Made by a program: the position numbers and the translations under genes. The notes beneath the pieces were generated by a model. It was not told where the DNA came from, made no database searches, and was given only the letters and a program-made list of their open reading frames with translations. Below, one piece after another: positions 1-50,185 of a stretch of DNA of 50,185 nt (position 1 is the first letter of the stretch; every line of letters begins with the position of its first letter). Source of the stretch: Actinomycetes bacterium (GTDB lineage: Bacteria > Actinomycetota > Acidimicrobiia > Acidimicrobiales > GCA-2861595); contig JAHFUS010000027.1 in the NCBI GenBank assembly GCA_023264975.1, positions 1 to 50,185 on the forward strand. The letters are read 5' to 3'.

Positions 1-121
1 TGTCCTTGTCGGCCAGCACCTTGGTGATGGCGGCCGTGAGGGTCGTCTTGCCGTGGTCGATGTGGCCCATCGTGCCGATGTTGAGATGCGGCTTGTCCCG
101 GACGAACTGCTTCTTTGCCAA
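1..121 (-). CDS. tuf: Elongation factor Tu, N-terminal fragment (runs off window)
   Basis: EF-Tu is the GTPase that delivers aminoacyl-tRNA to the ribosome. Only the first 40 codons are present; the gene continues left of base 1. The start is a TTG at 119-121, followed by [16 protein letters not shown] and the P-loop GHIDHGKT at residues 19-26, which is diagnostic for EF-Tu. A GAGGG Shine-Dalgarno lies about 8 bases upstream on the minus strand. No in-frame ATG precedes the TTG closely, so the TTG start looks real. Two tRNA genes lie directly upstream in the same direction, the classical tRNA-tuf arrangement, so tRNA and tuf transcripts may be shared. The identification is certain; only the remainder of the protein is unseen. 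Confidence 0.97.
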
Positions 122-206
122 CTGCGAACCCTCACTGCTCGGGAGGCCCTGCGGGCCTGCTGATCGTCTGTTTCCCCGGCGAGGGCCTACGGCCCCGTCG
201 GGCGAG

Positions 207-280
207 TAGCGGCGGTCGGACTCGAACCGACGACAACACGATTATGAGCCGTGTGCTCTGACCAACTGAGCTACGCCGCC
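207..280 (-). tRNA. tRNA-Met (anticodon CAT)
   Basis: A 74-base cloverleaf on the minus strand. The acceptor stem is GGCGGCG with CGCCGCT (one G-U pair), the D arm GCTC/GAGC, the anticodon stem CACGG/TCGTG around loop CTCATAA, and the T arm GTCGG/CCGAC around TTCGAGT. The discriminator base is A and CCA is not encoded. The anticodon is CAT. It has normal Watson-Crick pairing near the acceptor end and not the unpaired first position of initiator tRNA, so elongator Met is favoured; a lysidine-modified Ile tRNA cannot be excluded from sequence alone. Confidence 0.93.
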
Positions 281-309
281 AGGTGTGGCCTCCGACCTGC
301 CGGCCGGCG

Positions 310-382
310 AGCCCTCTGTGAGAATCGAACTCACGACACCAGCCTTACCATGGCTGTGCTCTGCCGACTGAGCTAAGAGGGC
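310..382 (-). tRNA. tRNA-Thr (anticodon GGT)
   Basis: A 73-base cloverleaf on the minus strand. The acceptor stem GCCCTCT/AGAGGGC is perfect, the anticodon stem CAGCC/GGCTG encloses loop ATGGTAA, and the T arm GTGAG/CTCAC encloses TTCGATT. The anticodon is GGT, reading ACC/ACT. CCA is not encoded. It lies 29 bases upstream of tRNA-Met and is transcribed toward tuf, the same tRNA-Thr/tRNA-tuf linkage known from many bacteria. Confidence 0.95.
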
Positions 383-436
383 GATGCTGCCCCCGGGCCG
401 GAGCCCGGGTCCGCAGCCTTCCGGCTGCGAGCGGCC

Positions 437-442
437 ATGATA
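437..442 (-). promoter_or_regulatory. Possible -10 box for the tRNA-Thr/tRNA-Met/tuf unit
   Basis: Minus-strand TATCAT lies about 55 bases upstream of tRNA-Thr. No convincing -35 box was seen. Between it and the tRNA are two GC-rich hairpins (GCAGCC/GGCTGC and CCGGGC/GCCCGG, roughly 386-431). They could be part of the 5' leader of the tRNA precursor. The assignment is tentative. Confidence 0.3.
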
Positions 443-449
443 GTTCGCC

Positions 450-1025
450 GTGCCCGGACCCTCGCCCCTCTTTGTCCGGCTGGCGACGCCGGACGACGCC
501 GAGGCGATCCGCGCCATCTACAACCGGGAGGTCACCGGCTCGACGGTCACCTTCGACCTTCGGCCCCGCAGCATCGAGGAGCAACGGAGGTGGCTCGACG
601 CCCACGCCGGCATCCATCCCGCCGTCGTGGCCGTCGACGGCGGGAGGGTGGTCGGGTTCGGTTCCCTGTCCCCCTACCGGGACCGTCCGGCCTACTCGAC
701 GACGGTCGAGGACTCGGTGTACGTGGACGCCGCCTGCCGTGGCCGGGGGGCGGGGCGGCTGCTCCTGTCGGAACTGGTGCGCCTGGCCGGGATGCACGGC
801 TTCCACACGGTGGTCGGGCGCATCGTCGGCGGGCACGAGGCGTCCATCGCCATGCACCGGGGCTGCGGGTTCGACCTGGTGGGCACCGAGCGGGAGGTGG
901 GCCGCAAGTTCGGGCGCTGGCTCGACGTCGTGGTGATGCAGCACCTGCTCGGCCCCGACGGCACCACCGCCCCGGTCCCCCGGCCACCGGTGCTCGACGT
1001 CCCCGATCCGCCCGCCGGCGCCTGA
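450..1025 (+). CDS. GNAT N-acetyltransferase, phosphinothricin-acetyltransferase-like
   Basis: A 191-residue GNAT enzyme that would transfer an acetyl group from acetyl-CoA to an amine. The acetyl-CoA pyrophosphate loop RGRGAG is at residues 97-102, preceded by EDSVYVDAAC as in the PAT/Bar and MddA subfamily (YVDxxxRGxGxG). The C-terminal GFDLVGTEREVGRKFGRW also matches that subfamily. These enzymes act on phosphinothricin, methionine sulfoximine or similar amino-acid analogues, but the substrate here cannot be read from sequence. The start is GTG at 450. There is no clear Shine-Dalgarno and a GATAGT lies just upstream, so the transcript may be leaderless. It is divergent from the tRNA-tuf unit. 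Nothing resembling a gene is seen in 1026-1126. Confidence 0.85.
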   Translation: MPGPSPLFVRLATPDDAEAIRAIYNREVTGSTVTFDLRPRSIEEQRRWLDAHAGIHPAVVAVDGGRVVGFGSLSPYRDRPAYSTTVEDSVYVDAACRGRGAGRLLLSELVRLAGMHGFHTVVGRIVGGHEASIAMHRGCGFDLVGTEREVGRKFGRWLDVVVMQHLLGPDGTTAPVPRPPVLDVPDPPAGA

Positions 1026-1126
1026 GCACCCCCTCGCGGCCAACCCTGGCGACCCCGCCGGCCGCCCGCGCTCCAACGCGACCCCTACATCCGTTCTGGC
1101 GGAGCCGAGGCCTGGCGGTCGGGCGG

Positions 1127-1915
1127 CTAGGCGGCGTGCGCGGCGTCGGCCGTGAGGAGCGCCATGAGGCGCTCCTGGGTGGAGCGGAAGGCCGGGTCGT
1201 CGACGATCGTCACCCGGTCGCGCGGTCGGGCGATCGGGATGCGGAGGGTCTCCACCACCGAGGGCGACGGCGGGTTGGCCATAACCACGATGCGGTCCGC
1301 CAGCAGCACGGCCTCGTCGATGCCGTGGGTCACCATGAGCACGGTCTCGGTCTCGGACTCGTGGGCCCACAGCTCCACCAGTTGCTGCTGGAGGCGGGCC
1401 CGGGTGAGGGCGTCAAGGGCACCGAAGGGCTCGTCGAGCAGCAGGAGCCGGGGCCTGACTGCGAAGGCGCGGGCCACGGCCGTGCGCTGCGCCATGCCGC
1501 CCGAAATCTGGGCCGGCCGCTTGTCGCGGTGCTCCCACAGGCCGACGGCGGTGAGGTAGCGCTCGACGATCTCGTCGGTGCGCCCCTTGGGCCGGTCGGG
1601 GCGGGCCGCCCTGGCCGCCTCCCGCACGTTGGCCAGCAGGCTGAGGCGGGGCAGCAACGAGTAGTTCTGGAACACCATGGCCCGGTCGGGGCCCGGACCG
1701 TCGATCACCTTGGCGTCGAGGAGGATCCGCCCCGCGTCCGGCTGCTGGAGTCCGGCGACCAGGTTCAACAGGGTCGACTTCCCGCACCCCGAGTGGCCGA
1801 TGAGCGAGACGAACTCGCCCTGCTCGACCGTGAGGTCGACGCCTCGCAGGACCTCCTGGTACGGGCCCTTCTTGCGCTGGAAGCCTTTGCGCAGCCCTTC
1901 TATGACCAACGTCAT
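1127..1915 (-). CDS. nrtD: ABC transporter ATPase, nitrate/sulfonate/taurine type
   Basis: The 262-residue ATPase that powers the importer encoded with the two genes upstream. Walker A GHSGCGKS is at residues 40-47, the Q-loop Gln at 83, the signature ISGGMAQR at 137-144, Walker B LLLLDEP at 157-163 and the H-loop His at 197. The fold and the DRAMVFQ and DEPFGALDALTR stretches are typical of the NrtD/SsuB/TauB group. The signature reads ISGGMAQR rather than the usual LSGGMxQR, a mild variation. The ATG at 1915 overlaps (ATGA) the stop of a 25-codon frame that fills the gap to the permease gene. Nitrate specificity is inferred from the binding protein; bicarbonate or sulfonate are alternatives. 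Confidence 0.9.
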   Translation of the reverse strand: MTLVIEGLRKGFQRKKGPYQEVLRGVDLTVEQGEFVSLIGHSGCGKSTLLNLVAGLQQPDAGRILLDAKVIDGPGPDRAMVFQNYSLLPRLSLLANVREAARAARPDRPKGRTDEIVERYLTAVGLWEHRDKRPAQISGGMAQRTAVARAFAVRPRLLLLDEPFGALDALTRARLQQQLVELWAHESETETVLMVTHGIDEAVLLADRIVVMANPPSPSVVETLRIPIARPRDRVTIVDDPAFRSTQERLMALLTADAAHAA

Positions 1916-1989
1916 CCCGGGCCGCCAATTCGCATGGAACGTCCTCTTGGGCCGCCAATTCGCATGGAACGTCCTCCCGGGCCGTTCAT
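1912..1989 (-). CDS. Junction mini-ORF with decapeptide repeat (nrtB-nrtD)
   Basis: A 25-residue frame exactly bridging permease and ATPase. Its ATG overlaps the permease stop (ATGA) and its TGA overlaps the ATPase start (ATGA). It begins MNGPGGRS and then contains two near-identical MRIGGPxGRS units, the last truncated to MRIGGPG. Each repeat holds a strong ribosome-binding sequence (GGGAGG or AGAGG) seven to eight bases before an ATG, so the region offers repeated initiation sites. Whether the peptide itself matters or only passage or re-initiation of ribosomes is unknown. Its first 27 bases are related to the repeated elements at 31257-31396 and 46991-47131. It may be no protein gene at all; confidence refers to translation being likely. 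Confidence 0.45.
   Translation of the reverse strand: MNGPGGRSMRIGGPRGRSMRIGGPG
1917..1976 (-). repeat. Tandem 30-bp direct repeat, two copies
   Basis: Two adjacent 30-base units (1917-1946 and 1947-1976) differ at only two bases, and a third partial copy of the outer edge continues to about 1983. The period is a multiple of three, so the reading frame of the mini-ORF is kept. The repeat carries a Shine-Dalgarno and ATG, so it duplicates a translation-initiation site between two transporter genes. Confidence 0.9.
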
Positions 1990-2867
1990 GCCTGCACCTC
2001 CTCGAGGGCGACCCGGCGTCCGAGGCGCAGGAAGCCCACGTCCAGGAGCAGGCCGAGTGAGCCGATTATGAGAATGGCGGCGGTGACGGCGGCCATGTCG
2101 GCGGTGTTGTAGGACTCCCACACGAACCCGCCGATCCCCGCGCCGCCGGACAACATCTCGACGGCCACGATCACCATCCAGGCGATGCCCATCGACTGGC
2201 GCAGGCCGGTGACGACCGACGGGAGCGCGTTGGGCAGCAGGACGTGGCGCAGGTAGGCCATGCGCCCGAACTGGAAGACCAGGGCGACGTTGCGCTGGTC
2301 GCGGGGGATGGCGCCGGCGCCGGCGGCCGTGTTGAGCACGGTGGGCCACAGGGCGGTGATGAAGATGACGAAGACAGCCGCCTTGCCCGGGTTCTTGGTG
2401 ATGATCAGCCAGATTGGGAACCACGCCAGGGGCGACACGGGGCGCAGCAGCTGCACCACCGGATTTCCGGCCTGCCAGCCCCGCTTGGTGGCCCCGATGA
2501 ACAGACCGAGCGGGATGCCCACCAGCGCCGCCATCGTGAAGCCGGTGAACACCCGCTGGAGCGAGATGAGGACGTGGCGGCCAACGCCCTTGTCGTTGGG
2601 GCCGTTGTCGTAGAAGGGGTTCGACAGCAGGTGCCAGAGTTCGCGCAGACCCTCGGCGGGTGACGGCAGGTCGGGGCTCAGCGCCGAGCCCAGCTGCCAC
2701 AGCGCGCCGAGCACAGCCAGGCCCACGAGGGCCCAGCCCATGGCCCGCAGGCGCTCGACACCGCCACCGCTCGGACGGCGGATCGCCGAAAGCGCAGTCG
2801 GTTCGCGGAGGACGTCGGGTGGAGTCGCCTGCTCGGTGTCGAGAGGCGCGCCGGTGGTGATCGTCAC
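1986..2867 (-). CDS. nrtB: ABC transporter permease, nitrate/sulfonate type
   Basis: The 293-residue membrane subunit of the importer, with about six transmembrane segments starting near residue 43. The segment LPNALPSVVTGLRQSMGIAW is the cytoplasmic EAA loop that contacts the ATPase and is typical of the NrtB/SsuC/TauC family. The frame is open further upstream, but I take the GTG at 2867 because it overlaps the stop of nrtA by GTGA and leaves a family-typical N terminus. The first 40 or so residues are a hydrophilic, Pro-rich cytoplasmic tail. The gene is translationally coupled to nrtA upstream, and its own stop overlaps the ATG of the junction mini-ORF. Confidence 0.9.
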   Translation of the reverse strand: MTITTGAPLDTEQATPPDVLREPTALSAIRRPSGGGVERLRAMGWALVGLAVLGALWQLGSALSPDLPSPAEGLRELWHLLSNPFYDNGPNDKGVGRHVLISLQRVFTGFTMAALVGIPLGLFIGATKRGWQAGNPVVQLLRPVSPLAWFPIWLIITKNPGKAAVFVIFITALWPTVLNTAAGAGAIPRDQRNVALVFQFGRMAYLRHVLLPNALPSVVTGLRQSMGIAWMVIVAVEMLSGGAGIGGFVWESYNTADMAAVTAAILIIGSLGLLLDVGFLRLGRRVALEEVQA

Positions 2868-4126
2868 CTGCGCTTCACCTCCTCCTCGGGTTTGGCGGGG
2901 TCGAAGGTGACCCCGTCCAGCTTCACCTCGAACGGCGACATGTCGTCGTCCGGGACGTCGATCTTCTCGGCCGCGGCGACGTTCTCGTAGACGTCCTTGA
3001 GGATGATCGAGTCGGCCAGCTGCATGTACGGCGGGGCCTCCTTGAGCAGCCCGAACCGCTGGTACTGGGCCATGAACCACACAGCGTGGGCCCGCCGGGG
3101 AGCGTTGGTCCTGCCGTCGCGGAAGAACACCATCTGGTCACCCTTGTACGTCCTTTGCGGCAACCCGGCGCCGAGGTCGTAGGTGCCGGCGAGGCGGCCG
3201 GCGATGTCGGCCGCCGGCGCGTTCACGTAGTTCGGCCCTCCCAGGACTTCAGCGGCCTTGGGGCGGTTGGCGAAGTCGTCCAGCCACTTGCTCGCCTGCA
3301 GGATCGCTCCCATCAGGTCCTTGAGCACGTCCGGTTGCTCGGTGGCGAACTTCTCGCTGACCACCAGCGCCTTCTCGGGGTGGTTCAACCAGAGGTCCTG
3401 GGTGGTGAGGTGGGTGAACCCGATCCCCTGCTGCACGGCCACCGCGTTCCAGGGCTCGCCCACGCAGTACCCGTCCATGGCCCCGGCCTTCATGTTGGCC
3501 ACCATCTGGGGCGGGGGGATCGCGATGATCTTGATCTTCGACGTGTCGGCCTTCGTCGCCTTGAGCCAGTACCGCAGCCACGTGTCGTGGGTGCCTCCCG
3601 GGTAGGTCATGGCCAGGGTGGGCTCCTTGGACTCGAGCGCCGCCTTGGCCCTCGCCAGGTCGCCGTAGCCGACGGAGGCGAAGTCCTTGTTCAAGGTGAT
3701 GGCCTGGCCGTTGTTGTTGAGCATCATGGCGATCTTGAGCGCCGTGCCCTGCCCGCTGACCCCTGTGGCTACCGAGTACGGCATGCTCGACAAGCAGTGG
3801 GCGCCGTCGAGGCCGTTGTTGAGCAGGTTGTCCCGCGTGGCGGGCCACGAGGCCTGCTTCTCGATCGTCACGTCGAGGTCGCGCTCGGTGAAGTACCCGA
3901 GTTCCTTGGCCATCACGATCGACGCGCAGTCGGTGAGGGCGATGAAGCCGAGCTTCACCTTCCTCGGCGCCACGGAAGAGCGTGCGGTCGTGGCCGCCGG
4001 GCCGCTGGCCGTCGTATCAGTCGTGGCCGACTTGGAGTCGTCCTTTCCGCAGGCGGCCAGGAGGCCGGCAAGGCTCGGCGCGATGACGGCAGCGCCACCC
4101 GCTTTTAAAAAGTCCCGTCGGTGCAT
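2864..4126 (-). CDS. nrtA: Nitrate/bicarbonate-type ABC substrate-binding lipoprotein
   Basis: A 420-residue extracytoplasmic binding protein of the NrtA/CmpA family. The N terminus MHRRDFLKAGG is a twin-arginine signal and is followed by a lipobox ending LAAC, so it should be Tat-exported and lipid-anchored. LGFIALTDCASIVMAKELGYF, split here as LGFIALTDCAS and MAKELGYF, is the family's ligand-site start. The C-terminal FFRDGRTNAPRRAHAVWF and LLKEAP elements match NrtA/CmpA rather than sulfonate binders. The likely ligand is nitrate, with bicarbonate, cyanate or another anion possible. No nitrate reductase lies in the window to confirm this. The ATG at 4126 is six bases after a TAGCTT -10 box, so the message is probably leaderless. 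Confidence 0.9.
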   Translation of the reverse strand: MHRRDFLKAGGAAVIAPSLAGLLAACGKDDSKSATTDTTASGPAATTARSSVAPRKVKLGFIALTDCASIVMAKELGYFTERDLDVTIEKQASWPATRDNLLNNGLDGAHCLSSMPYSVATGVSGQGTALKIAMMLNNNGQAITLNKDFASVGYGDLARAKAALESKEPTLAMTYPGGTHDTWLRYWLKATKADTSKIKIIAIPPPQMVANMKAGAMDGYCVGEPWNAVAVQQGIGFTHLTTQDLWLNHPEKALVVSEKFATEQPDVLKDLMGAILQASKWLDDFANRPKAAEVLGGPNYVNAPAADIAGRLAGTYDLGAGLPQRTYKGDQMVFFRDGRTNAPRRAHAVWFMAQYQRFGLLKEAPPYMQLADSIILKDVYENVAAAEKIDVPDDDMSPFEVKLDGVTFDPAKPEEEVKRR

Positions 4127-4132
4127 GACCTG

Positions 4133-4138
4133 AAGCTA
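4133..4138 (-). promoter_or_regulatory. -10 box of the nrtABD operon (leaderless)
   Basis: Minus-strand TAGCTT ends six bases before the nrtA ATG. That spacing places the transcript start at or next to the ATG. There is no Shine-Dalgarno upstream of the ATG. Confidence 0.55.
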
Positions 4139-4145
4139 GAGAGGC

Positions 4146-4156
4146 CCGGTCACCGG
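4146..4156. promoter_or_regulatory. Candidate operator of nrtABD
   Basis: CCGGTCACCGG is a near-perfect 11-base inverted repeat centred 15 bases upstream of the TAGCTT box. It lies where a regulator would block or contact RNA polymerase. The regulator is not identified. In a GC-rich genome such short palindromes also arise by chance. Confidence 0.3.
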
Positions 4157-4283
4157 TCCGTTTCCCGCCGGTTCCCGCCCTGTGACCATCCCCGCGCTTT
4201 CGAGTACAGGTGCAGGTGCGTGCCCGGAAACATCTTTACGACTTCTTCCCGATCGACCGCCCCATGGAACGGGTCAACCCCGG

Positions 4284-4578
4284 TCAGGCCAACTCGACCC
4301 ACCCGTACGTGCTGCAGAGGCCGGCCATGTTGATGAGGATGAAGGCGGCGATGATGACGAACACGAGCCGGCGGCGCCACCCGCGCACCAGGCGGCCGCC
4401 GGCCGCCGGCGCCGGCATGTACCAGCCGGGGAACGGTGGAGGGTCGCCCGGCGGAACAAGGTCCCAAAAGCACACGGCATCGTCGCCCACGACCGTGTCG
4501 GGGTCGGCCGACATCGCCAGGCCGGCCAACTCATCGTCGGCCACCGCCATCGGCTCGACGGCGGGCGGTGTTTCCACG
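4284..4578 (-). CDS. Small membrane-anchored protein of unknown function
   Basis: About 97 residues. An acidic N-terminal half (DDELAGLAMSADPDTV) is followed by FWDLVPPG and FPGWYMPAP, an Arg-rich stretch, and one C-terminal transmembrane segment, RRLVFVIIAAFILINMAG, ending STYGWVELA. The topology would be N-inside with a short outer tail. I do not recognise a family with known function. The start is uncertain: GTG at 4578 and ATG at 4550 are both possible and neither has a good Shine-Dalgarno. The gene stands alone between nrtA and tRNA-Tyr, same strand. The 145 bases between it and the nrtA promoter hold nothing else recognisable. Confidence 0.6.
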
Positions 4579-4766
4579 TGAACGACGGTACAAGGGTGCG
4601 GGCCGTTACGGGTGACGACCCGTGCTTCGAAGGGGCGGAGGATCGCCGGCGCCCCGGGGAGGACCTCCTTCCCCGCGCTGCACCCGTCCACGCACGGTGT
4701 GCGCCGGCGGCCGCTCGGTCCGAAGGGATCCAGGACGTCTCGTGCGTCGACTCACCCCTTGCGCAA

Positions 4767-4789
4767 CCCCTCCCGGGCCCCGGGAGGGG
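4767..4789 (-). terminator. Stem-loop after tRNA-Tyr
   Basis: CCCCTCCCG and CGGGAGGGG form a perfect nine-base-pair stem around GGCCC, about 20 bases past the 3' end of tRNA-Tyr in its direction of transcription. It is followed by only a weak T stretch, so it is a terminator-like hairpin rather than a textbook intrinsic terminator. Confidence 0.5.
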
Positions 4790-4809
4790 GTCTTCGCACC
4801 TGGTTCCAC

Positions 4810-4894
4810 TGGTGGACCGGGGAGGATTTGAACCTCCGTAGGCTGTGCCGGCAGATTTACAGTCTGCTCCCTTTGGCCGCTCGGGCACCGATCC
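4810..4894 (-). tRNA. tRNA-Tyr (anticodon GTA)
   Basis: An 85-base class II tRNA with a long variable arm on the minus strand. Acceptor GGATCGG pairs with CCGGTCC (one G-U), the anticodon loop TGTAAAT gives anticodon GTA, and the T arm is GGAGG/CCTCC around TTCAAAT. The discriminator is A and the CCA end is encoded (4810-4812), unlike the other two tRNAs in this window. Confidence 0.95.
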
Positions 4895-4907
4895 CTGTGG
4901 GTGGATG

Positions 4908-4913
4908 AGGATA
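4908..4913 (-). promoter_or_regulatory. -10 box of tRNA-Tyr
   Basis: Minus-strand TATCCT lies 13 bases upstream of the tRNA-Tyr 5' end. It overlaps the -10 box of yajQ on the other strand by two bases, so the two promoters are back to back and probably mutually exclusive in occupancy. Confidence 0.5.
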
Positions 4914-4917
4914 GCGT
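4912..4917 (+). promoter_or_regulatory. -10 box of yajQ (leaderless)
   Basis: TAGCGT lies six bases before the GTG start of yajQ and no Shine-Dalgarno is present, so a leaderless transcript is expected. Confidence 0.5.
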
Positions 4918-4923
4918 TCAGCC

Positions 4924-5412
4924 GTGCCCACCTTCGATGTCGTTTCCGAGGTGGACATGCAAGAGGTCCGCAACGCGGTCGATCAGGCCGGCCGCGAGCT
5001 CACCACCCGGTTCGACTTCAAGGACACCGGGTCGAGCGTGGAGCTGTCCGGTCAGGAGCTGCGGCTGGAGTCCGCCACCGAGGACCGCCTGCGGGCGGTC
5101 CTGCAGGTGGTGGAGGAGAAGCTGGTGAAGCGGAGCGTCTCGCTGAAGGCGCTCGACCGCGGCAAGCCCGAGGAGGGGTCGCGGGGCGCCATGCGCCAGA
5201 CGGTCACCCTCAACGCCGGCATCTCGTCGGACAACGCCCGCAAGCTCAACAAGTTCATCAAGGAGCTCGGACTCAAGGGCGTGTCGTCACAGACCCAGGG
5301 CGAGCAACTGCGGGTGTCGGGGAAGAAGCGGGACGACCTCCAGGCCGTCATCGCCGCCCTCAAGGCCGGGGACTTCGGCATCCCGCTGCAATTCAGCAAC
5401 TTCCGCGACTGA
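4924..5412 (+). CDS. yajQ: YajQ-family nucleotide/c-di-GMP-binding protein
   Basis: A 162-residue protein, the usual length for the UPF0234/YajQ family. The N-terminal FDVVSEVDMQEVRNAVDQA, the central RQTVTLNAGISSDNARKLNK and the C-terminal FGIPLQFSNFRD are all family hallmarks. Members have two ferredoxin-like domains. Some bind cyclic di-GMP and act with a transcription factor; others have been reported to bind nucleic acid. The GTG start at 4924 gives the standard MPTFDV N terminus. A GGDEF diguanylate cyclase lies 18 kb away in the window, but nothing in the sequence ties the two together. It is monocistronic. Confidence 0.95.
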   Translation: MPTFDVVSEVDMQEVRNAVDQAGRELTTRFDFKDTGSSVELSGQELRLESATEDRLRAVLQVVEEKLVKRSVSLKALDRGKPEEGSRGAMRQTVTLNAGISSDNARKLNKFIKELGLKGVSSQTQGEQLRVSGKKRDDLQAVIAALKAGDFGIPLQFSNFRD

Positions 5413-5435
5413 GCGCCCTTCCGCCCCGGGTCAGG

Positions 5436-6746
5436 CTAGGAGTCGTTCTCCGCGGTGGGGAGCAGGCTCGACGGGGTCAGCGGGGCCAGGATGGCGGCGG
5501 CGCGGGCCACCGCGTCGGCCTGCTCCTGGAGCAGGGCCTGCTGACGGCGTGACGCCCGCGACCAGTTGAACTCGGTGGCCGCCACCATGGCTTCCGCCTC
5601 GGCCAGGCGGAGCGCGCCCCCTGACGGGTTCACGGACGACGCCCACAGCAGCTGGCCGGCCGGCGGGCCCGCCGGTCCCGGGAAGGGCCCGGCCCGGCCG
5701 TCGGCCAGGCGCCGGGTGATGCCGGTGGCCACTAGGGCACGGGGGCGGCTCTCCAGCGCGGCCACCAGTTGCGGAACGGCAGCCAGCGCGTCACGGAGCC
5801 ACTGGTCGAGCGTGGCCTTCGGATCGGCGGCCGGCAGCACGGTGCCCACCGGTACGGGCCGGGCCACGTAGGTGACGGTGCGGCTCTTTCCCTTCCCGCT
5901 GGTGACCGCCCGCGCCGGAGCCGGATGGATCTCGAAGTGGACGTGCGGGCTCCCACCTTTGGCGTTGCCCGAGTCGCCCACGTAGCCCACCACCTCGCCG
6001 AGCGAGACCTCCTGCCCCTGCCGCTGGCCGGCGAAGGCACTGAGGTGGGCCAGGTAGTAGTAGGTGCCGTCGACCTGGTACACGTACGCGGCCAGCCCGC
6101 CCGAGCCGCCCTGGGCCAACTTCAGGGTGCCCTCGGCGGGGGCGCGCACCGGCGTGCCGGTGACGGCGAAGATGTCGGTGCCCTGGTGGAAGTGGAACTC
6201 GGGCGTGTACCGGGGGAACAGCCAGTCGTGGCTGAACCGGGCGACGCCGGCCACCGGGAAGCGGCCGAACCCGGCGCTGATCGCCTCCTCGCGCGACATG
6301 CCGAGCTGCTCGAGGGGCGCGAGGGCGGTCAGGAGGCGCTCCGTGCCGTTGGGCGCAGACCGGCGCACCGAGTTGATCACCCGGCGGATGTCGGAAGGGA
6401 CCTCGCCCGGCGACGGCGACTCCACGCCGTCGCCCACCTCGGGCGTCGGGCCCGGGGCGGTCGACGGCGTCGTCGTCGGCAGCGACGCCGTGTCGGGCGG
6501 CGCAGTGGCCGGGGGGGTGGTCTCGAGCGGCCCGGCGTCGGTCGTCGCGGTGGTCTCCGCCTCCGGCGTCGACGCGGGCGGCGGGTCCGCCGTGGTCGTA
6601 CTGGTCGCGGCGGCCTGGCCCCGGGCCGGGACACCGGACGAACCCATCGTCATCGCCAGTGCCACGGCGGCAGCCGCCGCCGCGACGGTCCTCGATGGGA
6701 TCAGCTTCGACCGGTTGCCGGACGCGCCGGCGGCTAGGTGCGCCAT
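5436..6746 (-). CDS. Secreted M23 (LytM) metallopeptidase
   Basis: A 436-residue exported cell-wall hydrolase or hydrolase regulator. It has an Ala-rich signal peptide (about residues 15-48), a Thr/Pro/Glu-rich low-complexity linker (about 49-115), and an M23 peptidase domain. The Zn ligands are intact: H187 and D191 in HQGTD, and H268/H270 in HVH, with H234 in HLS. It should therefore be an active peptidoglycan endopeptidase rather than a degenerate EnvC/NlpD-type activator. The roughly 140 residues after the domain are Ala-rich and have no recognisable fold. The ATG at 6746 lies inside the 3' end of htpX (13-base overlap), so translation is coupled. It is the last gene of the acs run. Confidence 0.9.
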   Translation of the reverse strand: MAHLAAGASGNRSKLIPSRTVAAAAAAVALAMTMGSSGVPARGQAAATSTTTADPPPASTPEAETTATTDAGPLETTPPATAPPDTASLPTTTPSTAPGPTPEVGDGVESPSPGEVPSDIRRVINSVRRSAPNGTERLLTALAPLEQLGMSREEAISAGFGRFPVAGVARFSHDWLFPRYTPEFHFHQGTDIFAVTGTPVRAPAEGTLKLAQGGSGGLAAYVYQVDGTYYYLAHLSAFAGQRQGQEVSLGEVVGYVGDSGNAKGGSPHVHFEIHPAPARAVTSGKGKSRTVTYVARPVPVGTVLPAADPKATLDQWLRDALAAVPQLVAALESRPRALVATGITRRLADGRAGPFPGPAGPPAGQLLWASSVNPSGGALRLAEAEAMVAATEFNWSRASRRQQALLQEQADAVARAAAILAPLTPSSLLPTAENDS

Positions 6747-7606
6747 TCCCCGGCCCGCAGGCGGGCGGCTCGCTCGGCTGTGGGCGGGTGGGTGGTGAAC
6801 ATGTTGGCGAACTGGACCCGCTTGGCGACCGCCTCGTTGGTGAGCGGGTTGATGATGTATGCCTGGGCCTGGGCAGGCTTCACGTCCATGGGGATCCGCT
6901 TGGCGTATGCCTCGATGGATTCAAGGGCACGGGCCAGTGGTTCGCCGTCGCCGACGAGACGGGCGCCCGAGCGGTCGGCCTCGAACTCGCGGCTGCGGCT
7001 GAGCGCCATCTGGAGGAGGCCGGCGGCCATCGGCGCCAGCAGGGCGGTGAGGAGAAGGGCGATGGGGTTCGGACCGTCGTCGTCACCGCCCCGCCCGCCG
7101 CCGAACATGGCGCCCCACATGGCCATGTTGGCCATGAAGCTGATACCCGTGGCCACCGCTGCGGCCACCGAGCCGATGAGGATGTCACGGTTGCCGACGT
7201 GGCTGATCTCGTGGGCAAGCACGCCGCGAAGCTCGTCACCCCAGCCGAGCCGCTCGACGATGCCCTGGGTGACGGCAACTGCGGCGTGGTCGGGATTGCG
7301 CCCGGTGGCGAAGGCGTTGGGCTGAGGGTCCGGGGTCATGTAGAGCTTCGGCATGGGCATGCCTGCCCGTGCGCTGAGGTCGCGGACCATGGCGTAGTAC
7401 TGGGGTACCTCGGCCTCGCTGACGGGAACGGCGCGTGCGGCCTTGATCGCGAGCCGGTCGGAGTTCCAGTACGACCAGCCCACGAAGCCGACGCCGAGCA
7501 CAAGGCCGATCACGGCGCCGCCGCGGCCGAAGATCGACCCGACGGCCACCAGCAGCCCGCCGATGCCGGCGAGGAGGACGGAGGTCTTGAACGTGTTCTT
7601 GTTCAT
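6734..7606 (-). CDS. htpX: HtpX-type membrane zinc metalloprotease
   Basis: A 290-residue M48 protease of the HtpX family, which degrades damaged membrane proteins. Two N-terminal membrane segments (about 8-25 and 31-48), HEISH at 132-136, two more membrane segments after it, and the SRSREFEAD motif with the third Zn ligand (E207) are all present. NPLTNEAVAKRVQFANMFTTHP near the end is typical too. The start is ATG at 7606. It lies 60 bases after the HAD gene, the gap holding a degenerate frame that ends one base before the htpX ATG. In the same operon an exported peptidase follows, which suggests an envelope-quality role. Confidence 0.95.
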   Translation of the reverse strand: MNKNTFKTSVLLAGIGGLLVAVGSIFGRGGAVIGLVLGVGFVGWSYWNSDRLAIKAARAVPVSEAEVPQYYAMVRDLSARAGMPMPKLYMTPDPQPNAFATGRNPDHAAVAVTQGIVERLGWGDELRGVLAHEISHVGNRDILIGSVAAAVATGISFMANMAMWGAMFGGGRGGDDDGPNPIALLLTALLAPMAAGLLQMALSRSREFEADRSGARLVGDGEPLARALESIEAYAKRIPMDVKPAQAQAYIINPLTNEAVAKRVQFANMFTTHPPTAERAARLRAGEWRT

Positions 7607-7607
7607 G

Positions 7608-7670
7608 TCACTCCATGGAACGTCGCCGGGCGGTCCACTGTTCCTGGATGGTGGGCCCGGCGACCGTCAG
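7608..7670 (-). other. Weak junction frame between HAD gene and htpX
   Basis: The HAD stop overlaps a CTG (CTGA) that opens a 20-codon frame ending TGA one base before the htpX ATG. Its 3' part (ACGTTCCATG) resembles the nrtB-nrtD element, but the rest does not. It is recorded as a possible decayed relative, and translation is doubtful. Confidence 0.2.
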
Positions 7671-8167
7671 TCGTAGTACCCGGAGTGGATGTACACACAC
7701 GGCACGCCTTCCTCCCGGAACATTGTGAGGTTGCGCCTGTCGTCCTCGAACCCCAACCGCAGGTCGAAGCCCACCGTGCGGAGCTCGGACACTGTCGTGC
7801 GCTTGAAGTCGCGGGCGGCGGTGTAGTCGCCGTAGTCCCGCATGATGAGCAGGTCCCATCGCAGGTCGAACCGCTCCAGCCACGTCCGGGTCTGTGGCTG
7901 AACCCGCACGGGCCGGCCGGTGAGCAACACGATCTGCAGCTCCGGGTCGAGCAGGGCGAGCAGGCAGGCGACGTCCTCGATGAGCGGGTCGTCGCCGCAG
8001 GCGTCGAAGAAGCCCTCCCAGTCCTGGCGCCCGGGCTCCAGGTAGTGCTGCCGGCTGGCCGCGTCGGCCAGCACCCCGTCGAGGTCGAACACGACGGCCG
8101 CTCCGGGGCCCACCGGGGCGTTTCGCCAGCACCAGTGGTCGGGAAGCCGCCATTCCGGGCCGGGCAG
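7667..8167 (-). CDS. HAD-superfamily phosphatase, polynucleotide 3'-phosphatase-like
   Basis: About 167 residues with all HAD motifs: FDLDGVLAD (nucleophile D28, acid D30), LLTGRP (motif II), the lysine in DFKR (motif III) and GFEDDRRN (motif IV). The order and the ED-DRRN ending resemble the 3'-phosphatase domain of T4-type polynucleotide kinase and small stand-alone HAD hydrolases. The substrate is not certain. The start is unusual: no ATG, GTG or TTG is in frame before DHWCWRN. A CTG at 8167 lies six bases after GGAGG inside the end of acs and is the best choice; an ATT overlapping the acs stop is an alternative, and GTG further in would still keep the catalytic core. It is coupled to acs upstream. 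Confidence 0.75.
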   Translation of the reverse strand: MPGPEWRLPDHWCWRNAPVGPGAAVVFDLDGVLADAASRQHYLEPGRQDWEGFFDACGDDPLIEDVACLLALLDPELQIVLLTGRPVRVQPQTRTWLERFDLRWDLLIMRDYGDYTAARDFKRTTVSELRTVGFDLRLGFEDDRRNLTMFREEGVPCVYIHSGYYD

Positions 8168-8168
8168 A

Positions 8169-10130
<1,962 letters not shown>

Positions 10131-10185
10131 GCCTTGAACCCCCCTCGACGTGTCGCCTGACCGGGCCTTTGGCCGGAGCGGCCCG

Positions 10186-10191
10186 AGCCTA
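10186..10191 (-). promoter_or_regulatory. -10 box of acs
   Basis: Minus-strand TAGGCT, identical to the box in front of nuoA1. It gives a leader of about 50 bases containing a strong Shine-Dalgarno. No matching -35 was recognised. Confidence 0.4.
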
Positions 10192-10208
10192 CCCAGGGAC
10201 GTCGGCCG

Positions 10209-10943
10209 TCAGCCTGGCAGGTCGCGCAGATCGACGACCGACCCGTTGGCCAGACCCGCATCGAGCAGGGCCCACATCCTGGTGGCCACGTCGACCGGGT
10301 CGGAGAGCTCGCCGCCCTCATGGAGGTCGACGAACTTCTGACGTTGCGGGAAGGCGTCCGCGGACGTCTCCCGGATCATGCGCTGCATGGCCGTGTCGAC
10401 GGTGCCGGGCGCCACTGCCACCACCTGCACGCCGCCCCGCTCGTTCTGCTCGGCGCCGGCGGTGCGCACCCACCGGTCGACGGCCGCCTTGGCCGCCCCG
10501 TACGACGACCAGCCGCGGTAGACATTGTTCGCGGCACCGGAGGTCATCAGCACGAGGTGACGCCTGCCGGGGCGGCCCGAGGCGGCGGCGAGGAAGGCCT
10601 GCCCGAGCACCTGGGGCGACGCCGCGTTCAGGAGGACGTTGCGCTGGTAGGCGTCCGACTCGACCTCGGCGGCAAAGCCCACCGGGTCGATGGTGCCGGC
10701 GGCGTGGACGAACACGACTCGGTCGCCGGCGAAGGCGGCGAGCTCCTGGGCGAACGACACGGCCACCGCCTCCCACGACGCCGGGTCGGCCAGGTCGGCC
10801 TCCAAGTGCTCGAGGCCGGGCGCGCCTCGCCGGCTGATGTCGATCACCCGGGCGCCGGCCCACGGGACGCACGCGGCCAGGGCGGCGCCGATGCCGCTCG
10901 ATGCGCCGGAGATCCAGACGAGTGCGTTCTGGGTATCGGTCAC
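10209..10943 (-). CDS. Short-chain dehydrogenase/reductase
   Basis: A 244-residue NAD(P)-dependent oxidoreductase of the classical SDR family. The nucleotide loop GASSGIG is at residues 13-19, and the catalytic Ser135, Tyr148 and Lys152 sit in MTSGAANN and SYGAAKAA. The sequence after the active site (APGTVDTAMQRMIRE) resembles benzil-reductase/sepiapterin-reductase-like SDRs (YueD group). The substrate is unknown. The frame is open upstream, but the GTG at 10943 gives the proper N terminus, and a TACGAT box eight bases before it suggests a leaderless transcript. It is flanked by acs and the MidA gene on the same strand, with no overlap to either. Confidence 0.85.
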   Translation of the reverse strand: MTDTQNALVWISGASSGIGAALAACVPWAGARVIDISRRGAPGLEHLEADLADPASWEAVAVSFAQELAAFAGDRVVFVHAAGTIDPVGFAAEVESDAYQRNVLLNAASPQVLGQAFLAAASGRPGRRHLVLMTSGAANNVYRGWSSYGAAKAAVDRWVRTAGAEQNERGGVQVVAVAPGTVDTAMQRMIRETSADAFPQRQKFVDLHEGGELSDPVDVATRMWALLDAGLANGSVVDLRDLPG

Positions 10944-10951
10944 GGCGCGGG

Positions 10952-10957
10952 ATCGTA
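10952..10957 (-). promoter_or_regulatory. -10 box of the SDR gene (leaderless)
   Basis: Minus-strand TACGAT lies eight bases before the GTG start of the SDR gene, and no Shine-Dalgarno is visible. Confidence 0.45.
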
Positions 10958-11027
10958 CCCGCCGGTCGCGCGGTCCAGGCGCCGGCGGCCCTCTCTTCTC
11001 ATCCACCCACACCTGGTCTGGGTCAGT

Positions 11028-12143
11028 TCACAATGAACCGATCACCCACTCCAGGACCCGGAACCCGCCGAGGCCGGCGGGGTCGAGCAGGGCGGCCGCT
11101 TCCCCGATGCGGCTCTTGTGGCGCAGCGCTGCTAGGTCGCCTTTGGCGGCGCCCGCCTGCCAGCCGGCGCGGGCGGCGGCGGCCAGCTCCTCGATGCCGT
11201 GGGCGGCGAGGAAGGCGGCCTGCGAGCCGTCGCAATCGGGGACCCGGGAATGGGCCAGCTGGTCGACCGCCACCTCGCAGGTGACGTCCTGGCCGCCGGG
11301 ATCGTCGAGCGGGTGGCCGCCGCGGCTGTGACCCCGGTACGTGCGCACCCAGTCCAGCCAGGGTCGGGCGGCGAGCGAGGCGGAGGCGTCGGCGTAGTCG
11401 ACCACCACGAGACGACCGCGCTCGAGGGCGGACACGGCGCCCCGGAGCCACCGTGCCGCCTCGTGCTGAAGGGGGACCCGACCGCCTTCGGGCGCGGCGG
11501 GTGCGAGGCGCTCAGCCTCGGTGGCCAGGTCGGGGGCGGCCGGGACGAGCACCTCCTCGGCGCCGCCGACGCCCCAGCCGACCCGCACCTCCGACCACGC
11601 GTGGCCCCGGCGTTCGACCAGGACGAAGGGCAGGTTGTCCAACAGCTCGTTGGCCAACACCACGCCGGTGAAGCGCTGCCCCGGGAAGCCGGCCAGCGAC
11701 GTGGCCAGCTGGCCCGACCCATGCGCCGCCTCGCCGTCCTCGTCGCCGGCGCCGGCCGGTCCCAGCACGAGTGACGGGAGCTCGAGAGGCAGGCGGGCGG
11801 CCTGACGCTCCCGCAACGCGCCGGACCGCTCCACCAGCACGTAGCGCAGCGCCGGTCCGCACTCCGGTGCAGCCGCCAGTACGTCGCGCGCCAGCGTGCC
11901 GGTGCCGGCTCCGGCCTCAACCACGATGTACGGGTCGGGACGGCCGAGGCCCTCCCACCACTCGTCGAGCGCACGGGCGACCACGGCGCCGAACAGCGGG
12001 CCCACTTCGGGGCTGGTGAGGAAATGCCCCTCCCTGCCGGCGCCGGTGCCTGCCCCGAAGAACCCGCCGTCGGGGTCGTACAGCGCCAGTTCGAGGTAGT
12101 CGGCGAACGAGACCGGCCCGGCCCGGGTGACCCGCTCCCGCAG
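11028..12143 (-). CDS. MidA/NDUFAF7-family class I methyltransferase
   Basis: About 371 residues of the DUF185/COG1565 family. Typical elements are GPVSFADYLELALYDPDGGF at the start, the SAM-binding VVEAGAGTGTLARDVL, and the central VVLANELLDNLPF. In mitochondria NDUFAF7 dimethylates an arginine of the NDUFS2 (NuoD) subunit and is needed for complex I assembly; a similar role in bacteria is inference. The position supports it: the gene directly follows nuoN at the end of a complex I operon on the same strand. The start is unclear. No ATG/GTG/TTG lies in frame between the nuoN stop and the family N terminus, and CTG at 12143 is the most sensible. An ATA overlapping the nuoN stop is another option. 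Confidence 0.85.
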   Translation of the reverse strand: MRERVTRAGPVSFADYLELALYDPDGGFFGAGTGAGREGHFLTSPEVGPLFGAVVARALDEWWEGLGRPDPYIVVEAGAGTGTLARDVLAAAPECGPALRYVLVERSGALRERQAARLPLELPSLVLGPAGAGDEDGEAAHGSGQLATSLAGFPGQRFTGVVLANELLDNLPFVLVERRGHAWSEVRVGWGVGGAEEVLVPAAPDLATEAERLAPAAPEGGRVPLQHEAARWLRGAVSALERGRLVVVDYADASASLAARPWLDWVRTYRGHSRGGHPLDDPGGQDVTCEVAVDQLAHSRVPDCDGSQAAFLAAHGIEELAAAARAGWQAGAAKGDLAALRHKSRIGEAAALLDPAGLGGFRVLEWVIGSL

Positions 12144-12175
12144 GCGCGCCGCGGGGCCCGCCGCGCCCGGACCTG

Positions 12176-13684
12176 CTATCTCGACGCCAGGTGGGCGAGG
12201 TCGCCCAGGCGGGCGACGGCCTGCGGGTATACACCGATGACCACGACGGCCAAGGCGGTGAGCCCGAGGGCGGCGGCCAGCGGGGCGGGCACCCCGATGG
12301 GCGAGCGGTCCTCGTCGGGCACCGGCTTCATCCACATCTCCTTGGCGATGGAGGCGTAGTAGAAGAGCGCGATCACCGAGTTCACGCCGGCGATCACCGC
12401 CAGCAGCACGGCGGTGGGCGTGCCGGCGTCGAGGGCCGACTGGAAGATGAGCAGCTTGGCGAACCAGCCCCCGAGGGGCGGGATGCCGGCGAGGGAGAAC
12501 ATGAAGACCGTCATCAGCACGGTGAGGCCCGGCGCGTAGTTGAACAGCCCGCCGTACGAGGCGATCTCGCCTGACCGCGTCTTGCGGGCCACCGCCATGA
12601 TGATGGAGAAGGCGCCGAGGTTCATGGCCGCGTAGATGATGAGGTAGACGATCATCGCCGTCTGTGCCGTGCCTGCGGCCGCCGGGCTGTCACCCGACAC
12701 GGCGAACGGCACCAGGATGTAGCCGGCCTGGGCCACCGACGAATAGGCCAGCATGCGAACGATGTTCGTCTGGCGCAGGGCGACGAGGTTCCCGACGGTC
12801 ATGGTGAGGGCGGCCAACACCCAGAACAGCGGGCCCCACACCTCCTCCCGGCCGAAGAAACCCACGAAAATCAGCTGCATGAGGGCCACGAAGCCACCCG
12901 TCTTGGAGGCGACGGACAAGAAGGCGGTGACGGGGGTGGGCGCGCCCTCGTAGGTGTCGGGTGCCCAGAAGTGGAACGGCACGGCCGAGACCTTGAAGGC
13001 GAAGCCGACGACGATGAGGAAGATCCCGAGGGTGACCAACGGCTGGTCGCCGACCGCGCCCGCGACCTGCCGGCCGATTTCGCTCAGCACAGTCGACCCG
13101 GTGGCGCCGAACACCAGCGACATGCCGTAGAGCATGACGGCCGATGCCAGCACCCCGAGCAGGTAGTACTTCAGCGCCGCCTCGTTGCTCTTGAGGTCCC
13201 GCTTGCGCCACCCGGCCAGCATGTAGGCGGGGATGGACAGGAGCTCGAGGGCGACGAAGATCGTGATGAGGTCGCGCGCCGACGACATGACCACCATGCC
13301 GAGGATGGACGACAGGAGAAGGAACGAATACTCGCCCTCGTAGTAGTCGCCCTCCTCGATGTATCGGGTGGACATGAGCAGCACGACGTAGCCGATGGCG
13401 AGGAACAGGCCCTTGAACACCAGGGCGAAGTTGTCCACCACGTAGGCGCCGCCGAACATCGACCGGTCGGCGCCGTCGACGGCCAGGGCGATGACGGGGA
13501 TGATGCTGACGAGGACGCCCACCCCGGCCAGCTGGGTGACTAGGTACTTGTGCGTCTCGTCGACGACCAGGTCGATCAGCAGCACGAACACGAGGACGCC
13601 GGTAAGGACGATCTCGGGCGACAGCGCCGCGTAGTCGAGGTTCGGCGCCTTGAAGCCGGCGGCGGCGAGGAGCAGACCGCCCAC
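12176..13684 (-). CDS. nuoN: NADH-quinone oxidoreductase subunit N (operon 1)
   Basis: A 502-residue antiporter-like proton-pumping subunit with about 14 membrane helices. YLLGVLASAVMLYGMSLVFG and FHFWAPDTYEGAPTPVTAFL are characteristic NuoN segments, carrying the conserved channel lysines. The GTG start at 13684 lies one base after the nuoM stop. It is the last nuo gene of the 11-gene operon and is followed after 32 bases by the MidA-type methyltransferase. The sequence is clearly diverged from the second nuoN at 25237-26745, so the two operons are not a recent duplication. Confidence 0.95.
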   Translation of the reverse strand: MGGLLLAAAGFKAPNLDYAALSPEIVLTGVLVFVLLIDLVVDETHKYLVTQLAGVGVLVSIIPVIALAVDGADRSMFGGAYVVDNFALVFKGLFLAIGYVVLLMSTRYIEEGDYYEGEYSFLLLSSILGMVVMSSARDLITIFVALELLSIPAYMLAGWRKRDLKSNEAALKYYLLGVLASAVMLYGMSLVFGATGSTVLSEIGRQVAGAVGDQPLVTLGIFLIVVGFAFKVSAVPFHFWAPDTYEGAPTPVTAFLSVASKTGGFVALMQLIFVGFFGREEVWGPLFWVLAALTMTVGNLVALRQTNIVRMLAYSSVAQAGYILVPFAVSGDSPAAAGTAQTAMIVYLIIYAAMNLGAFSIIMAVARKTRSGEIASYGGLFNYAPGLTVLMTVFMFSLAGIPPLGGWFAKLLIFQSALDAGTPTAVLLAVIAGVNSVIALFYYASIAKEMWMKPVPDEDRSPIGVPAPLAAALGLTALAVVVIGVYPQAVARLGDLAHLASR

Positions 13685-15217
13685 CTACGGTCCGCCCACA
13701 GCACGGAAGGCGGCGGTGACCGTCTGCACAGCCTCGTCGGTGACGCCGAACAGGAAACGGGGGTACACGCCGAGCACGAAGATCAGCGCAAGCATGGGCG
13801 CCCACGCCAGCCATTCCGGCCCGTGCACGTCGTGGATGTGCTCCTTGGCGAACTCCTCCTTCGGCGTGCCGAAGGCGGTGCGCTGGTACATCCACAGCAG
13901 GTAGCCGGCGGCGAACACGGTGCCCACGGAGGCCACCACCATGTAGAAGCGGAACAGCGGCTCCGACAGGCCGGCAGCCGGCTGGTAAGCGGAGAGGATG
14001 GCCGGGAACTCGCCCCAGAAGCCGGCCAGGCCCGGCAGTCCCAGCGAGGCCATGGCGCAGAAGCCGAGGATCCAGCCGAGCTTGGGCGCCTGCACGAGCA
14101 AGCCGCCGAGGCGGGCCAGCTCACGGGTTCCGAACCGCTCCTGGATCGAGCCGGCGCAGAAGAACAGCATGCCCGTGATGAGGCCGTGGGCCACCATTCC
14201 GAACACGGCGGCGTTGATGCCGAAGTCGGTGAGGGTGGCAATGCCGAGCATCACGAAGCCCATGTGGGCCACAGAGGAGAAGGCGATCAGCCGCTTCATG
14301 TCCTTCTGGGCCAGGCATCCGAGGGCGCCGTAGATGATGCCCACCACGGCCAGCCCGCCGATGATCGGGGCCCACGTGATGGCCGCTTCGGGGAGGATCG
14401 GGATGGCGATGCGTATGAAGCCGTAGGTCCCCAGCTTCAGCAGCACGGCGGCCAGGATCACCGATCCCACGGTGGGCGCCTCGGTGTGGGCGTCCGGCAG
14501 CCAGGTGTGGAACGGGAACATGGGCACCTTGATGGCGAAGCCCATGAACAGGCCGCCGAAGATCCACAACTGGGTGTTGTGCGGGATGTTGCCGGCCTGC
14601 TCGATGAGGGTCGGAATGTCGAAGGTGTTGCCCGCCTTGAAGAACAGGGCGAGGAACCCCAGGATCATAAGGGCCGACCCGAACAGGGTGAAGAGGAAGA
14701 ACTTGATCGATGCGTACTGGCGGTTGGGCCCGCCCCACACCCCGATCATGAAGTACATGGGCAGCAGGACCAGCTCGAAGAAGACGAAGAACAGGATCAG
14801 GTCCTGGGCCACGAACGTGCCGTTCATGCCCACCTCGAGCACGAGCATCAGCATGAGGAATGCCTTGGGGTTGTGCGGCTCGGGGAAGTGGTCCCACGAG
14901 TAGATGACGCACAGGATGCTGATGAACATCGACAGCACCAGGAGCGGCAGCGAGATGCCGTCGATACCCACGTGGTAGTTGCTGCCGATGGCGTCGATCC
15001 AGGTCTTCTTGCCCGGGTCGAATTGCAGGACGCCCTTGGCCCCGTAGTCGAAGTTGAGCAGGATCCCCACGCCCACCGCGGCGGTGACGATGGTGGTGAC
15101 GAGCGCCACCGTCTTGATGAGCTGCTCCTGGGCGCGTGGCACGAACGCCAGCACCACGATGCCCACGACGGGCAGGAATGTCGCCAGGGTGAGAGCCCAC
15201 GAGTCGAACCAGTCCAA
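13685..15217 (-). CDS. nuoM: NADH-quinone oxidoreductase subunit M (operon 1)
   Basis: A 510-residue antiporter-like proton-pumping subunit. The hallmark helices FFVFFELVLLPMYFMIGVWG, FHTWLPDAHTEAPTVGSVIL and AFSSVAHMGFVMLGIATLTD are all present with their glutamate, lysine and histidine residues. The start is TTG at 15217 with AGGAGA as Shine-Dalgarno, nine bases after the nuoL stop. It sits between nuoL and nuoN in the usual order. Confidence 0.95.
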   Translation of the reverse strand: MDWFDSWALTLATFLPVVGIVVLAFVPRAQEQLIKTVALVTTIVTAAVGVGILLNFDYGAKGVLQFDPGKKTWIDAIGSNYHVGIDGISLPLLVLSMFISILCVIYSWDHFPEPHNPKAFLMLMLVLEVGMNGTFVAQDLILFFVFFELVLLPMYFMIGVWGGPNRQYASIKFFLFTLFGSALMILGFLALFFKAGNTFDIPTLIEQAGNIPHNTQLWIFGGLFMGFAIKVPMFPFHTWLPDAHTEAPTVGSVILAAVLLKLGTYGFIRIAIPILPEAAITWAPIIGGLAVVGIIYGALGCLAQKDMKRLIAFSSVAHMGFVMLGIATLTDFGINAAVFGMVAHGLITGMLFFCAGSIQERFGTRELARLGGLLVQAPKLGWILGFCAMASLGLPGLAGFWGEFPAILSAYQPAAGLSEPLFRFYMVVASVGTVFAAGYLLWMYQRTAFGTPKEEFAKEHIHDVHGPEWLAWAPMLALIFVLGVYPRFLFGVTDEAVQTVTAAFRAVGGP

Positions 15218-15226
15218 CGGAATCTC

Positions 15227-17347
15227 CTAGACGAAGAGGACGAGGGCGCCGCCCATGAGCACAACGGCGCCGAAGAGGAAGGCGGCGTACTGCTGCACGC
15301 GCCCGGTCTGCAGGACACGGAGGGCGCTGCCGCCCTCCTCGGCACCGGCTCCGGCGCCATTGACCAGGCCGTCGACCAGCTTCTGGTCGAGGACGCTGTA
15401 GGTGAAGTTGGCCACCGCCTTCGAGACGGCGGCCGTGCCGTTGAGGACGCCGTCGATGATGTTCTGGTTGACCCAGTACGTGGCGCGGGCGACGGGGCCC
15501 TTGAGGCCGCCGACGACCATGTCGGTGTAGAGCCGGTCGAGGTAGTACTTGTTCTCGAGGATCTTGTAGCCGGTGAGCGCTGCCTGGTTGCGCTGGGTGA
15601 GGCGGTGGGGACCGAGGTTGCGGACGTAATAGGCGAACCCGGTGGCGATGCCGAGCACACCCATGAGCGTGCCGACAACGGCCAGCCCGATCGAGAACTC
15701 GTGATGGGCCACGCCGGCCGCGAGGACGGTGGTGTTCTCCGTCCACTTCGAGAACAGTTCGATGCCCGGGGCGTTCAGGAAGCCGGCGAGGATCGAGAAC
15801 CCGGCGAGGACCACGAGGGGTCCCGTGATGGCCTTCGGTGACTCGTGAGGGTGGCCGTGACCCCGGAACTCACCGAAGAAGGTGAGGTACACGCAGCGCG
15901 TCATGTAACACGCGGTCATGAAGGCGCCGATCAGCCCGATCACCAGGAAGATCGGGTACCCGTTGCCCGACGCGCCGACCAGGATCTCGTCCTTCGACCA
16001 GAAACCGGCGAGCGGCGGGACGCCGGCCAAGGCCACGCTGCCGATGAGGAAGGTCCAGAACGTGACTGGCATCGTCTTTTTGAGCCCGCCCATGCCCTTC
16101 TTCATGTCGAAGCTGTGGACCGAGTGGCTCACCGAGCCGGCGCCCAGGAACAGCAGGCCCTTGAAGAAGGCGTGGGTGAAGAGGTGGAAGATGCCCGCCG
16201 TCCACGCGCCGACGCCGAGCGCCATCACCATGTAGCCCAGCTGGCTCACGGTGGAGTACGCCAGCACCTTCTTGATGTCGTTCTGCACGAACGCGAGGAG
16301 GGCGGCGATGATCACCGTGACGCCCCCGATGAGCGCCACAGGGTTGATGCCGCCATCGCCGATGTGGAACCCGGCCCAGAACACGCCGTAGAGGCGGGCG
16401 ATCAGGTAGACGCCGGCCACCACCATGGTCGCGGCGTGGATGAGCGCGGACACCGGCGTGGGACCGGCCATGGCGTCGGGCAGCCAGGTGTGGAGGGGGA
16501 ACTGGGCACTCTTGCCCACCACCGCGCAGAGCAGGGCGGCGGCTGCCGCCACCAGCACCCCGCTGCTGATGGTGCCGCTCAGCGCCGTCTGGTTGATGGT
16601 CTCGGTATCGAAGGTGTGGCCGGCGGCGAAGAACAGGATCGAGATGCCGACAAGCAACCCGATGTCGCCGGTGCGGGTGGTGAAGAAGGCCTTGAGGGCG
16701 GCGTCGGAGTTGTTCTTCTCCTCCCACCAGTGCCCGATCAGCATGAACGAGCAGAGGCCCATCATCTCCCAACCGAACAACAGCTGGAGGGTGTTGCTGG
16801 ACGTGACCATCACCAGCATGCCGGCGGTGAACAGGCTGAGGGCGGCGAAGAAGTGGGTGTAGCGACGGTCGTCGTGCATGTAGTTCGTGGAGAAGATGTG
16901 CACCAGCAGGGAGATCATGGAAACGACGAAGACGAGCATCACGGACAGCCCGTCCATGCGGGTGCCGGCCTTGATCTCGACGCCGCCGGTCTCGAACCAG
17001 ACGACCTCGCGGACCTCCGCCTTCCGGATGGGCTCGACCTCGTGCTCCCCCTCGGCGGCGGGTTCCCCGTCGGCGGGGTGCTCCTCGTCGGTGGCGGCCT
17101 CGGTTGACGCCTGCTCGGCGGCGTGCGCTCCCTCGACCGCGGCCGCCTCGGCGTGGCCCGTCGGCGGGAGGTAGTCGGCCGGGCGGCTGATCCACTGCGC
17201 GGCGCAGATGGCGGAGAGCACGAACGCGCCACCCACGAAGAGGACCCCGATCTCGTGGCCCTTGCCCGGCAGCCGCTTCCCGAAGAACAGGATCAGGGCG
17301 AACGAGATGACCGGCAGGAGCGGGATCAGGAAGGCGTTGCGCAGCAC
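15227..17347 (-). CDS. nuoL: NADH-quinone oxidoreductase subunit L (operon 1), with acidic loop insert
   Basis: A 706-residue proton-pumping subunit with the long C-terminal lateral helix. FPLHTWLPDAMAGPTPVSAL and AYSTVSQLGYMVMALGVGAW are typical NuoL segments. Unusual is an insert at about residues 60-110, between helices 2 and 3. It is made almost only of Ala, Glu, Asp, Pro and His (for example AAEQASTEAATDEEHPADGE) and lies outside the membrane. The paralogue at 28279 lacks it. The start is GTG at 17347, ten bases after the nuoK stop. NuoC of this same operon carries a similar acidic insert. Confidence 0.95.
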   Translation of the reverse strand: MLRNAFLIPLLPVISFALILFFGKRLPGKGHEIGVLFVGGAFVLSAICAAQWISRPADYLPPTGHAEAAAVEGAHAAEQASTEAATDEEHPADGEPAAEGEHEVEPIRKAEVREVVWFETGGVEIKAGTRMDGLSVMLVFVVSMISLLVHIFSTNYMHDDRRYTHFFAALSLFTAGMLVMVTSSNTLQLLFGWEMMGLCSFMLIGHWWEEKNNSDAALKAFFTTRTGDIGLLVGISILFFAAGHTFDTETINQTALSGTISSGVLVAAAAALLCAVVGKSAQFPLHTWLPDAMAGPTPVSALIHAATMVVAGVYLIARLYGVFWAGFHIGDGGINPVALIGGVTVIIAALLAFVQNDIKKVLAYSTVSQLGYMVMALGVGAWTAGIFHLFTHAFFKGLLFLGAGSVSHSVHSFDMKKGMGGLKKTMPVTFWTFLIGSVALAGVPPLAGFWSKDEILVGASGNGYPIFLVIGLIGAFMTACYMTRCVYLTFFGEFRGHGHPHESPKAITGPLVVLAGFSILAGFLNAPGIELFSKWTENTTVLAAGVAHHEFSIGLAVVGTLMGVLGIATGFAYYVRNLGPHRLTQRNQAALTGYKILENKYYLDRLYTDMVVGGLKGPVARATYWVNQNIIDGVLNGTAAVSKAVANFTYSVLDQKLVDGLVNGAGAGAEEGGSALRVLQTGRVQQYAAFLFGAVVLMGGALVLFV

Positions 17348-17357
17348 GGAGGTCTCG

Positions 17358-17657
17358 TCAGCCCTTCATGAGATCGACCTCGGAGAGGTCGATCGACTGC
17401 TTGTTCCGGTAGATGAGCAGGACGATGGCCAGGCCGACGCCCACTTCGGCGGCGGCGATGGCGATGACGAACAGGGCGAACACCTGGCCGACCACCGTGT
17501 TGTGGAAGGCGCCGAAGGCAACCAGGTTCACGTTGACGGCGTTGAGGATGAGCTCGACCGACATGAGCACCAGCACGCCGTTCTTGCGGGCGAGCACGCC
17601 GTACACGCCCACGCAGAAGAGAAAGGCGGCCAGCAGCAGGAACTGGTTCAGGTACAC
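17358..17657 (-). CDS. nuoK: NADH-quinone oxidoreductase subunit K (operon 1)
   Basis: A 99-residue, three-helix membrane subunit of the expected size. GVLARKNGVLVLMSVELILN and the following NAVNVNLVAFG contain the conserved membrane glutamate (MSVELILNAVN), and the second glutamate is in AAAEVGVGLAI. It contributes to the proton path next to NuoJ/NuoA. The start is GTG at 17657, four bases past the nuoJ stop. Confidence 0.96.
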   Translation of the reverse strand: MYLNQFLLLAAFLFCVGVYGVLARKNGVLVLMSVELILNAVNVNLVAFGAFHNTVVGQVFALFVIAIAAAEVGVGLAIVLLIYRNKQSIDLSEVDLMKG

Positions 17658-17661
17658 CGGC

Positions 17662-18156
17662 TCAGTCCCTCCGGGCGATCACGACGGCGCCGATGAGGGC
17701 AGCCAGCAGGAGGATGGAGATGACCTCGAAGGGGATCACGTAGTCCTGGAATATCGAGTTGCCGACGTCGGCCGACTTCTGGATGACGTTGTCGCTTGCC
17801 AGCTTGGTGGACCCGTAGGCGTCGTTGAGCACGGCGCCGAGGACTCCGAAGAGGAACAGGGAGACCACCAGGGCCAGGCCCCGCTGGTTGTTGTCCAGGT
17901 CGCTGGTGATACCGATGGGCGCACGCGTGAGCATGATGCCGAAGAGGAAGAGCACGACGATGGCGCCGATGTAGACGAGCACCTGCACGACAGCGGTGAA
18001 CTCGGCGGCGAGGAGGATGTAGAGGGCGGCCACGCCGGCCAGCACGACCACCAGGTAGAGGGCGGCGTGCACGATGTTCTTGGTGGTGACGACCCGGAGG
18101 GCGGCCGCCGCCATGGCGAGCGCGATCGCTCCGAAGATGACATTCTGGGCGAGCAT
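17662..18156 (-). CDS. nuoJ: NADH-quinone oxidoreductase subunit J (operon 1)
   Basis: A 164-residue membrane subunit. VTTKNIVHAALYLVVVLAGV, YILLAAEFTAVVQVLVYIGA and IVVLFLFGIMLTRAP are typical NuoJ helices, including the pi-bulge helix 3 that moves during coupling. The frame stays open upstream inside nuoI, but ATG 18156 gives the correct N terminus (MLAQNVIFG) and lies two bases after the nuoI stop. It is shorter than the second NuoJ because it lacks a C-terminal extension. Confidence 0.95.
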   Translation of the reverse strand: MLAQNVIFGAIALAMAAAALRVVTTKNIVHAALYLVVVLAGVAALYILLAAEFTAVVQVLVYIGAIVVLFLFGIMLTRAPIGITSDLDNNQRGLALVVSLFLFGVLGAVLNDAYGSTKLASDNVIQKSADVGNSIFQDYVIPFEVISILLLAALIGAVVIARRD

Positions 18157-18158
18157 CG

Positions 18159-18638
18159 CTACTTCTTCGCGCCCTTCCTGGCCTCGGCGCCGGCTTCGAG
18201 GGGCGGCGGTTCCGGCACGGTCTCCATCCACTCGCCGAGCTTGGTCTTGTCGTGCAGGAGGTCGGCGATCTTGACCTCCGAGTACTCGTACTCCGGGCTC
18301 CAGAAGAGGGCGTCGAACGGGCAGACCTCGACGCAGATGCCGCAGTACATGCACAGGCTGTAGTCGATGTCGAAGCGGTCGAGCTTCTGCACCGTGCGGG
18401 GCTTGCCGCCTTCACGACGGGGCGGCGCCTTGTCCTTGTAGCCCTCGATGTAGATGCACCAGTCGGGGCACTGGCGCGCGCACAGCATGCAGACCGTGCA
18501 GTTCTCCTCCTTGAGGGCGATGACGCCCCGCGCCCGCGTGGGCGGCGCCTCCTTGACGTGCGGGTAGGGCACGGTGACGGCCGGCTGCCACATGGTCTTC
18601 CAGGTGACGCCGAGCCCCTTCAGCAACCCGAGCGCCAT
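18159..18638 (-). CDS. nuoI: NADH-quinone oxidoreductase subunit I (operon 1)
   Basis: A 159-residue 8Fe ferredoxin-like subunit that carries electrons to NuoB. Two Cx2Cx2Cx3CP motifs are intact: C47/C50/C53/C57 ([12 protein letters not shown]) and C96/C99/C102/C106 ([12 protein letters not shown]), binding clusters N6a and N6b. The C terminus is Pro/Glu/Lys-rich. The ATG at 18638 directly abuts the nuoH stop. With no nuoEFG in this operon, electrons probably enter here or through a soluble donor docking at NuoCDI. Confidence 0.96.
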
Positions 18639-19670
18639 CTACAACACCACCTTGAGGATGCCGGTCACCATGATGTTGACCAGCGAGATCGGGATGAGGT
18701 ACTTCCAGGCGAAGGCCTGGAGCTGGTCCTCACGGAACCGGGGGTAGCTGAACCGGATCCAGAAGATGAGGAAGGCGATGGACATGATCTTGGCCCCGAG
18801 CACGAACGGGCCGAGGATGTCGGCCAGCGTGCCCTCCACTCCCGGCACGTACCAGCCGCCGAGGAAGAGGGTCGCGCCGATGGCGGAGAAGGCGAAGGCG
18901 GTGCCGAACTCGCCCATGAAGAAGAAGAGAAACCGGAAGCCGGTGTACTCGGTCATGTACCCGGCCACCAGCTCCGACTCGGCCACCGGCATGTCGAACG
19001 GGGTCTGGGTGAGCTCGGCCTGGGCTGCTGCCAGGAACACCACGAAGCCGACGAACTGGGTGAGGATGTAGGGGTTGCCGATGAGGCCGGTCCCGAAGAT
19101 CTCGCCGTCGGCCTGGGCGTGGACGATGCCCTGCAGGCTCATGGTGCCGGCCTGCACGACCACGCCCACCACCGCCAGCACGAGCGGCAGCTCGTAGGCG
19201 ATGAGCTGGCCGGCGGCCCGCAGCGCCCCTATGAGCGAGTACTTGTTGGCCGACGACCAGCCGGCCATGAGGATGCCCAGTACCGACAGCGACGACACGG
19301 CCAGGGCGAAGAAGATGCCGGTGTCGAGGTCCTCGACGATGAGGCGGGGGCCCGCCGGGATCACGATGTAGAGCAGGAAGGTCGACATCAGTACGACGAT
19401 GGGCGCTGCCGCGAACACGAAGCGGTCTGCCCGGGCCGGGAAGATGTCCTCCTTCTGCATGAACTTCACACCGTCCGCCACCAGCTGCAGCGACCCCCTG
19501 GGACCGGCCTCCATCGGCCCCATCCGGCTCTGCATCCAGCTCATCATCTTGAGCAGGAACACATACCCGAGGATGATCGCCCCGGCCGGGATCAGGCTCA
19601 GCACGACCAGGACCTTGATAGTCGTCGTCGCCCAGTAAGCGGTCAGGTCAAGCCCCAGCATCCAGCTCAT
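18639..19670 (-). CDS. nuoH: NADH-quinone oxidoreductase subunit H (operon 1)
   Basis: A 343-residue membrane subunit forming most of the quinone tunnel. MQSRMGPMEAGPRGSLQLVA (quinone-entry helix), AAAQAELTQTPFDMPVAESE and ELVAGYMTEYTGFRFLFFFM are the conserved acidic-loop segments. The family's usual RxGPNR reads SRMGPME here, whereas the second NuoH has ARIGPNRAGPWG. This difference fits a divergent complex I with another electron donor or quinone. The ATG at 19670 overlaps the nuoD stop (ATGA). Confidence 0.95.
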   Translation of the reverse strand: MSWMLGLDLTAYWATTTIKVLVVLSLIPAGAIILGYVFLLKMMSWMQSRMGPMEAGPRGSLQLVADGVKFMQKEDIFPARADRFVFAAAPIVVLMSTFLLYIVIPAGPRLIVEDLDTGIFFALAVSSLSVLGILMAGWSSANKYSLIGALRAAGQLIAYELPLVLAVVGVVVQAGTMSLQGIVHAQADGEIFGTGLIGNPYILTQFVGFVVFLAAAQAELTQTPFDMPVAESELVAGYMTEYTGFRFLFFFMGEFGTAFAFSAIGATLFLGGWYVPGVEGTLADILGPFVLGAKIMSIAFLIFWIRFSYPRFREDQLQAFAWKYLIPISLVNIMVTGILKVVL

Positions 19671-20836
19671 CTGTCGATGTCACCCAGGATGAAGTAGAGG
19701 CTCGCCAGGATGGTGATCACGTCGGGAACGTAGACGCCGCGGAGCAACCACGGTGCGATCGACACGTTGTTGAAGCTGGGCGTGCGGATCTTGACCCGGA
19801 AGGGGCCGAGGCCGCCCTTGCTCACGACGTAGTAGCCCATCTCGCCGAGCGGGTTCTCGGTGTGGACGAAGGACTCCCCCGCCGGCACCTTGATGATGCG
19901 GGGAACCTTGGCCTGGATGGAGCCGGCGGGCATCGAGTCGAGCAGCTGGTCGACGATCTTGGTGGCCTCGCGGGTCTCCTGGAGGCGTACCCAGTACCGG
20001 GCGAACGAGTCGCCGTCGGGGTGGGTCCAGACCTTCCAGTCGCACTCCTTGTACGCAAGGGGCGACGGCTCGTCGCGCCGAATGTCCCAGTCGATCCCGC
20101 TGGCCCGGATGTTGGCGCCCGACAGCCCGTACTCCAAGCCGACGGCGGGAGGGATCACCCCTATGCCGCGGGTTCGCTTCTGGAAGATCTCGTTGCCCAT
20201 GAGGAGGTCTTCGATCTCGTCGCAGAACCCCCGCATCTTTTTCATGGCCACCCTGCACTCTTCGATCCAGCCTCTCGGCAGGTCCTCCTTGAGGCCGCCG
20301 ATGCGGTCGAAGTTCGGGTGGAATCGACCGCCGGTGGCGGCCTCCATCAGGTTGAGCACGTGCTCGCGGTCGCGGAAGGCGAAGAAGATCGGCGTGATGG
20401 CCCCGAGTTGCACACCCATGTCGCCGAGGAACAGGACGATGTTGGCGATGCGGGCCATCTCGAAGAAGATCGTGCGGATCCACTGGGCGCGGGGCGGCGC
20501 CTCGATGCCCATCAGGTCCTCGGCGGCCAGGATGAACGGCACCTCGTTGGCGAAATGGCCCAGCCAGTCGATCCGGTTCACCAGGGTGGTCACCTGGGGG
20601 TAGGTGCGGACCTCGCACAGCTTCTCGTAACCACGGTGCATGTAGCCGGCGACCGGCTCGGCCCACACCACCTGCTCGCCGTCGAGGCGGACCACGATGC
20701 GAAGGGTGCCGTGGGTGGCGGGGTGCTGCGGGCCGAGGTTGAGGGTCATGCCTTCGGTCTCGAGCTCCACGTTCACCCTGGCGTCGGCCGCCTGGCCGGC
20801 GACGTAGGCCGCCTTCTGCCAGTCCGTCGCCACCAT
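19667..20836 (-). CDS. nuoD: NADH-quinone oxidoreductase subunit D (operon 1)
   Basis: A 389-residue 49-kDa-type subunit lining the quinone site together with NuoB. MTLNLGPQHPATHGTLRI holds the quinone-binding HPATHG motif, and GVIPPAVGLEYGLSGANIRA and SMPAGSIQAKVPR are standard. The frame is open upstream, but ATG 20836 overlaps the nuoC stop (TGATG) and matches the family N terminus. The arginine targeted by NDUFAF7 in mitochondria lies near the N-terminal part; a methyltransferase of that family is encoded after nuoN. Confidence 0.96.
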   Translation of the reverse strand: MVATDWQKAAYVAGQAADARVNVELETEGMTLNLGPQHPATHGTLRIVVRLDGEQVVWAEPVAGYMHRGYEKLCEVRTYPQVTTLVNRIDWLGHFANEVPFILAAEDLMGIEAPPRAQWIRTIFFEMARIANIVLFLGDMGVQLGAITPIFFAFRDREHVLNLMEAATGGRFHPNFDRIGGLKEDLPRGWIEECRVAMKKMRGFCDEIEDLLMGNEIFQKRTRGIGVIPPAVGLEYGLSGANIRASGIDWDIRRDEPSPLAYKECDWKVWTHPDGDSFARYWVRLQETREATKIVDQLLDSMPAGSIQAKVPRIIKVPAGESFVHTENPLGEMGYYVVSKGGLGPFRVKIRTPSFNNVSIAPWLLRGVYVPDVITILASLYFILGDIDR

Positions 20837-21606
20837 CAGGCGTCCGCCCCTTCGGTGTCGCCGTCGGGCGCCGCCTCTTCGCCGGGCATGGCCTCGACGT
20901 CCACCAGGCCGGGCCACGGCTTCACTTCGCGGGCCAGCAGCGGAAAGTCCTTGCGCATCGGGTAGCCCTCGAACTCGCCGGGCAGGTACATGTGGCGCAG
21001 GCCCGGATGGCCGTCGAACTGGAAGCCGTACATCTCCCATGCCTCGCGCTCGTGCCAGTCGGCGCCGCGGTAGGTACTGACCCACGACCCGACTCGGGGA
21101 TCCTTCTCGTCGAGGTCGGTCTTCACCGTGATGCCCACCTTGGCGGTGGTGGAGAAGACACGGGCGAAGACCTGGAAGCGGGTGTCGCCACCGGCCACCC
21201 CGGTGACGATGCCGCCGGCGGCCGCAGCTTCATCGGCGGCTTCCGCCTCGTCAGCCGCCGCCCCGCCGTCGTCCATGCCCTCGGCGCCTTCGAGGGACGC
21301 ACCGCCGTCGGGGTCCCACACCTTCTCGCCCGAAAGGTCGGGGTTCACCATCCAGTCGAGGCCGGACAGGAAGCAGAAGTAGTCCATGCCCATGGAGTTG
21401 CGCAGGACGTCGGCCACCTTGGGCCAGGCGCTGCGCTCGACCCGCACGCAGATGTCGCCGCCCGAGACCTCGGACCCCACGACGGACGGACCGAGGTGCC
21501 GGGTCAACGTTGTGAGCAACTCGGAACGGGTGGGGTCGACATCGGCGCCGGCCCCGTCTTCGGCGGCGGGCGGCGTGCCCTCAGCGCCCGACGACAATCG
21601 GCTCAC
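20836..21606 (-). CDS. nuoC: NADH-quinone oxidoreductase subunit C (operon 1), with acidic insert
   Basis: A 256-residue 30-kDa subunit, longer than the usual 150-200. The signature [20 protein letters not shown] is at about residues 183-201 and [16 protein letters not shown] follows. Two low-complexity parts explain the length: an acidic N terminus (to about residue 25) and an insert at about 95-135 made of Ala/Glu/Asp/Gly ([20 protein letters not shown]). Such a loop would project from the peripheral arm near where NuoE/F/G would sit in the 14-subunit enzyme. The start is GTG at 21606, overlapping the end of nuoB by 26 bases. Confidence 0.93.
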
Positions 21607-22084
21607 CCTTCCATCGTTCGGCCATGTCCTCGTTCTGGATCCGCTGCTGAAGGAGGACGATGCCCTCGAGGAGGGCCTCGGGGCGGGGCGGGCACCCGGG
21701 CACGTAGACGTCGACGGGGATGATCTGGTCGACGCCCTTGGTGACCGAGTAGCTGTCCCAGTAGGGGCCGCCGCAGTTGGCGCACGATCCCATGGAGATC
21801 ACGTATTTGGGGTCCGGCATCTGCTCGTAGAGGCGCCGGATGGGCGGCGCCATCTTGTCGGTGACGGTGCCCGAGATCACCACCAGGTCGGCCTGGCGGG
21901 GGCTGGCGGGGAAGGGGATGACCCCGAGGCGCATGACGTCGTAGCGCGGCGAGCCGAAGGCGGCGCCCATCTCGATGGCGCAGCACGCCAGGCCCCACTG
22001 GTACACCCACAACGAGTACTTCCTGCTCATGTTGAGGAGGTGCGTGAGGGGCTTGGGGAGCTTGCCCTTCTCGACTAAGCCCAC
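21581..22084 (-). CDS. nuoB: NADH-quinone oxidoreductase subunit B (operon 1)
   Basis: A 167-residue subunit holding cluster N2, the last iron-sulfur centre before quinone. The four ligands are present: adjacent C34/C35 in [10 protein letters not shown]101 in MGSCANCGG and C131 in VPGCPPRP. The GTG at 22084 was chosen because upstream codons run back through nuoA; it overlaps nuoA by ten bases. The extra cysteine in SCANCGG is seen in 11-subunit-type and Fpo/Ndh-like NuoB proteins; the second NuoB has CASTGG instead. Confidence 0.95.
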
Positions 22085-22440
22085 CGGAGCACCCCCTTCC
22101 GCCAGGCGTAGACCAGGCCCAGGGCGAGGATGACGATGAAGATGATCATCTCCACCAGGCCGAACACACCGAAGGCCTCGAGCCGGACGGCCCACGGGAA
22201 GATGAACACCGCCTCCACGTCGAACATCACGAAGAGCAGGGCGAAGATGTAGTACCGGACCTGGCTCTGGGACCAGCCGGTGCCCACCGGGTCGACGCCG
22301 CTCTCGTAGGCGATGTACTTCTGCGCCTGCGGGCGGGTCGGCCGGAGCAGGCTGCCCATGCCCAGCATCATCCCCACCATGCCGACGGCAGCAGCCCCGA
22401 AGATCAGCACGCTGAGGTAGCTGCGCAGAAAGTCGGACAT
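22075..22440 (-). CDS. nuoA: NADH-quinone oxidoreductase subunit A (operon 1)
   Basis: A 121-residue, three-helix membrane subunit. [20 protein letters not shown] and [20 protein letters not shown] are the family hallmarks. It is the first gene of the 11-subunit operon nuoABCDHIJKLMN. The ATG at 22440 is seven bases after a TAGGCT box with no Shine-Dalgarno, so the operon probably starts as a leaderless message. A Rex-like palindrome lies directly upstream. Confidence 0.96.
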
Positions 22441-22447
22441 CGGGGCG

Positions 22448-22453
22448 AGCCTA
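22448..22453 (-). promoter_or_regulatory. -10 box of nuo operon 1 (leaderless)
   Basis: Minus-strand TAGGCT lies seven bases before the nuoA ATG. The same hexamer serves acs. Confidence 0.55.
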
Positions 22454-22470
22454 CGTGAGTGGGTTCACAA
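22453..22470. promoter_or_regulatory. Rex-like operator at nuo operon 1
   Basis: On the minus strand TTGTGAACCCACTCACGT is a perfect left half (TTGTGAA) and a weaker right half of the Rex consensus TTGTGAA-N4-TTCACAA. It abuts the -10 box, where binding would block transcription. The bc-complex promoter has a matching site (13 of 18 bases identical). In Streptomyces, Rex senses NADH/NAD+ and controls nuo and cyd genes. A CRP/FNR-type site (GTGA-N6-TCAC) is the main alternative. Confidence 0.5.
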
Positions 22471-22810
22471 CCCGCCAGACCGGCGTCAGGCGCCATGGCA
22501 GGCCCATCCCGACCCGGTCGCACCGGGCCCCGGAATGGTGATCGGCCTTCCCCCGTCCCGTCGCCCGGTCCAGTCGGACTGCCCACTCCACCGGGGGTGA
22601 ACACGGGTTCCACCCGTACTTCTCGTTCCGGTCGCCTGACCGCCGTTCCCATACCGAATGCGAGATCCCGCATGTGGTGTCCGACTTCGAGACGGACGAG
22701 GTGGGGGTCGATCTGGCCGCCCGGGGGAGTCCTGAAGGTCGTCAGGTCGTGTTGTGCGGGTCAACGCCTGGTTCGCCGACAATGCGCCAAGTCGTAGCTC
22801 GCACCTCCCG
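22471..22810. other. Non-coding stretch between nuo operon 1 and the GGDEF gene
   Basis: About 340 bases with no convincing gene on either strand. The open frame on the plus strand here is Pro/Arg/Ser-rich without any domain, as expected of chance GC-rich DNA. Besides the nuoA promoter at its left edge no regulatory structure was recognised. Confidence 0.6.
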
Positions 22811-22826
22811 TAGCGGCCAGCCGCTA
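22811..22826 (-). terminator. Short hairpin at the end of the GGDEF gene
   Basis: TAGCGG and CCGCTA form a six-base-pair stem around CCAG and overlap the stop codon of the diguanylate cyclase gene. It is followed by no T-run, so termination is only a guess. Confidence 0.3.
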
Positions 22827-24224
22827 TAGCGTGGCCGTCGGGACGGCTGGGACACGCTGGTGGAGGGCGCCGTCGTAGCGCTCGACCCGGTTCTTCCCCT
22901 GGCGCTTCGCTGCGTACATGGCGATGTCGGCCTGGCGCATGAGGCCGGCGGAGTCGCTGCCCTGACTGCGCATGGCCAGCCCAGCGCTGGCGCCCACACG
23001 GACGCGCGTGCCGGACACGGTCACCGGGGCGGCGAGCACAGCTATAGCCCGGTTGGCGATGTCGAGGGCGACGCCCGGCTCGTCGATCCCGTCGAGGAGA
23101 AGGGCGAACTCGTCACCGCCGAGGCGTGCCACCAGGTCCCCGGGGCGCACGGCCTCGGTGAGTCTCGTGGCGACGGCGCGCAGGACCTCGTCCCCCGCAT
23201 CGTGGCCCAGTCGGTCGTTGACGTCCTTGAAGTCGTCAAGGTCCACGAACACCACCGCCTGACCGCCCTCGCGCCGATCGGGGACCGACAGCGCAGCCTG
23301 GAGCCTGGAATGGAACGCCACCCGGTTGGCGACGGCGGTGAGCGCATCCTGGTTTGCCTGCAGGCTCAGGTCACGATGGCTGGCGGCCAAGGCGTCCGCC
23401 ATACTGTTGAACGCGGCGGCCACGTCGCCTATCTCATCGGCCCGGCCGACGTCGATGCGGTGGTCGAGTTCTCCGGCGGCCAGCCGGTTGGCCGAGTCCC
23501 GGAGCGCGGCCACTGGGCGCAGCACCTCGCTGGCGAGGCGCCGGGAGAAGCGCAGCACAAGCACGGCGAGCAGCAGGCTGACCCCGGCGGTGGCCATGGT
23601 CAGCCTCCGCTCGAGGTCCGCGGCGGCCGCCAGGTCCGCCCGGGCCTCGGCCTGACTGGCGAGGGCGGCTTCGTCGATCCGGGCGAAGTTCGCCCGTCCC
23701 TTGGCTGCTGTCGAGACGAACTCGACTGCCGACAGCGTGGTGATGTCGCCCGGCCACAGGGCCTTCGCCGCCTCGTACTGGTGCTCGATGATCTCCCGCC
23801 CGCCGCCGGGGCGGAGGACCCGGATCGCGCGCGAGAAGCTGGCGGCCTCGGCCGCCGACGCGGCGTCGAGCTGGCTCTTGTCCACCCCGAGACGCTGGAC
23901 CGCCGCCGACCGGAGGAGCGCGGTCGACACGACGTCGGCCCGCAGACGGGATAGCGCTTCGCCGTCGTTCTCCATGCGCGTCGACACGTCGCGGAAAGCG
24001 TCCACGGTGGAGCGGGTACCCACGAAGTTGGCGATCCCGCCGGCTGAGAAGAGGACGAGGAAGACCACCACGGCCCTGCTCCAACGGCGGCGGAGGCTCA
24101 CTGGGGGGCAAGGGCCCGGCGGGGGCGCCGGTGTCGGGCGGGCTACAGCCGCTGCTTTTTCCCTGCGCATGAGCGTTCGCTCCACTGCCTTCCGTTCCGC
24201 CGAGACGGGGGGCTCTTCGCGCAC
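22824..24224 (-). CDS. Membrane-bound diguanylate cyclase (sensor-HAMP-GGDEF)
   Basis: 466 residues. A cytoplasmic N-terminal tail, membrane helix 1 at about 49-70, an extracytoplasmic helical sensor region of about 150 residues, membrane helix 2 (VSLLLAVLVLRF), a HAMP domain (ADEIGDVAAAFNSMADAL) and a GGDEF domain. The active site is GGDEF at 369-373 and an RPGD inhibitory site precedes it, so the enzyme should make cyclic di-GMP and be feedback-inhibited. No EAL domain is present. The start is uncertain: GTG 24224 is used, while a downstream ATG in TLMRREKAAA would also keep all domains. The signal sensed is unknown. It is flanked by nuo operon 1 and divergent to the toxin-antitoxin pair. 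Confidence 0.9.
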   Translation of the reverse strand: MREEPPVSAERKAVERTLMRREKAAAVARPTPAPPPGPCPPVSLRRRWSRAVVVFLVLFSAGGIANFVGTRSTVDAFRDVSTRMENDGEALSRLRADVVSTALLRSAAVQRLGVDKSQLDAASAAEAASFSRAIRVLRPGGGREIIEHQYEAAKALWPGDITTLSAVEFVSTAAKGRANFARIDEAALASQAEARADLAAAADLERRLTMATAGVSLLLAVLVLRFSRRLASEVLRPVAALRDSANRLAAGELDHRIDVGRADEIGDVAAAFNSMADALAASHRDLSLQANQDALTAVANRVAFHSRLQAALSVPDRREGGQAVVFVDLDDFKDVNDRLGHDAGDEVLRAVATRLTEAVRPGDLVARLGGDEFALLLDGIDEPGVALDIANRAIAVLAAPVTVSGTRVRVGASAGLAMRSQGSDSAGLMRQADIAMYAAKRQGKNRVERYDGALHQRVPAVPTATL

Positions 24225-24512
24225 GATGCGCTCCCTCTGGTCTCATCGGCACGTCGGGCGCAGAGTTGCCCTCGGCGTGCAGATCTCCCGTGATTCCCGC
24301 TGTCCGGTCGGGGTCGAACCGCCCCACCGTTGACGAATCGGCGCATACAGGCTGCCTTCCCTGCCGCCGAGACGGGCTCGGTGCGGCGCGTCCGGGGGGG
24401 TCTGGGGCGACCGGCTTGTCCTCGATCACCCGCCCTTACCTCATCGGCTTCCACACCGATTGACCAGACCTCCCCCGAACAGTCGCCGTACTTGGGCAAC
24501 GACCCATTGTGC
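24225..24512. other. Upstream region of the GGDEF gene; nothing recognised
   Basis: About 290 bases between the GGDEF gene and the antitoxin promoter. I looked for a cyclic-di-GMP riboswitch, a tRNA-like fold and small genes and found no supportable candidate. A minus-strand open frame covering 24143-24499 is Arg-rich and runs into the GGDEF gene in another frame, so it is taken as chance. Confidence 0.5.
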
Positions 24513-24518
24513 TACTTT
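24513..24518 (+). promoter_or_regulatory. -10 box of the toxin-antitoxin operon (leaderless)
   Basis: TACTTT lies eight bases before the antitoxin ATG. The surrounding TGTGCTAC and TGTGTATC form an imperfect direct repeat that could be the autoregulatory site of the antitoxin. Confidence 0.45.
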
Positions 24519-24526
24519 GTGTATCA

Positions 24527-24790
24527 ATGGAGCGCATCGGGGTGCGGGAACTTCGACAGAACGCCAGCGAGTGGGTCCGTCGCGCCCGGGCCGGGGAGCA
24601 CATCGAGGTGACCAGGCACGGCGAGGTGATGGCGGTGCTCGGCCCGCCGACGTCCGGCGGTGGCCTCGCTGCCCTTCGTGACATCGGCCGGTTGAAGCGG
24701 GCGAGCGTCACAGGCCCGCTACCGGCGCCGGTGGCCACGAGTCGGTCCGCATCGGAAGCGCTCGCCGAACTGCGGGCCGAAGAGCGGTGA
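24527..24790 (+). CDS. Antitoxin of the Phd/YefM family
   Basis: An 87-residue antitoxin. The N-terminal MERIGVRELRQNASEWVRRA and EHIEVTRHGEVMAVLGP form the Phd/YefM DNA-binding fold, which dimerises and represses its own promoter. The C-terminal 40 residues, rich in Ala/Ser/Arg, would be the unstructured toxin-binding tail. The ATG at 24527 is preceded by a -10 box and no Shine-Dalgarno. The stop overlaps the toxin start (GTGA), the usual coupled arrangement that keeps antitoxin ahead of toxin. Confidence 0.9.
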   Translation: MERIGVRELRQNASEWVRRARAGEHIEVTRHGEVMAVLGPPTSGGGLAALRDIGRLKRASVTGPLPAPVATSRSASEALAELRAEER

Positions 24791-25188
24791 GTGTCTGGTA
24801 CCTGGACTCGTCCGCCATCGTGAAGTTCGCCGTCGTGGAGCCCGAGAGCACGGCCGTCGCCGCGTGGCGAGCCGCCCTGGGCCCGGACGATGTCCTGATG
24901 ACATGCGAGCTCGCCGTCACCGAGGTGCTCCGGGCCGTACGACGCGTCGACGGCGACACCGACGTGGCGCTCGTCCATCTCGATGCGCTCGACCGGCTGG
25001 TCATGGACCGTGACCTCCTGCTGGCAGCGGGGCGGCTGGGACCGCCAGGCACCCGCTCGCTCGACGCGATCCACCTCGCCGCTGCGCTCGCCGTTGGTGA
25101 CGAGCTTGCCGGCGTCGTCACCTACGACGACCGGATGGCGGATAGTGCCCGGAACATCGGCCTCCGGTCGCTCGCACCCGGCCGATAG
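24787..25188 (+). CDS. vapC: VapC-type PIN-domain toxin
   Basis: A 133-residue PIN-domain ribonuclease. The acidic metal-binding residues are all present: D7 in YLDSSAIVK, E46 in AVTEVLRA, D93 in SLDAIHLAAA and D114/D115 in TYDDRMA. An active Mg-dependent RNase is therefore expected; VapC toxins usually cut tRNA or rRNA. The GTG at 24787 overlaps the antitoxin stop. It lies between two complex I operons, convergent with the second. No sign of a mobile element surrounds the pair. Confidence 0.92.
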   Translation: MSVWYLDSSAIVKFAVVEPESTAVAAWRAALGPDDVLMTCELAVTEVLRAVRRVDGDTDVALVHLDALDRLVMDRDLLLAAGRLGPPGTRSLDAIHLAAALAVGDELAGVVTYDDRMADSARNIGLRSLAPGR

Positions 25189-25205
25189 CCCCGGGGGGAC
25201 GGGGC
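25188..25205. terminator. Weak hairpin between vapC and nuoN2
   Basis: GCCCC and GGGGC form a five-base-pair stem immediately after vapC, in the 48-base gap between two convergent transcription units. It could serve both strands, but there is no T-run. Confidence 0.25.
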
Positions 25206-25236
25206 CGCGACATCCGGAGTCGTGACCGCCCGGCGC

Positions 25237-26745
25237 TCAGAGGAGCAGCGTCGCCTGACGGGCGAAGTGGATCATCGGCGACGGCACCAGGCCGAAGGCG
25301 ACGGTGAAGGCGGCGGCCACAGCCACGACGATCCCGGTGGCGGCGGGCACGGCCAGGCGGCGGACTCCCTCGCCGGCGTCGTCGGGCTGGGCGTACATCA
25401 ACACGGTGATGCGCAGGTAGAAGAACGCAGCGATGACGGCGGAAAGCATGCCGATGAGAGCCAGGGCGTAGGAGCGGGACTGCACGGCGGCCGAGATCAC
25501 GTAGAACTTGGCCAGGAAGCCGGTCGTGAAGGGCACGCCGGCCTGCGAGAGCAACAGGACCGTGAAAGCCAGGGCCAGCGCCGGCCGGCGGGCGGCGAGG
25601 CCCTTGTAAGCGGACAGGTCGTGGTTGGCGTCGCCGCCCTTGCGCCCCACAGTGGTGACGACGGCGAAGCTGCCGAGCACCATGAACGTGTAGGCGAGCA
25701 GGTAGAACAGCGACCCCGCGATCCCCTCCTTGCTGGCCGCCTGGAGCCCGATCATCACGTAGCCGGCATGGCTGATCGACGAGTACGCCAGCATCCGCTT
25801 GATGTCGGTCTGCACCACGGCCAGCACCGAGCCGACCAGAAGGGTGACCACGGCGATGGCGAACACGGCCGGCCGCCAGTCGAGGCGGAGGGTGGAGAAG
25901 GTGGAGAAGAACACGCGCAGCAGGCCGGCGAAACCGGCCGCCTTGGCCGCCGCCGCCATGAAGCCCGTGGCCGGGGAAGGTGAGCCCTGGTACACGTCGG
26001 GCGTCCAGGTGTGGAAGGGCACGACCGCCACCTTGAAGCCGAGGCCCACCAGGATCAGGGCGGCGCCGCCGAGCAGGACGCCGCCGTTGGGCGCCAGGTT
26101 CGAGGCCAGGAACGCCCGGATCACGCCCAGATTGGTACTGCCGGTGGCTCCGTACACGAGGGCGACCCCATACAGGAACAGGGCGGAGGAGAAGGCGCCG
26201 AGCACGAAGTACTTCATGGCCGCCTCCCTCGACTCCATGCGACGGGGGTTGAACCCGGCCAGCACGTAGAGGGCGATGGACAGGATCTCGAGCCCGAGGA
26301 AGAGCACGATGAGGTCGTTGGCCGACGCCATCACGACCGCGCCCGACGCCGACAGCAGCATCAGCACGTAGAACTCCGGGCCGCCGAAGCCCTCCTTGTC
26401 GAGGTAGGGGGTGGCGAGCAGCGCCCCGAGGATCACCGTGACGCTCACGAGCACCATGAAGAACACGGCGAAGCCGTCCACCACCAGGGCGTCGGCGACG
26501 ATCCGGCGGGCGCCCTCATCGCGTACGTCGAACCAGAGCACGAGGGACGCAGCCATGGTTGCGCCGCCGGTGGCGACGGTGATCGCAGTCCACAGCCACG
26601 GTGGGCGGCGACGGACGACCGACACGGCGACGAGCAGGAGCATGGCGCCGCCGATGAGGATGAGCGCCGGCAGCATGGCCGAGTACTCGACGTTCGGTGT
26701 GTCGAGCGGCGGGATGGTGGTCGACTGGGCCAGCAGCGGGATCAT
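25237..26745 (-). CDS. nuoN: NADH-quinone oxidoreductase subunit N (operon 2)
   Basis: A 502-residue antiporter-like subunit ending the 14-gene operon. YFVLGAFSSALFLYGVALVY, FHTWTPDVYQGSPSPATGFM and LAYSSISHAGYVMIGLQAAS are diagnostic. The open frame extends far upstream as a shadow of nuoM, but ATG 26745 overlaps the nuoM stop (ATGA) and gives the right N terminus (MIPLLAQ). It differs strongly from the operon 1 copy. Confidence 0.95.
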   Translation of the reverse strand: MIPLLAQSTTIPPLDTPNVEYSAMLPALILIGGAMLLLVAVSVVRRRPPWLWTAITVATGGATMAASLVLWFDVRDEGARRIVADALVVDGFAVFFMVLVSVTVILGALLATPYLDKEGFGGPEFYVLMLLSASGAVVMASANDLIVLFLGLEILSIALYVLAGFNPRRMESREAAMKYFVLGAFSSALFLYGVALVYGATGSTNLGVIRAFLASNLAPNGGVLLGGAALILVGLGFKVAVVPFHTWTPDVYQGSPSPATGFMAAAAKAAGFAGLLRVFFSTFSTLRLDWRPAVFAIAVVTLLVGSVLAVVQTDIKRMLAYSSISHAGYVMIGLQAASKEGIAGSLFYLLAYTFMVLGSFAVVTTVGRKGGDANHDLSAYKGLAARRPALALAFTVLLLSQAGVPFTTGFLAKFYVISAAVQSRSYALALIGMLSAVIAAFFYLRITVLMYAQPDDAGEGVRRLAVPAATGIVVAVAAAFTVAFGLVPSPMIHFARQATLLL

Positions 26746-28277
26746 TCGCCGTCCACCTCGTGGCGCGTCGCCACCGCCGGCTGGCGGTGGTCGGTTGCCT
26801 TCTCGATCCTGCTCACGAGCGCCTCCACCGACGGGTTGATGCGATCGAGCACCGGCTTGGGGTACACGCCGAGGAACACGATGAGCACGACGAGGGGGGC
26901 CATCACGGCCCGCTCCCGCCACGTCATGTCGGGCAGCCCCACGTTGTCGCCGGTGGGCGTGCCGTGGAACACCCGCTGGTAGGCCCAGAGCAGGTAGAGG
27001 GCGGCCAGGATGACGCCGGCGGTAGCCACCACCGCCCACCAGCGGTGGGTGATGAACGTGCCTATGAGGATGAGGAACTCGCCCACGAAGCCGTTGAGGC
27101 CGGGCAGCCCCACGGACGACAACATCACCACCGTGAAGACGGCGGCCATGACGGGCATCGACTTCTGCAGGCCGTTCAGCTCGGAGATCTGGCGGGTGTG
27201 GCGGCGCTCGTAGATCATGCCGACCAGGAGGAACAGCGCCCCGGTGGACAGGCCGTGGTTCACCATCTGGAGCACGCCCCCGGCAACACCCTGGTTGGTG
27301 AGGGCGAAGGTGCCGAGGACGATGAAGCCGAGGTGGGCGACCGATGAGTACGCCACCAGCCGTTTCAGGTCCTTCTGCACAGTGGCCACCAGGGCGCCGT
27401 AGATGATGCCGATGGTGGCGAGGGTGAGGAGGAGCGGCGCCAGGTCGACGGCGGCGGCCGGGAACAGGGTGACGGCGAAGCGCAGGATGCCGTATGTGCC
27501 CAGCTTCAGCAGGACACCGGCCAGGATGACCGAGCCGGCAGTGGGGGCCTCGGTGTGGGCGTCGGGCAGCCACGTGTGCACCGGGAACAGCGGGATCTTG
27601 ACGGCGAAGGCGGCGGTGAAAGCGAGGAACAGCCAGCGGGCCGTGCTCTCTGCCAGCGTTCCCCGCTCGGCCAACTCCCTCACGTCGAAGGTGACCGGCT
27701 TCCCCTTTGCGCTCAGGTAGACCAGCGCCAGCATGCCCACGAGCATGAATGCGGACCCGAACAGGGTGTAGAGGAAGAACTTGATGGAGGCGTAGACACG
27801 GTTGTCGTAGCCCCAGCCCCCGATGATGAAGTACATCGGGACGAGGGTGACCTCGAAGAACAGGAAGAACACGAACAGGTCGAGCGACAGGAACGAGCCC
27901 AGGCACCCGGCCTCCAGGACCAACATCCACGCCGTGTACGACTTCACGTCGCGGTGGACCTTGGGTCCGATGAGGGCGATGGGGAACAGCACGCCCGTGA
28001 GGACGACCAGGAACAGCGAGATCCCGTCGACGCCTACGATCCACGAGACGCCGAGGTCCTCGATCCAGTTGTGCTGCGACACGAACTGGTAGGCGGCATC
28101 GCCGGCGTCGAAGGCGAAGGCCAGCACCACCGTGAGCACCCCGACGGCCAAGGCGGCGAGGAACCCGACCAGCCTGATGACGTCGGGTCGGTTCTTCGGG
28201 AGCAGCGCCACCACCGCCGCCGCAGCAGCGGGCAGGAGGACGATGGCGCTCAGGATGGGAAAGTCGAGGTCGTTCAC
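26742..28277 (-). CDS. nuoM: NADH-quinone oxidoreductase subunit M (operon 2)
   Basis: A 511-residue antiporter-like proton-pumping subunit. FFLFFEVTLVPMYFIIGGWG, VHTWLPDAHTEAPTAGSVIL and AYSSVAHLGFIVLGTFALTN carry the conserved pump residues. The start is GTG at 28277, one base after the nuoL stop. The C terminus after the last helix (about 30 residues) is hydrophilic. Confidence 0.95.
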   Translation of the reverse strand: MNDLDFPILSAIVLLPAAAAAVVALLPKNRPDVIRLVGFLAALAVGVLTVVLAFAFDAGDAAYQFVSQHNWIEDLGVSWIVGVDGISLFLVVLTGVLFPIALIGPKVHRDVKSYTAWMLVLEAGCLGSFLSLDLFVFFLFFEVTLVPMYFIIGGWGYDNRVYASIKFFLYTLFGSAFMLVGMLALVYLSAKGKPVTFDVRELAERGTLAESTARWLFLAFTAAFAVKIPLFPVHTWLPDAHTEAPTAGSVILAGVLLKLGTYGILRFAVTLFPAAAVDLAPLLLTLATIGIIYGALVATVQKDLKRLVAYSSVAHLGFIVLGTFALTNQGVAGGVLQMVNHGLSTGALFLLVGMIYERRHTRQISELNGLQKSMPVMAAVFTVVMLSSVGLPGLNGFVGEFLILIGTFITHRWWAVVATAGVILAALYLLWAYQRVFHGTPTGDNVGLPDMTWRERAVMAPLVVLIVFLGVYPKPVLDRINPSVEALVSRIEKATDHRQPAVATRHEVDGE

Positions 28278-28278
28278 G

Positions 28279-30321
28279 TCACACCCCGCCCGACCGCACC
28301 ACGACCCAGCCGAGCAGCAGTGTGGCCCCGAAGGCCACGCCCAGGGCGTAGTTGCGCACGTAGCCGGTCTGGACCTTGCGCAGCACGCCGCCGCCGCCGC
28401 GCACCAGCGTGCCTAGGCTGTTCACCACCCCGTCGATGACCTTGGCGTCGACCACGTAGGCGAGGAAGGCGGACAGGGCCCGGCCGGGGGTGACGATGAC
28501 CGCCGCGTAGATGGCGTCGATGCCCCACGCCCGCTTGAGGATGGCCGGCTCGTAGGCGTCGACCCGCTTGGCCTTCATGAACGTGGCATAGGCGAACGCG
28601 AGGCCGGCGCCGGCAGCTGCGATGGCGACCAGCGCCAGCGTGAGCTTCGTGCTGCTCGTGGCGTCGACGTGGTGCAGTGACTCCTCGAAGACCGGCTCGA
28701 GCCAGTGCTCGAGGCGGGCCCACGACCCGAACGGCAGGTTGACGAAGCCGGCCACGACCGACAGGACGGCGAGGACGACCAGCGGCCCGGTCATGAGCCA
28801 GGGCGACTCGTGGGGCTCGCGCCCGTGGGCGCCGTGGCCAGCGGCCGGGTGACCGTCCGCCACCGCAGCATGGTCGCCGTGGCCCGTCGCAACTTGGTCG
28901 CCAGGGCCCATTAGCGCGGGGGCAACCGCCACCGCGGCTTGGTCCCCGACCGGCTCCGGCTCGGTGAGCTCGAGCTTGTCGGCCACGGGGGCCTTGCGCC
29001 ACCGCTCCTCACCCCAGAAGACGAGGAAGACCTGGCGGGACATGTAATAGGCGGTGAGCAGGGCGGTGAGGAGGCCGACGGCCCACAGGGCCGGGCTCTT
29101 CTCGTAGGCGTTGAGCAGGATGTCGTCCTTCGACCAGAAGCCGGCGAAGGGCGGCACGCCGGCGATGGCCAGCCACCCGATGACGAACGTGGCCGACGTG
29201 ACGGGCATCCACTTCTTGAGCGCCCCCATGCGCTTCATGTCCTGCTCGTCGTGGAGGCCGTGGATCACCGAGCCGGCGCCCAGGAAGAGCAGTGCCTTGA
29301 AGAAGGCGTGGGTGACCATGTGGAAGATGGCGGCCACGTAGGCGCCGCTGCCGACAGCCAGGAACATATATCCGAGCTGCGAGATGGTGGAGTAGGCGAG
29401 GACGCGCTTGATGTCGTCCTGGGCACAGGCGATGGTGGCCGCGAAGAGCGCGGTGGCGGCGCCGACGATGGCGATGGTGGTGCCCACGTCGGGCGTGAGC
29501 GCCAGCAACGGAGCGGCGCGGGCCATGAGGTAGACGCCGGCCGTCACCATCGTGGCGGCGTGGATGAGGGCCGACACCGGCGTGGGGCCCTCCATGGCGT
29601 CGGGCAGCCACACGAACAGGGGCAGCTGCGCCGACTTGCCGCAGGCGCCCACGAACAACAGGAGGGCGATGGCGGTGACGGTGGTGTGCGGTGCGCCCTC
29701 GGCCCCCTCGATGATGCCCGCGTACTGGAGGGTGCCGAAGGTGGCGAAGCACAAAAACATGGCGATCATGAACCCGAAGTCGCCTATGCGGTTGACCACG
29801 AACGCCTTCTTGCCCGCGCTGGCCGCCGACTCCCGCTCGAACCAGAACGAGATGAGCAGGTACGAGCACGCCCCCACGCCCTCCCAGCCGAGGAAGGTGA
29901 GCAGCAGGCTGTCGCCCAGGATCAGCATGAGCATCGAGAACACGAACAGGTTCAGGTAGACGAAGAACTTCGAAAAGCGCTCGTCGCCGTGCATGTACCC
30001 GATCGAGTACACGTGGATGAGGAAGCCGACACCGGTGACGAACAGGGCCATCGTGATCGACAGGGGGTCGAGCAGGAGGCCGGCGTCGACCCGGAAGCCG
30101 CCCACCTCGATCCAGGTGAAGAGGTGGTCGCCCACCGACCGGGCCCCCTGCTCCCTGCCCAGCAGTTCGAAGAAGGCGACCAGGGTGAAGAGGAACGATG
30201 CGCCGACCGCCGAGGCCCCGATCCAGCCGGCCGCCGGCTCGCCCGCCCGCTTGCCGGCGGCGACGAGCACGCAGAAGCCGAGCAGCGGCAGGAGCGGGAT
30301 CAGGAAGGCGTTGTCGAGCAC
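28279..30321 (-). CDS. nuoL: NADH-quinone oxidoreductase subunit L (operon 2), with His-rich insert
   Basis: A 680-residue proton-pumping subunit. LPLFVWLPDAMEGPTPVSAL and AYSTISQLGYMFLAVGSGAY are typical. Between the main antiporter domain and the lateral helix (about residues 440-508) is a long Ala/Gly/His-rich insert with the stretch GHPAAGHGAHGREPHESPW. The operon 1 NuoL has only a short GHGHPHESP there. A His-rich loop could bind metal or be a passive linker. The GTG at 30321 was chosen over the upstream extension because it matches the VLDNAFLIPLLP family start and lies ten bases after the nuoK stop. Confidence 0.95.
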   Translation of the reverse strand: MLDNAFLIPLLPLLGFCVLVAAGKRAGEPAAGWIGASAVGASFLFTLVAFFELLGREQGARSVGDHLFTWIEVGGFRVDAGLLLDPLSITMALFVTGVGFLIHVYSIGYMHGDERFSKFFVYLNLFVFSMLMLILGDSLLLTFLGWEGVGACSYLLISFWFERESAASAGKKAFVVNRIGDFGFMIAMFLCFATFGTLQYAGIIEGAEGAPHTTVTAIALLLFVGACGKSAQLPLFVWLPDAMEGPTPVSALIHAATMVTAGVYLMARAAPLLALTPDVGTTIAIVGAATALFAATIACAQDDIKRVLAYSTISQLGYMFLAVGSGAYVAAIFHMVTHAFFKALLFLGAGSVIHGLHDEQDMKRMGALKKWMPVTSATFVIGWLAIAGVPPFAGFWSKDDILLNAYEKSPALWAVGLLTALLTAYYMSRQVFLVFWGEERWRKAPVADKLELTEPEPVGDQAAVAVAPALMGPGDQVATGHGDHAAVADGHPAAGHGAHGREPHESPWLMTGPLVVLAVLSVVAGFVNLPFGSWARLEHWLEPVFEESLHHVDATSSTKLTLALVAIAAAGAGLAFAYATFMKAKRVDAYEPAILKRAWGIDAIYAAVIVTPGRALSAFLAYVVDAKVIDGVVNSLGTLVRGGGGVLRKVQTGYVRNYALGVAFGATLLLGWVVVRSGGV

Positions 30322-30331
30322 GGAGGCGGCG

Positions 30332-30637
30332 CTATCCCTTGAGCAGGTGGAGGTCGTCGGCCGTGGCCCCGACCCGGCGGCGGAAGATGGCGACAATGAT
30401 GCCGAGGCCGACCACGACCTCGGCCGCCGCCACCACCAGCACGAAGAACACCAGGGACTGGCCCCCGATGTCGTTCAACATCCGGGCGAAGGTGACGAAC
30501 GTGAGGTTCACGGCGTTGAGCATCAGCTCGACGCACATGAACATCACCAGCACATTGCGGCGTACGAGCACACCCACCGCCCCGATGGTGAACAGGGCGG
30601 CGGCCAGGGTGAGGTACCACTCCCCTCCGACGCTCAT
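30332..30637 (-). CDS. nuoK: NADH-quinone oxidoreductase subunit K (operon 2)
   Basis: A 101-residue, three-helix membrane subunit. [20 protein letters not shown] and [20 protein letters not shown] include the two conserved membrane glutamates. The ATG at 30637 overlaps the nuoJ stop (ATGA), so translation is coupled. Confidence 0.96.
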
Positions 30638-31260
30638 GGGGTGTTCCCCTCGGCCGTCGCCGCCACGGCGGTCACCGGCGCGACGGGCGGCTCGTCGTCG
30701 TCTGCCGTCTCCTCCGGCGGCGGCTTGCGCACGAGGGTGACGGCCCCGACGACGGCGATCACGAGCAGGACCGACGTGATCTCGAAGGCGAACAGGTAGC
30801 GGGTGAAGATGCTCTCGGCCAGTTTCTCCACGTTGGGCAGGTCGCCGTCAGCCGGCCCGCCGAGCGACGGCGCTCCGGTGGCCCAGTCGGTGCCGCGTGA
30901 CAGGAGCAGGATCTCGGCCAGGGCGATGATGCCGAGGAGCACGGCGATGGGGCGCTGGCCCCGGAGCGGTTCCTGGCGGATGTCCTCGGACCGGTCGACG
31001 CCGATGAGCATGATCACGAAGAGGAACAGCACGACGATGGCGCCGGCGTAGACGATCACCTGGACGGCGGCCAGGAAGTGGGCCTCCTGGGCCACGAACA
31101 GGATGGCCACGCCGAACAGGGTGAGCACGAGGCAGAGCGCGGCGTGGACCGGGTTGCGCGAGATCACCACGCCGATGGCCCCGGACAGGATGATGGCGGC
31201 GGCGGCCACGAACACCCCGGCATCGACCTTGGTGGCGGCGGCCAGAAGCACGGCGGTCAC
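30634..31260 (-). CDS. nuoJ: NADH-quinone oxidoreductase subunit J (operon 2)
   Basis: A 208-residue membrane subunit. [40 protein letters not shown] and [14 protein letters not shown] are the family helices. The last 40 residues are an acidic, Pro/Ala-rich cytoplasmic tail not found in the operon 1 protein. The GTG at 31260 overlaps (GTGA) the stop of the junction mini-ORF. There is no independent Shine-Dalgarno close by, so initiation probably depends on ribosomes arriving from the mini-ORF. Confidence 0.94.
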
Positions 31261-31328
31261 CGGCCCGCCGTCACTTCGTGACGTCGCACCGGCGAGTTGC
31301 TGATGGACCGACCTCCCGGGCCGGTCAC
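31257..31328 (-). CDS. Junction mini-ORF, copy next to nuoJ2
   Basis: A 23-codon frame starting GTG (overlapping the stop of the preceding copy, GTGA) and ending TGA (overlapping the nuoJ start, GTGA). It reads VTGPGGRS, then [15 protein letters not shown]. Its DNA is identical to that of the neighbouring copy. GGGAGG inside it could act as a Shine-Dalgarno. The related frame at 46991 encodes the same VTGxGGRS start. Translation is suggested by the double overlap but unproven; its role may lie in the RNA. Confidence 0.45.
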   Translation of the reverse strand: MTGPGGRSISNSPVRRHEVTAGR

Positions 31329-31396
31329 CGGCCCGCCGTCACTTCGTGACGTCGCACCGGCGAGTTGCTGATGGACCGACCTCCCGGGCCGGTCAC
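31261..31396 (-). repeat. Perfect 68-bp tandem repeat at the nuoI2-nuoJ2 junction
   Basis: 31261-31328 and 31329-31396 are identical over all 68 bases. Each unit contains two potential RNA hairpins: GACCGGCC with GGTCGGTC around CGGGA, and CGTCAC with GTGACG around GAA. Perfect identity implies a recent duplication or gene-conversion upkeep. The period is not a multiple of three, yet the frame chain is kept because each unit ends in an overlapping stop-start. Confidence 0.97.
31325..31396 (-). CDS. Junction mini-ORF, copy next to nuoI2
   Basis: The first of two identical 23-codon frames. Its GTG overlaps the nuoI stop (GTGA) and its TGA overlaps the GTG of the second copy. The chain nuoI, copy, copy, nuoJ is therefore linked by three successive GTGA overlaps, so one ribosome could run or re-initiate through all four frames. 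The last codons (AGR, stop) equal the last codons of nuoI itself, so the repeat boundary includes the junction. Confidence 0.45.
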
Positions 31397-32028
31397 CGGC
31401 CCGCATCCTCGTTCGCGCCCTCGGGGGCAGGGGCCGGTGCGCCGCCGGGCTGAGCGGGCTCCGGGGCCCGCACGCCGTAGCCCAGCTCGCCCGACCACTG
31501 CACACGGCCTTCGAAACGGGCGTTGCCGGACGGCGCGGTGGCCCGCACCCAGGCCGACGTATGGGTGTCGTCGCCCTCGCGCCAGTCCTCCCAGGGCAGC
31601 TTCTGGGGCCGGCCGTCGTCGTCGACGACCAGCTCGGCCTTGGTGTAGATGGCATCCTTTCGGTCGGTAAAGGAGAACTCGAACAGCTTCGACTCGGTGA
31701 TGGCCTCGGTGGGACACGCCTCCACGCACAGGTCGCAGTGGATGCAGCGCAGGTAATTGATCTCGTAGACGAAACCGAACCGCTCCCCCGGCGACACGGG
31801 TGCGTCGGGCAGGTTGTCGGCTCCGCGCACGTAAATGCACCGCGCCGGGCAGACGCCCGCGCACAGCTCGCAGCCGATGCACTTCTCCATGCCGTCCTCG
31901 TACCGGTTGAGCACGTGGCGGCCGTGGAAGCGCTCGGGCTTGGGGCGCTTCTCGTTCGGGTACTCGACTGTGACCCGCTTCTCGAACATGGTCCTGAAGG
32001 TGATCTTGAAGCCGTCGAAGTAACCCAT
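31393..32028 (-). CDS. nuoI: NADH-quinone oxidoreductase subunit I (operon 2)
   Basis: A 211-residue 8Fe ferredoxin-like subunit. The clusters N6a/N6b are bound by C50/C53/C56/C60 ([12 protein letters not shown]) and C95/C98/C101/C105 ([12 protein letters not shown]). The C-terminal 90 residues (after about 120) are an extension ending in a Pro/Ala/Gly-rich tail, longer than in operon 1. The start is ATG at 32028, abutting the nuoH stop. Its own stop overlaps the first junction mini-ORF. Confidence 0.96.
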
Positions 32029-33231
32029 CTACCGCGTCTCCTCGAAGGCGGGGGCGTGACCGACCTCGCCCTCCGTCGTCGCACGCCCGATCTGCAGGGC
32101 CCGAATCAGGAGCAGGCCGAGGAGGGCCCCGCCTGCGAAGACGGCGAAGCCGTACTTGCGGTCGACCCGCATGCCGGCCAGGACGAGCAGCCAGAACAGC
32201 GACAGGGGAATGAGGCGTTTCCAACCGAGGTCCATCAGCTGGTCATAGCGGAAGCGGGGCAGGGTGGCCCGCAGCCAGACATAGGTGAACAGGAAGACGA
32301 ACATCTTGGCGAGGAACCAGCCGATCGGCACGATGGCGCCGAGGATGCCCCCGTCGGGCGCCGGCCCGGCCGGCCCGCCGAGGAACAGGGTGACGATGAT
32401 GGCCGACATCACGACCGTGCTCATGAACTCGGCCAGGAAGAACAGCGCGAACCGCAGGGAGGAGTATTCGGTGTGGAAGCCGCCCACCAGTTCCTGCTCC
32501 GCTTCCACCAGGTCGAACGGCGGGCGGTTGAGCTCGGCGGTGGCAGCCAGGCAGAAGATGGCGAAGGGCACGAACCCGAGCCGGAACATGTTCCACTTGA
32601 ACGGCAGGCCGCCGGACTGCTCGGCCACGATCTCGCTGGTGAGCAGCGAGCCGCTCACGAGCACCACCGCCGCCACCGATAAGCCGAGCGCCGCCTCGTA
32701 GGAGACCATCTGGGCGGACGCCCGCACCGATCCGAGCAGCGGGTATTTCGAGCCCGACGCCCAACCGGCCAACATCACGCCGTAGACGGCCACCGACGAC
32801 ATGGCCAGGAGGAAGAGGATGCCCACGGGTGGATCGGCCACCTGGAGCAGGGTGCTTCGCTCACCGATATGGATGACCCCGCCCACCGGCACGATGGCGA
32901 ACGTGAGGAAGGCGGGCACCAGCGAGAGGTACGGGGCCAGGCGGAACACGCGGCGGTCGGCCTGGTCTGGGAGGAGGTCCTCCTTGAAGAAGAGCTTGAT
33001 GCCGTCGGCCAGTGTCTGCAGCAGGCCCCACGGGCCGGCCCGGTTGGGGCCGATGCGGGCCTGCATGTCGGACACGAGCTTGCGCTCGAACCACACCATG
33101 AACAGCACCGAGACCATGAGGACTGCGAAGGCAACGAGCACCTTCACTGCCACGATGAGCAGGACGGCACCGTCGACCCCGTCGGCGAACACCGGATCAC
33201 CGGCGAGCAGCAGCGTCTGGGCGGCGCTCAC
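32029..33231 (-). CDS. nuoH: NADH-quinone oxidoreductase subunit H (operon 2)
   Basis: A 400-residue membrane subunit forming the quinone chamber. MQARIGPNRAGPWGLLQTLA (with the standard RIGPNR), AATAELNRPPFDLVEAEQEL and GGFHTEYSSLRFALFFLAEF are the canonical motifs. The sequence is closer to mainstream NuoH than the operon 1 copy. The GTG at 33231 overlaps the stop of the junction mini-ORF (GTGA). Confidence 0.96.
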   Translation of the reverse strand: MSAAQTLLLAGDPVFADGVDGAVLLIVAVKVLVAFAVLMVSVLFMVWFERKLVSDMQARIGPNRAGPWGLLQTLADGIKLFFKEDLLPDQADRRVFRLAPYLSLVPAFLTFAIVPVGGVIHIGERSTLLQVADPPVGILFLLAMSSVAVYGVMLAGWASGSKYPLLGSVRASAQMVSYEAALGLSVAAVVLVSGSLLTSEIVAEQSGGLPFKWNMFRLGFVPFAIFCLAATAELNRPPFDLVEAEQELVGGFHTEYSSLRFALFFLAEFMSTVVMSAIIVTLFLGGPAGPAPDGGILGAIVPIGWFLAKMFVFLFTYVWLRATLPRFRYDQLMDLGWKRLIPLSLFWLLVLAGMRVDRKYGFAVFAGGALLGLLLIRALQIGRATTEGEVGHAPAFEETR

Positions 33232-33329
33232 CGGTGCACGCTCGCATCAGGAGGTCGTCTGGTCACGGAATCCGACCGCCAACGGTCGGTTCCCGGTACC
33301 AGAAGCTGCACTGCGCGCCGGTCGCTCAC
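33228..33329 (-). CDS. Junction mini-ORF between nuoG2 and nuoH2
   Basis: A 33-residue frame whose GTG overlaps the nuoG stop (GTGA) and whose TGA overlaps the nuoH start (GTGA), filling the whole 94-base gap. The peptide is basic (VSDRRAVQLLVPGTDRW, then RSDSVTRRPPDASVHR). Both its start and the nuoH start read GTGAGCG followed by an Arg/Ala-rich stretch, as if the junction had been duplicated. No similarity to the GPGGRS element beyond a GACCG/CGGTC hairpin. Probably translated by coupling; peptide function unknown. Confidence 0.45.
   Translation of the reverse strand: MSDRRAVQLLVPGTDRWRSDSVTRRPPDASVHR
33272..33289. other. Perfect hairpin inside the nuoG2-nuoH2 junction
   Basis: CCGACCG and CGGTCGG form a seven-base-pair stem around a four-base loop. 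It lies in the middle of the junction mini-ORF, about 40 bases before the nuoH start. It could slow ribosomes, stabilise the mRNA or be a processing site. Confidence 0.5.
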
Positions 33330-35869
33330 GGCGTCTCCACCCGCACGTCGGTGACGACCGCGTCGGCGTCGATGAGAGCGCCCGCGTCCGAGCCTTCGAG
33401 ATCGACGCTGTTGAAGGCGAGCGAGAGCGACCCCCGCGGCACGCCGGGGTCGGGCTCGGCGTCGATGAGGAAGTTGGCCCGGTTCGACCGGACGCGCACC
33501 TGGCCGCCCTTGCCCATGCCGAGGCGGTCGAGGTCGGACGGGTTGGCCCGAGCACACGGAGACTTGGCCAACGCGGCGAGCCCCGGTGCGTGCTGCACGA
33601 GGGTGCCGTTGCCGTAGAGGGTGCGGCGCGACACCAGTCTCAACGAGTAGGCGTCGAGGGGCGGCAATGACACCGCCGGCGCCTCACCCGAGAACGCGAG
33701 GAGGGCCGGTCGGGGGGCGGGCGCCGAGCCGGTGCCCGTGATTGCGGGCGGCGCTGCGCCGAGCGGCGCCGTCACCCCGTCACGGAAACGGCGGTCGGCC
33801 AGAAGGGCGCAGGTGATGCCGGCGTGCGAGGGGGCAACCCGCTCGACCTCGTCCCACACCTGCTCGACGGTCTCGAAACCGAGCTCCGTGCCGAGGCGGG
33901 CGGCCAGCTCGACTGCGATCATCCAGTCCGGCCAGGACACGCCGTTCGGCACGATCTTCTGGCCGAGCGAGGTGATGCGGCCCTCGATGTTGGTGGTGGT
34001 GCCGTGGCGCTCGGCGAAAGCGGCCGCCGGAAGAACGACATCGGCCTGGCGGGACGATTCGGTGAGGAAGGCGTCGACCGCCACCACGAATCCGGCGCCG
34101 GCCAGCGCCTGGCGGGCGAGTTGGCGATCGGGGAAGTCAGCCGCCGGGTCGGCGCCCAGCAGCACGAGGGCCTGGATTCGGCCCTCGGCGGCGGCGGACA
34201 GGATGCCGGCCGCGTCGAGGCCGGCGCCGGTGGGCAGAGTGGTCCACACCGAGCTGAACCAGTCGCGGCCGGCGTCGAGCGACACCCGCCCGGGCAGGAT
34301 GCCGGGGGCCAGGCCCATGTCGAGGGCGCCCATGACGTTGGCCCGGCGCAGGGCGGGAAGGAAGCGCACGCCGGGAAGCCCCGCCAGCGCAGCGGCAGCG
34401 GCGGTTATGGACGCGGCCGACTCGGCCACCGAAGGCCGGCCCAGCACGACGACCGGGTTGTCACCCAGCAGGGCACGGGCCCCATTGACGGCGGCCGCCT
34501 TCGATCCGGCCACGTCGCCCGTGGCGCCGTCGACCAGCGCCTTGGCCAGCAGCGCGGCCTCGCCGGGCCGGTAGGACAGGGACGCCTTCGCATACCGGCT
34601 GAGGCCGGTGCTCTGGGGCGTGAGCTCCACCAAGGGGACGCCCTTGTCGACCGCCGCTTCCCGCAGGCGCAGGTAGAGCACGGGCAACTCTTCTTTGATG
34701 TCCGGCGCCAGCAGGACGATGGCGGACGCCGCGCACGCCTCGTCGATGGTGGCACGGGGCAGGCCCAGCACCAGCTCGGCGGGAAGGCCGTCGCCCAGCT
34801 GGGCGTCGACGTTGTCGGTACCGAGCACGCCCTTGGCCAGCTTGGCCCAGGCGTAGGCGTCCTCGTTGGCCAGCCGGGCGCCACCGAGCACCGCCACCGC
34901 TCCCGGCCCGTGGACCGCCTTGGCCGACTCGAGCGCCTTGGCGGTGGCGGCCAGAGCCTCGCCCCACGAGCACTCGACCAGCTCGTCGCCCTTGCGCACG
35001 AGGGGTGAGGAGATGCGCTCGTCGCTGTTGACGTACTGGTAGCTGAAGCGACCCTGGTCGCACAGCCAGCCGTGGTTCACGGGCTCGCTGTCGACGCCGA
35101 GGTACCGCGTGAGCTCGTTGGACGACGACTGCACGGCGATGCGACAGCCCACCGAGCACATGGTGCAGGTGCTCTCGACCTGCTCGAGGTCCCAGGGCCG
35201 GGCCTTGAACCGGTAGGGCCGGGCCAGCAGGGCGCCGACCGGGCACAGCTGCACGGTGTTGCCGGAGAAGTACGACGAGAACGGCTGGTCCGGGAAGGTG
35301 TTGACCTCGATGGAGTCGCCCCGGCCCACGAACTCGATGAGGGGGTCGCCCGCCACCTCGTCGGCGAAGCGGGTGCAGCGGTCGCACTGGATGCAGCGCT
35401 CACGGTCGAGGTAGACGAGGTCCGACAGGGCGATGGGCTTGGCCCAGTGGCGCTTCTCCTCGACGAAGCGCGTCTCGCCCGGCCCGAACGCCACCGTCTG
35501 GTCCTGCAACGGGCACTCGCCGCCCTTGTCGCACACCGGGCAGTCGAGCGGGTGGTTGACAAGCAGGAACTCGAGAACGCCGTCCTGCGCCTTCTTCACC
35601 GTGGGCGAGGTGGTGACGACCTCCTGGCCCTCGGACGTCGGGATGAAGCAGGCCGGAGCAAGCCCGAAGCCTCGGGGCCCCTTCACCTCGACCAGGCACA
35701 TGCGGCACATGCCCACCGGCCGCATGCGGGGGTGGTAGCAGAACCGGGGGATGTAGACGCCGGCCCGCTCGGCGGCGGCGATGAGCATCTCGCCCGGCTT
35801 GGCCGTTACCCGCTTGCCGTCGAGGGTGATGGTGACGGTGTCGGGCTTGTTCTCGGTCTGCTCAGCCAT
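33326..35869 (-). CDS. nuoG: NADH-quinone oxidoreductase subunit G (operon 2)
   Basis: An 847-residue peripheral-arm subunit. The [2Fe-2S] N1b ligands are C44/C55/C58/C74, the His-ligated N5 site is H106 with C110/C113/C119, N4 is C159/C162/C165/C209 (CIQCDRC and CPVGAL), and the additional N7 cluster C235/C238/C242/C270 (CTMCSVGC) is present as in E. coli and Thermus. The C-terminal half is the molybdopterin-type domain without cofactor function. The ATG at 35869 overlaps the nuoF stop by eight bases. Its presence, with NuoE and NuoF, marks operon 2 as an NADH-oxidising complex I. Confidence 0.96.
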   Translation of the reverse strand: MAEQTENKPDTVTITLDGKRVTAKPGEMLIAAAERAGVYIPRFCYHPRMRPVGMCRMCLVEVKGPRGFGLAPACFIPTSEGQEVVTTSPTVKKAQDGVLEFLLVNHPLDCPVCDKGGECPLQDQTVAFGPGETRFVEEKRHWAKPIALSDLVYLDRERCIQCDRCTRFADEVAGDPLIEFVGRGDSIEVNTFPDQPFSSYFSGNTVQLCPVGALLARPYRFKARPWDLEQVESTCTMCSVGCRIAVQSSSNELTRYLGVDSEPVNHGWLCDQGRFSYQYVNSDERISSPLVRKGDELVECSWGEALAATAKALESAKAVHGPGAVAVLGGARLANEDAYAWAKLAKGVLGTDNVDAQLGDGLPAELVLGLPRATIDEACAASAIVLLAPDIKEELPVLYLRLREAAVDKGVPLVELTPQSTGLSRYAKASLSYRPGEAALLAKALVDGATGDVAGSKAAAVNGARALLGDNPVVVLGRPSVAESAASITAAAAALAGLPGVRFLPALRRANVMGALDMGLAPGILPGRVSLDAGRDWFSSVWTTLPTGAGLDAAGILSAAAEGRIQALVLLGADPAADFPDRQLARQALAGAGFVVAVDAFLTESSRQADVVLPAAAFAERHGTTTNIEGRITSLGQKIVPNGVSWPDWMIAVELAARLGTELGFETVEQVWDEVERVAPSHAGITCALLADRRFRDGVTAPLGAAPPAITGTGSAPAPRPALLAFSGEAPAVSLPPLDAYSLRLVSRRTLYGNGTLVQHAPGLAALAKSPCARANPSDLDRLGMGKGGQVRVRSNRANFLIDAEPDPGVPRGSLSLAFNSVDLEGSDAGALIDADAVVTDVRVETP

Positions 35870-37166
35870 AGGGGCAGGCGCCCTCTTTGACGTGGGTGAG
35901 GAACTCGTCGCGGAACATGCGGACCCCGGAGGTGATGGAGGAGGGGATCGACGGGCCGAGCACGCAGATGGTGGTCTGGCGGGGCGGCCACGACAATCCG
36001 GGGGCGATGTTGTCACACACGTCGAACAGGAGGTCGAGATCGCTCTCCCGGCCGGCGCCTTCCTCGATGCGGCGCATGATCTTGTCGAGCCAGCCGCTCC
36101 CCTCCCGACACGGGGTGCACTGGCCGCACGACTCGCGGTGGAAGAAGCGGGTGATGCGCCACGCCGCCCGCACCATGCACGTGGTCTCGTCCATGACCAC
36201 GATCGAGCCGGAGCCGAGCATGGACCCCGCCTTGCCGACGGCATCCTGGTCGAGAGCCAGGTCGACCTGGTCGGGGCCGAACCACGGGGCCGACGCGCCA
36301 CCGGGGATGAACGCCTTCAGCTTGTTGCCGTTGCGGATGCCGCCGCCCAGCCGGGGGTCCTCGATGAGGTCCCTGAAGCTGACCTTGGACATCTCGACCT
36401 CGTAGTTGCCCGGCCGGTTGACGTGGCCGGACAGCGAGAAGATCCGGGTGCCGGTGGACCGCCCGATGCCGAGGGCGGCGAAGGCGGCGCCGCCGTTCTC
36501 GACGATCCACGGCAGGTTCGACACCGTCTCGACGTTGTTGACGATGGTGGGTGCGCCGTAGAGGCCGATGGCGGCCGGGAAGAACGGGGGCTTTATCCGT
36601 GGGAAGCCCCGCTTGCCCTCCAGGCTCTCGATGAGGGCCGTCTCCTCGCCGCAGATGTAGGCGCCGGCGCCGGGGTGGATGACCAGGTCGATCGAGAAGT
36701 CCGACCCGAAGATGTTGCGACCGACCGCGCCGTGGGCGTAGGCCTCGTTCAGGGCGGCCGTCATGCGCTCGATGCCGAGGGCGAACTCGCCCCGCACGAA
36801 GATGAAGGCCTGGGCGGCACCGACGGCCAGGGCGCAGATGACGGTTCCCTCGATGATCTGGTGCGGGTCGTTCTCGAGGAGCATGTGGTCCTTGAACGTG
36901 GCCGGCTCGCTCTCGTCGCCGTTGATCACCACGTAGGCGGGACGGGGCTTGGCCAGCATCGACCACTTCTTGCCCGCCTCGAAGCCGGCCCCGCCCCGGC
37001 CCAGCAGATTGGAGGTGAGGACCTCGGCGGTGATGTCGGCAGGGGCCATGGTGAGGGCCTTGCGCAGGCCCTGATAACCGCCGTGGTCGAGGTAGGACGA
37101 CAGCGTCCACGACCGGGCGTTGCCGATCCGGCGGGTGACGATGGGGGCGGCGTCGGTGAGCGGCAT
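35862..37166 (-). CDS. nuoF: NADH-quinone oxidoreductase subunit F (operon 2)
   Basis: The 434-residue NADH-binding subunit with FMN and cluster N3. GRGGAGFEAGKKW (residues 56-68) is the FMN/NADH glycine-rich loop, and VINGDESEPATFKD and HPGAGAYICGEETALIESLE are standard. N3 ligands are C347/C350/C353 (CGQCTPC) and C401. The ATG at 37166 overlaps the nuoE stop (TGATG). NADH oxidation takes place here. Confidence 0.97.
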   Translation of the reverse strand: MPLTDAAPIVTRRIGNARSWTLSSYLDHGGYQGLRKALTMAPADITAEVLTSNLLGRGGAGFEAGKKWSMLAKPRPAYVVINGDESEPATFKDHMLLENDPHQIIEGTVICALAVGAAQAFIFVRGEFALGIERMTAALNEAYAHGAVGRNIFGSDFSIDLVIHPGAGAYICGEETALIESLEGKRGFPRIKPPFFPAAIGLYGAPTIVNNVETVSNLPWIVENGGAAFAALGIGRSTGTRIFSLSGHVNRPGNYEVEMSKVSFRDLIEDPRLGGGIRNGNKLKAFIPGGASAPWFGPDQVDLALDQDAVGKAGSMLGSGSIVVMDETTCMVRAAWRITRFFHRESCGQCTPCREGSGWLDKIMRRIEEGAGRESDLDLLFDVCDNIAPGLSWPPRQTTICVLGPSIPSSITSGVRMFRDEFLTHVKEGACPYG

Positions 37167-37792
37167 CAGGTGGTGCCCGGGCTCTGGGGGCGGCCGCCGC
37201 CGGGGGCCGACGGTACCTCGGGGCCGGTGACCGACTCGGGCGTCGCCGCCGCCGGGAGGCCCACCGAGCGCCGCACCCGGCACAGCGTGCCGTGGGGCGG
37301 GACCTCGTCGGCCAGGGCGCCGGAGCGCAGGTCGGCCATCAAGGTGTCGAAGCGCTCGGGGGTGACGGAGCCGAAGAAGCGCCAGTTCACGGCCAGGCAG
37401 GGCGCCTCGCCGCACAGGGCGATGCACTCCACCTCCTCGAGGGTGAACTCCCCGTCGTGGGTGGTGCCGCCACCGGAGACGCCGAGCGACTTCTCGGCGT
37501 GCTCGAGCAGCTCGAAGCCGCCGTTGAGGAGGCAGGCGATGTTGGTGCACACCGAGACCAGATGGCGGCCCACCGGGTGGGTGAAGAACATGTCGTAGAA
37601 CGACGCTGTGCCGTAGACCTCGGCGGCGGTGAGGTCGAGCAGCTCGGCCACGTGGGCGATGGCGTCGGGCATGAGCCAGCCATCCTGCTCCTGGGCGACG
37701 TGCAGCATGGGGATGAGGGAGGACCGGGACTCGGGGTACAGGGCGATGAGATCGCGGGCCCGCTTCTCGTTGTCGGCGTTGAGGCGCGCCAT
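37166..37792 (-). CDS. nuoE: NADH-quinone oxidoreductase subunit E (operon 2)
   Basis: A 208-residue thioredoxin-like [2Fe-2S] subunit (cluster N1a). The ligands are C82 and C87 (CTNIAC) and C123 and C127 (CIALC). The C-terminal 45 residues after the fold are Pro/Gly/Ser-rich and contain VTGPEVPSAPGGGR. That stretch faintly resembles the VTGPGGRS peptide of the junction elements, but it is probably coincidental. The ATG at 37792 overlaps the nuoD stop (TGATG). Confidence 0.95.
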   Translation of the reverse strand: MARLNADNEKRARDLIALYPESRSSLIPMLHVAQEQDGWLMPDAIAHVAELLDLTAAEVYGTASFYDMFFTHPVGRHLVSVCTNIACLLNGGFELLEHAEKSLGVSGGGTTHDGEFTLEEVECIALCGEAPCLAVNWRFFGSVTPERFDTLMADLRSGALADEVPPHGTLCRVRRSVGLPAAATPESVTGPEVPSAPGGGRPQSPGTT

Positions 37793-39123
37793 CAGCGGTC
37801 CACCCCGCCCATCACCGGGTCGACCGACGAGATGATGGCCACCGCGTCCGCCACGAACCCGCCCCGCAGCATCACCGGCAGGGTCTGCAGGTTGACGAAG
37901 GAGGGATCGCGCATGTGGAACCGGTACGGCTTGGCCGACCCGTCGGACACGAGGTAGCCGCCGAGCTCGCCGCGGGGTGACTCGACGGCTACATAGGTCT
38001 CGCCGGCCGGCACCTTGAAGCCTTCGGTGAACAGCTTGAAGTGGTGGATCAGTGCCTCCATCGACTCGTCGATGCGGCCCCGGGGCGGCGGCGTGACCTT
38101 CTTGTCCTGCACCCGGTAGTCGCCGGCCGGAACGAGGTCGACGATCTGGCGGATCAGCCGGATCGACTCCCGGATCTCGTTGAGCCGGATGGCATAGCGG
38201 TCGAAGGCGTCGCCGTACCTGCCGACGACGACGTCGAAGTCGAGCTGGTCGTAATACATGTACGGCATGTCGCGGCGCAGGTCCCACGCCACGCCGGTGG
38301 AGCGCAGGACGGGGCCGGTGGCCCCCAGCGCGATGGCGGCCTCGGCCGTGATGACGCCGACGCCCTGGGTGCGCTCCTGGAAGATGGGCTGGCCGGTGAG
38401 CAGGGTGTCGTACTCGTCCAGGCGGGGCAGGATGGCCTCGCACATCGCCAGGATCTGCTCGCGCCACCCCTCGGGCAGGTCGACCGCCACCCCACCGGGG
38501 CGGATGTAGTTGCAGTTCATGCGCAACCCGGTGGTGCGCTCGAAGAAGGCGAGCACCAGCTCGCGCTCGCGCCAGCCGTAGAGCATCATCGAGATGGCGC
38601 CGATGTCCATGCCGTTGGTGGCCATGAACAGCAGGTGCGATGACACCCGGTTCAGCTCCATGAAGAGCATCCGGATCCACGTGGCCCGCTCGGGCACGTC
38701 GACCTCGAGGAGCGTCTCGACCGCCACCGAGAACACCGTCTCGTTGTGGAAGTTGGCCAGGTAGTCCATGCGGGTCACGTTGGTGGACCCCTGGATGTAC
38801 ATCAGTTCTTCCTGCGTCTTCTCCATGCCCGTGTGGAGGTAGCCCACCACCGGCTTGGACCGCACCACCGTCTCGCCGTCGAGCTCGAGCATGAGGCGCA
38901 GCACGCCATGGGTGCTGGGGTGCTGCGGCCCCATGTTGATGATCATGGTCTCGTTTTCGGCGATCTCGACGCTCATGTCGCCCGGGTCGACGACGGTGCC
39001 CTCGGGCAGGCGCAGCACGGCACCCTCTTCGCGCAGCAGCTCGAGCGGGTCGGTCTCGTTGCGCGCATGCAGTTCCTGGGCGCCCTCGGAGGTGCCGGCC
39101 ATGCCGGACGTGGGAGCGGTCAT
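37792..39123 (-). CDS. nuoD: NADH-quinone oxidoreductase subunit D (operon 2)
   Basis: A 443-residue 49-kDa subunit. MIINMGPQHPSTHGVLRLML holds the quinone-site HPSTHG, and GVITAEAAIALGATGPVLRS is standard. An N-terminal extension of about 60 residues precedes the fold and is absent from operon 1 NuoD. The ATG at 39123 was chosen because it overlaps the stop of the six-codon junction frame (ATGA); an ATG nine bases upstream is out of this frame's way and in another frame. Confidence 0.95.
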   Translation of the reverse strand: MTAPTSGMAGTSEGAQELHARNETDPLELLREEGAVLRLPEGTVVDPGDMSVEIAENETMIINMGPQHPSTHGVLRLMLELDGETVVRSKPVVGYLHTGMEKTQEELMYIQGSTNVTRMDYLANFHNETVFSVAVETLLEVDVPERATWIRMLFMELNRVSSHLLFMATNGMDIGAISMMLYGWRERELVLAFFERTTGLRMNCNYIRPGGVAVDLPEGWREQILAMCEAILPRLDEYDTLLTGQPIFQERTQGVGVITAEAAIALGATGPVLRSTGVAWDLRRDMPYMYYDQLDFDVVVGRYGDAFDRYAIRLNEIRESIRLIRQIVDLVPAGDYRVQDKKVTPPPRGRIDESMEALIHHFKLFTEGFKVPAGETYVAVESPRGELGGYLVSDGSAKPYRFHMRDPSFVNLQTLPVMLRGGFVADAVAIISSVDPVMGGVDR

Positions 39124-39140
39124 CTGGTCATCGCCCTCAC
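39120..39140 (-). other. Six-codon junction frame between nuoC2 and nuoD2
   Basis: The nuoC stop overlaps a GTG (GTGA) that opens a six-codon frame (VRAMTR) whose TGA overlaps the nuoD ATG (ATGA). Within it GATGACCA is followed directly by GATGACCG, so the nuoD start looks duplicated. It is the smallest case of the double-overlap junction seen in this window. Confidence 0.5.
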
Positions 39141-39658
39141 CGTGACGCCGGGGCGGCCTTGAACTGCACCGGCACCCGGCCTGTGGCGTAGTCCTTGCGG
39201 AGCGGATGGCCCTCCCAGTCCTCCGGCATGAGGATGCGGGTGAGGTCGGGGTGGTCTTGGAAGCGGATGCCGAACAGGTCGAACGCCTCGCGCTCCATGG
39301 CCTCGCACCCGGGGTGGAGGGCGAACAGCGATGCCACGACGGGGTCGGCCTCGGGCACCTGGACGCGGACCCGGAGCCGCTCCCGGCGGCCGTGGGAGAG
39401 CACGTTGACCACCACCTCGAAGCGCTCCGGCGCAACGCCGTCGGGAAGGGACCTACCCGGCTGGGCCAGGTAGTCGACGGCGCACAGGTCGATACAGACG
39501 TTGAAGCCCTCGGCCTTCAGCGCTTCGACCAGGCCCAGGTAGGAACCCCGGTCCGGGTGCACGACCTTCTGGCCCACCGACCAGGTGACGGGCGACCCGT
39601 GCAGCAGTTCGGGCGGCGCCGGCCCAGGGGCCTCCTCCTCGTTCGTCTGGTCGCTCAC
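39137..39658 (-). CDS. nuoC: NADH-quinone oxidoreductase subunit C (operon 2)
   Basis: A 173-residue 30-kDa subunit of normal size. [20 protein letters not shown] and [14 protein letters not shown] are the hallmark motifs. It lacks the acidic insert of the operon 1 NuoC. The GTG at 39658 overlaps the nuoB stop (GTGA). Confidence 0.96.
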
Positions 39659-40212
39659 TTCGGCGTGGCCACGGCCAGATGGGGCTTCGGTGCGTCGCCC
39701 GGCAGATCGAGCGCGGCGCCGGCGCCGGTTGCGGTCCTGCGCCGGGTGATCTCACCCGTACGGATCTTCTCGTGGAGGGTGAGGATGGCGTGCAGCAGCG
39801 TCTCGGGACCGGGCGGGCAGCCGGGGGCGTACACGTCGACCGGGACGATCTGGTCGACGCCCTGCACGATGGCGTAGTTGTTGAACATGCCGCCGGTGGA
39901 GGCGCACACGCCCATCGAGATGACCCACTTGGGCTCCATCATCTGGTCGTAGACCTGGCGGAGCACCGGCGCCATCTTCTGCGACACACGGCCGGCCACG
40001 ATCATGAGGTCGGCCTGGCGGGGCGACCCCCGGAAGACCTCCATGCCGAAACGGCTGATGTCGAAGTTGGACGCGCCGGTTGCCATCATCTCGATGGCGC
40101 AGCATGCGAGGCCGAACGACGCCGGCCACACGCTGTTGCGGCGGGCCCATTTCACGACGTCCTCGATACGCCCGGTCAGGAAGTTGTGGTTGAGGTCCTC
40201 CAGGCCCGGCAT
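39655..40212 (-). CDS. nuoB: NADH-quinone oxidoreductase subunit B (operon 2)
   Basis: A 185-residue subunit holding cluster N2. Ligands are C37/C38 in [10 protein letters not shown]103 in MGVCASTGG and C132 in APGCPPGP. The C-terminal 30 residues are an Arg/Ala/Pro-rich tail. The ATG at 40212 is three bases after the nuoA stop. Confidence 0.96.
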
Positions 40213-40215
40213 CGG

Positions 40216-40653
40216 CTACGCGGCCTCCTTGTCGCGGCCGATGCGGCGGACGGTGGAGTCGGTGCTGCGGGCCTCGGTGTCGGTGCGGGCGGCGCGAGCG
40301 GGCCCCCAGTCGAGGGCTCCGTTGCTCAGCAGGTAGACGAACGAGACGAAGACGGCGATGGCGAACACCACCATCTCGACGAGGCCGAACAGCTGGAGCC
40401 GGTCGAAGATAACGGCCCACGGGTAGAGGAAGATGATCTCGATGTCGAAGATGATGAAGATCATGGCGATCAGGTAGAACCGGACCGGGAAGCGCTCGGG
40501 CGGCGCGTTGGAGGGCACGATGCCGCACTCGTAGGGCGCCGTCTTGGCCGCGTTGGGCCTGCGGGCCACGAGGAAGCGGGCCCCCATGAACGATCCGGCC
40601 GCAAAGAGCGTGGCCAGCACCATCAACATCAGGATGGGCAGGTACTCACTCAT
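40216..40653 (-). CDS. nuoA: NADH-quinone oxidoreductase subunit A (operon 2)
   Basis: A 145-residue membrane subunit. YECGIVPSNAPPERFPVRFY and FIIFDIEIIFLYPWAVIF are diagnostic. It opens the 14-gene operon. The ATG at 40653 lies nine bases after a TAGCCT box without Shine-Dalgarno. The C-terminal 30 residues are polar and Arg-rich. No Rex-like site was found in front of this operon, unlike operon 1. Confidence 0.96.
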   Translation of the reverse strand: MSEYLPILMLMVLATLFAAGSFMGARFLVARRPNAAKTAPYECGIVPSNAPPERFPVRFYLIAMIFIIFDIEIIFLYPWAVIFDRLQLFGLVEMVVFAIAVFVSFVYLLSNGALDWGPARAARTDTEARSTDSTVRRIGRDKEAA

Positions 40654-40662
40654 CGAGCGCTG

Positions 40663-40668
40663 AGGCTA
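40663..40668 (-). promoter_or_regulatory. -10 box of nuo operon 2 (leaderless)
   Basis: Minus-strand TAGCCT lies nine bases before the nuoA ATG, in the 89-base gap after the bc-complex operon. Read-through from that operon is also possible, since no strong terminator was seen. Confidence 0.5.
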
Positions 40669-40742
40669 GCCGCTCGCAACCCGAGGGGGGAGGGTGAACA
40701 GGGCCGATTGCCCGGGTTTCTTCCCGCCTCGCCTGATGGGGA

Positions 40743-41525
40743 CTACGTCGTGGCGAGGGCCACGGAGCGGGCCCGCATGATCTCCTTGTCGCGCTCGTGG
40801 AGGTTCCAGCAGCACACGCCGAAGACGATGCCGGAGAACACCATCACGAGGAACGGCGGCAACCGGAGGTGTCCGAGGTCACGGATCATGAGGACGGTGG
40901 TGGTCTCGGCCGTGAGGTCCGGCTGCGGCTTCAGACCTGCCGGCGGAGCCTTGAAGAGGGACGGCTTCACCTGGATGAGCACGTAGTGGGGACGGTGGCG
41001 GAGGGAGAAGAAGTAGTTCTCGCCGCCGTGGCGGTAGCCGTCGAGCAGTACGTAGTCCGACGTCGTCGAGAAGGGGGAGTCGAAGCGCTCGGTGATGGGG
41101 TCCGGCTTCGCCTCCTCGCCGTGCCCGGCCGCCGGGGCGGCGCTCGGTGCGAGGATCTTGTCGGCCGTGGCCTGGGCGTCGGCCAGTTCGGCGTCGCCGG
41201 GGTGCAGCTCCTCCCATCCGTCGGGGAACCCCTCGGCCACGTTCAGCAGCGACTGCGACGTCGTCCCGGTGAACGCCTCCTGAGCCTTCCACTCGGGCTC
41301 GGGCCCCTTCAGACCGATGCCGAAGACGAGCCACACCGCCGCCATGATCGTCATCCACCCGGCCAGGCCGGTGAGGGCCAGCACGAAGCCCATCTTGGCT
41401 CCCATGTTGGTTGCGAGCAGCAGGTACACGCTGCCCGGCAGCATCACGATGCCGGCCAGCACGATGGCCGCCCCCCGGATCTGCGGATCCCATGTGAGCG
41501 CAGCAAGCGTATGGACGAAGGTCAC
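40743..41525 (-). CDS. Membrane protein of the bc-complex operon, unknown function
   Basis: 260 residues. It has two N-terminal membrane helices (about 17-37 and 45-70), a long hydrophilic middle part with Glu/Asp/Ala-rich stretches, and one helix near the C terminus (FLVMVFSGIVFGVCCWNL). No heme or Fe-S motif is visible. I do not recognise the family. The GTG at 41525 overlaps the stop of the diheme cytochrome c gene (GTGA), so it is made together with the complex and is a reasonable candidate for an accessory subunit. Confidence 0.75.
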   Translation of the reverse strand: MTFVHTLAALTWDPQIRGAAIVLAGIVMLPGSVYLLLATNMGAKMGFVLALTGLAGWMTIMAAVWLVFGIGLKGPEPEWKAQEAFTGTTSQSLLNVAEGFPDGWEELHPGDAELADAQATADKILAPSAAPAAGHGEEAKPDPITERFDSPFSTTSDYVLLDGYRHGGENYFFSLRHRPHYVLIQVKPSLFKAPPAGLKPQPDLTAETTTVLMIRDLGHLRLPPFLVMVFSGIVFGVCCWNLHERDKEIMRARSVALATT

Positions 41526-42541
41526 AGCTGCCTCTCATACTCGACTATGGCCTCGATCTGCTCCTTGGTGAGCATCTTTCCGAAGCCCGGCATACCGCCG
41601 CCCTCGTCACCGCCGACGCCGCGCAGGCCGTAGGGCTTGGCGTACTCGGCTCCCTCGGTGATGAAGGCGACATGGGTCTTCTTGTCGGGGAACTGGCTCA
41701 CCGTCTCGCCGTTGCGGAGATTGGGCCCGAAGGCGCCGCCTCCCGGCGTCCCGGGCTCGCCGATCGACCAGCCGAGGGTGTGGCAGCGAGAGCAGAAGCC
41801 GTCGAAGAGCTTGGCGCCGTCGGTGCCGAACTCGGCGAGGGAGGCCTTGCGCACCTCCGCCGGGTCGAGCTGGATGCTCTGGAGGTAGGCGACCAGATCC
41901 TCGATCTGCTGGTCGTTCATGGGGCCGCCGCCCTTCACGCCCCAGGCCGGCATGGGGGTGTTGGCCCGCCCGTAGACCAGGATCTTCGTGACTTCCTCGG
42001 GCGAGTAGCGCAGCAGCACAGTGTTCAGCGCCGGCACCGCCCACTTGACGATTCGGGGCGGCTTGGTGGCGTCGAGCGGGTCGGGCATCACGAAATTGGT
42101 GGTGCCGCCCTGACCTTCGGTGCCGTGGCAGCCGCCGCACCCGAAGTGGCCGATGTTGCCCTCGGGGATCGGTGAGCCGGACGGCTGGAAGAGCACGAGG
42201 CCACGTCCGGCGGCCCGGTTGGCGAAGCCGCGGACGGCTCCTTCCTGGCGGCTGGGCTCACGGGCCCAGTACAGCGGTAGGCCGACGGCCACGATCACCA
42301 TGAGGACGAGGCCGCCCAGCAGTGCCCGGTCGAGGCGGTGCCCCTCGAGGGCGTCGTCGTCGAAGTACGGCTTGCGGTTGGGCGCCAGCTCCATCTCGGC
42401 GCCGGGAGGAGGGGTGCCCTCCTTCTTGAGGTGGGTGACGATATAAGCCGCCCACCCGAGGGTGAGGATGACGACCACGGCGAAGCCGAACTTCTGCTGG
42501 GTCGTGAATGCAGCGAGCATCGGTGTGACGGAGGAGCTCAT
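41522..42541 (-). CDS. Membrane-bound diheme cytochrome c
   Basis: 339 residues. Two membrane helices (about 18-36 and 74-92) are followed by two cytochrome c domains with CGGCH at C135/C138/H139 and CSRCH at C250/C253/H254. Candidate axial methionines are in NTPMPAWG and GGMPGFGKML. Its position after the Rieske gene and before nothing else redox-active suggests it takes electrons from the Rieske centre and passes them toward a terminal oxidase, which is not in the window. The ATG at 42541 overlaps the Rieske stop (ATGA); a TTG six bases upstream is an alternative. The diheme QcrC of mycobacteria is an analogue, but domain order and membrane anchors differ. Confidence 0.9.
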   Translation of the reverse strand: MSSSVTPMLAAFTTQQKFGFAVVVILTLGWAAYIVTHLKKEGTPPPGAEMELAPNRKPYFDDDALEGHRLDRALLGGLVLMVIVAVGLPLYWAREPSRQEGAVRGFANRAAGRGLVLFQPSGSPIPEGNIGHFGCGGCHGTEGQGGTTNFVMPDPLDATKPPRIVKWAVPALNTVLLRYSPEEVTKILVYGRANTPMPAWGVKGGGPMNDQQIEDLVAYLQSIQLDPAEVRKASLAEFGTDGAKLFDGFCSRCHTLGWSIGEPGTPGGGAFGPNLRNGETVSQFPDKKTHVAFITEGAEYAKPYGLRGVGGDEGGGMPGFGKMLTKEQIEAIVEYERQL

Positions 42542-43389
42542 GCGCAATGGGGCCCCTCGGCCTCTTGGCCGGTGGTGTTGGTACCGATGGGCGGGCCCTG
42601 GATCAGCTTGCTGGTGTCGATGCTCAGCACGCCGCCGCTCACCTCGACCCCCCAGCGGTCGAGGCCGCGGGGCGCAGGACCGCCCTTCTTCTCACCGACC
42701 CGGTTGTACTTCGAGCCGTGGCAGGGGCATTCGAACCACTGGGCGCTCTTGCAGTAGGGCACGCGACAGCCGAGGTGCACGCATTTCTGGTAGAGGGCGA
42801 CGACGCCCTCCTTCATACCGTCGAGCACGGCGCCGTTGTACGCCTTGGATGCCTTGCCGACGGCGTCGCTCGGGTAGGGGGCGATCCAGGTGCGGGCCTC
42901 GGCCAGGTAGAACGGCTCGCGCTTCGAGCGGATCTCGCCCAGGATCTCGTCGAGCTTGCCGGCCTTGATCTTTGCGCCGAAGCCACCCGACAGCGTGGGC
43001 CACAGGAATCCGATGGAGGCGGCGCCGAAGCCGGTGAGGCCCAGGGTGAAGAAGCCCACGATGCTGCGGTTGAAGAACTGGCGGCGGGTGACGCCGAGCG
43101 CCTCGGGGTCCATCGGGGCCCGCGGGGCGGGCGGCGCACCGCCCGGGGCCACGATCACCAGGCTCTCACCACGGCGGGACAGGTTGGCGGCCCGCTCGAC
43201 CTCACGGCCGGTGACGACCGGGCCGGACTCGCCGTGCGAGACGTGCGAGGCGGCCTCGTCTCGTGCCTCCTGGCGGGCCTTGGCCACCGCCGAGGCGCGG
43301 TCGCGGCGGGCCGACGTCGTGAAGACGAAGAGCCCTGCAAGGAAGAGGACCACCACCACGGCGATCAGAACGACGGTGCTGCTGCCCAT
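42538..43389 (-). CDS. qcrA: Rieske iron-sulfur protein of the bc complex
   Basis: 283 residues. It has an N-terminal membrane helix (about 5-25), a polar Ala/Arg-rich stretch, a second helix (about 108-130) preceded by TRRQFFNRS, and the Rieske domain. The [2Fe-2S] ligands are C203 and H205 (CVHLGC) and C221 and H224 (CPCHGS), with the C208-C223 disulfide pair. The TRRQFF motif looks like an internal Tat signal, as known for actinobacterial three-helix Rieske proteins. The ATG at 43389 follows the cytochrome b C-terminal gene by 12 bases. Confidence 0.95.
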   Translation of the reverse strand: MGSSTVVLIAVVVVLFLAGLFVFTTSARRDRASAVAKARQEARDEAASHVSHGESGPVVTGREVERAANLSRRGESLVIVAPGGAPPAPRAPMDPEALGVTRRQFFNRSIVGFFTLGLTGFGAASIGFLWPTLSGGFGAKIKAGKLDEILGEIRSKREPFYLAEARTWIAPYPSDAVGKASKAYNGAVLDGMKEGVVALYQKCVHLGCRVPYCKSAQWFECPCHGSKYNRVGEKKGGPAPRGLDRWGVEVSGGVLSIDTSKLIQGPPIGTNTTGQEAEGPHCA

Positions 43390-43401
43390 GACCTGAGGCT
43401 C

Positions 43402-44130
43402 CTAGAGGTCGAAGATGTCGTGGACGCCCTGCCGCCACGGCAGGATGAAGTTGAAGCCCTCGCCCCGGAAGAACGAGCCGATGATGACCAGGGTGGCCCA
43501 GAACATGAGGAACAGCGTCATCAGGGCGATGGCGAACTTGCGGTCCTCCGGCTTGTTGCTCGGGTTCTTGTCGATGTAGCCGGCTGCGCCCAGGGCGATG
43601 AGGCCCATGCCGGGGATGGTGACGCCGGCCACCATCGGGTGGAACATGGTGAGCAGCTCCTGGAGGCCGAGGAAGTACCACGGGGCCTTGGAGGGGTTCG
43701 GCGTGCGGTTCGGGTTGGCCATGCCGAGCAGCGGTGCGTTCACGACGGCCGAGAACACCAGCAGGAAGGCGGTCATGGCCATCGTTGCCACGAACTCGCC
43801 GATGAGCAGATGGGGCCAGGTGTGGACCTTGTCGGTGGGGACGGCCTTGACGTCCTGGATCGAACCCGCCTTGACAACAGTGAGCAGGCGCTGGGTGTGG
43901 CCGGCCGGGCCCGCCGCAGGTGTGGCGGCTGGGCGGGTGGTGGCCGGGGCGGTGGCGGTGGCGGTCCCGCCGCCGGCCGCGCTGCGCTCGAGGAGGGATG
44001 TGGGGATCTTGCCGGGGTCGTCGGCCGGCGCGGCCGCAGCCGCCCCTCCGCCGGCGCCCCCGCCCTGCGCAGCCAGAAAGGCGCGGCGGTCGAGCGACCG
44101 CTGCAACAGGTGGTCAGGAACCTCAGCCAT
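43402..44130 (-). CDS. Cytochrome b C-terminal (subunit IV-like) protein
   Basis: 242 residues. A long N-terminal extension of about 100 residues is followed by three membrane helices of the subunit IV type; KAPWYFLGLQELL replaces the PEWY Qo-site motif in the way known from menaquinol-oxidising complexes. The extension starts VPDHLLQRSLDRRAFLA, repeats a shorter IPTSLLERS at about residue 42, and is otherwise Gly/Ala/Pro/Thr-rich. The same VPxHLLxRS motif starts the cytochrome c at 46343. The ATG at 44130 overlaps by eight bases the stop of the 84-codon junction frame. The split cytochrome b resembles b6f and Bacillus-type complexes rather than mycobacterial QcrB. Confidence 0.92.
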   Translation of the reverse strand: MAEVPDHLLQRSLDRRAFLAAQGGGAGGGAAAAAPADDPGKIPTSLLERSAAGGGTATATAPATTRPAATPAAGPAGHTQRLLTVVKAGSIQDVKAVPTDKVHTWPHLLIGEFVATMAMTAFLLVFSAVVNAPLLGMANPNRTPNPSKAPWYFLGLQELLTMFHPMVAGVTIPGMGLIALGAAGYIDKNPSNKPEDRKFAIALMTLFLMFWATLVIIGSFFRGEGFNFILPWRQGVHDIFDL

Positions 44131-44377
44131 GAGTGCCTCCGGTGCGGTTCAGGGAAGCGAGGTACGGGAACGAGCGGCGTGTACGTGCGCCCGGGCGGCC
44201 GGCCACCGGACGCCGCAGGCGGCCCCCATGGCTGGACGCCACCGCCGGCGAACGCGGGCAGCAACGAGCAGTCAGCGTGGTGGTCGGCCGGCTCCGCCGG
44301 TCGTCCACCACTCCGTCAAACCCGCCCGAACGGAGCGAGCGAGTGACGGCGGAACTCATAGTGACGGCGGAACTCAT
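44123..44377 (-). CDS. Junction ORF between cytochrome b and subunit IV genes
   Basis: An 84-residue frame fills the complete gap between the two cytochrome b halves. Its ATG overlaps the cytochrome b stop (ATGA) and its stop overlaps the start of the next gene by eight bases. It begins with an exact tandem duplication, MSSAVT twice, then a basic Arg/Ser/Gly-rich sequence with no domain and no membrane helix (for example RPVAGRPGARTRRSFPYLAS). The composition looks like translated GC-rich spacer, so a functional protein is doubtful. The overlaps at both ends suggest ribosomes pass through. A good GGAGG Shine-Dalgarno also precedes the downstream ATG. Confidence 0.35.
   Translation of the reverse strand: MSSAVTMSSAVTRSLRSGGFDGVVDDRRSRPTTTLTARCCPRSPAVASSHGGRLRRPVAGRPGARTRRSFPYLASLNRTGGTHG
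44342..44377 (-). repeat. Tandem 18-bp repeat at the cytochrome b stop
   Basis: ATGAGTTCCGCCGTCACT occurs twice in a row on the minus strand (44360-44377 and 44342-44359), identical in all 18 bases. Each copy starts with the ATGA overlap. The start of the diheme cytochrome c gene (ATGAGCTCCTCCGTCAC) matches it in 15 of 17 bases. Confidence 0.95.
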
Positions 44378-45180
44378 AGCGGCCCAGATATTCCGCCGTC
44401 TTTCCGGACACGCCAGAAGTGGACAGCCATGAAGATGACGATGACGAACGGCAGCATCAGCACATGGAGCACGTACCATCGCAGGAGGGTGTCGGTGCCG
44501 ATCTCGGCCCCGCCCAGGAGCACGAAGCGGACCTGGCTCCCGAACACGGGCGTGTAGCCCATCATGTTCGTGCCCACGGTGACCGCCCACAGGGCCAGCT
44601 GGTCCCAGGGCAGCAGGTAGCCGGTGAACGACAGCAGCAGCGTGAGCATGAGCAGCATCACGCCGATGACCCAGTTGAACTCCCGGGGCGGCTTGTAGGC
44701 ACCGTGGTAGAAGACGCGGGCCATGTGGAGGAACACCGACAACACCATGAGGTGGGCGGCCCAACGGTGCATGTTGCGCACGAGGAGGCCGAAGGCAACC
44801 GACGTGTGCAGCGTGGCGATGTCGTTCCACGCGTTGGCGGCAGTAGGCCTGTAGAAGAACATCAAGAAGATGCCCGTGACCGTGAGCATGATGAACAAGA
44901 AGAACGACAGGCCGCCGAGGCAGAGCGTGTAGCTCACCTTCACGGCGTGGCGCTTCACCTTCACCGGGTGCAGGTGGTAGAGCACCGAGTTCATGATCAC
45001 GTAGGACCGGTTCCTCGGGCTGTCGGTGTAGCCCTTGCGGAAGATCGACCCCGGCCGGAACACCGACGCCCAGAACTGCGAGCCCTGGACCTTCTCGACC
45101 CGCTCGCTCAACTTCCTCGAGAACTCGCCCTTTGCGACGAGACGCTTCGCCACGACCCGCCCTACCGCAACCCTGCGCAA
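44374..45180 (-). CDS. qcrB: Cytochrome b, N-terminal b6-like half, with heme ci cysteine
   Basis: 268 residues, four-helix cytochrome b6 type. The bis-His heme ligands are H138/H152 and H239/H254 with the exact 14 and 15 spacing of cytochrome b6. C87 in YTLCLGG is the cysteine that in cytochrome b6 and Bacillus QcrB binds an extra heme (ci) covalently. GYLLPWDQLALWAV and the terminal GGISGPL are b6 hallmarks. The start is TTG at 45180 or, equally possible, GTG at 45153. This is the quinol-oxidising core together with subunit IV and the Rieske protein. The stop overlaps the ATG of the junction ORF. Confidence 0.95.
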   Translation of the reverse strand: MRRVAVGRVVAKRLVAKGEFSRKLSERVEKVQGSQFWASVFRPGSIFRKGYTDSPRNRSYVIMNSVLYHLHPVKVKRHAVKVSYTLCLGGLSFFLFIMLTVTGIFLMFFYRPTAANAWNDIATLHTSVAFGLLVRNMHRWAAHLMVLSVFLHMARVFYHGAYKPPREFNWVIGVMLLMLTLLLSFTGYLLPWDQLALWAVTVGTNMMGYTPVFGSQVRFVLLGGAEIGTDTLLRWYVLHVLMLPFVIVIFMAVHFWRVRKDGGISGPL

Positions 45181-45248
45181 AGTCCGCGCACGTCCGTGAT
45201 GCTCCCTTGGTCGGTGAATCCTGATCCGGGCGCCCGCAGGGACGGCAC
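45162..45248 (-). other. Possible junction frame between ferredoxin and qcrB
   Basis: The ferredoxin stop overlaps a GTG (TAGTG) that opens a 28-codon frame ending inside the first codons of qcrB (18 bases past the TTG start). It fits the junction pattern loosely. The peptide has no recognisable features and translation is uncertain. Confidence 0.25.
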
Positions 45249-45661
45249 TAGAACCGCATCCCGTACGAGTAGCCGTGCTTGTTGTCGCGCTGGTGACGGT
45301 CGCCCTCGCGGGGCGCCACGCCGGCCTTGCCCATGATGATCACGCCGGTCGGGCAGCGGTCGACGCACAGGCCGCAACGGGTGCACACGTCCTCGTCGAC
45401 CACGAACACCACGTGGTCGTCGGGGTCGAGACCGGGCTGCGACGTGTTCGGCGCCTCGATGATCGACTCGGTGGAGAGCATGTGGATGCACTTCCACGGG
45501 CAGATGTCGACGCAGCCCTCGCACATGATGCACTCGGACTGGTCGATATGGAGGAACTGCTTGGGCTTGACGGCCTTGGACAGCTCCTCGGGCGCCACCT
45601 CGGTGAGGACGTACTCACCGGGGAAGGCGGGCATGGGCGGATTGGCTTCGGTCTTGGCCAT
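45248..45661 (-). CDS. Two-cluster [4Fe-4S] ferredoxin of the bc-complex operon
   Basis: A 137-residue soluble iron-sulfur protein. Two complete motifs: C44/C47/C50/C54 (CIMCEGCVDICP) and C93/C96/C99/C103 (CTRCGLCVDRCP). They are separated by about 40 residues, longer than in simple bacterial ferredoxins, and flanked by an N-terminal tail and a basic C-terminal tail ending YGMRF. A ferredoxin inside a bc operon is unusual. It might be a subunit that couples the quinol pool to ferredoxin chemistry, or an electron donor to the NuoEFG-less complex I. The start is ATG at 45661, overlapping nothing but only four bases after the upstream stop. Confidence 0.9.
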   Translation of the reverse strand: MAKTEANPPMPAFPGEYVLTEVAPEELSKAVKPKQFLHIDQSECIMCEGCVDICPWKCIHMLSTESIIEAPNTSQPGLDPDDHVVFVVDEDVCTRCGLCVDRCPTGVIIMGKAGVAPREGDRHQRDNKHGYSYGMRF

Positions 45662-45665
45662 GGCG

Positions 45666-46121
45666 TCAGGCCTTCCTGACCAGTGGCCGGCCGAAGGCCG
45701 ACAGCTCGATCGCAGGCGGAGGGGCGGTCTTCTTGCCCCGCTTCTGCCACCAGAGCCAGCCGACGATCTGGAGCACGAAAAAGATGATGTAGAAGCTGGC
45801 GGCGACGATGTCGCCGATGGCGGAGGCGGTGATGGTGACCCGGCCCCGGCCGAAGAAGGTGAGGCCCTCGGGCCACAGGCGGCCGAAGGGGGTGGGCACG
45901 CCGATGGAGTCGCTGCGCCATCCCAGCTCGTTGCCCGCCCACTGGAGCCACTGGTTGGGCACGACGCCGTAGAACATCAGCATCAGGGCGAACATGAACG
46001 TGCCGGCCACGAAGGCCTCGCCCCAGGTGAGCGGCGTGCCGGGAGGCCGGCGCAGGCCCACGAACACGACGATGCCGCACATGGCCACCGTGATGATCAT
46101 CGAGGCAAGAAACGCGACCAT
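45666..46121 (-). CDS. First membrane protein of the bc-complex operon, unknown
   Basis: 151 residues with three membrane helices (about 3-23, 37-58 and 107-127) and a basic C-terminal tail. The loop QWLQWAGNELGWRSDSIGVP and the WLWWQKRGKK segment are notable for tryptophans. No cofactor motif. I do not recognise the family; being first in the operon, it is a candidate bc-complex subunit. The ATG at 46121 has GGGAGAG as Shine-Dalgarno. Confidence 0.75.
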   Translation of the reverse strand: MVAFLASMIITVAMCGIVVFVGLRRPPGTPLTWGEAFVAGTFMFALMLMFYGVVPNQWLQWAGNELGWRSDSIGVPTPFGRLWPEGLTFFGRGRVTITASAIGDIVAASFYIIFFVLQIVGWLWWQKRGKKTAPPPAIELSAFGRPLVRKA

Positions 46122-46142
46122 CCACTCTCCCGACGGCGGTGC

Positions 46143-46160
46143 TCGTGATTACGTTCACAA
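46143..46160. promoter_or_regulatory. Rex-like operator at the bc-complex promoter
   Basis: On the minus strand TTGTGAACGTAATCACGA matches the Rex consensus TTGTGAA-N4-TTCACAA with a perfect left half and ATCACGA as right half. It abuts the TAGAAT -10 box. It shares 13 of 18 bases with the site at nuo operon 1. It also lies upstream of the divergent cytochrome c gene, so one regulator could set both directions. CRP/FNR is the alternative binder. Confidence 0.5.
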
Positions 46161-46165
46161 TTCTA
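46160..46165 (-). promoter_or_regulatory. -10 box of the bc-complex operon
   Basis: Minus-strand TAGAAT, close to the TATAAT consensus, about 38 bases before the start codon of the first gene, giving a short leader with a Shine-Dalgarno. Confidence 0.5.
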
Positions 46166-46301
46166 CCCGGGCGACGCTGGACGTCGATTCGGGCCCTGGA
46201 TCGGTTCTAGCACGACCCCTTTCCGTTCTTCACATCGTCGTCACGTCGCCGTCGGGCGGGGAGCCGGCGCTCCCGCTTGGTCCAGACCCCCCTCGGCCGC
46301 C

Positions 46302-46307
46302 TACATT
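46302..46307 (+). promoter_or_regulatory. -10 box of the monoheme cytochrome c gene
   Basis: TACATT about 35 bases before the GTG start. The leader would contain the GGAGG Shine-Dalgarno at 46331-46335. Confidence 0.4.
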
Positions 46308-46342
46308 CGCGGCATCGGCCGTCGACCGTCGGAGGTTCCTGC

Positions 46343-46984
46343 GTGACCGAAGTACCCGAGCATCTCCTGGCCCGCTCCCGTGAGCGGCGCGCAGCGCTCG
46401 GCCTGGGTGGCGGTGCTGCCGCCGAGCCCTCGGGCGGCGGGGCCGCAGCGGCTCCCTCCTCGGCCACGCCGGCCGCCGTCGCACGGTCCGCCGCGCCTGC
46501 TCCCATCGCTGCGGCCGCGCCTGCGGTGATCGAAGAGGCCAAGCCCGTCCCCGCCTACCTCACCCCGGCGGCCGCCCGGAGGCGGATGCCCGTGTGGATC
46601 ATGCCGGTGCTCGCCTTCCTGCCGTTCTGGGGGATCCTCTACATCGGCGCCTTCGGCTCCCGCGATAAGGCGGAGGCCCTCACCGGCGCTGCGCTTGGCG
46701 CCGAGGTCTACCGGGCCCAGGGCTGCTCGGCGTGCCACGGCGCAGGAGGCGAGGGCGGCGTCGGCCCGGCATTGCACGGGGGCGAGGCGGTCAAGACATT
46801 CCCCGACGTGGCGGACCACGAGTCGTGGGTGAAAACCGGGTCGGCGCCCTTCCGGGGCCAGCCGTACGGCGCCGAGGACCGCGAGGGGGGTCAGCGCGTC
46901 GCCACCGGCGGCATGCCCGCCTTCTCCAGCCTCTCGGACGAAGAAGTGGCCGCCGTCGTCCTGTACGAGCGAGACGAGCTGTAG
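46343..46984 (+). CDS. Membrane-anchored monoheme cytochrome c
   Basis: 213 residues. The N terminus VTEVPEHLLARSRERRAALG is followed by a Gly/Ala/Pro-rich linker to about residue 65, one membrane helix (about 83-104) and a cytochrome c domain with CSACH (C128/C131/H132) and axial M191 in GGMPAFSS. The domain would face outside. The VPEHLLARS start copies the start of the subunit IV-like protein (VPDHLLQRS), which hints at a shared partner. GTG 46343 has GGAGG seven bases upstream. The gene is divergent from the bc operon and probably serves the same electron chain. Confidence 0.93.
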   Translation: MTEVPEHLLARSRERRAALGLGGGAAAEPSGGGAAAAPSSATPAAVARSAAPAPIAAAAPAVIEEAKPVPAYLTPAAARRRMPVWIMPVLAFLPFWGILYIGAFGSRDKAEALTGAALGAEVYRAQGCSACHGAGGEGGVGPALHGGEAVKTFPDVADHESWVKTGSAPFRGQPYGAEDREGGQRVATGGMPAFSSLSDEEVAAVVLYERDEL

Positions 46985-46990
46985 GTCCTG

Positions 46991-47128
46991 GTGACCGGCC
47001 GGGGAGGACGGTCCCAGCAGCAGCTCACTGCTGAGCCAGCACGAAGTGGTGGATCTGCAGTGACCGGCCCGGGAGGGCGGTCCCTGTACGAAGTGCAGGC
47101 GCGCCATGATGCGGTGATGGAGCGCCAA
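46991..47128 (+). repeat. Diverged tandem pair of the GPGGRS element
   Basis: Unit 1 starts at 46991 and unit 2 at 47060, period 69. Both open with GTGACCGGCC and continue GGGGAGGACGGTCC or CGGGAGGGCGGTCC. Both contain a second hairpin with apex ACGAAGT: CCAGCAC/GTGGTGG in unit 1 and CCTGTAC/GTGCAGG in unit 2. Unit 1 also has a middle hairpin CAGCAG/CTGCTG, which unit 2 lacks. Confidence 0.8.
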
Positions 47129-47131
47129 TGA
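46991..47131 (+). CDS. Junction mini-ORF upstream of menJ-like gene
   Basis: A 46-residue frame starting GTG six bases after the cytochrome c stop and ending in a TGA that overlaps the ATG of the reductase gene (ATGA). It contains two related units, VTGRGGRS at the start and VTGPGGRS 23 codons later. Between and after them are QQQLTAEPARSGGSA and LYEVQARHDAVMERQ. The first unit aligns along its full 69 bases with the repeat at 31257-31396, with one indel. No domain is recognised. Confidence 0.45.
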   Translation: MTGRGGRSQQQLTAEPARSGGSAVTGPGGRSLYEVQARHDAVMERQ

Positions 47132-48411
47132 CCGAACACCACGAGGTACTGGTGGTGGGCGGCGGCCCGTCGGGCGCCGCCTGCGCGTACTGGCTGGCCG
47201 AGGCGGGCAACGACGTGTTGGTGGTGGAGAAGAAGCGCTACCCGCGGGAGAAGACGTGCGGCGACGGCCTCACGCCCCGCTCGGTGAAGCAGCTGTACGA
47301 CATGGGCCTGGCCGACGAGCTGGCCGGTCACCACCGCTTCGACGGACTGCGGTCCATGGCCTTCGGCAGGACGTTGGAGCTGCGCTGGCCCGACCACCCC
47401 GACTTCCCCTCCCACGGCTACGTGGTCACCCGAAAGGACCTCGACCATCACGTGGCCACCCGCGCCGAAAAGGCGGGCGCCACGGTGTGGCAGGAGTCCG
47501 AGGCACTGACCCCCATCGTCGACGGCGCCACCGTGCGGGGTGCGGTGATCAAGCGCAAGGGCGAGGGCGGCGCCACGGTCGAGGTCACCGCCGACTACGT
47601 GGTGGTGGCCGACGGCGCCAATTCCCGCTTCGGGCGGGCCATCGGCACCAGTCGCGACCGCTCCCTCCCCATGGGTCTCGCCATCCGGGGCTACTACGAG
47701 TCGCCCCGCCACGACGAGCCGTGGATCGAGAGCCACCTCGACATCCGTGACAAGTCCGGGGCCGTGCTGCCCGGCTACGGCTGGATCTTCCCGGTGGGCG
47801 ACGGGCGGATCAACGTCGGTGTGGGCCTGCTGTCCACCTCGAAGCGGTGGAAGTCGGTGAACACGTCCCACCTCATGGAGGCATTCGCCGCCTGCGCCCC
47901 GAAGTCGTGGGACATCCGCCCAGAGACGTCGTGCGGCCCGCCCACCGGCGGCAAGCTGCCCATGGCGTTCTCGCTCTCCCCCACCATCGGCCCCACCCAC
48001 CTGGTGATCGGCGACGCCGGCGGCGCCATCAACCCGTTCAACGGCGAGGGGATCTGTTACGCCTACGAGACCGGCCGCATGGCGGCCGAGGCGGTGTCGC
48101 AGGCGCTCGCCACCGACCGCAGCGCCCTCGAGGCGTACCCCAAGAGGGTCCGCGAGGAATACGAGCTGTACTACAAGGTCGCCTGCGCCTTCGTGAAGAT
48201 CATCGGCCACCCAATCCTGATGCGGTCACTGGTCAGCACCGGCATGCGCTCGCGGACCCTCATGGACTGGGTCCTGCGGATCATGGCCAACCTGCTGCGC
48301 CCCGACGAGCTGGGCCCGGCGGAAGCCGCCTACAAGGCCATCGCCGCCATCGCCAGGCTGGCGCCGGGCCCCACGCCCGGGCTAGGTGCCGGCCGGCAAC
48401 CCGCCGCTTGA
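47128..48411 (+). CDS. Geranylgeranyl-reductase-family flavoprotein, MenJ-like
   Basis: A 427-residue FAD-dependent reductase. The N-terminal VLVVGGGPSGAACAYWLA is the FAD dinucleotide fold, ADGANSRFGRAIG and the second GDAAG-type motif GDAGGAINPFNGEGICYA are family hallmarks. In mycobacteria MenJ saturates one isoprene unit of menaquinone. That reaction fits this neighbourhood of menaquinone-dependent complexes; archaeal-lipid-type substrates are the alternative. The ATG at 47128 overlaps the stop of the junction mini-ORF (ATGA), with no other Shine-Dalgarno, so expression should be coupled to it. Confidence 0.9.
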   Translation: MTEHHEVLVVGGGPSGAACAYWLAEAGNDVLVVEKKRYPREKTCGDGLTPRSVKQLYDMGLADELAGHHRFDGLRSMAFGRTLELRWPDHPDFPSHGYVVTRKDLDHHVATRAEKAGATVWQESEALTPIVDGATVRGAVIKRKGEGGATVEVTADYVVVADGANSRFGRAIGTSRDRSLPMGLAIRGYYESPRHDEPWIESHLDIRDKSGAVLPGYGWIFPVGDGRINVGVGLLSTSKRWKSVNTSHLMEAFAACAPKSWDIRPETSCGPPTGGKLPMAFSLSPTIGPTHLVIGDAGGAINPFNGEGICYAYETGRMAAEAVSQALATDRSALEAYPKRVREEYELYYKVACAFVKIIGHPILMRSLVSTGMRSRTLMDWVLRIMANLLRPDELGPAEAAYKAIAAIARLAPGPTPGLGAGRQPAA

Positions 48412-48435
48412 CACCTCTCGGGCCACCTGCCAACT

Positions 48436-48446
48436 TAACACTGTTA
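48436..48446. promoter_or_regulatory. Operator palindrome of the TetR gene
   Basis: TAACACTGTTA is a perfect 11-base palindrome in an AT-richer patch 36 bases before the start codon. A TTGACA hexamer lies 22 bases upstream of it. The layout suits autoregulation by the TetR protein. A TAGCTT directly after it could be the -10 box. Confidence 0.5.
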
Positions 48447-48481
48447 GCTTCGGCTTCGTTCCGGCGGCAGAGAGAGGAAGC

Positions 48482-49216
48482 ATGCCCAGCAGCACGGCGC
48501 CGGTGGCAGCGAGGGCGGTCGGCAGGGATGCCGGCATGACCCCTGCGATGAAGACGGCCGTCCCGGCGGAGCCGTCGCGGCGCCGCCGTTCCCGCAAGGG
48601 CGAGGGCGAACGCCTGCGGGAGGAGATCCTCGACGCCACGTCGCACCTGCTCCTCCAGACCGGCGATCACGAGGCCGTCAACATCCGGTCGGTGGCAAAG
48701 GCTGTCGGCGTCACCCCACCGTCGATCTACCTCCACTTCGCCGACAAGGCGGCGTTGATCAAGGCGGTGTGCGGCCGTCATTTCGCGTCCCTCGAGCAGA
48801 GCATCGAGGTAGCGGTGGCGGGAACGGACGACCCGGCCGAGCAGCTGCGGCTCCGGGGCCGCGCCTACGTGGACTTCGGCCTCGAACACCCGGAGCAGTA
48901 CCGCATCCTGTTCATGTCGAGGCGGGCGGTCGTCTGCGACGAGCCGCCCGACGAGGAACTCAAGGCGGCGTCGGGCTTCACCGCCCTGGTCGACAACGTG
49001 GTGCGGGCGATCGAGGCGGGCGCCGTCGACGCCGTCGACCCGATCCTCGTGGCCACCGGCCTGTGGACCGTGGTGCACGGCATCACCTCGCTGGCCATCT
49101 CCGTCCCCGACTACCCGGTGAGCGGCCTCGACACGCTGGTGGACCACCTCCTCGACGTCCACCGTCGGGGACTGCGGCCCTCGTCCTTTAGCATGGAGGC
49201 ATGGCCGCACCGCTGA
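48482..49216 (+). CDS. TetR-family transcriptional regulator
   Basis: 244 residues. An Arg/Ala-rich N-terminal tail of about 40 residues precedes the HTH domain: LREEILDATSHLLLQTG, then INIRSVAKAVGVTPPSIYLHF in the form NIRSVAKAVGVTPPSIYLHF. The C-terminal part (residues about 100-240) resembles the TetR_C_13/WHG-type ligand domain (FGLEHPEQYRILFM). The ligand is unknown. ATG 48482 has AGAGAGG as Shine-Dalgarno; an upstream in-frame ATG has none. The neighbouring menJ-like gene and DUF3039 gene are possible targets. Confidence 0.9.
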   Translation: MPSSTAPVAARAVGRDAGMTPAMKTAVPAEPSRRRRSRKGEGERLREEILDATSHLLLQTGDHEAVNIRSVAKAVGVTPPSIYLHFADKAALIKAVCGRHFASLEQSIEVAVAGTDDPAEQLRLRGRAYVDFGLEHPEQYRILFMSRRAVVCDEPPDEELKAASGFTALVDNVVRAIEAGAVDAVDPILVATGLWTVVHGITSLAISVPDYPVSGLDTLVDHLLDVHRRGLRPSSFSMEAWPHR

Positions 49217-49491
49217 GCACCGGCGTCGGCGAGCTCGTCGACGCCCGCCCCGACGAAGAGGTCCGCACCGGGGAGCCGAAGGCGGCCCACATCGTGAAGA
49301 GCGACGGCGGCGACGCCGTCGCCCGGGTAGTGGAAGCCCGGATCTACGGCACGCCGGTCGAAGCCCTCTGCGGCACGGTGTTCGTTCCCCAACGCGACCC
49401 CACCAAGCTGGCGATGTGCGGGATCTGCAAGGACATCTACGAGACGTACCGGGCCTTCAACGAGGGCCTGCCGGAACAGCCCGACACCTGA
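49201..49491 (+). CDS. DUF3039 family protein
   Basis: A 96-residue protein common in Actinomycetota. AHIVKSDGGDAVARVVEARI, GTPVEALCGTVFVPQRDP and LAMCGICKDIYETYR are the family core. The cysteines C57, C73 and C76 (CGTVF and CGIC) may bind a metal. Function unknown. The ATG at 49201 lies inside the end of the TetR gene (16-base overlap), so both are co-translated. Confidence 0.9.
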   Translation: MAAPLSTGVGELVDARPDEEVRTGEPKAAHIVKSDGGDAVARVVEARIYGTPVEALCGTVFVPQRDPTKLAMCGICKDIYETYRAFNEGLPEQPDT

Positions 49492-49505
49492 GCGGCCGGC
49501 GTGGC

Positions 49506-50156
49506 CTACGAAGACGGGACGTCGGCGTCGGCCGGCGCCACCCGGGCCGCAGACGACCGGTCGAGGCCCCCGGCCCCGGCCGTGCCGAGGACGACCGCCT
49601 CGCCGCCGGGGACACCGACCACCACACCAAGGGGCGGGCGGGCGGCCAGTGCGGCGGCGGCGGCGGCGTCCACCACGTCGGCAACGAGGGCGAGGGCGTA
49701 GGCGAAGACGACGGGACCGGCCACGACGGTACGGACGTCGGGCTCCGCGTCGGCGGCCAGGGGCAGGAGGGAACGTAGGCCCACGGCCGGCACGTAACCG
49801 GGCGTCTCCCAGGTCTGGTTGGAGAGCCACCCGGCGTCGGGGAACCCCGGCCCGCCGCTCAGGGCGGTGGCCGCCTCGGTGCGGCCGGGGCTGTTGCCCC
49901 GCACCACGTACATGCCGAACCAGATGCCGGCCAGGTCGTCGGCCGGCCGGCGCTCCTCGAACTGGCGGACGAACCAGGGCACCGCCTTGGTGACGTCGTC
50001 CCCGGTGTCGAGGGCGGCGATGGCCTCCCATACGGGCGACGGCGCCTCGGCCGCAGCCAGGACGACCACCTCGGCGAGCACGTCCGCCAGCGGGCTGCCC
50101 GCCCGGACCGACGCCACGGCGGCGTCGAGGATGCGATCGTGGAGGTCGGAGCTCAT
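49506..50156 (-). CDS. Hypothetical protein
   Basis: 216 residues. The N-terminal half is helical and mixed (LHDRILDAAVASVRAGSPLA, WFVRQFEERRPADDLAGIWF), the middle has GNSPGRTEAATALSGG, and the C-terminal half is strongly Ala/Val-rich, ending polar. No signal peptide, catalytic motif or family was recognised. The ATG at 50156 is seven bases after a TAGTCT box without Shine-Dalgarno, suggesting a leaderless message. It is convergent with the DUF3039 gene, 14 bases apart. Confidence 0.65.
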   Translation of the reverse strand: MSSDLHDRILDAAVASVRAGSPLADVLAEVVVLAAAEAPSPVWEAIAALDTGDDVTKAVPWFVRQFEERRPADDLAGIWFGMYVVRGNSPGRTEAATALSGGPGFPDAGWLSNQTWETPGYVPAVGLRSLLPLAADAEPDVRTVVAGPVVFAYALALVADVVDAAAAAALAARPPLGVVVGVPGGEAVVLGTAGAGGLDRSSAARVAPADADVPSS

Positions 50157-50163
50157 GGCCCCG

Positions 50164-50169
50164 AGACTA
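50164..50169 (-). promoter_or_regulatory. -10 box of the hypothetical gene (leaderless)
   Basis: Minus-strand TAGTCT lies seven bases before the ATG at 50156. The window ends just beyond, so no -35 can be judged. Confidence 0.45.
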
Positions 50170-50184
50170 GGGCCTGCTAGCCCT
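50169..50184. other. Small hairpin at the window edge
   Basis: AGGGC and GCCCT form a five-base-pair stem around CTGCTA directly upstream of the -10 box. It may be the end of a terminator of a gene outside the window. Confidence 0.25.
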
Positions 50185-50185
50185 G

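What the first reader, a model, noticed from the sequence alone, without database searches (positions are those of the whole stretch)
31257..31396. Tandem 68-bp element placed exactly in a GTGA stop-start junction of the complex I operon
Between nuoI2 and nuoJ2 lie two identical 68-base units. Each is a complete 23-codon frame ([23 protein letters not shown]), starting in a GTGA overlap and ending in one, so nuoI, unit, unit and nuoJ form an unbroken chain of coupled frames. The unit period is not a multiple of three, so the frame is not kept by simple in-frame repetition; it is kept because each unit carries its own stop-start overlap. Related units occur at two other operon junctions in the window, always in sense orientation. 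I know of no described element with this behaviour. The nearest precedent is Rickettsia palindromic elements, which insert in frame within genes rather than at junctions.
Basis: partly seen in the sequence, partly recalled or inferred. Interest (0 to 1): 0.85.

Follow-up and report, generated by a model that had tools for sequence, protein, structure and literature searches.

The report
Mobile repeats at gene stop-start overlaps
A short mobile DNA repeat found in a few Acidimicrobiia genomes sits exactly in the overlap between one gene's stop and the next gene's start and carries a tiny reading frame that should keep the two genes linked, much like the long-known MIRU repeats of mycobacteria but as a separate, hairpin-bearing family.

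Summary
Two identical 68-bp units sit in the nuoI-nuoJ GTGA overlap, each a 23-codon frame with stop-start overlaps at both ends. The same genome holds at least 47 copies in 40 arrays; six other genomes hold 1 to 40 (the four named ones are Acidimicrobiia). In a held-out set, 41 of 44 arrays begin exactly at the stop of a long frame and 31 of 44 also lead straight into a long coupled frame, against 7% of ordinary RTGA sites. Relatives show empty NTGA junctions at rph, frr and qcrA-qcrB, and only 6 of 94 arrays were found at shared junctions, so the unit has moved. Unit lengths vary but 17 of 19 tandem periods keep the frame; a 3' hairpin containing the downstream start codon covaries; the peptide is not conserved there. 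This family differs in having dyad symmetry and in lineage. Coupled translation is inferred; the mobilising enzyme is unknown (no Y1 transposase match in seven carriers). A new variant of a known kind.

The parts
31393..32028 (-). nuoI, upstream gene, stop TGA inside the first GTGA
   Evidence: ORF list; 4Fe-4S families in Pfam
31325..31396 (-). unit 1, GTGA to GTGA, 23-codon frame
31257..31328 (-). unit 2, identical to unit 1, ends in the nuoJ GTGA start
31374..31394 (-). hairpin 1 of unit 1 (GACCG with CGGTC; GGGAGG between the arms)
   Evidence: predicted fold, consensus
31325..31363 (-). hairpin 2 of unit 1; its 3' arm contains the stop/start GTGA
   Evidence: predicted fold, covariation in the family
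31306..31326 (-). hairpin 1 of unit 2
31257..31295 (-). hairpin 2 of unit 2; its 3' arm contains the nuoJ start codon
30634..31260 (-). nuoJ, downstream gene, GTG start inside the last GTGA
   Evidence: Oxidored_q3
46991..47059 (+). unit of 69 nt at a second junction; its frame runs on into the next unit
47060..47131 (+). second unit there, ends in the ATGA start of an FAD oxidoreductase gene
1912..1989 (-). diverged junction element without hairpin 2: 30-bp tandem of the 5' half, ATGA to ATGA, 74 nt, open 25-codon frame, ABC permease to ABC ATPase
   Evidence: (E 0.05)

Best explanation
The unit is a small mobile repeat, without a gene for its own movement, that works like a MIRU. SHOWN: it lies immediately 3' of an NTGA overlap in most copies; it usually ends in a GTGA or ATGA of its own; its length mostly keeps one reading frame from overlap to overlap; its second half is a covarying hairpin that contains the downstream start codon; relatives have the bare NTGA junction; it is found at mostly different junctions in different genomes; it also occurs in tandem. 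INFERRED: a ribosome leaving the upstream gene stops at the first TGA, restarts on the overlapping NTG, reads the mini-frame (17 to 23 codons in most), opens hairpin 2, stops at the second TGA and restarts on the downstream gene. The element would thus be tolerated inside operons, also of essential genes, because it replaces one coupled junction by two. The frame and the hairpin are probably what is selected, not the peptide. Tandem copies probably arise by slippage. How the unit moves is unknown; the ends suggest insertion just behind a native NTGA, with the 3' GTGA brought in by the element rather than copied from the target.
For: Copies at E<=0.01: 47 own, and 40, 29, 23, 7, 3, 1 in six others. 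Own: 5' NTGA in 41 of 47, 3' NTGA in 36 of 47; of the 32 with both, 26 have length 2 mod 3. By arrays, 29 of 40 have an NTGA-ended upstream frame of >=100 codons, 24 of 40 an NTGA-started downstream one, 19 of 40 both, against 39 of 742 RTGA sites of the window. Held-out set, 63 units in 44 arrays: upstream >=100 codons in 41 of 44, against 19.6% of 2822 RTGA sites in the same loci; both sides directly in 31 of 44, against 207 of 2822 (7.3%), plus 3 fused in frame and 4 reached through one more short frame. Tandem periods there: 68 x6, 50 x6, 65 x4, 59, 49, 69, so 17 of 19 are 2 mod 3. Flanks are genes: Pfam families in 20 of 20 downstream and 16 of 20 upstream proteins tried, e.g. nuoI-nuoJ, qcrA-qcrB, ruvC-ruvA, amino-acid kinase-frr, ABC ATPase-permease. 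Covariation on 52 distinct units: 85.8% of cells paired (shuffles 78.5), score 0.211 (shuffles 0.107; slid partners at most 0.080), 11 of 16 pairs of hairpin 2 changed on both sides. Bare junctions: rph in G138; frr in G138, G395, G398 (GTGA) and G396 (CTGA); qcrA-qcrB bare in G138, filled in G395 and own. 6 of 94 arrays share both flanking genes with an occupied array elsewhere.
Against: No expression data; coupling is inference. 21 of 40 own arrays fail the strict two-sided test: 6 arrays lack a 5' NTGA and 9 a 3' NTGA; some sit at gene ends with no long coupled frame behind them (C14:3595, C14:25545, C34:33724, C34:78450), C93:6691 shows no long flanking frame, and the window's own 46991 array is not overlapped with its upstream gene. 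The control rates include genuine junctions, and frames of >=100 codons are not gene calls. Absence of internal stops is not significant (1 of 44 distinct 68-nt units, 7% expected), so the frame argument rests on length; the tandem periods are not all independent. rph and qcrA-qcrB are occupied in own and G395 but bare in G138, the congener, so some bare sites may be precise losses or the same sites were hit twice. Own qcrB differs from G138 by 9 further bases at the junction. No mobilising gene was found. For three genomes the sharing count used exact-core copies only, so it understates sharing.
Confidence: 0.8

Rival explanations
1. A REP/RAYT-like or IS200/IS605-like palindromic element, moved as a single strand by a Y1 (HUH) transposase that cuts at GTGA; the junction preference would be the enzyme's tetranucleotide target plus purifying selection.
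For: Two hairpins with a conserved tetranucleotide at their foot and one orientation relative to it. Of 22 arrays with 5' ATGA, 18 have 3' GTGA, so no plain 4-bp duplication.
Against: No Y1_Tnp (PF01797) match at E<=0.001 in the own genome or in six other carriers, while the same search rings in 5 of 14 control genomes. A transposase outside that model, or lost after spreading, is not excluded.
Confidence: 0.12
2. Not mobile: an old cis-acting mRNA element of certain operons, inherited vertically and lost in places, with tandem copies from slippage.
For: Covarying hairpin; junctions occupied in own and G395 but bare in G138; dispersed own copies at most 89% identical over 72 nt, so no recent spread in this genome.
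Against: Only 6 of 94 arrays at shared junctions (an underestimate); unrelated genes served; bare junctions that match base for base; no Rfam match.
Confidence: 0.08
3. A true MIRU, homologous to the mycobacterial ones, diverged beyond recognition.
For: Same size class, sense orientation, junction seat, internal ORF, tandem arrays (MIRU; here).
Against: Exact core found only in four Acidimicrobiia genomes among 84,980 species; model R1 matched only the own genome among 396 drawn from the phylum, with strict filters; dyad symmetry here, stated absent in MIRUs. No MIRU sequence was at hand to compare.
Confidence: 0.1
4. Chance tandem repeat in one operon.
For: Tandem Repeats Finder sees one perfect 2.2-copy array here.
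Against: Forty arrays in this genome and many in others.
Confidence: 0.01

Closest known systems
Mycobacterial interspersed repetitive units (MIRU), e.g. the senX3-regX3 77/53-bp units
   Same: Short dispersed units (40-100 bp, 41 locations in H37Rv; PMC2734929 passage), tandem at some loci, small ORF overlapping both neighbours in the same direction (PMC4473831 passage), described as apparently mobile and coupled with -4 nt spacing (PMC12548453 passage).
   Different: MIRUs are said to lack dyad symmetry, this unit has two hairpins; its exact core was seen only in Acidimicrobiia; frame-keeping tandem periods of 50, 59, 65 and 68.
REP / BIME elements with RAYT transposases
   Same: Short palindromic dispersed repeats with a foot tetranucleotide (recalled).
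   Different: No Y1 transposase match in seven carriers; seated in stop-start overlaps with a kept reading frame.
Rickettsia palindromic elements (RPE)
   Different: RPEs insert in frame within genes (recalled); here the unit is 2 mod 3 and sits between genes, although 69-nt variants read on into the downstream frame.

Membership tests
MIRU | interspersed 40-100 bp direct repeat, tandem at some loci | tested here: met
   47 own copies in 40 arrays, 7 of them with two units
MIRU | small ORF in the direction of the neighbours with ends overlapping theirs | tested here: met
   with exceptions listed in the Against line
MIRU | inserted at a stop-start / start-codon (DTGA) site | tested here: met
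   bare NTGA junctions in relatives; 'DTGA' is recalled from Supply 1997, which is not held
MIRU | no dyad symmetry | tested here: not met
   hairpin 2 with covariation; the feature is from PMC4473831
MIRU | sequence homology to mycobacterial MIRUs | tested here: inconclusive
   exact core only in Acidimicrobiia, R1 matched only own among 396 phylum genomes with strict filters; no MIRU sequence was compared
REP/RAYT | Y1 (HUH) transposase in the genome | tested here: not met
   0 of 7 carriers at E<=0.001
REP/RAYT | palindromic unit | tested here: met
Rickettsia palindromic element | in-frame insertion within genes | tested here: not met
   unit length 2 mod 3 in 32 of 47 own copies, mostly between genes
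Known Rfam RNA family | match at the gathering score in the window, or E<=1 at the unit | tested here: not met
   only three tRNAs in the window, nothing at 31200-31450

The most novel reading that the evidence does not exclude
Acidimicrobiia evolved, independently of mycobacteria, a mobile cassette whose target is the translational junction itself: it lands behind NTGA, brings a hairpin that locks the downstream start codon and a mini-frame whose passage by the ribosome is the key, so that each insertion turns a loose overlap into strictly dependent re-initiation, and a one-base slip converts the cassette into an N-terminal fusion. It would be moved by an enzyme not yet recognised.
Probability: 0.35. 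Interest if true: 0.75.

Novelty: new variant of a known kind. Interest (0 to 1): 0.55.

Why it matters
It gives a second, separately defined family with MIRU-like behaviour, in another class of Actinomycetota, with bare sites in relatives, many different insertion points and length variants. An old proposal (repeats that spread through operons because they preserve translational coupling) becomes testable by comparison: length modulo 3, hairpin integrity and start codon can each be read from natural variants. It also is a warning for gene calling: such units may be annotated as tiny genes or as N-terminal extensions.

Tried and rejected
Loose BLAST of the unit within the window gave mostly noise beyond the three junctions. 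A Shine-Dalgarno-like GGGAGG with an internal ATG at codon 9 was considered: some copies have ATG there, but codon 9 is not kept as a start (A 71%, T 54%, C 62% at its three places in 52 units), while GGGAGG is 94-98% conserved per position; that figure is inflated, since 21 of the 52 units come from a scan that required the exact 5' core. Selection on the peptide was rejected for the 3' half: strongly variable places there include second codon positions, and they pair in hairpin 2. Selection against internal stops: not significant. Plain NTGA target duplication: not supported, since 5' and 3' N are not associated (Fisher p 0.22), although frr has GTGAGCG on both sides and in the bare site. 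An apparent bare site for the G225 array L201 in G395 and G138 was checked and dropped, because the alignments stop short of the junction. G225 L211 against AVDCRST_MAG10 L183 is a base or two off and is not counted. nuoI-nuoJ has bare NTGA overlaps in G138 and G395, but the NuoI end varies in length, so it supports without being exact. My first count of own arrays with long frames on both sides was 23 of 40; it had not required the NTGA itself, and the strict recount is 19 of 40. PMC4255298 matched 'MIRU' only through the name mirum. Searches for the same element in Acidimicrobiia or for mobile coupling repeats showed nothing further in their listings; I claim absence from print for those searches only.

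Full report
OBSERVATION. Between nuoI and nuoJ, minus strand, lie two identical 68-nt units. From GTGA to GTGA they are 31325-31396 and 31257-31328. Each reads GTG + 22 codons + [26 protein letters not shown], with the stop of nuoI in the first overlap and the start of nuoJ in the last. Pfam gives 4Fe-4S families and Oxidored_q3 for the neighbours. Two further junctions in the window hold relatives: 46991-47131 (two units) and 1912-1989 (a derivative that keeps the 5' half in tandem and still runs ATGA to ATGA in 74 nt with an open frame). In the 46991 array the first unit is 69 nt, so both read as one 46-codon frame, and the upstream gene stops at a separate TAG.

COPIES IN THE GENOME. The window is contig 108 of a genome of 3.78 Mb in 139 contigs. 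BLAST with the unit gave 12 places at E<1e-3. A covariance model, R1, from 11 of them gave 63 matches at E<=1; I use the 47 at E<=0.0034 and dropped the 16 weaker ones, several of which are opposite-strand echoes of the palindrome. Twelve of the 47 are the training copies and the identical twin. Only 150 of 8768 candidates were scored, so 47 is a lower bound. They form 40 arrays, 7 with two units.

POSITION. Of the 47, 41 start with NTGA and 36 end with NTGA; 32 have both, and of these 26 are 2 mod 3 in length (23 exactly 68), 3 are 0 and 3 are 1 mod 3. By arrays, 34 of 40 have the 5' NTGA and 31 the 3' NTGA; 29 of 40 have an upstream frame of at least 100 codons ending in that NTGA, 24 a downstream frame of at least 100 codons starting at the last one, and 19 both. 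Ordinary RTGA sites of the window give both in 39 of 742, a control that includes genuine junctions. Many frames are recognisable genes: of 32 downstream and 33 upstream frames of at least 60 codons I gave Pfam 20 and 20, not drawn at random, and 20 of 20 and 16 of 20 matched a family at E<=1e-6. Pairs include amino-acid kinase (pyrH-like)-frr, ruvC-ruvA, qcrA-qcrB, sulfite/nitrite reductase-PAPS reductase, metallo-beta-lactamase-fold protein-RNase PH, ABC ATPase-permease, and RNase P protein followed by a frame that I take by eye for yidD. Against this, 21 of 40 arrays fail the strict two-sided test; four lie at gene ends with no long coupled frame behind them, and one (C93:6691) shows no long frame on either side.

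HELD-OUT GENOMES. An exact core of 22 fixed bases was scanned over one genome each of 84,980 species. All 43 stretches come from four genomes: uncultured Acidimicrobiales AVDCRST_MAG10 and Acidimicrobiia nzgw82, nzgw83 and nzgw84; the tool notes that records of the window's own genome may be left out. nzgw84 is G225 by identical flanks in 7 of 7 loci tried, and G225 is of the same order as the window's genome. The four gave 63 units in 44 arrays. 41 of 44 begin at the stop of a frame of at least 100 codons, against 19.6% of 2822 RTGA sites of the same loci. In 31 of 44 the last unit also leads directly into a frame of at least 100 codons, against 207 of 2822 (7.3%); 3 more are fused in frame and 4 reach such a frame through one further short frame; 6 of 44 fail. 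Copies by R1 at E<=0.01: 40 in G225, 29 in AVDCRST_MAG10, 23 in nzgw82, 7 in G395, 3 in G138, 1 in nzgw83, each with 150 candidates scored. In the own family 3 of 6 genomes have copies, own included. In 395 genomes of the class 3 had hits at E<=0.001 and in 396 of the phylum only the own genome at E<=0.01; there 12 candidates per genome were scored with strict filters, so these are lower bounds.

FRAME. Length changes, the frame mostly does not. Tandem periods, which do not depend on reading a frame, are 68 (6), 50 (6), 65 (4), 59, 49 and 69: 17 of 19 are 2 mod 3, though copies of one array are not independent. Some own units keep 68 nt by compensating indels (C133:5902). Five own units scored as 69 nt, and one in G138, read on in frame into the following frame; at C38:52951 that frame is a 3-hydroxyacyl-CoA dehydrogenase, and at C112 two units read as one N-terminal extension. 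Absence of internal stops is no evidence by itself: 1 of 44 distinct 68-nt units has one, 7% expected. In 52 distinct 68-nt units the 3' half varies also at second codon positions; the 5' third looks nearly invariant, but 21 of the 52 were found by their exact core.

STRUCTURE. Five single units all fold into two hairpins. Hairpin 2 is the last 39 nt and contains the final TGA and the downstream start codon. On 52 distinct units, chosen for length and NTGA ends (and, in the four named genomes, an open frame) but not for pairing, 85.8% of cells pair (shuffles 78.5), the covariation score is 0.211 (shuffles 0.107; slid partners at most 0.080), and 11 of 16 pairs of hairpin 2 change on both sides. 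Hairpin 1 hardly varies and says little. No Rfam family matches.

MOBILITY. At rph the congener G138 reads CCGGT-ATGA-CCGAGCGG where the window's genome reads CCGGT-ATGA-unit-GTGA-CGGAGCGG. At frr G138, G395 and G398 have a bare GTGA overlap and G396 a bare CTGA overlap where the own genome has two units. At qcrA-qcrB G138 is bare, G395 and own are filled; own differs from G138 by nine further bases. Of 80 loci around nuoJ, rph, frr and qcrB from own and relatives, R1 finds units at E<=0.01 only in loci of own and G395. A 47-nt insert with only hairpin 2 sits at rph in G395. Only 6 of 94 arrays share both flanking genes with an occupied array in another genome; for three genomes only exact-core copies were entered, so sharing is understated. 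rph and qcrA-qcrB being occupied in own and G395 but not in G138 means that loss or repeated insertion also occurs. Dispersed own units of 72 nt are at most 89% identical, so spread in this genome is not recent; the nuo duplication is.

ENDS AND MOVER. Of 22 arrays starting ATGA, 18 end GTGA and 4 ATGA. With rph this suggests that the unit inserts behind the native NTGA and brings its own 3' GTGA. Y1_Tnp has no match in the own genome and six other carriers. The mover is unknown.

MECHANISM. The best reading is termination and re-initiation at both overlaps, with the ribosome opening hairpin 2 on the way. The anatomy is shown; the translation events are inferred.

PRECEDENT. MIRUs are described in the same terms: apparently mobile, at start codons, internal ORF coupled at -4 nt (PMC12548453, one passage); small ORFs overlapping their neighbours in the same direction, without dyad symmetry (PMC4473831, passages); 40-100 bp, 41 locations in H37Rv, with rnc-fpg spacers of 1-20 bp in several other mycobacteria where M. 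tuberculosis has 358 (PMC2734929, passages); MIRUs in 5' UTRs of M. bovis (PMC4128351, passages); the senX3-regX3 units (PMC4213456, passages). The founding paper (Supply 1997) is not held; what I say of its DTGA site is recalled. The present family works like a MIRU, fails one stated MIRU feature (no dyad symmetry), and its exact core was seen only in Acidimicrobiia. I therefore do not file it as a MIRU.

Noticed in passing
window 1908-1984 (-): 30-bp tandem of the unit's 5' half (with ATGCGAATTGGC) between ABC permease and ATPase genes; frame and ATGA overlaps kept at 74 nt.
   Followed up: yes
window 44342-44379: Perfect 18-bp tandem (2.1 copies, AGTGACGGCGGAACTCAT) with a TGA in each copy; not otherwise like the unit.
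   Followed up: partly
window 17665-18138 (-): A second NuoJ-like frame, 39% identical to the first, so the window may carry two complex I gene sets.
   Followed up: no
L206, L213, L216 (AVDCRST_MAG10) and L222 (nzgw84): A 50-bp subtype of the unit in tandem, 2 mod 3, with a 17-codon frame.
   Followed up: partly
L135 around 2233-2269 (G395, before rph): A 47-nt insert holding only hairpin 2 at the junction that has a full unit in the window's genome.
   Followed up: partly
L185 at about 1680 (nzgw83): A unit whose frame is open for 826 codons, that is fused to a large downstream frame.
   Followed up: no
G000 contig C112:31322-31459: Two units that read as one N-terminal extension ([11 protein letters not shown]... 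twice) of a downstream frame that looks by eye like a precorrin isomerase.
   Followed up: partly
window 207-280, 310-382, 4813-4894 (-): Three tRNA genes by Rfam.
   Followed up: no
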